The position numbers and the translations under genes were made by a program. A DNA stretch of 22,786 bases from a virus, in the IMG/VR virus record IMGVR_UViG_3300028558_000102, positions 1-22,786 of that record, one strand, 5' to 3'. The notes below the pieces were generated by a model. That model did not search any database. It saw only the letters and a program-made list of their open reading frames with translations, and had not been told where the DNA came from. Each line of letters opens with the position of its first letter. Within the stretch, counting starts at the first letter, position 1. Below are positions 1-22,786 of the stretch, one piece after another.

Positions 1-609
1 CCGCTCGCGGCGGCTCTTGGTGCGCCGGAGCTGTGCTGTTCTCTGCGGGAGGTTGACGTCGCTCAGTGACAGCCCTACGGCCTCTGAGACGCGTACGCCT
101 GTGTCCATGAGGAACATCAGCATCGCGATGTCTCGTCGTCCTGTGGCCGTCCTAGCGTCGCACACGGCCAGCAGCGAGCGGAACTCGTCGTCGGTGATGG
201 TCTGCATGTCCTTGCGGTGGAAGGTCGGGATGGGCACCTTCCCTCGACCGAAGGGGCTGGTCCTGACGATCCCCTCAGCGACCATCCAGTTGCAGAAGGT
301 CCGCATGTGAGTGATGCGGCTGGTGATGGTCCTGTCGGCCCACTCAAGTTCCTGCAACTTGGCGATATAGGCCCTGGCGACGTTCCTGTCGATGTCCTCG
401 GCCTCGCCTACCTCGGGCATTGCCTTGGCGAAGTGGTAGAGGGCCTGGGCGTAGGTGGAGATAGTCTGGTCGGCGCGTCCCTCGGCTTTCTTGGCAACCA
501 GGAAGAAGTCGATGGCACGGTCTAGCTGCACGTCCTGCTCCTGTTGATCGTCTGACTCCTTGCTCTGCCAGCGCTGCAAGATGCCTGGTCTCTGATCAGT
601 AAGGGCCAT
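1..609 (-). CDS. int: Tyrosine recombinase / phage integrase, partial (C-terminus off window)
   Basis: This would catalyse site-specific integration and excision of the phage genome. The visible 203 residues hold an N-terminal SAM-like DNA-binding domain (about residues 28-118, with the stretch DQTISTYAQALYHF) and the start of the catalytic domain. TGVRVSEAVGLSLSDV (about 170-185) carries the first catalytic Arg (R173) of the tyrosine recombinase family. The sequence ends in TKSRRER, where the catalytic beta-hairpin Lys is expected. The His-x-x-Arg and Tyr motifs lie beyond the left edge. The start is uncertain: in-frame ATGs lie at 651, 618 and 609, and none has a well-spaced Shine-Dalgarno. 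I use 609, the most internal. If the leftward promoter at 650-679 is real, the 651 start is excluded. The gene is divergent from all the others and its 3' end points away from the structural genes, so attP may lie just left of the window. Confidence 0.93.
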   Translation of the reverse strand, partial: MALTDQRPGILQRWQSKESDDQQEQDVQLDRAIDFFLVAKKAEGRADQTISTYAQALYHFAKAMPEVGEAEDIDRNVARAYIAKLQELEWADRTITSRITHMRTFCNWMVAEGIVRTSPFGRGKVPIPTFHRKDMQTITDDEFRSLLAVCDARTATGRRDIAMLMFLMDTGVRVSEAVGLSLSDVNLPQRTAQLRRTKSRRER

Positions 610-649
610 TCCTTGCATGCGTCTCGCGCAACTCTGGTGCGCAGGGAGC

Positions 650-679
650 ATGGTAGCAGGTCGGAAATGATCGAGTCAA
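650..679 (-). promoter_or_regulatory. Possible leftward promoter for the integrase
   Basis: On the - strand TTGACT (complement of 674-679) is followed after 18 bases by TACCAT (complement of 650-655). These match the sigma70-type consensus at 5/6 and 4/6 positions. Transcription would begin near 643, upstream of integrase starts 618 and 609. This is a pattern match only, with no conservation data. Confidence 0.35.
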
Positions 680-726
680 ACCTGCAAGGAGCCTGGAACT
701 CTACTATTTGGCCAACTCTTTTCGGC

Positions 727-741
727 CCAGTGTCACACTGG
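727..741. promoter_or_regulatory. 15-bp perfect palindrome, candidate operator
   Basis: CCAGTGTCACACTGG is a perfect inverted repeat around a central C. It lies in the divergent spacer between the integrase and the rightward operon and overlaps the -35 region of the promoter ending at 762. A dimeric repressor or Cro-like protein bound here would block that promoter. The regulator itself is not in this window, and I saw no second copy of the palindrome. Confidence 0.45.
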
Positions 742-762
742 CCATACCGTTCGTGGTACAAT
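732..762 (+). promoter_or_regulatory. Probable extended -10 promoter for the rightward operon
   Basis: TGGTACAAT (754-762) is an extended -10 element: a TG one base before TACAAT, which matches TATAAT at 5/6. The -35 region is weak; GTCACA at 732-737 has a long 19-base spacer. A start near 769 would give a short leader with the AGGGAGG ribosome-binding site at 783-789. The next downstream genes (nuclease, tRNAs, zinc ribbon, terminases) could all be read from here. Confidence 0.5.
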
Positions 763-793
763 GAATATGTAAGGGTCGAGATAGGGAGGCCAG

Positions 794-1258
794 TTGAAGC
801 ACTGCGGTCACTGCCACGAAGATAAGCCGCTGACGGAGTTCCACCGGAATGCCGCGACCAACGACGGTCTGCAGGCATGGTGCAGGAACTGCATGGGAGA
901 GTTCGTCAGGAGCGGCAGCGCGCGGCATGGTATCGACGAGCTTCTCTGGTCTGCCTACTTCACTGGTCGCTGTGATCTCTGCGGAGCGTACGCATCTGGC
1001 ACCAAGCACGGGTGGTCTATCGACCATGACCACGACCACTGCGCCGGGCCAACAGGCTGCATTGAATGCGTGCGGGGCGTGCTCTGTCAGCAGTGCAACA
1101 TCATGGAGGGCCACGTCGCCTCCGCGCAGGAGCGTGGCCTGATTACGGAAGTTCTAGGCCCGTTGAGGGACTACCTGCGAAACGGTGGCCCGTTCCAGCG
1201 ATTTCGCGGCATCAGTAGTGTTTCGTTCGAGTCACTGAGGGAAATAGACCTCACTTAG
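794..1258 (+). CDS. HNH endonuclease of the recombination endonuclease VII family
   Basis: This is a 154-residue nuclease. C4xxC7 and C30xxC33 form an N-terminal zinc ribbon of the kind often fused to phage HNH nucleases. The endonuclease VII core follows: C60xxC63, the D77-H78-D79-H80 cluster, the segment RGVLC, C98xxC101 and N102, i.e. a structural zinc with a beta-beta-alpha metal site. Family members resolve branched or mismatched DNA, and phage HNH proteins next to terminase genes often assist packaging. The start is TTG at 794, with AGGGAGG at 783-789. The first internal ATG would remove the zinc ribbon, so TTG is strongly preferred. The stop codon overlaps the 5' end of the tRNA gene at 1257. 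Its exact role (packaging, recombination or homing) is not shown. Confidence 0.88.
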   Translation: MKHCGHCHEDKPLTEFHRNAATNDGLQAWCRNCMGEFVRSGSARHGIDELLWSAYFTGRCDLCGAYASGTKHGWSIDHDHDHCAGPTGCIECVRGVLCQQCNIMEGHVASAQERGLITEVLGPLRDYLRNGGPFQRFRGISSVSFESLREIDLT

Positions 1259-1334
1259 CGGGATGGAGCAGTTGGTTAGCTCGTCGGGTCCATACCCCGA
1301 AGGTCGTCGATCCGAGTCTAAGCTCCCGCCACCA
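1257..1334 (+). tRNA. Initiator-like tRNA-Met (anticodon CAT), atypical T arm
   Basis: The anticodon CAT is at 1291-1293. Initiator hallmarks are present: an unpaired 1-72 position (A1257/C1330), three consecutive G:C pairs at the base of the anticodon stem (GGG 1286-1288 with CCC 1296-1298), and an A11:U24 pair in the D stem (GAGC/GCTC). The acceptor pairs 1258-1263 with 1324-1329. A73 and an encoded CCA (1332-1334) close the gene. Oddities: position 33 is C1290 instead of U and position 38 is C1295. The T arm has one extra base and pairs poorly, with about three of five pairs if the loop is eight bases. It may be functional and unusual, or a decaying copy. The 5' end falls inside the TAG stop of the nuclease gene. 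Confidence 0.75.
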
Positions 1335-1431
1335 AATACAACCCCTGCGGTTCCGCCCGTAGGGTGGACACCCGCGCCAGGGATACGGCGCTACGGTCAG
1401 GCCCCACCCGGATCACCAAAGGGCCGTCTAC
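1335..1431 (+). other. Structured spacer between the two tRNA genes
   Basis: There is no gene here. Several inverted repeats are visible: GCGG-TT-CCGC (1347-1356) nested in CCCT/AGGG (1343-1346 with 1361-1364), and GCGCC/GGCGC (1374-1378 with 1387-1391) inside GGGTGG/CCACCC (1362-1367 with 1404-1409). An ACCA at 1415-1418 resembles a tRNA end, but no matching acceptor or T-loop consensus is present, so I do not call a third tRNA. It may be a decayed tRNA or a processing structure. Confidence 0.3.
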
Positions 1432-1518
1432 GGAAGGTTGGCCGAGCGGTAAGGCTCCGGTCCCGAACACCGGTGACGGGCACGGCCCGCGAGAGTTCGA
1501 TCCTTTCACCTTCCGCCA
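1432..1518 (+). tRNA. tRNA-Ser (anticodon CGA)
   Basis: This is a complete class II tRNA. The acceptor GGAAGGT pairs perfectly with ACCTTCC. The D stem is GCC/GGC and the anticodon stem CCGGT/ACCGG. The long variable arm CGGGC-ACG-GCCCG is at 1477-1489, the T stem GAGAG/CTTTC carries loop TTCGATC, the discriminator is G1515, and CCA is encoded at 1516-1518. G73 with a long variable arm indicates serine. The anticodon at 1464-1466 reads UCG codons. Position 33 is C1463 instead of U and position 38 is C1468, the same two substitutions as in the neighbouring tRNA-Met. The rest of the molecule is canonical. Confidence 0.92.
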
Positions 1519-1539
1519 ACAACTCCCGAAGGATGCCGC

Positions 1540-1758
1540 ATGCCGCTATACGAATACATCTGTGCCAACTGTGGGCGCCGCTTCGACTTGCTGGCGTCCA
1601 TCGAAAACCGCGACAGCGTCGAGCGCAAGTGCCCCGAATGCACTTGCCCTGTTTCCAGCCGAGTCACCGTCCCCAGCAAGCTGACCGTGTACTTCCATGG
1701 GCGCGGCTGGTCGTGCGTTGACAAGAACTACGGGAGCAACGATGCCCCAAGCGACTAG
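1540..1758 (+). CDS. Small zinc-ribbon protein, FmdB-like
   Basis: The 72-residue protein begins MPLYEYICANCGRRF and has C8xxC11 and C31xxC34 pairs that would bind one zinc. This opening and spacing are typical of the FmdB / CxxC_CxxC_SSSS regulatory zinc-ribbon family. The C-terminal half (from about residue 40) has no recognisable domain and ends in a polar tail. The start ATG has GAAGGA at 1528-1533 with ideal spacing, just after the tRNA-Ser CCA. Its last 17 bases overlap the next gene. Family members are small and mostly of unknown function, so a DNA- or protein-binding role is inference. Confidence 0.8.
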   Translation: MPLYEYICANCGRRFDLLASIENRDSVERKCPECTCPVSSRVTVPSKLTVYFHGRGWSCVDKNYGSNDAPSD

Positions 1759-2338
1759 CGGCAGCGCGGCTCCCCGCGCAACCGAGGGAACACGCATACC
1801 TGTTGAGTCGATGAAGCGGCGATCACGTGGTCGTCCGCCTGGCTCTGCAAACAAGCCGAAGAGCATGGTGCCCGCCGAGTTCGCCAAGGAAATCCTGACG
1901 ACCCTGCAAGACATCATCCCCGCAGAGAGTTTCGCGTACCTCAAGGGCGTGGTCATGGACGGCAAGGCCGTCTCGACCAAGGCCGAGCTGGACACCCTGA
2001 TCGTGCTGCTCAACCGCAGCCTATGGGGTGCGCTCGTCGAGGAAATGCGACCGCCCACGCCTCCTGACAACATCGAGGACGCTCTCGAAATGGTCAAGGA
2101 GACTGGCACGTCTGAGCCGAAGCAGCAATTCCGGCGTGACGTGACCGAGCGCCTCAAGGTGCTCAACAGCCTTCTCACACTGCGCTCTCAGATCGAGAAG
2201 CGCGAGGAGGACAAGGGTGACGACGGCGAGTCGGCCCTGGTGAAGATTTGGGCTGCTCGTGGCATGGCTGGTCGCGTGACCATCAATGTCGAGCGCCATG
2301 AGCCGACCGTCATCGAGGGTCGCGCGGTTCCGGTCTAG
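1742..2338 (+). CDS. Probable small terminase subunit (AT-hook protein)
   Basis: This 198-residue protein lies directly before the large terminase, the usual place of the small subunit that recognises the packaging site. Residues 25-40 (KRRSRGRPPGSANKPK) contain an AT-hook core RGRP followed by a basic patch that could contact the DNA minor groove. A mostly helical, charged middle (about 45-160) would suit oligomerisation. I chose ATG 1742 because GGGAG lies five bases upstream at 1732-1736. An upstream in-frame start at 1697 would add 15 residues inside the zinc-ribbon gene. The stop TAG shares its G with the GTG start of the large terminase. The role rests on position and the DNA-binding motif; I do not see a clear small-terminase helix-turn-helix. 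Confidence 0.68.
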   Translation: MPQATSGSAAPRATEGTRIPVESMKRRSRGRPPGSANKPKSMVPAEFAKEILTTLQDIIPAESFAYLKGVVMDGKAVSTKAELDTLIVLLNRSLWGALVEEMRPPTPPDNIEDALEMVKETGTSEPKQQFRRDVTERLKVLNSLLTLRSQIEKREEDKGDDGESALVKIWAARGMAGRVTINVERHEPTVIEGRAVPV

Positions 2339-3792
2339 TGGCTGCCACGCCGGAGCAGGAGATCATCGAGCTTCTGAGCAACCCGGGCGTCCTGCTCGAA
2401 ACGCTCACCGAACTGGACGGTGGACCGACAAGGCTAGAGCCGTACCAGTGGCGCTACCTGAATGACATGGCGGACTTCCGCATTGTCAACAAGAGCCGCC
2501 AGATCGGATTTTCGACCATCATCGCGGCTGAGGGTTTCGCTCGCGCGCTGACGTCCACGAAGCCGTATAAATGCAACTACGTCTCGATCAACCAGACGGA
2601 AGCCGCCGACAAGATCGAGATTGCCCGCAACTTCTACCACAGCATCCCCGATGTGTTCGGTGAGGGTGCTGACCCGATCAAGCGGGTCCTCTGGAAGGAC
2701 AGCGAGCACGAGATCGCGTTCGGTCGTCCGCCGCGTGTTGCGAGTCTGATCTCGCAGCCAGCGTCGTCCGGTATCCGAGGCGGTCGCAAGGACATCTACT
2801 TCGATGAGTTCGCGCACATCCGCGACGCGAAGAAGCTGTTCACCGCCGCAATGCCAGCCATCATCCGTGGTGGCGGTCGCTTCACGATCATCTCGACACC
2901 GCTCGGACAGAGCGGCCTGTTCTACGACGTCTGCACCGACATCGCGAGCTACCCGCAGTACAGCCGCCACTCCGTTCCGTGGTGGGAGTGCTCGGAAATG
3001 GTCAAGCCGGAGTTCTTCGACGAGGCCATCGCAATGGCTCCCGACATGGACACCGTCGCTCGTGTCGCCAAGTACGGCACGCTGAAACTGCAATCCCTGC
3101 TCGATGGACTGGGCGGCGACATTCAGTCGTTCCAGACCGAGTTCGAGGCGACGTTCGTTGACGAGACCGAGGCGTACTACCCGTGGGAACTCGTCATCAA
3201 GGGCGTGAACGACGATCTGCCGATCTGGCGCCACATTCCGAATGGGTGGCAGCCGGAGGGCGACGTCTCCATCGGTGTTGACCTTGCCAAGATGCGAGAC
3301 GAGTCGGTGTTCACCGTCGTCGAGCACATCAAGGACGACGCACACCCGAAGGGCATGCGGCAAGTGGTTCGCCTCATCACCACGAGCCAGGCGGACTACG
3401 ACAAGCAGGCCGACTACCTGATCGAACTGGCCATCGCGTCGCACGCACGCCGGATCACGATTGACGAGACCGGTCCTGGCGCGATGTTCGTTGAACGGCT
3501 CAAGAAGTCGTCCGTGGGAACGATGGTCGAAGGCGTGACCTTCACCAACGCCTACAAAGAGAACTGGGCCACGCGGTTCAAGGGCGCGCTGCAGGGAGAC
3601 GTTCCCTCGGTCAGCTACCCGCGCATCGCACAGCTCCTGCGCCAGATACACAACATTCGCCGGACCAAGTCTGAGGCGGGGTTCTACAAGTTCTCCGGTG
3701 GAAGTGCAGCGAAGGCGGACGACTACTTCTGGTCGTTGTGCCTCGCGCTCTTTGGTAAGGGCCGCGTCGCGGCAAGGATTTCGTCGCTATGA
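2338..3792 (+). CDS. terL: Large terminase subunit (packaging ATPase and nuclease)
   Basis: This is the motor that pumps DNA into the prohead and cuts the concatemer. Of its 484 residues, the N-terminal ATPase has a variant Walker A KSRQIGFST (52-60), a Walker B IYFDE (153-157, with D156 and catalytic E157) and the coupling motif STPLG (186-190). The C-terminal RNase H-like nuclease shows acidic residues in SIGVDLAK (D315), ITIDETGPG (D376) and AKADDYFW (D461/D462). Length and motif order fit a full-length terminase. The GTG start overlaps the previous stop by one base, and no closely spaced ribosome-binding site precedes it, so translation is probably coupled to the small subunit. Confidence 0.96.
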   Translation: MAATPEQEIIELLSNPGVLLETLTELDGGPTRLEPYQWRYLNDMADFRIVNKSRQIGFSTIIAAEGFARALTSTKPYKCNYVSINQTEAADKIEIARNFYHSIPDVFGEGADPIKRVLWKDSEHEIAFGRPPRVASLISQPASSGIRGGRKDIYFDEFAHIRDAKKLFTAAMPAIIRGGGRFTIISTPLGQSGLFYDVCTDIASYPQYSRHSVPWWECSEMVKPEFFDEAIAMAPDMDTVARVAKYGTLKLQSLLDGLGGDIQSFQTEFEATFVDETEAYYPWELVIKGVNDDLPIWRHIPNGWQPEGDVSIGVDLAKMRDESVFTVVEHIKDDAHPKGMRQVVRLITTSQADYDKQADYLIELAIASHARRITIDETGPGAMFVERLKKSSVGTMVEGVTFTNAYKENWATRFKGALQGDVPSVSYPRIAQLLRQIHNIRRTKSEAGFYKFSGGSAAKADDYFWSLCLALFGKGRVAARISSL

Positions 3793-3992
3793 CCATTGCC
3801 CAACTCGACCGGCTCGTAAGCAAGACAGAACTCACGCCTGCGTCGAAGCAGGTCCTGCGTCTGGTCCGCCACGCCGTCGTCTCAGGTCGCGCGAGCGAGG
3901 CTGAGATCGGCTCCTACGATTGGCAAGTCGGCGTGGACACATATGAAGGCGGGGCACTGCGCTTTCGCTTCTCCCTCAAGAAGGCAGCGTAG
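3789..3992 (+). CDS. Small protein of unknown function
   Basis: This 67-residue protein sits between the large terminase and the portal. Its ATG overlaps the terminase stop (ATGA), and its own stop directly abuts the portal start, so it is embedded in a translationally coupled chain and is very likely expressed. An N-terminal half with helical character (ASKQVLRLVRHAVVSG) is followed by a probable beta region (GVDTYEGGALRFRFSLKK). No signal peptide, membrane segment or known motif is visible. Small genes at this position in other siphophages have no assigned role, and I do not assign one here. Confidence 0.7.
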   Translation: MTIAQLDRLVSKTELTPASKQVLRLVRHAVVSGRASEAEIGSYDWQVGVDTYEGGALRFRFSLKKAA

Positions 3993-5483
3993 ATGACAAC
4001 CGTCAAGCACGTCGAGCCCGACATGGTTCAGAAGGCCGACATCTCCGTTCCTGTCCCGTCGAGCATGGCGCTGCGCTTTTCGAGTATCGGCAGCGCAAAC
4101 GAACTGGCCGATGGCACGTCTCGCAAGATCATGGCCGTTCGTCGCCGGGCGCAGTACAACATCTACTACGACATGTACCGCCAGCACCCGACGCTGCGCG
4201 CCGCAATCGAGAAGGTCGCGAAGGTCACCGTCCAGAACGGCTTCCTCTGTGTCCCGTCTGACAACGAACTGGCACTTGACAAGGTCAAGGCCAAGGCGAT
4301 CCAGAAGTTCCTTCGCAAGTCCAACGCCATGCAGCTTATCCGGCTGACCGCGAAGGACCTGGGCATCTACGGCGAGGCGTACTGGTGGGTCCAGCGCGCT
4401 CGGGGAAACGCCACCAACGGCATCCCGAACGGGCAGCCGCTCATGGCCAAGCGACTGCACCCGAAGTACATAGACCCGAAGTCCGCAGACGGCATCAACG
4501 TCACGTCATACAGCTACAGCGTTACGCCAGACGACGTCAAGGCCACCAGCTACGACCCATCTTGCATCATCCATTTCAAGCTCGAAGACCCGGATGATGA
4601 CCTGCACGGACTGAGCCTTTTGTTCTCCCTGCAGCGCACCGTAGCGAATGACCTTTTCGCGATGGAGTACAACGGCAAGTTCTTCGAGAACAGCGCGCAG
4701 ACGGGCATCATCTTCAATATGAAGAACGCCTCGCAGGACGAGGTTGATCGCAACCGAGCCTGGCTTGAGGAGAACTACATCGGTGCCTCAAACGCGCACC
4801 GTCCGCTGATCCTCGAAGGCGACATCGACGTTCAGAAGTCCGTCGCCGCTATGGCTGACATGCAGTTCCTCGAAGGTCGCACGTTCAACCGGCAGGAAAT
4901 CCTGTCCGTTCTTGACGTCCCTGGCGAGAAGCTGCAGATCACCGGTCACTCGAACAGGTCTACCGCCAAGGAGTCGGACAACACGTTCCGCTCCGAGTCG
5001 CTTGTCGGCTGGCAGTCGATCATCGAAGAGGAGATCAACAACCGGCTCATCCTCGACATGTTCGGATGGGACGACACGCTGTTCCAGCTTGCGCAGATGT
5101 CCATGAGGGACCTGCTCGACCTGACGACGATGTTCACCGCCCTGCTCGACAAGGCCGTGTTCAACGTCAACGAAATCCGTGGCCAGTTCGGCTACTCCAA
5201 CGTGAAGGGCGGCGACGTCAACTCGATCTCTGCTTCGACGGGCATCATCCCGCTCGACCAGGTCGAACCCATCGCCTCCACCCTGGCAACCCCCAAGCCG
5301 ACGGCTATTGCCACGGCACCAGATGGCTCTCCTGCAAAGGTCCCACAGGGAGCAGGGGCGCCAGTTGTAAACGGACCCAAGGGACACGCGGGAACGCCCC
5401 GCATACCCGGTAAACCAGGCCGACCCGGTCATAGCGGCGAGCCCGGCAAGCCCGGTCAAGCCGGTGGCTCCGGCGCAGCGTAA
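3993..5483 (+). CDS. Portal protein with collagen-like C-terminal tail
   Basis: The portal forms the dodecameric ring at the capsid vertex through which DNA enters and leaves. The 496-residue protein follows the terminase and matches the HK97/SPP1-type portal layout: a helical start with YYDMYRQHPTLRAAIEKVA, the wing/clip region with DLGIYGEAYWWVQR and RLHPKYIDP, and the segment LSVLDVPGEKLQI followed by NRSTAKESDNTFRSE (about 306-335), which is typical near the tunnel-forming part of the family. Residues 461-496 are an uninterrupted run of Gly-X-Y-type triplets (GPK GHA GTP RIP GKP GRP and so on), with one triplet lacking Gly. Such a tail is not a usual portal feature. There is no spacer from the previous gene; the start follows its stop directly. 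Confidence 0.93.
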   Translation: MTTVKHVEPDMVQKADISVPVPSSMALRFSSIGSANELADGTSRKIMAVRRRAQYNIYYDMYRQHPTLRAAIEKVAKVTVQNGFLCVPSDNELALDKVKAKAIQKFLRKSNAMQLIRLTAKDLGIYGEAYWWVQRARGNATNGIPNGQPLMAKRLHPKYIDPKSADGINVTSYSYSVTPDDVKATSYDPSCIIHFKLEDPDDDLHGLSLLFSLQRTVANDLFAMEYNGKFFENSAQTGIIFNMKNASQDEVDRNRAWLEENYIGASNAHRPLILEGDIDVQKSVAAMADMQFLEGRTFNRQEILSVLDVPGEKLQITGHSNRSTAKESDNTFRSESLVGWQSIIEEEINNRLILDMFGWDDTLFQLAQMSMRDLLDLTTMFTALLDKAVFNVNEIRGQFGYSNVKGGDVNSISASTGIIPLDQVEPIASTLATPKPTAIATAPDGSPAKVPQGAGAPVVNGPKGHAGTPRIPGKPGRPGHSGEPGKPGQAGGSGAA

Positions 5484-5489
5484 ACAGAG

Positions 5490-6854
5490 ATGTCTATGAA
5501 GAAGACCATTCCGTTTCGCATTACGTTCCCGGTTGCCAAGGCTGAGACCCGTGAAGACGGCATGTATCTCACCGGAGAGGCAAGCGGACCCGAGATCGAC
5601 GCCACCAACGAGCGCATGTCGCCCGAGTGTGTAAAGGCGTTTGCTGAGCAGGTAACGGTTGCCGCCGCTGCAGGCACGCCCCTGACATACCGCGACGCTC
5701 ACGCTCCTGACGGTGTGTTCCGCGACCTGGGCGACATCACTCGCGCGTGGGTTGACGAGAACTGCCATCTCGGCATCGAAGTCAAGCTCTATGACGACTC
5801 CCCTGCGTCTCAGTGGCTGTTCAAGCAGATCATTGACAAGAAGAAGAAGTTCGGAATGTCCGTTGCGGGCAGCGTTCGTGACTACGTTGACGAGATGGTC
5901 GCGGGAGTCAAGAACGTCGTTCGCACATACAAGGACGTAATGCTGAGCGAGATCAGCAACACAACCCGACCAGCATGGACGCCGTCCTTCGGGACCGTCC
6001 TGTCAAAAGCCATTGACGAAGCCACGGCTGAGTCTCTTGCCTCTGAAGGAGAGAACGTGCTCGAAACCACGCTCGATCAGAACGGCGACGCGACCCCGGC
6101 TGCGCCCGTCACTGAGCCCGTTGTTGCGCCGGTTGTTGAACCGGTTGTCGAAGTTCCGGCTGCTGATGCAGCCACTGAAAAGGCGGTCGTCTACGACATC
6201 TACGGCAACGTCCTTGGGACGGTCGTAGACGGCGACGACGCTGCTGCCGAGCGACAGGAAGACGCAGAGGACGCGCAGGACGCGGCCTATCTGCTCGCCC
6301 GTCTCGCCGACATGCTTGGCAACGAGGACGATGCCGACAAGCAGACAATGCTGAAGGCGATCATCGACCTCGCGACGAAGCTCTTTAGCGCACAGATTGC
6401 CGATGTAGGCAACGAGGCACCGGATGACGGATCGGGCAGTGTTGCGATGTCGAACGACACCGCCGCCGCCGACCTGCAGAAGTCCGGTCGCTCACTGTCT
6501 GCGGCCAACGCAAAGCGTCTCACCGCGCTGCGCGACGAAATGTCCAGTCTCCTGACCGACTGTGGAGTCGAGACGGAGACCCCCGCTCCTGCGAAGAAGA
6601 ACTCGGAAGACGCGGAGACGACCCTCGAAAAGTCGCTGACAGTCGAGAAGGCTGCTCTTGTGACTCAGGTCGAGGACCTTCAGCGTTCCCTTACTGAGAA
6701 AACCGCTCGCATCGAGGAGCTTGAGAACATGCCCGCGACCGCTCCGGCCCTTGTGACCAGGAACGACGAAGTGGACCTGATGGCTGAACTCTCGAAGATG
6801 AAGCCGCAGGATCGCATCCGCATGGGTCTGGCTCTCACGCATCAGGCTCGGTAA
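5490..6854 (+). CDS. Capsid maturation protease fused to a scaffold-like region
   Basis: Of 454 residues, the first 175 resemble S78-type/XkdF-like prohead proteases. There is a likely catalytic His in TYRDAHAPDG (H71) and a likely nucleophile in FGMSVAGSV (S124), with a WTPS segment near the domain end. A Val/Pro-rich linker (about 205-224) and a long acidic Ala-rich region follow. A predicted coiled coil (about 376-414, EKSLTVEKAALVTQVEDLQR) and a basic helix at the C-terminus (KPQDRIRMGLALTHQ) complete it. This layout suggests a protease plus internal scaffold that cores the prohead and then digests itself, as known for fused protease-scaffold proteins. The start is ATG 5490; ATG 5496 is an equally possible start two codons in. 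The capsid gene follows 11 bases later. Confidence 0.85.
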   Translation: MSMKKTIPFRITFPVAKAETREDGMYLTGEASGPEIDATNERMSPECVKAFAEQVTVAAAAGTPLTYRDAHAPDGVFRDLGDITRAWVDENCHLGIEVKLYDDSPASQWLFKQIIDKKKKFGMSVAGSVRDYVDEMVAGVKNVVRTYKDVMLSEISNTTRPAWTPSFGTVLSKAIDEATAESLASEGENVLETTLDQNGDATPAAPVTEPVVAPVVEPVVEVPAADAATEKAVVYDIYGNVLGTVVDGDDAAAERQEDAEDAQDAAYLLARLADMLGNEDDADKQTMLKAIIDLATKLFSAQIADVGNEAPDDGSGSVAMSNDTAAADLQKSGRSLSAANAKRLTALRDEMSSLLTDCGVETETPAPAKKNSEDAETTLEKSLTVEKAALVTQVEDLQRSLTEKTARIEELENMPATAPALVTRNDEVDLMAELSKMKPQDRIRMGLALTHQAR

Positions 6855-6865
6855 AGGAAACGCAC

Positions 6866-7777
6866 ATGGATCAGAACCAAATCCGCAAGGCCCTGGACCT
6901 CGCAGCGGGTACTTCCCAGTACCTGTTCCCCCTCATCATCGACCAGGCGATCCGCGACTACACGCACTTCCTGCCGGTGCTCTACAACGCCGTCACGAAG
7001 CAGCCGTGGGCGACCAACACGTACTTCCTCCGCATGCGGACTGCGAACCCGACGGCCACCTGGTCTTCGACTGGTGGGCAGACCCTTCCGACCAACACGC
7101 AGACCACGCACACCCGCATCCCGATGCCGGTTGCGTATCTGTACAGCACTGGCTCGGTCACCGGCCCGATGATCAAGGCTGCAGGCTCGTTCTACGATGC
7201 CCTGGGCACTGAAATCGAGGCCCACTCCCGCGCCATGGCGACTGAGCTGAGCACCAACATCGCGGTTGGCACCGGCAACAACGACATGTACGGCATCCTC
7301 GCGCAGATCGAGAACTCGACCAGCTCCCTCAACGGTGGCGCGGTCGTGACGGTCTCCGGGGCTCTGAGCCTGGCAAGCCTCGACCTGGCCATCGACGAGG
7401 GCGACAACGACCTCATCGTGACCAGCCGCGCGGTGCGCCGGAAGATCAACTCGCTCCTGCAGGCGCAGCAGCAGTTCATTGACAAGACGGAAATCCAGGC
7501 AGGCTTCCGAGTCCTGACCTACGACGGTATCCCGATTGTCGTGGACCGGCACTGGGAGAACGGCGACAAGATCGCCCTCATCGCTCGCGCGGACGCGAAG
7601 CTCCTGGTTCACCAGGACATCGTGTACGAGGAGCTGGCGAAGACTAAGGACGCCACCGACTTCATGCTCAAGGCTTACATGGGCTTTGCTCTCGAAGGTC
7701 GTCCCGTCGAGCTGACCGGCTTCACCGAGATCGCCAACGCGACGGTGACGCACAACAACACTGCGGCTATCGACTAG
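6866..7777 (+). CDS. Major capsid protein (HK97 fold)
   Basis: The 303-residue protein is the shell subunit by position, directly after the protease/scaffold, and by character. It has an N-arm-like helix (RKALDLAAGTSQYLFP), a probable E-loop region (FLRMRTANPTATWSSTGGQT), a helix around EIEAHSRAMATELSTNIAVG, the P-domain stretch DNDLIVTSRAVRRKINSLLQ, and the segment FRVLTYDGIPIVVDRHW common in HK97-like capsids. The Shine-Dalgarno AAAGGAAA at 6853-6860 is strong, as expected for the most abundant product. A stable hairpin follows the gene (7801-7828). Confidence 0.93.
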   Translation: MDQNQIRKALDLAAGTSQYLFPLIIDQAIRDYTHFLPVLYNAVTKQPWATNTYFLRMRTANPTATWSSTGGQTLPTNTQTTHTRIPMPVAYLYSTGSVTGPMIKAAGSFYDALGTEIEAHSRAMATELSTNIAVGTGNNDMYGILAQIENSTSSLNGGAVVTVSGALSLASLDLAIDEGDNDLIVTSRAVRRKINSLLQAQQQFIDKTEIQAGFRVLTYDGIPIVVDRHWENGDKIALIARADAKLLVHQDIVYEELAKTKDATDFMLKAYMGFALEGRPVELTGFTEIANATVTHNNTAAID

Positions 7778-7800
7778 ACGCAGTTCACTGGAACGTACCT

Positions 7801-7828
7801 CAGGGGGTTGCCTTCGGGTGACCCCCTG
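7801..7828 (+). terminator. Strong hairpin with UUCG tetraloop after the capsid gene
   Basis: A 12-bp stem (CAGGGGGTTGCC with GGTGACCCCCTG, two G:U pairs) closes a C(UUCG)G tetraloop, one of the most stable RNA loops. It occupies the gap after the capsid stop codon. No U-tract follows, so it may be a partial terminator of the kind described in high-GC bacteria, or an mRNA 3'-end stabiliser. The next ribosome-binding site (GGGAG, 7839-7843) lies 10 bases downstream. Confidence 0.6.
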
Positions 7829-7848
7829 AAACATTCCCGGGAGTCCAA

Positions 7849-8142
7849 ATGGCAGAGATGCGAACCATCGGCCTCAAGCATCGCTACTTCGATGCAGAGC
7901 GGATGTTCTTCTTCTACGACGGAGAGGTTCACGTCGAAGACGGCGTGGCGACAGTCCCGGTGGACCGACCTGAGTGGATCACTCAGTTGTTCATTCGCGG
8001 ATACAAGTACGACCCCAAGGGCTTCAACCAGGAAACGGCTGAGCCTCTTGATCTGGATGAAGTTCTGACCAAGTGCGCGGCCTACGTCGCGAAGGTCGAG
8101 AACCTCGCCAAGGCGCGAGCCAAGAAGGCCAGCGCCAGTTAG
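7849..8142 (+). CDS. Small head-region protein of unknown function
   Basis: This 97-residue protein lies between the capsid and glycosyltransferase genes, with GGGAG five bases before the ATG. The first 50 residues look beta-rich (ERMFFFYDGEVHVEDGVATVP). The segment RPEWITQLFIRGYKYDP comes next, then an acidic stretch (LDLDEVLTKC), and finally a Lys/Ala-rich helix (VENLAKARAKKAS). No enzymatic motif, signal or membrane segment is present. Its place after the capsid gene is compatible with a decoration, stopper or assembly protein, but nothing in the sequence decides between them. Confidence 0.8.
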   Translation: MAEMRTIGLKHRYFDAERMFFFYDGEVHVEDGVATVPVDRPEWITQLFIRGYKYDPKGFNQETAEPLDLDEVLTKCAAYVAKVENLAKARAKKASAS

Positions 8143-8162
8143 TCACGGATGCGGAGGATGCG

Positions 8163-9458
8163 TTGAAGGTACTCTTGCTGGGCGACAGCCCGCTCATGAC
8201 CACTGGTTTCGGACGCGTGCAGCGCGAGGCGGTAGCCGCCTTTCTTTCCCGGGGATGGGAAGTGGCTTCGGTCACTGCGCTGCAGACTGAGGAAAAGCCG
8301 TGCGATCTGCCGCTCAAGCAGTATGTACCGCAGCCGGGCGACAACATGGGCCTTCTCACCATCGAGAAGGCTGTGCTCGACTTCGAGCCTGACGTCATCT
8401 TCTGCACAAGCGAACCGGGTGGCATCGAGGCATTCACGCAGTTCACCCCGAACACGATCCCGTTTGTCGGATATGTCGTGATCGAAGGTGAGCCGATCTC
8501 ACTACGGTCCTGGCACGAGGCCCTGGCCACCATCGACTTCTTCACATGTTCGGAGTACGGCACGAAGATCGCCAAGCGTGATCTCGGTCGCGACGTCGGC
8601 TACGTTTACCACGGTGTCGATCACGCCGCCTTCTACCCCGACATCAAGAAGCGCGAACAGACTCGACGCATGCTCGGTTGGGCCAACAAGTTTGTGGTCA
8701 TGACCGTTGCACAGAATGTCCGCCGCAAGCAGCATCCACGCCTGTTCGAGGCGATCAAGCTGCTGCGCGAGCAGTACAAACAGGACGACGTCGTCCTCTA
8801 CGACCACACGGTCCCGTTCATGCGCCACTGGCTCGAAGGCTGGCATCTGCCGAACCTCTCGGACGCCATGGGCCTGCACGACGCGATCATGTTCAACCCG
8901 AACCTCACCGGCTTCGGCTCCGCGATCCCAGTTGGTCGGGTAGACGGGATGCCTGGCCTGGCGGACCTTTACCGCGCTGCGGACCTGTTCGTTCTGCCGT
9001 CGCAGGTCGAGGGCTTCTGCCTTCCGGCTGCCGAGGCGATGGCTTCTGGCCTGCCGGTCGCAGTCACGAAGTACGCCGCTGGCTGGGAGGTCGTCTCACC
9101 GGCTGGTGCGGGTATCCCGGTCGCTGACTGGGAACTGGCCAAGAACAACACGAAGCTGGCGAACGTGAACCCGGCAGCCCTCGCGAAGCTGATCCTCGAC
9201 CTCAAGCGTGATCCGAAGCGTCTCGCCCGGATGAGTGTCGCAGGTGTCGAGCGCGCGAACGACTTCCAGTGGTCCGCGTTTGGAGACTACGCCGTTGACG
9301 CTATTGAGAATGCAGCCAGGAAAGGCCCACGAAACGAAGGGTCGTCCGCTTCGCATGACGGTGTCGAAGTTCAAGAAGACACCCATGAAGGCGAAGTTCT
9401 CCGTGGGACGCGGCACAGTGCGAAAGCACAGGCCGCTGATCCCGTTCCGCAAGCATAA
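8163..9458 (+). CDS. GT4-family glycosyltransferase
   Basis: This is a retaining GT-B glycosyltransferase that would move a sugar from a nucleotide donor to an unknown acceptor. Of 431 residues, the N-terminal Rossmann half opens with KVLLLGDSPLMTTGFGRVQ (a glycine-rich acceptor-side loop). The linker has YVYHGVDHAAFYP. The donor-binding half has VAQNVRRKQHPRLFEAI (about 182-198) and the family E-x7-E motif, EGFCLPAAE (E283 to E291), with MASGLPV after it. I start it at TTG 8163, with GGAGG at 8153-8157; upstream in-frame codons lie inside the previous gene. The last ~34 residues have no GT character and overlap the next reading frame. Its place among structural genes suggests modification of a virion protein, but DNA or host-surface targets are possible. 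Confidence 0.92.
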   Translation: MKVLLLGDSPLMTTGFGRVQREAVAAFLSRGWEVASVTALQTEEKPCDLPLKQYVPQPGDNMGLLTIEKAVLDFEPDVIFCTSEPGGIEAFTQFTPNTIPFVGYVVIEGEPISLRSWHEALATIDFFTCSEYGTKIAKRDLGRDVGYVYHGVDHAAFYPDIKKREQTRRMLGWANKFVVMTVAQNVRRKQHPRLFEAIKLLREQYKQDDVVLYDHTVPFMRHWLEGWHLPNLSDAMGLHDAIMFNPNLTGFGSAIPVGRVDGMPGLADLYRAADLFVLPSQVEGFCLPAAEAMASGLPVAVTKYAAGWEVVSPAGAGIPVADWELAKNNTKLANVNPAALAKLILDLKRDPKRLARMSVAGVERANDFQWSAFGDYAVDAIENAARKGPRNEGSSASHDGVEVQEDTHEGEVLRGTRHSAKAQAADPVPQA

Positions 9459-9639
9459 GCACGTAAGCATTTTCTCCTCGTTCAGGCGAAAGATGAGCCA
9501 CGCTCGGATAAATAAGACACTGCGGGTCTGGATCAAGCAGATCGCGGGCTCTCGCCGAGCCGCTCTGGTCAACCGCAAGACGCGCGCATGGACCCCGAGC
9601 AACAGCCAGACCAAGCGCCCGTCCTCGAAGCTCTACTAG
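9355..9639 (+). CDS. Highly basic small protein, unknown function
   Basis: Translated from ATG 9355 this gives 94 residues with 27 Lys/Arg, 4 His and no Asp or Glu at all. The first 104 bases overlap the glycosyltransferase tail in another frame. The rest fills exactly the 192-base gap up to the next gene, and the stop codon runs into that gene's ribosome-binding site. This packing argues that it is real. A GAAGGG lies rather far upstream (9336-9341), and ATG 9385 is an alternative start. The charge suggests nucleic-acid binding, for instance a small protein packaged with or bound to DNA, but no known fold or motif is recognised. Confidence 0.6.
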   Translation: MTVSKFKKTPMKAKFSVGRGTVRKHRPLIPFRKHKHVSIFSSFRRKMSHARINKTLRVWIKQIAGSRRAALVNRKTRAWTPSNSQTKRPSSKLY

Positions 9640-9650
9640 AAAGGCCCGCG

Positions 9651-10271
9651 ATGGCTCTCCTGACCACAGACCAGTTCCGTGAAATGCCGCTCGGGCTCAA
9701 GAAGTCCACGCTGGACGCGATCAACGGTTCAAGCGGCTACGTCCTGCAGAACTACATCGACGTTGCCACGCAGCAGGTCAAGGACTATTGCGACCGGCAG
9801 CTTGAGAGCGCCGACGTCACCGACGTTTTCGATGGCACCAACGGCATTCGCATGATGCTCCGCGAGTACCCGGTGACCGAGATCAAGACGATCACCTGGG
9901 AGGACGAGCTTGGCCAGGAGGGCGTTGTCCCTGCCGACTGGGTCACCTTTCGCTCGTTTGGCGAGCTTCGCATGAAGAACCCGATCCACGGAGTCTTCTT
10001 TGCCGGGCGCGTCTACACCGTCACTTACACGGCTGGCTACACCGCGCTGCCGGTCAACATCAGGCACGCCACCGCGCTCTGGACATTGGAGCTACTCAGC
10101 CCGACCTTCCAGGCAGCCGCCAAGGAAGCCGGAGACCTTCTCAAGGTCAGTTCCGAGCAGATCGGCGAGCTTCTTGAGAAGTACCGCCGCAAGGGCGCTC
10201 GCGGCGCCTGGTCGTGGAATAACGGATCGGCCTACGGCCCCACTGGCTGGGGTCACCCACTAGGCCGCTAG
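9651..10271 (+). CDS. Head-tail connector (neck) protein
   Basis: The 206-residue protein has the layout of gp6/gp15-like head-to-tail adaptors. There is an N-terminal helical bundle (GYVLQNYIDVATQQVKDYCD), a beta-rich middle where a substrate-like VFDGTNG and REYPVTEIKTITWED appear, the signature-like VYTVTYTAGYTALPVNIRHA typical of this family, then helices (TALWTLELLS, EQIGELLEKYR). It would bind below the portal. ATG 9651 is chosen because GAAAGG (9639-9644) precedes it by six bases. An in-frame ATG at 9588 lies within the basic gene and lacks such a site. The following gene starts immediately after the stop. Confidence 0.82.
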   Translation: MALLTTDQFREMPLGLKKSTLDAINGSSGYVLQNYIDVATQQVKDYCDRQLESADVTDVFDGTNGIRMMLREYPVTEIKTITWEDELGQEGVVPADWVTFRSFGELRMKNPIHGVFFAGRVYTVTYTAGYTALPVNIRHATALWTLELLSPTFQAAAKEAGDLLKVSSEQIGELLEKYRRKGARGAWSWNNGSAYGPTGWGHPLGR

Positions 10272-10811
10272 ATGGACATTCAGATCACGACGTCCGGTTG
10301 GACGCAGGCGCAGGCGTACTTTGACCAGATGAACGACCGTCTTCGCAATGACCAGTCACGCGGTCTGTTCAAGAGCCTCAACGGCGTCGGTGACATCTTC
10401 AAGGACAACTTCGACAGCGAAGGCAGGCGCGTTGGCGGATGGGCTGAACTCGCCGAACTGACTCAAGCAAAACGCGAGTCGTTTGGTATGCCGCCTGATC
10501 ATCCGATCATGTTTCGTGATGGCGCTCTCCGCGACGTTGTCGCTGTCTACCTCTCCACAGCCAATGCGCCTGGGTCTAAGTCAACTAACGACAGCTACTC
10601 AGGCCACGCTACGCAGTCTTCTATCTCCGTATCAGACGGAAAACTCACGGTTGATGCGACCGGCTGGAAGGTTTCCAACCAGTACGACATCAGTGGGGTC
10701 GGCGGACACGTCGCCCGGCCATTCTGGTTCGTAGACGACAGCGTCATGTTTGCAGCCAACAGCGGACTCATTGACTGGCTCGTCAATGACGTGTTGGGAC
10801 AAGGAGTCTGA
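10272..10811 (+). CDS. Head-tail morphogenesis / tail completion protein (Mu gpG / tail_S-like)
   Basis: The 179-residue protein shows the pattern of the phage virion morphogenesis family. GGWAELAELTQAKR is followed by HPIMFRDGALRDVV and, near the C-terminus, the segment HVARPFWFVDD. The N-terminus (WTQAQAYFDQMNDRLRN) looks helical. Family members act at the head-tail joint or in tail completion, and its place between a connector and a tail terminator-like gene fits. It begins directly at the preceding stop without its own clear ribosome-binding site, so it is probably translationally coupled. Its stop overlaps the next start by one base (TGATG). Confidence 0.75.
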   Translation: MDIQITTSGWTQAQAYFDQMNDRLRNDQSRGLFKSLNGVGDIFKDNFDSEGRRVGGWAELAELTQAKRESFGMPPDHPIMFRDGALRDVVAVYLSTANAPGSKSTNDSYSGHATQSSISVSDGKLTVDATGWKVSNQYDISGVGGHVARPFWFVDDSVMFAANSGLIDWLVNDVLGQGV

Positions 10812-11293
10812 TGGAGCAGGTAATCGACAAGCTCATCTTTGAGCTGACTTCATTCAAGGGCACCGACTACGTGGACGGCGGACCTTCCGACGACGTCGTC
10901 ATCGAAGCCATCTACTGGGGCGATCCTGGCGTCATTCCGGCAGAACTGTATCCGTGCTTCACGGTCAGCCCTGTCGTTGATGCGGATGGCACCGAGAACA
11001 TGGGTTTCGAGCGGCGCAATTTGGAGGTTACGGTCTCGCTTCTCATCAACGCATCTGAGTTCTTCAACGCCTCGGTGGACGAGGCCATGGGAGACCGCCA
11101 GCTAGTCAAGACGATGGGGAACCTTCGTCAGTGGCTGCGGCGACTCGCCAAGCGACAACTCGACGGGCTCGAAGGCGTCCTTGAGACGAAGGTCAAGCAT
11201 GTTCAGTACACGGGCCAGGTTCGCGGCTCAGTCATCGCTAAGACCGCGACGATCACGCTGACGGTACAGAAACAGTACCCGAAGCAGAACTAG
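10811..11293 (+). CDS. Tail terminator-like neck protein
   Basis: This 160-residue protein has the size and position of the tail terminator that caps the tail tube and joins it to the head. There is an alternating pattern of beta strands (NLEVTVSLLINASEF, KTATITLTVQKQYP) around helices (TMGNLRQWLRRLAKRQL), as in gpU-like proteins. No diagnostic motif is visible, so the call is by gene order, immediately before the tail tube. AAGGAG at 10801-10806 precedes the ATG, which overlaps the previous stop. Confidence 0.65.
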   Translation: MEQVIDKLIFELTSFKGTDYVDGGPSDDVVIEAIYWGDPGVIPAELYPCFTVSPVVDADGTENMGFERRNLEVTVSLLINASEFFNASVDEAMGDRQLVKTMGNLRQWLRRLAKRQLDGLEGVLETKVKHVQYTGQVRGSVIAKTATITLTVQKQYPKQN

Positions 11294-11303
11294 AGGACAA
11301 CAC

Positions 11304-12263
11304 ATGGCAGGTCTTGGCGCACTTGGTTACGTCGGATACGGCGTGGAGACTGTTGAGGGCACGGCGGTCGCGCCGACCTTCTACCTCCCCGTCACGTCCA
11401 CGTCGTTCGAGGACACGAACGACTACAAGGTTCCTGATCAGGTCAGGCATTCGCGTGACCGGAGTGTCGCGATGGCCTCGCCGTTCACCGTCTCCGGCAA
11501 GGTCGATATGGAGCTGATCCCGACCGACATCGGCCCGCTCCTCAAGTCGATCCTCGGCGCGACGGTGGTCTCGTCTGCGTACGCAGGCGGTGGCTACCAG
11601 CACATTCTCACCCCGGGCAACGCCGAGCCGACCCTCACGTTCGAGACGTCCGCCGCTGACATTCTGATCATGCGGTACGGCGGCTGCCGGGTCAACACTC
11701 TTGAGATCAAGGGCAACTTCGGTGAGATCGTCACCGCGTCCTTCGGTATCGAGGGGCTGAACCGCGCGAAGCAGGGTGGCGTCTCCACCCCGACCTACTC
11801 CCCGGTTCTTCCGTTCCACTTCTCCGGCGCTGGCATCAAGGTTGGCGGCTCGACCGTCGCCACGATCAAGGACTTCACGTTCACGACAGGCGCGAACCTG
11901 ACGCGAGTGGGAACCCTGCAGAAGACTCGTTCGTGGAAGCGCATGGCTCCTGGCCTCCGCGACGTCGGACTGAGCATGACGGTGGACTTCGTGGATACGA
12001 CCGAGTACGACCGCTTCAACGCGGACGGCGTCACCTTTGCGGTTGAGATCAACCTCGAAGGCACGGTCATCCCCGGCGGCACCGGCAAGTACGGACTGGA
12101 CATCCTGATCCCGCAGGTCCAGTACAACAAGGCGACTACGGCAATCGGTACAGGTCTGCTCGATCAGGCCATCGAATGCTTGATCACCAAGGCTGCGGCC
12201 AGCGCCATCTTCACGATGACGTGGGTCACTTCGACTGACGGGCCGACTTCCGGTCTCGTCTAA
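11304..12263 (+). CDS. Major tail (tube) protein
   Basis: The 319-residue protein forms the tail tube by polymerisation of rings. Typical features of phage tube proteins are seen: an opening MAGLGALGYVGYGVET, a helix with DIGPLLKSILGATV, GGGYQHILTPGNAEPTLTFE (about 94-113) and a beta-rich remainder with GGCRVNTLEIKG and FTFTTGANLTRV. It is beta-barrel rich and lacks a C-terminal Ig domain. The gene has GAGGA six bases before the ATG and is followed by a strong hairpin and the tail assembly chaperones, the usual order in siphophages. Confidence 0.9.
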   Translation: MAGLGALGYVGYGVETVEGTAVAPTFYLPVTSTSFEDTNDYKVPDQVRHSRDRSVAMASPFTVSGKVDMELIPTDIGPLLKSILGATVVSSAYAGGGYQHILTPGNAEPTLTFETSAADILIMRYGGCRVNTLEIKGNFGEIVTASFGIEGLNRAKQGGVSTPTYSPVLPFHFSGAGIKVGGSTVATIKDFTFTTGANLTRVGTLQKTRSWKRMAPGLRDVGLSMTVDFVDTTEYDRFNADGVTFAVEINLEGTVIPGGTGKYGLDILIPQVQYNKATTAIGTGLLDQAIECLITKAAASAIFTMTWVTSTDGPTSGLV

Positions 12264-12274
12264 GCGACATTCCC

Positions 12275-12311
12275 GTGGGGGCTGGCTGACCGCATCCCAG
12301 TCGGCCCCCAC
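12275..12311 (+). terminator. Strong hairpin after the tail tube gene
   Basis: A 14-bp stem (GTGGGGGCTGGCTG with CAGTCGGCCCCCAC, two G:U pairs) closes a nine-base loop. It starts 12 bases after the tube stop codon and has no U-tract. As after the capsid gene, it may act as a partial terminator or a 3'-end stabiliser. The next gene has its own strong site AGGGAGGA upstream of ATG 12341. Confidence 0.6.
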
Positions 12312-12340
12312 ACCTAACACCCTACAGGGAGGAAACTTGC

Positions 12341-12697
12341 ATGGGTAAGCTGCGTAAGGCATCCACGGCGAATATCAACATCGTTCTTGACAAAGAGGAC
12401 CCCGAGTCCGACACCATTCTGGTTCGGGAGGAGCTGGACAAGCGGAAGCGCAATGCGCTCATGTCCCTCATGCCGAACCGGCCCGACATCGCCACGACGG
12501 GACTGACGGTCGCTGAGGGAACCGAGTTCCAGAACGAACTGTTCAAGGCCCTCGTGGTCGGCTGGTCTGCTGATCTGCCCTGCACGGTTGACGAGTATCT
12601 CGGTCTGGATAGCGCCAGCACGAACCTCATCGACATCGCGCTGGCCGAGCACTTCCAGACCATGATCCCGACGCCGGTCGAAGCGGGAAAGGCTTAG
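12341..12697 (+). CDS. Tail assembly chaperone, short form (gpG-like)
   Basis: This 118-residue, mostly helical protein lies between the tube and tape measure genes, where siphophages encode the chaperone that holds the tape measure during tail assembly. Features include a basic N-terminus (GKLRKAST), a charged segment (REELDKRKRN) and an acidic C-terminal helix (LIDIALAEHFQTMI). The frameshift site GGGAAAG lies two codons before its stop. Most ribosomes should terminate here, and a minority shift to give the long form. Confidence 0.88.
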   Translation: MGKLRKASTANINIVLDKEDPESDTILVREELDKRKRNALMSLMPNRPDIATTGLTVAEGTEFQNELFKALVVGWSADLPCTVDEYLGLDSASTNLIDIALAEHFQTMIPTPVEAGKA

Positions 12698-12993
12698 ACC
12701 TCGCACGCCAGACCGCAGAAGGCCAACGGACGGACAACCTTCGTCTCCAATGGCCACGCGTCGCGAGGGCTTTCGAGCTGTATCTGATGTGCCGCGCACA
12801 ACAGCTCTTTCACATGCAGGTGGACAAAGACGGCGGTAAGAAGGTAGAGCACAAGATCGTGCGCTATACCACTGGCTTTGACCACTTTCCCGAAGACGGC
12901 GGACTTCTCGACCAGCCTTGCTGGACGATTGACATGTTCGACGTCTTCCGCCAAGGCGAGAACCTCGCTGCATCGAAGCAGCTTGCCAAGTAA
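12341..12993 (+). CDS. Tail assembly chaperone, -1 frameshift product (gpG-T-like)
   Basis: A -1 shift at 12685-12691 joins codons 1-117 (12341-12691) to an open frame from 12691 to the TAA at 12993, giving 217 residues. The added 100 residues (from GLDLARQTAEGQRTDN) include a helical core with WPRVARAFELYLMC and a polar C-terminal part (DHFPEDGGLLDQPC). The extension has no good start codon or ribosome-binding site of its own at its beginning, which supports synthesis by frameshifting. In lambda and many siphophages the long form binds the tape measure and the short form the tube protein. Confidence 0.87.
12685..12691 (+). promoter_or_regulatory. Programmed -1 ribosomal frameshift site GGGAAAG
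   Basis: In the zero frame the codons are GCG GGA AAG, so the heptamer is an ideal X XXY YYZ slippery sequence (G GGA AAG). It is the same heptamer as in lambda G/G-T. A stop codon TAG follows two codons downstream in the zero frame, and the -1 frame stays open for 100 codons. Confidence 0.9.
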
Positions 12994-13001
12994 GGAGACC
13001 T

Positions 13002-13071
13002 GACGCCGCTCACATCGTTACCTCATCTATTGCGTTAGCGCAACAGTTGATACGACGGTGTGGGCGGCGTC
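13002..13071 (+). terminator. Long bipartite hairpin upstream of the tape measure gene
   Basis: Bases 13002-13019 pair with 13054-13071 in an uninterrupted 18-bp stem (three G:U pairs; the base is GACGCCGC with GCGGCGTC). The 34-base loop contains a small hairpin TTGCG-TTAG-CGCAA (13030-13043). Four Ts follow at 13072-13075. It fills nearly the whole gap between the chaperones and the tape measure, eight bases after the chaperone stop, and ends just before the ribosome-binding region at 13083-13089. It may be a terminator/attenuator, or an RNA structure controlling tape measure translation. Confidence 0.6.
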
Positions 13072-13092
13072 TTTTCGCGTTCGTAGGTGCTC

Positions 13093-16000
13093 ATGGGCCT
13101 GCAAGACGTCCAGCTCAGGATTTTCCTCAGCGTCAATGGACTCAGTTCCCTCAACACACTGAATACAGCGATCAAGGGCAACACGGGCATCATGAGCGGG
13201 ATGTCTGCCGTCAGCAAGGGCCAGACGTCGATCAACTGGGACCAGGTCAAGTCCTTCCAGGGACTGACCACGCAGTTGAACAACGTCGAGCGCAACTACG
13301 ACGCCGTGTACCGCGCTGCCCAGCACATGACTCAGATCGGGCAGCAGCTCAATCAGGTCGGACAGGCTGGCATCGGTGTGCTCAAGTCCGCTGTCGGACA
13401 GTGGGGCGACTTTCAGTATTCCATGAACCGCGCTGCTGGCGCTCTTGACGTGTCCACTGACATGTACGGGAAGCTGCAGGGCGCGATCACTGACGTAGCC
13501 AAGCAGGTCCGGCTGTTCTCCCCGAACGACGTCGCCATGGCGATGTACTACTGGGCGTCCGCCACTGGCCAGGTCGTACATAGCACCAAGGACCTCGCTG
13601 CCATCCAGACGGAGATCACTCCGATCCTGAAGGCATCTGCCATGACCAGCACGGACATGGAGACGTCCATCAAGGGTGTCTACGGCGTTTTGACCGAGTT
13701 CGGACTCGGCCTCAGCCACACCACGGAGGTCACCGAAGACCTGACCGTGGCTGCGCAGAAGTCCGCTCTTGAGTGGCCTGACCTCATCAGTGCATTCAAG
13801 ATGCTCGGCCCGATTGCGCATGCCAACGGCGTCTCCGTGAACGACGTGACTGTCATGCTCATGAAGCTGGGCGATGCGGGTATCAAGGGTGGACAGGCTG
13901 GCCGCGCTCTGTCGCAGTTCTTCACGAAGTTGGTAAACCCGACGGCTGCAGCCAAGAAGTCCCTCGACGACGTGTGGCAGGCCACGTATCACGTGTCTGA
14001 CGCCTACGACAAGATGGTCTTTCCGAAGGGAAAGTTCGAGGGCATGACTGCCTACATGGATCAGCTTGTCACGGTCACCGACAAGATGACCCAGTCCGAG
14101 CGGAACAGGTTCATCGCTCAGACCACGACTCAGAACGAGTCTCGCGCCATCATCGCCATGGTTCAGCGCGAAATCGACATCAAGAACGGACTCATCTCAG
14201 CCGACGATGCCGCCAAGTATTCGATGGACGGCGCCTCGGCTGCATTCGATAAGTCCTGGGGCTACATGGCCAGTTCGTGGCAGGGCACCGTCGGGCTTCT
14301 CAAAAACAGCCTGATGCCGATTGTCCTGCAGGTCGGGGCAACCATCGCCGAGATCGCGACCCCGATCATAGACGCCGTGACGGGCTGGGCCGACGCGTTC
14401 AGCGAGTGGCTGGCCCTGAACCCTCGCATCGCAGACATGGCTGTCAAGATTTTCGCGATTGGCTCTGTCGTCCTGGCCGCGACTGGCTCCCTTCTGTTGC
14501 TCGGCGCCGCTGGTATCCGCCTCGGGGCCACGATGAAGATGTGGGGCTCTCCGGTCCTCGGCATCGCCCTGGACCTCGCGGTCCTGGTTGGTATCGTCGT
14601 CGGTCTCGGCTACGCCTTTGACAAGAACACGGGCGGCATCCGCGATGCGGTCCTCCACCTCTACGCCGTCATCCATCCGATCTTCTCGGAAGCCAGCGCG
14701 GACATCAAGACGCTCACCGACAAGCTGCCCGGACTGAACTCCAACTTTGGCCAGGTCGGCACGGGGGTCATCAAGGACATCGCCGACTGCATCAACAAAC
14801 TGGCCGATGCCCTGCAGCGCATGAACGACACCAAGGCTGGTCACGACGCCCTGGTGGGCCTGGCTGGTGCGTTGGAGTTGTACGTGTCGGCTGCTTCCGG
14901 TATGAAGGCTGCGAACTTTGCCCTTGACGCTTTCAGCGCAATGGCCAAGGGGCTCGTGATCTTCCTGCCCGGGCTGAACGCGCTACTTCTCTTGTTCGTC
15001 TCCACGATGACCGGAGCCTCGTCGCTATCGTCGGGCTGGGCTGCGTTGACGTTCATGCTCGACGGCTTCACGGCATCGGTATGGGCGAACACCGTCGCAC
15101 TCCTGGCCAACCCGATCACGTGGATCGTCGTTGCCATCGTCGCCGCTGTTGCCCTGCTGGCGCTCGCCTGGGCCAACGACTGGGGCGGTATTCGCGAGAA
15201 GGTCGCTGCCGTTTGGGACTGGATACAGAAGAACATCGTCCCGCTCGTGGGCACGATCTTCAAGGCCATCGTCTCGGCCATCCAGACCTTCGTCTCGACC
15301 GCCGTTGACGTATTCAAGTTCCTGCTCGGCGCTCTCACGACCATCTTCAACACGTTGGTCTCGGTTGTCACGGCCATATGGAACACGCTTGTAAGTGTGT
15401 TCGGTCCTCCGATCCAGAAGATCATCGGCCTGATCATGCGTCTCGCTCAGCCGTTCATCGACATGGCGGAAAAGTACGCGCCAGGTATCGCTCGGGCAAT
15501 CGGAGACATGGCCAAGACGGTCGTTTCCGTCCTCACGAACCTGTGGAACACGTTCAGCACCGTGTTCACCAAGCAGATACTTCCAACCGTTCAGTCAGTC
15601 ATCAACAAGATCGGCCCGTTCATCACCGGCATCCTCTCGAAGATCGGACCACTCCTGGGCAGCATTGCCGCTTTCGCTGGCGCACTGGCCAAGAAGTTCA
15701 TCGACGCGTGGAACGGAATTGTTTCGATCCTGCAGTGGGCGTGGGGCATCTTCTCTCCGATCTTCGATCAGCTCGTGCAGTGGTTCACGGACTTTGTCAG
15801 CAACTACATCTCACTCCTGCAGACCGCATGGAACGATCTGTGGAGTGCGGCGCAGGCTGTCGCCCAGGTCTTCGTTGACTTCTTCAACAACGTCTTCCTT
15901 CCGATTTGGGACGCGGCTGCCACGATCATCTCGGCTGCCCTGGGAGTAATCGGCGGCGTACTCAAGAACGCCTTCGACTTCTTCATGACCGACATCATCC

Positions 16001-16980
16001 AGCCGTTCGCCACCCTGTTCATTCAGGACTTCGGCGTTCTGTTTGACACGATTGGCGGCATCGTGAAGGGCGCCATGGACATCATCCAGGGCGTCATCCA
16101 GTTGGTCCTCGACACGATCACGGGCATCTTCAACGTCTTCGCCGACATTCTCAACGGGGACTGGAACAAGCTATGGAGCGACATCTGCACGCTCGTTCAG
16201 AACGTCGCTTCTGACATCGGTTTGATTATCAGTGGCCTGGTGCAGACCATCGTGTCCGTCATCTCGGGCGCGGCTCAGTTGATCTTCAATGGCGCCACGA
16301 CGGCGTTCAACGAAATCATCACCGTCCTGAAGAGTGTGATCGCCGCCATCTGGAATGGCTCTACTGGTCTGGCTTACGACATCGTCAACAACCTCGTCAA
16401 CGGCATCGTCAGCCTCGATACGTGGATTTTCAACCAGATCACGTCCTTCATCGCGGCTGCATTCCAGACACTGACCGACCTGCCCTCGACGGTCGTAGAC
16501 ATCGGTGTAAACGTCGTCAAGGGCATCATGAACGGCATCACTTCGATGACGTCTTGGATCGTCTCTCAGATCGAAGCCTGGGTTGACTCTGTCATCCCTG
16601 GCCCGATCAAGACGGTCCTCGGCATCAGCAGCCCGTCGAAGCTCATGGCCTCGTACGGCAAGTTCGTCGTGCAGGGTCTCGCCAATGGCATCAACGGAAC
16701 AGACGATGCCATGACGGCCATGACCAACTACTCCAAGAGGCTCGCCGCAGCGGCCTCCACAGCCGCCTCTGGTGTCGAGTCGGCACTGTCCACGTCGTCC
16801 GCCTACAACGCTGGCGACCTGAACGTGACCACGGACTCGACCAAGACAATCAACCTGGCCATCACAGTGAAGTCGCCTGACGGCAGCGTGTCGCAGGTTG
16901 ACATGGGCACCCTGGCAAGCCTGATCTCCGGGTCGGACCTTGCACATGCCCTGCAGCGTTCAGCAGCGAGTGCATCCTAA
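13093..16980 (+). CDS. Tail tape measure protein
   Basis: The 1295-residue protein sets tail length. By the usual ~0.15 nm per residue this would be about 190 nm (inference). The N-terminal third resembles the TP901-type tape measure domain (YYWASATGQVVHSTKDLA, LGDAGIKGGQAGRALSQFF). Four hydrophobic segments follow at about 449-475, 488-510, 620-640 and 673-694. A long array of aromatic-rich helices (WNTLVSVF, VWDWIQ, WNGIVSIL) fills the middle, and the conserved-looking end GISSPSKLMASYGKFVVQGL lies near residue 1180. ATG 13093 is preferred because TAGGTG precedes it; an in-frame GTG at 13087 is an alternative. No lysozyme or peptidase motif was recognised. The stop overlaps the next ATG (TAATG). 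Confidence 0.95.
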   Translation: MGLQDVQLRIFLSVNGLSSLNTLNTAIKGNTGIMSGMSAVSKGQTSINWDQVKSFQGLTTQLNNVERNYDAVYRAAQHMTQIGQQLNQVGQAGIGVLKSAVGQWGDFQYSMNRAAGALDVSTDMYGKLQGAITDVAKQVRLFSPNDVAMAMYYWASATGQVVHSTKDLAAIQTEITPILKASAMTSTDMETSIKGVYGVLTEFGLGLSHTTEVTEDLTVAAQKSALEWPDLISAFKMLGPIAHANGVSVNDVTVMLMKLGDAGIKGGQAGRALSQFFTKLVNPTAAAKKSLDDVWQATYHVSDAYDKMVFPKGKFEGMTAYMDQLVTVTDKMTQSERNRFIAQTTTQNESRAIIAMVQREIDIKNGLISADDAAKYSMDGASAAFDKSWGYMASSWQGTVGLLKNSLMPIVLQVGATIAEIATPIIDAVTGWADAFSEWLALNPRIADMAVKIFAIGSVVLAATGSLLLLGAAGIRLGATMKMWGSPVLGIALDLAVLVGIVVGLGYAFDKNTGGIRDAVLHLYAVIHPIFSEASADIKTLTDKLPGLNSNFGQVGTGVIKDIADCINKLADALQRMNDTKAGHDALVGLAGALELYVSAASGMKAANFALDAFSAMAKGLVIFLPGLNALLLLFVSTMTGASSLSSGWAALTFMLDGFTASVWANTVALLANPITWIVVAIVAAVALLALAWANDWGGIREKVAAVWDWIQKNIVPLVGTIFKAIVSAIQTFVSTAVDVFKFLLGALTTIFNTLVSVVTAIWNTLVSVFGPPIQKIIGLIMRLAQPFIDMAEKYAPGIARAIGDMAKTVVSVLTNLWNTFSTVFTKQILPTVQSVINKIGPFITGILSKIGPLLGSIAAFAGALAKKFIDAWNGIVSILQWAWGIFSPIFDQLVQWFTDFVSNYISLLQTAWNDLWSAAQAVAQVFVDFFNNVFLPIWDAAATIISAALGVIGGVLKNAFDFFMTDIIQPFATLFIQDFGVLFDTIGGIVKGAMDIIQGVIQLVLDTITGIFNVFADILNGDWNKLWSDICTLVQNVASDIGLIISGLVQTIVSVISGAAQLIFNGATTAFNEIITVLKSVIAAIWNGSTGLAYDIVNNLVNGIVSLDTWIFNQITSFIAAAFQTLTDLPSTVVDIGVNVVKGIMNGITSMTSWIVSQIEAWVDSVIPGPIKTVLGISSPSKLMASYGKFVVQGLANGINGTDDAMTAMTNYSKRLAAAASTAASGVESALSTSSAYNAGDLNVTTDSTKTINLAITVKSPDGSVSQVDMGTLASLISGSDLAHALQRSAASAS

Positions 16981-19931
16981 TGACGACCTCCTCTACCGTC
17001 TACTGCTCCAAGGACTCTTCGGCTATCGACTCGTCATCGTCCTCTTGGAACGGAATGGACTCCCACTCGCCGGTTGGGTGGATGGTGGGCAACGCCTATC
17101 TGGCCCGATCCTTCATCTACTTCCCCTTCGACTTCACGGGGGTGACCGCGATTGTCTCGGCCACCCTCAACATCTTTGTGGCTCACAAGTCGGGCGGCGG
17201 TGACCACTGCTGGGGCGGCAGCGGTTCTCGCAACCTGCAGGTCTACGCCATGACCTCCGACTGGGGCGAGGGCGTGGGCTCCGAAGGAAACTGGACCAAC
17301 AGCCCGTCGTGGTCGTGGGCCAACCGCGCTGGCGCCTACACAGCTACTGACGGCGCGTCCCTGGCCTTCTCGGGACCGGGCACCGACCAGCAGCACATGA
17401 CACTCGACGTCACCGCGCTCGTCACAGACATGTTCAACGGCGCAGACAACTACGGTTTCATTCTCAAGAACTCGAACGAGTCCGACCAGGTCTACGGTCT
17501 TGAGTTCTACACGCGCCACTACGGCAGCGGCATGACTCCGTACGTCCAGCTCGTCGTCTCTACTAACACGACACCCCTCGCCCCGACGGGCCTGGGTCCG
17601 ACCGGCAACGCGCTGATCAACAACCTGACCCCGTCGTTCTCCGGCACACATGCCGACGGTGGCGACGGCGACACGATGGGCTCGTACCAAATCCAGGTCT
17701 TCAAGGATGACGGCACGACGCTCGTGTGGAACTCCGGCTCCGTGAGCGCGCCCGGTGCCACTGTCTTCTCGAAGCCATATGGCGGACCCTCGCTGACGGG
17801 AAACCTCTTCTACAAGTGGCAGGCTCGCACCTGCGATGCATCTGGTGCGTGGGGTCCGTATTCCGCCCTGCAGCGGTTCAAGGTCAACTCCGTCCCGAAC
17901 GCACCGACGCTGTCGATCAGCGGCACGGCTGCGAACGAGAACACACTGACCCCGACCCTCTACGTCACTCACAGCGACCCGGACCCGAGCGACAGCCAGA
18001 TGTACGGCTACCGCGTATGCCTGGTCCGAACGTCCGATAGCGCCGTGATGCTTGACACAGGGCAGATCGGATGCACACCGCAGACAACCCTTGCACTCCT
18101 GTACGCAGGAACAGCGCTGGCGTGGGGGACCACCTACTCGTGGAACGCGCAGACGAAGGACAGCAACGGTGCATGGGGAGCAATCTCCAGCGTCGTTACC
18201 TTCACCACGCATGCTGCCGGTGTGCCGATCTCCCTGCTGCCCACAGGCGGCACGGTCGTCAACAACCCGACGCCTACGTTCACTGGCGCTCGTGCCACTG
18301 GCGCGGACTCGCTAACGGCTGCCCAGGTTCAAGTCTACGACTCGACCGGGGCAACGCTGCTCTATGACTCGGGCATGACCGCCACCGGGGTGACAAGCTC
18401 TGCGTTTTCTAAGGTCTACCCTGGCAGCCCCGTTCTCGCGTGGAGCACGACCTACACCTGGCGCGCGGCTGTCACAAGCTCCATCGGCGGCGTGTCCGCC
18501 TGGTCGGCGCTGCAGTCCTTCGCGATCCCGGCCTCCGGTAACGTCCAGTGCAACGCGCCGCTCGGGTCTCCGATCACGACCCTGACCCCCGCCTTCACCT
18601 TCTCTCGCTCGACCAACTACAACGCCTACCAGCTCTCTGTCTACGAAGCTGACGGCGTCACCCTGCACTGGGCCTCCGGTACGGTCTCTGTGACCAGCAC
18701 TGGCAGCACGAGCTACACCTACGCGGGCACTGCGCTCGTGTGGGGCAACGCCTATCAGTGGCAGTTGCGAGTCAGTTCCGATGGCGGAACGACCTGGGGC
18801 AACGGCTGGTCTGGCCTGCAGAGCTTCACCGAAGACGCTGCTGGCATGCCGACCCTCACCAACCCCGTCAACGACTCCTGGCAGACCGTCCTGACGCCGA
18901 CGTTCACAGGTACGACCAACAACAGCGAAGTCATCTCGACCTATCGCATCGTTGTCTACGCCGCCGACCAGGTCACCGTCCTTTGGGACAGCGGTCAGCT
19001 CTCCGGCTCCGGTACGGCCTTCTCAAAGGCGTACGCCGGTAGCAACGCCCTGACCTATGGCGCCCGGTACTACTGGTCCGCCAGCTACGTCAAGGCGTCC
19101 GGCGCACCGGGCTCCCTGTCGCCGCAGCAGAGCTTCCACATCAACGCCGCCCCGGGTTCGCCGTCTGGCCTCACGCCTACGACGGGGACCGTCCTAGCCA
19201 ACACACTCATGCCCGTCTTCTCGGCCAACTTCGAGGACCCGGACAAGTCCCTGTGGGGCGACGTCCCGACCTCGTTTGTCGTCGAGGTCTACAAGAACAG
19301 CGACAGCTCCTACCAGTACACCCTGACCTGCACGTCTGGCCTCGTCAGCGGCGTGAACTCCGTGCAGGAGGGAGCGTCTGGCACCGTGAAGACTGGTGCA
19401 GGATCGCTCACCTACAACACGGAATACAAGGCTCGCTTCCAGTACACCGACAGCAAGGGTGCTGTAGGTGCGTGGTCGGCGTACGTCGTCATCCGTCCCT
19501 CCGTGCCCCCGACTGTCTCGTTTGTCACGCCTGGCTCAACCGTCACCGCCCCTGGCTTCAACGTCACCTGGGCCTACGGGTCCACCTATAGCATCACTCA
19601 GGGCGCGTATCAGGTGACGCTCATTCGCAAGTCTGACTCGGCACCGATCTACGACACCGGTCTGGTGTCCTCTAGCGCACCGTCGTGGCCATTCCCGTCC
19701 GGCTACCTTGTCAACGGCACCGTCTACACGATCTTCCTGACCGTGTGGGATACCGATGGCCTGCAGTCGAGCACGGTGTTCAAGGACATCACGACATCTT
19801 GGACGCCACCTGCGGCACTCACAGGAGCCTCTACGACCGCCATGGACGCAGGCATCCTCGTGGAGTGGGACCAGTCGAACCTGTCTCCGACTGACTTCGC
19901 CTACTACCAGGTCTACCGGAAGGAACTCTAA
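16980..19931 (+). CDS. Large minor tail protein: DNRLRE domain plus Ig/Fn3-like repeats
   Basis: Residues 1-195 resemble a DNRLRE beta-sandwich (ARSFIYFPFDFTGV, LDVTALVTDMFNG, NYGFILKN). About seven Ig-like repeats of ~90-115 residues follow, each with a strand pair such as QIQVFKDDGTTLVWNSG, QVQVYDSTGATLLYDSG or RIVVYAADQVTVLWDSG and a W/Y-rich strand (YSWNAQTKDSNGAWG). The last domain (from about 940, PPAALTGAS to YYQVYRKEL) is the first half of an Fn3 domain and stops abruptly; the next gene supplies the second half. Located after the tape measure, it likely forms part of the tail tip and may bind cell-wall carbohydrate (inference). The start overlaps the previous stop. Confidence 0.85.
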   Translation: MTTSSTVYCSKDSSAIDSSSSSWNGMDSHSPVGWMVGNAYLARSFIYFPFDFTGVTAIVSATLNIFVAHKSGGGDHCWGGSGSRNLQVYAMTSDWGEGVGSEGNWTNSPSWSWANRAGAYTATDGASLAFSGPGTDQQHMTLDVTALVTDMFNGADNYGFILKNSNESDQVYGLEFYTRHYGSGMTPYVQLVVSTNTTPLAPTGLGPTGNALINNLTPSFSGTHADGGDGDTMGSYQIQVFKDDGTTLVWNSGSVSAPGATVFSKPYGGPSLTGNLFYKWQARTCDASGAWGPYSALQRFKVNSVPNAPTLSISGTAANENTLTPTLYVTHSDPDPSDSQMYGYRVCLVRTSDSAVMLDTGQIGCTPQTTLALLYAGTALAWGTTYSWNAQTKDSNGAWGAISSVVTFTTHAAGVPISLLPTGGTVVNNPTPTFTGARATGADSLTAAQVQVYDSTGATLLYDSGMTATGVTSSAFSKVYPGSPVLAWSTTYTWRAAVTSSIGGVSAWSALQSFAIPASGNVQCNAPLGSPITTLTPAFTFSRSTNYNAYQLSVYEADGVTLHWASGTVSVTSTGSTSYTYAGTALVWGNAYQWQLRVSSDGGTTWGNGWSGLQSFTEDAAGMPTLTNPVNDSWQTVLTPTFTGTTNNSEVISTYRIVVYAADQVTVLWDSGQLSGSGTAFSKAYAGSNALTYGARYYWSASYVKASGAPGSLSPQQSFHINAAPGSPSGLTPTTGTVLANTLMPVFSANFEDPDKSLWGDVPTSFVVEVYKNSDSSYQYTLTCTSGLVSGVNSVQEGASGTVKTGAGSLTYNTEYKARFQYTDSKGAVGAWSAYVVIRPSVPPTVSFVTPGSTVTAPGFNVTWAYGSTYSITQGAYQVTLIRKSDSAPIYDTGLVSSSAPSWPFPSGYLVNGTVYTIFLTVWDTDGLQSSTVFKDITTSWTPPAALTGASTTAMDAGILVEWDQSNLSPTDFAYYQVYRKEL

Positions 19932-20467
19932 TGGGCGACTGGGAACTCTACGCTCAGCTTCCAAACCTGACATCCACCGCGTTCACGGACTACATGGCTG
20001 GTATGAATACGAACTACCAGTACAAGGTCACCGTGTTCAAGGCGGTCGCTGGTGACGTGGCTATCGAGTCCAACCCGTCGGACGTGAATACTGCCGTCAT
20101 CAGCGACGACATGTGGTACGTCATCGGTGCTGACGGCGACCCGTCGCACATGTTCGAGTTGCCAGTCACCGTGGAGACACACACCGAGCCCATTCAGCAG
20201 GAAGTCTTCGAGCCCCTTGGCTCAAACCGCAAGACCATCGTTCGCGGAAAGGTCCTCGGGGCTGAGGGAACCATGACCTGCCTCTGGACTGACTCGCAGC
20301 GCGTCCTGGCAATGACGCAGATCGACTACATCAAGAACAACGCCGGTCCTCACATTCTCAAGTCTCCGTTCGGTGACGTGTGGCGTGTCGAGTTCGCCGG
20401 TCCCGCCAAGACCTACCAGCCCGGAGGCGCAATCTCTGTGGACCTGGCATGGACAGAGGTTCAGTAA
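19931..20467 (+). CDS. Minor tail protein beginning in mid-Fn3 domain
   Basis: Of 178 residues, the first ~55 (WELYAQLPNLTSTAFTDYMA, then NYQYKVTVFK) match the second half of an Fn3 domain whose first half ends the preceding gene. From about residue 62 a tail domain follows, with FEPLGSNRKTIVRGKVLGAE and HILKSPFGDVWRVEFAG, a pattern seen in distal/minor tail proteins. The ATG overlaps the preceding TAA, and AAGGA at 19920-19924 gives ideal spacing. It lies in the -1 frame relative to the upstream gene. It may be a separately made subunit that completes the fold in trans, or the continuation of one protein made by frameshifting. Confidence 0.8.
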   Translation: MGDWELYAQLPNLTSTAFTDYMAGMNTNYQYKVTVFKAVAGDVAIESNPSDVNTAVISDDMWYVIGADGDPSHMFELPVTVETHTEPIQQEVFEPLGSNRKTIVRGKVLGAEGTMTCLWTDSQRVLAMTQIDYIKNNAGPHILKSPFGDVWRVEFAGPAKTYQPGGAISVDLAWTEVQ

Positions 20468-21634
20468 GTGCAGACCCTCAGCCCGACATTCATCGCGGCG
20501 ATCAAGTCGCCGGTTCATACGATTGCTATTCGCATGACGGTTCTCGACACAAGCGGGAACCCGGTGCCGGGCGGTGTCTTTCACGACGTCTCCTACACAG
20601 CAGACTCCACGGGCATCATGACCGACGGTTCCGTCGATCTCGACATCACCCGTGGAGCCCGTCGCACCTTTACGGCGTCTCTGCTGAATGACAACGGAGA
20701 ATGGGCACCCCAGGCTGACTGGTCGGGCCTGTTCTACGTCAACCGCATGATCCGACTCGAACGCGGCATCCAGATCAGCGAGAACACCTACGAATACGTC
20801 ACCATCGGCACCTTCTACATCGACACCGCCGACATCGCGATTGAGAAGAACATGAGCATGATCGCGCTGGCGGGCACGGATGGATGGAAGAAGCTGGCCA
20901 CGTCTCGGTTTGGATACGCGAAGACATACGCCAAGAACACCAACGTGAACGTCATCCTCAAGGACCTGGCTTCCTTCGCCGGGATCACGAAGCTCGCGCT
21001 CGACGACCTGAACACGCGCACCACCGCAGCGAAGCAGCTAAGCGTCGCCCTTGCGGTAGAGCGCGATCACGAGTTCGGCGACATCGTCAGCAACCTTGCG
21101 ACCACCTTTGGCATCTACATCTACTTCGACCCGTTCGGACGGATGGTCAGCTCGGAGGTCCCGCAGCCGGGAACGACACAGCCGTGCTGGGTGTACGACC
21201 CCTCCGACAACAACAACCTCCTGACAGTCAAGGCGTCGTACAAGGACGACCTGTTCTTCAACGCAGTCCTGGTCTACGGCACTGGCAACAAGAACCATCC
21301 AGTTGTCAGCAACCGCGCAGACACGGACCCGCGATCTCCTACGAACGTGAACGCCATCGGGCGTCGCACCGACTACTACGAGACAGACACTATCTCCACG
21401 CAGGCCCAGGCTGACGCCTGCGCCAACAAGCGATACACCGACAACATGGCAGTCACGGAGGACATTCAGTTGGAGACGATCTGCAACCCGGCCTTCGAGG
21501 GTGGCGACATCATCACCGTCAGGGAGCCGAGCTTCTCCAACCTGAATAGCAACTACATCGTCCGGCAGCTCAGCATTCCACTGTCGAGCAGCCGCATGAC
21601 GATCAAGTTGGAGCGGACAAGGAACGTCTACTAA
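20468..21634 (+). CDS. Minor tail / baseplate hub-like protein
   Basis: This 388-residue protein starts with TLSPTFIAAIKSPVHTIAIRMTV, a pattern common in actinophage minor tail proteins that cap the tail tip. Next come a beta-rich domain (GIMTDGSVDLDITRGARRTF), a middle part resembling tail hub domains (TRTTAAKQLSVALAVERDHE, FGIYIYFDPFGRMV), and a C-terminal region with FEGGDIITVREP and NYIVRQLSIPL. This order recalls gp27/Tal-like hub proteins. No peptidase motif was recognised. The GTG start follows the previous stop directly, with AGAGG about eight bases upstream; its own stop overlaps the next start (TAATG). Confidence 0.8.
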   Translation: MQTLSPTFIAAIKSPVHTIAIRMTVLDTSGNPVPGGVFHDVSYTADSTGIMTDGSVDLDITRGARRTFTASLLNDNGEWAPQADWSGLFYVNRMIRLERGIQISENTYEYVTIGTFYIDTADIAIEKNMSMIALAGTDGWKKLATSRFGYAKTYAKNTNVNVILKDLASFAGITKLALDDLNTRTTAAKQLSVALAVERDHEFGDIVSNLATTFGIYIYFDPFGRMVSSEVPQPGTTQPCWVYDPSDNNNLLTVKASYKDDLFFNAVLVYGTGNKNHPVVSNRADTDPRSPTNVNAIGRRTDYYETDTISTQAQADACANKRYTDNMAVTEDIQLETICNPAFEGGDIITVREPSFSNLNSNYIVRQLSIPLSSSRMTIKLERTRNVY

Positions 21635-22786
21635 TGGGACTGAGCCAGATCGACGCCAACACCATCATCGCCGTCATGGACCAGCGCATCGACGCCAACA
21701 CCGCCTCGGGCGCCAACGTGGAGTACACGTACGGGATTGTGCAGGCCAACGACGGCCAGCACGCCTCTGTGTTCCTGTACGGGGAGTCTGACCCGTCCAA
21801 GGTGTCCACCGGCTTCGAGCTTCCCAACGGCATCTACCCTGCGGTGGGCGATGCCGTGCGTGTCGGCATGGACGTTGTTCGTGGGTCTAGGTGGATCGAC
21901 GGAGTCTATCCCGCCACTGACTACCCGAAGATCGCATGGGATCAGACGGGCGGGCGCTTCCTTGTCGGCAATGGCACGGTTGCTCCGGCTGGGCAAGGTG
22001 CCCTTTCGCCGTTCGCCCTGACGCTGCTGGATGACCTGACGGCAGCGGCGGCGCTGGCCACCATAGGCGCTCAGGCCGCAGGCAGCTACCAGCCCCTCGA
22101 CACGGACCTGACAGCCATCGCCGCACTGGTCTCAGCGGCAGACAAGATGCCGTACTCGACCGGCTCAGGCACGTGGTCCCTAGCGGCCCTCACGTCGGCA
22201 GCGCGTTCGTTGCTTGACGACCCCGATGCCGCAACCATGCGTTCCACGCTCGGTCTCGCAATCGGGACCAATGTCCAGGCGTACAACGCCAACCTGGCAG
22301 CGGTCGCCGGGCTCGTGTCCGCTGCCGACAACGCGCCCTACTTCACAGGCTCCGGCACCGCATCGCTCATGGCAGTGACGGCTGCGGCTCGGTCGATCCT
22401 CGACGACGCCGACATTCCGACCATACGCACGACACTCGGGCTTGGCACCGGCTATGCCGAAGCAGCTCTGGTCAACGCGCTGAATATCACGCCCGCCAAG
22501 GTGACGGCTACGGACGTGGTTACTAGCACCAAGGGCATCAAGTTCCCGTACGCCCCCACTCAGTATGTCTGCTCGTCTAGCCTTACATGCACGACATCCT
22601 TTCAGGACATCGCTGGATGCACGACGGGTGCCTTCACTCCCTCGGTTGCTGAGTATGCCTTGGTCACCGCTGTCGTCAACGTGACGTCGGGCTCGGCAAC
22701 AGGTGCGTCCTTCCACTGCGAACTGATGGTGGACGGCGTCCTCGTGGCCACGCCCGAGCTTGCATGGGCGGTCGCCGCCACGGGCT
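21634..22786 (+). CDS. Tail fibre / spike protein with phage tail repeats, partial (3' end off window)
   Basis: The frame is open from ATG 21634 to the right edge, 384 codons so far, so the C-terminus is missing. AAGGA at 21620-21624 precedes it. Residues 1-105 form a probable beta/OB-like domain (EYTYGIVQANDGQHASVFLY, AVGDAVRVGMDVV) that could attach to the tail tip. Residues ~125-278 hold fibre repeats, including SAAD, YSTGSGT or YFTGSGT, LDD and STLGL motifs typical of trimeric tail fibres and collar proteins. After about 290 a beta-rich region begins (TQYVCSSSLTCTTSFQDIAG), probably the start of a head or receptor-binding domain. It would act in host recognition. Confidence 0.86.
   Translation, partial: MGLSQIDANTIIAVMDQRIDANTASGANVEYTYGIVQANDGQHASVFLYGESDPSKVSTGFELPNGIYPAVGDAVRVGMDVVRGSRWIDGVYPATDYPKIAWDQTGGRFLVGNGTVAPAGQGALSPFALTLLDDLTAAAALATIGAQAAGSYQPLDTDLTAIAALVSAADKMPYSTGSGTWSLAALTSAARSLLDDPDAATMRSTLGLAIGTNVQAYNANLAAVAGLVSAADNAPYFTGSGTASLMAVTAAARSILDDADIPTIRTTLGLGTGYAEAALVNALNITPAKVTATDVVTSTKGIKFPYAPTQYVCSSSLTCTTSFQDIAGCTTGAFTPSVAEYALVTAVVNVTSGSATGASFHCELMVDGVLVATPELAWAVAATG
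22096..22467 (+). repeat. Two tandem 62-aa fibre repeats in coding sequence
   Basis: The translation repeats with a 62-residue period. LDTDLTAIAALVSAAD (from residue 155) matches YNANLAAVAGLVSAAD (from residue 217), and each is followed by PYxTGSGT, SAARSLLDD or AAARSILDD, and TLGL. A partial copy (LDDLTAAAALATIGAQ) precedes them. Repeats of this kind usually build the shaft of trimeric fibres. Confidence 0.8.

Follow-up and report, generated by a model that had tools for sequence, protein, structure and literature searches.

Why should two neighbouring tRNA genes of one phage both carry C, and not U, at position 33 of the anticodon loop? U33 is regarded as an almost invariant base, and a tRNA gene that lacks it is usually taken for a pseudogene. 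The two genes lie in a 22.8 kb virus record (IMG/VR IMGVR_UViG_3300028558_000102, positions 1 to 22,786), here called the window, which also encodes endonuclease VII, a zinc-ribbon protein and a terminase-to-tail module. An earlier note had read the loops as TCCATAC in tRNA-Met and CCCGAAC in tRNA-Ser, each with C33. These loops and their coordinates are confirmed by the sequence and, for tRNA-Ser, also by ARAGORN and Rfam RF00005 (Table 1).

Table 1. Features at the tRNA locus of the window
Feature	Coordinates	Strand	Basis
Endonuclease VII/HNH gene	794..1258	+	Pfam PF02945, E 8e-11; PHROG 2633
Initiator-type tRNA-Met-like gene (anticodon CAT), encoded CCA	1257..1334	+	BLASTN matches to tRNA-Met genes; aligns with viral initiator-type tRNAs
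Met-gene anticodon loop TCCATAC (C33 = 1290, anticodon CAT 1291-1293, C38 = 1295)	1289..1295	+	Sequence
tRNA-Ser(CGA), intact, long variable arm, discriminator G73, encoded CCA	1432..1518	+	ARAGORN; Rfam RF00005, 46.1 bits, E 4e-7
tRNA-Ser anticodon loop CCCGAAC (C33 = 1463, anticodon CGA 1464-1466, C38 = 1468)	1462..1468	+	Sequence, ARAGORN, Rfam
Small FmdB-like zinc-ribbon protein, tRNAs on one side and terminase on the other	1540..1758	+	Pfam PF09723, E 9e-12
Terminase large subunit	2338..3792	+	PHROG 2; Pfam Terminase_6N

The stop codon of the endonuclease gene (1256-1258) shares two bases with the 5' end of the Met gene. Inside the structural module, a glycosyltransferase gene (8073-9458; Pfam Glycos_transf_1, with a GT4-conflict match too) is flanked by the major capsid gene and a head-tail adaptor gene. 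Searches of GenBank phages for near matches of the window, and of viral contigs for near copies of both anticodon loops, returned none; the top-listed BLASTN match for the stretch is Pseudomonas phage PfAn1.

The tRNA-Ser(CGA) is the sole window tRNA called by ARAGORN and Rfam. It has the cloverleaf, long variable arm, G73 and CGA anticodon of a bacterial-type tRNA-Ser(CGA), and the Rfam covariance model confirms where the anticodon is placed. It departs from this type at U33, a near-universal though not strictly defining feature. All stems are complete, and the gene is otherwise canonical, as had been proposed. Because the anticodon stem is paired throughout (CCGGT/ACCGG), no alternative register gives U33. 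UCG is the top serine codon in 14 window ORFs (127/460; main and structural genes).

The description of two tRNA genes holds for this intact gene and less well for its neighbour, which ARAGORN does not call and Rfam does not recover with the cutoff relaxed to E<=10. The Met gene has the three G-C pairs of bacterial initiators at 29-31:39-41 (GGG/CCC), an unpaired 1:72 (an A1xC72 mismatch in the alignment) and an A11:U24 that is also initiator-like. Its 5' half is nearly the same as in viral initiators and in E. coli tRNA-fMet. Among viral initiator-type tRNAs it aligns best with L517 and L427. What it lacks is the intact T arm of an initiator (T54 T55 C56, G53:C61); its own is degenerate, with A53, C55, one extra base and two A.C mismatches. 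It is probably a degenerate gene or pseudogene in decay. The earlier argument that random decay is a poor explanation for tRNA-Ser is sound; the Met gene is decayed elsewhere, in its T arm.

Position 33 was compared between viral and bacterial tRNAs called by ARAGORN, a detector that may miss degenerate or unusual genes such as the window Met gene. Viral contigs picked by a T-arm/CCA pattern blind to the anticodon gave 643 distinct tRNAs with 619 U, 23 C, 1 A and no G at position 33, counted without phylogenetic correction. The tRNA regions of 16 bacterial genomes gave 169 calls, 168 of them real tRNAs and all of these U33, the extra G33 call being a false gene. C33 is therefore recurrent in phage tRNAs and rare or absent in the sampled bacterial ones (23/643 vs 0/168, Fisher P = 0.007), and the viral rate would be depressed by any host tRNAs that IMG/VR contigs hold beside proviruses. 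The trait recurs across phage tRNAs, beyond what the window alone could show. It is uneven across isoacceptors in the unselected viral sample (P about 0.0003), and the C33 tRNAs occupy 14 contigs where 18.6 would be expected (P = 0.01), a clustering which means that the counts are not fully independent. With all viral loci pooled, 76 of 1266 tRNAs have C33 and two have A33, although some of the scans behind this set were directed at Ser(CGA) or at initiator-type genes, so that its 6% is no base rate. A candidate suppressor tRNA with anticodon TTA (L296:4630-4713) has C33. C38, which had also been singled out, was dropped as a special feature, since it is common in phage tRNAs (94/643 in the unselected sample).

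Departures from U33 are, moreover, almost all of one kind. Non-U bases at this position are 23 C to 1 purine in the unselected viral tRNAs, whereas those at U8, U54 and U55 combined are 18 C to 73 purines (P = 4e-12 for the comparison). Purines predominate at the other near-invariant U positions and are almost absent here, which argues against random decay. Position 33 of phage tRNAs behaves as pyrimidine-constrained, being C or U and hardly ever a purine. G33 was seen in the tRNA-Gln(TTG) of Aeromonas phages avDM9-HANS (L550:1045-1121) and B614 (L551:1045-1121), with loop CGTTGTA.

A pattern scan of viral contigs, with every match listed, found C33 in 11 of 36 genuine Ser(CGA) genes, the other two dozen or so having U33. 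In a tree built after masking position 33, the window gene is nearest to the C33 genes L032, L031, L030 and L025, and the state at 33 needs 8-10 changes, which are clustered; branch support is low, as expected with 89 columns. Within the phage Ser(CGA) group that includes the window gene, C33 is common and partly inherited. A tRNA-Ser(CGA) with C33 was also found in four uncultured bacterial bins (L111, L131, L133, L196), two of them named for the candidate phyla Roizmanbacteria and Parcubacteria, and both C33 and U33 forms are present in a small Roizmanbacteria sample. These four were the only C33 tRNA-Ser(CGA) genes among 119 loci from a C33 scan of genome contigs, most of which were chance matches in coding DNA. 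Pattern counts for Pseudomonadota were set aside as uninformative, because the pattern matches neither form of the Ser(CGA) gene in these genomes. Four further loci (L042, L045, L048, L069) have near-identical tRNA-Ser(CGA) 5' halves, AT-rich sequence beyond the anticodon stem and no tRNA call; the AT-rich continuation is possibly an intron or insertion.

Viral tRNAs with anticodon CAT and a GGG/CCC stem have C33 in 8 of 86 cases, and several viral genes (L435, L472, L545) share the loop CCCATAA. From these rates (Ser(CGA) 11/36, initiator-type 8/86), a pair like that of the window is expected at about 3% if the two are independent. That both window tRNAs have C33 is unusual yet not extreme in a phage.

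The loops were also compared with those of related phages, as had been proposed. L004, the closest relative with tRNAs, has U33 only, in other isoacceptors than those of the window. Several terminase relatives (L002-L022) carry large tRNA arrays, of up to 28 tRNAs, directly upstream of the terminase, and 8 of their 144 array tRNAs have C33, including all four Leu(GAG) genes; no orthologues of the two window tRNA genes were found in these relatives. Three of the tRNA-Leu(GAG) genes called by ARAGORN (L009:418-493, L011:1951-2027, L018:1812-1889) are 76-78 bases long, without the long variable arm usual for tRNA-Leu, and have the loop TCGAGAG or TCGAGAA; the fourth (L016:2292-2376) has the long arm and a loop as in the short versions. 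Two arrays also contain an RNase P RNA of bacterial class A (L011:1397-1710 and L018:1211-1547; Rfam RF00010, 137 and 140 bits).

Cultured phages give a case of conservation. A tRNA-Ile(GAU) whose loop is CCGATAA, and which is otherwise free of defects, occurs in 16 of the 17 cultured-phage records examined that have this gene, although the search was seeded with the gene of Aeromonas phage 25, itself C33, and so was slightly biased toward C33 matches. The phages belong to several groups, and their hosts are Aeromonas (6), Klebsiella (4), Enterobacter, Cronobacter, Erwinia, Ochrobactrum, Acinetobacter and Vibrio; the exception, Proteus phage Stubb, has U33. The trait can thus be kept over long divergence.

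The reading preferred here, with a probability of about 0.55, is that C33 is a tolerated, recurrent and sometimes conserved variant of phage tRNAs. The sequences, the viral and bacterial contrast, the pyrimidine bias and the conservation in cultured phages are direct observations, and position 33 of phage tRNAs admits either C or U but hardly ever a purine. Beyond these, C33 tRNAs would be expressed and would decode without editing. C33 would be tolerated or mildly favoured because phage tRNAs are presumably under selection unlike that on host tRNAs. The window tRNA-Ser(CGA) probably functions, reading UCG despite some weakening of its U-turn, while the neighbouring initiator-type tRNA-Met, C33 too, has lost its normal T arm and is probably decaying. 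Metazoan initiator tRNA naturally has C33 (PMC9023262), which shows that C33 is compatible with function. In yeast tRNA-Gln, U33C and U33A alleles gave a phenotype and impaired function (PMC3664417), and tolerance of C33 may thus carry a cost.

Nuclease escape and relaxed selection are the main rivals to a tolerated pyrimidine variant. Under the first, C33 would be selected because it makes a poor substrate for host nucleases that attack the anticodon loop and depend on U33 or on an undistorted U-turn (VapC, enzymes of the PrrC/RloC type and other toxins), and the phage pair would replace host tRNAs cut in infection. Anticodon-loop changes have been proposed to free phage tRNAs from nucleases (PMC10264068), and the conservation of C33 in tRNA-Ile(GAU) over phage groups suggests selection. 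Mycobacterium abscessus VapC5 cleaves just tRNA-Ser(CGA) and tRNA-fMet (PMC10287673), the same two types as in the window, where each is altered at 33 and 38. The site of Sinorhizobium meliloti VapC10, CU(U/G)G^AA, takes in U33 (PMC10945364). However, VapC11 requires an intact stem-loop with GG preceding the cleavage site (PMC6459853), none of these cited sources shows that cleavage needs U33, and the window Met gene is broken. The one statistical test possible asked whether C33 is enriched in tRNAs that VapC toxins are published to cut, and it gave a negative result (unselected sample, 3/84 vs 20/559, P = 1.0; pooled sample, 12/156 vs 44/988, P = 0.11). Escape, which the earlier note had raised, is retained as a possible but doubtful explanation. 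Its broader form, in which C33 is an adaptive and widespread loop modification, fixed in certain isoacceptors such as the tRNA-Ile(GAU) of several phage groups, that keeps decoding and hides the tRNA from U33-dependent host nucleases, is equally tentative.

Under relaxed selection, phage tRNAs would be dispensable, with invariant positions drifting and U-to-C merely the commonest change to survive at 33. The looser viral positions 8, 54, 55 and 58, which depart from consensus more in viral than in bacterial tRNAs, leave plain relaxation some room, and the degenerate T arm of the Met gene is in keeping with it. It is nevertheless unlikely, given the near absence of purines at 33, unlike at U8, U54 and U55, the many C33 tRNAs that are otherwise canonical at every checked feature (28/76, all viral loci), and the conservation in tRNA-Ile(GAU) over divergent phages.

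C-to-U editing that returns U33 in the mature tRNAs, another suggestion of the earlier note, gained no positive support and is very improbable. It would agree with a pyrimidine-only position 33 and would also mend the A.C mismatches and C55 of the Met gene. Such mismatches, however, arise anyway from single transitions in paired bases, the extra T-arm base would persist, and tRNA-Ser has nothing else to repair. The window proteins examined include no identified editing enzyme, and editing has no known phage precedent. Sequencing or assembly error at both sites (1290, 1463) is the least credible reading, for although the viral contigs yielded no further copy of the two genes for checking, C33 is shared by the Ser(CGA) genes nearest to that of the window and by cultured phages that were sequenced independently, which refutes error as a general explanation and indicates that the window bases are real.

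No description of C33 in phage tRNAs, and no published remark on C33 in tRNA-Ile(GAU), was found in open-access full texts, and a study of anticodon loops in Shigella phage Sf14 lists no change at 33. If phages do share a class of otherwise canonical C33 tRNAs that is conserved in cultured phages, both the decoding efficiency of C33 in bacteria, in laboratory strains, and the role of position 33 in anticodon-nuclease attack become testable. Phage tRNA annotation might likewise have to be adjusted.

The window genes resemble several known systems in part. The phage tRNAs of van den Berg et al. 2023 (PMC10264068) differ from host tRNAs in the anticodon loop, but the main text makes no mention of position 33 or U33, and the window change is at U33 itself. 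Eukaryotic initiator tRNA (tRNAi-Met) has C33 in an initiator-type loop, as the phage genes do (PMC9023262); in contrast, the phage genes have a bacterial initiator body and phage C33 extends to elongators, and the likeness need not reflect descent. The initiator-type tRNA-Met of the cultured phage PfAn1, with loop CCCATAC, shares C33, C38 and a nearby HNH gene with the window Met gene, but its T arm is normal and the match is 77% identical over 86 bases. The tRNA-Ile(GAU) of T4-like and T5-like phages (Aeromonas phage 25, Klebsiella KPV15, GZ8 and others) is another isoacceptor in other phages, yet it likewise carries C33, is otherwise canonical and is conserved.
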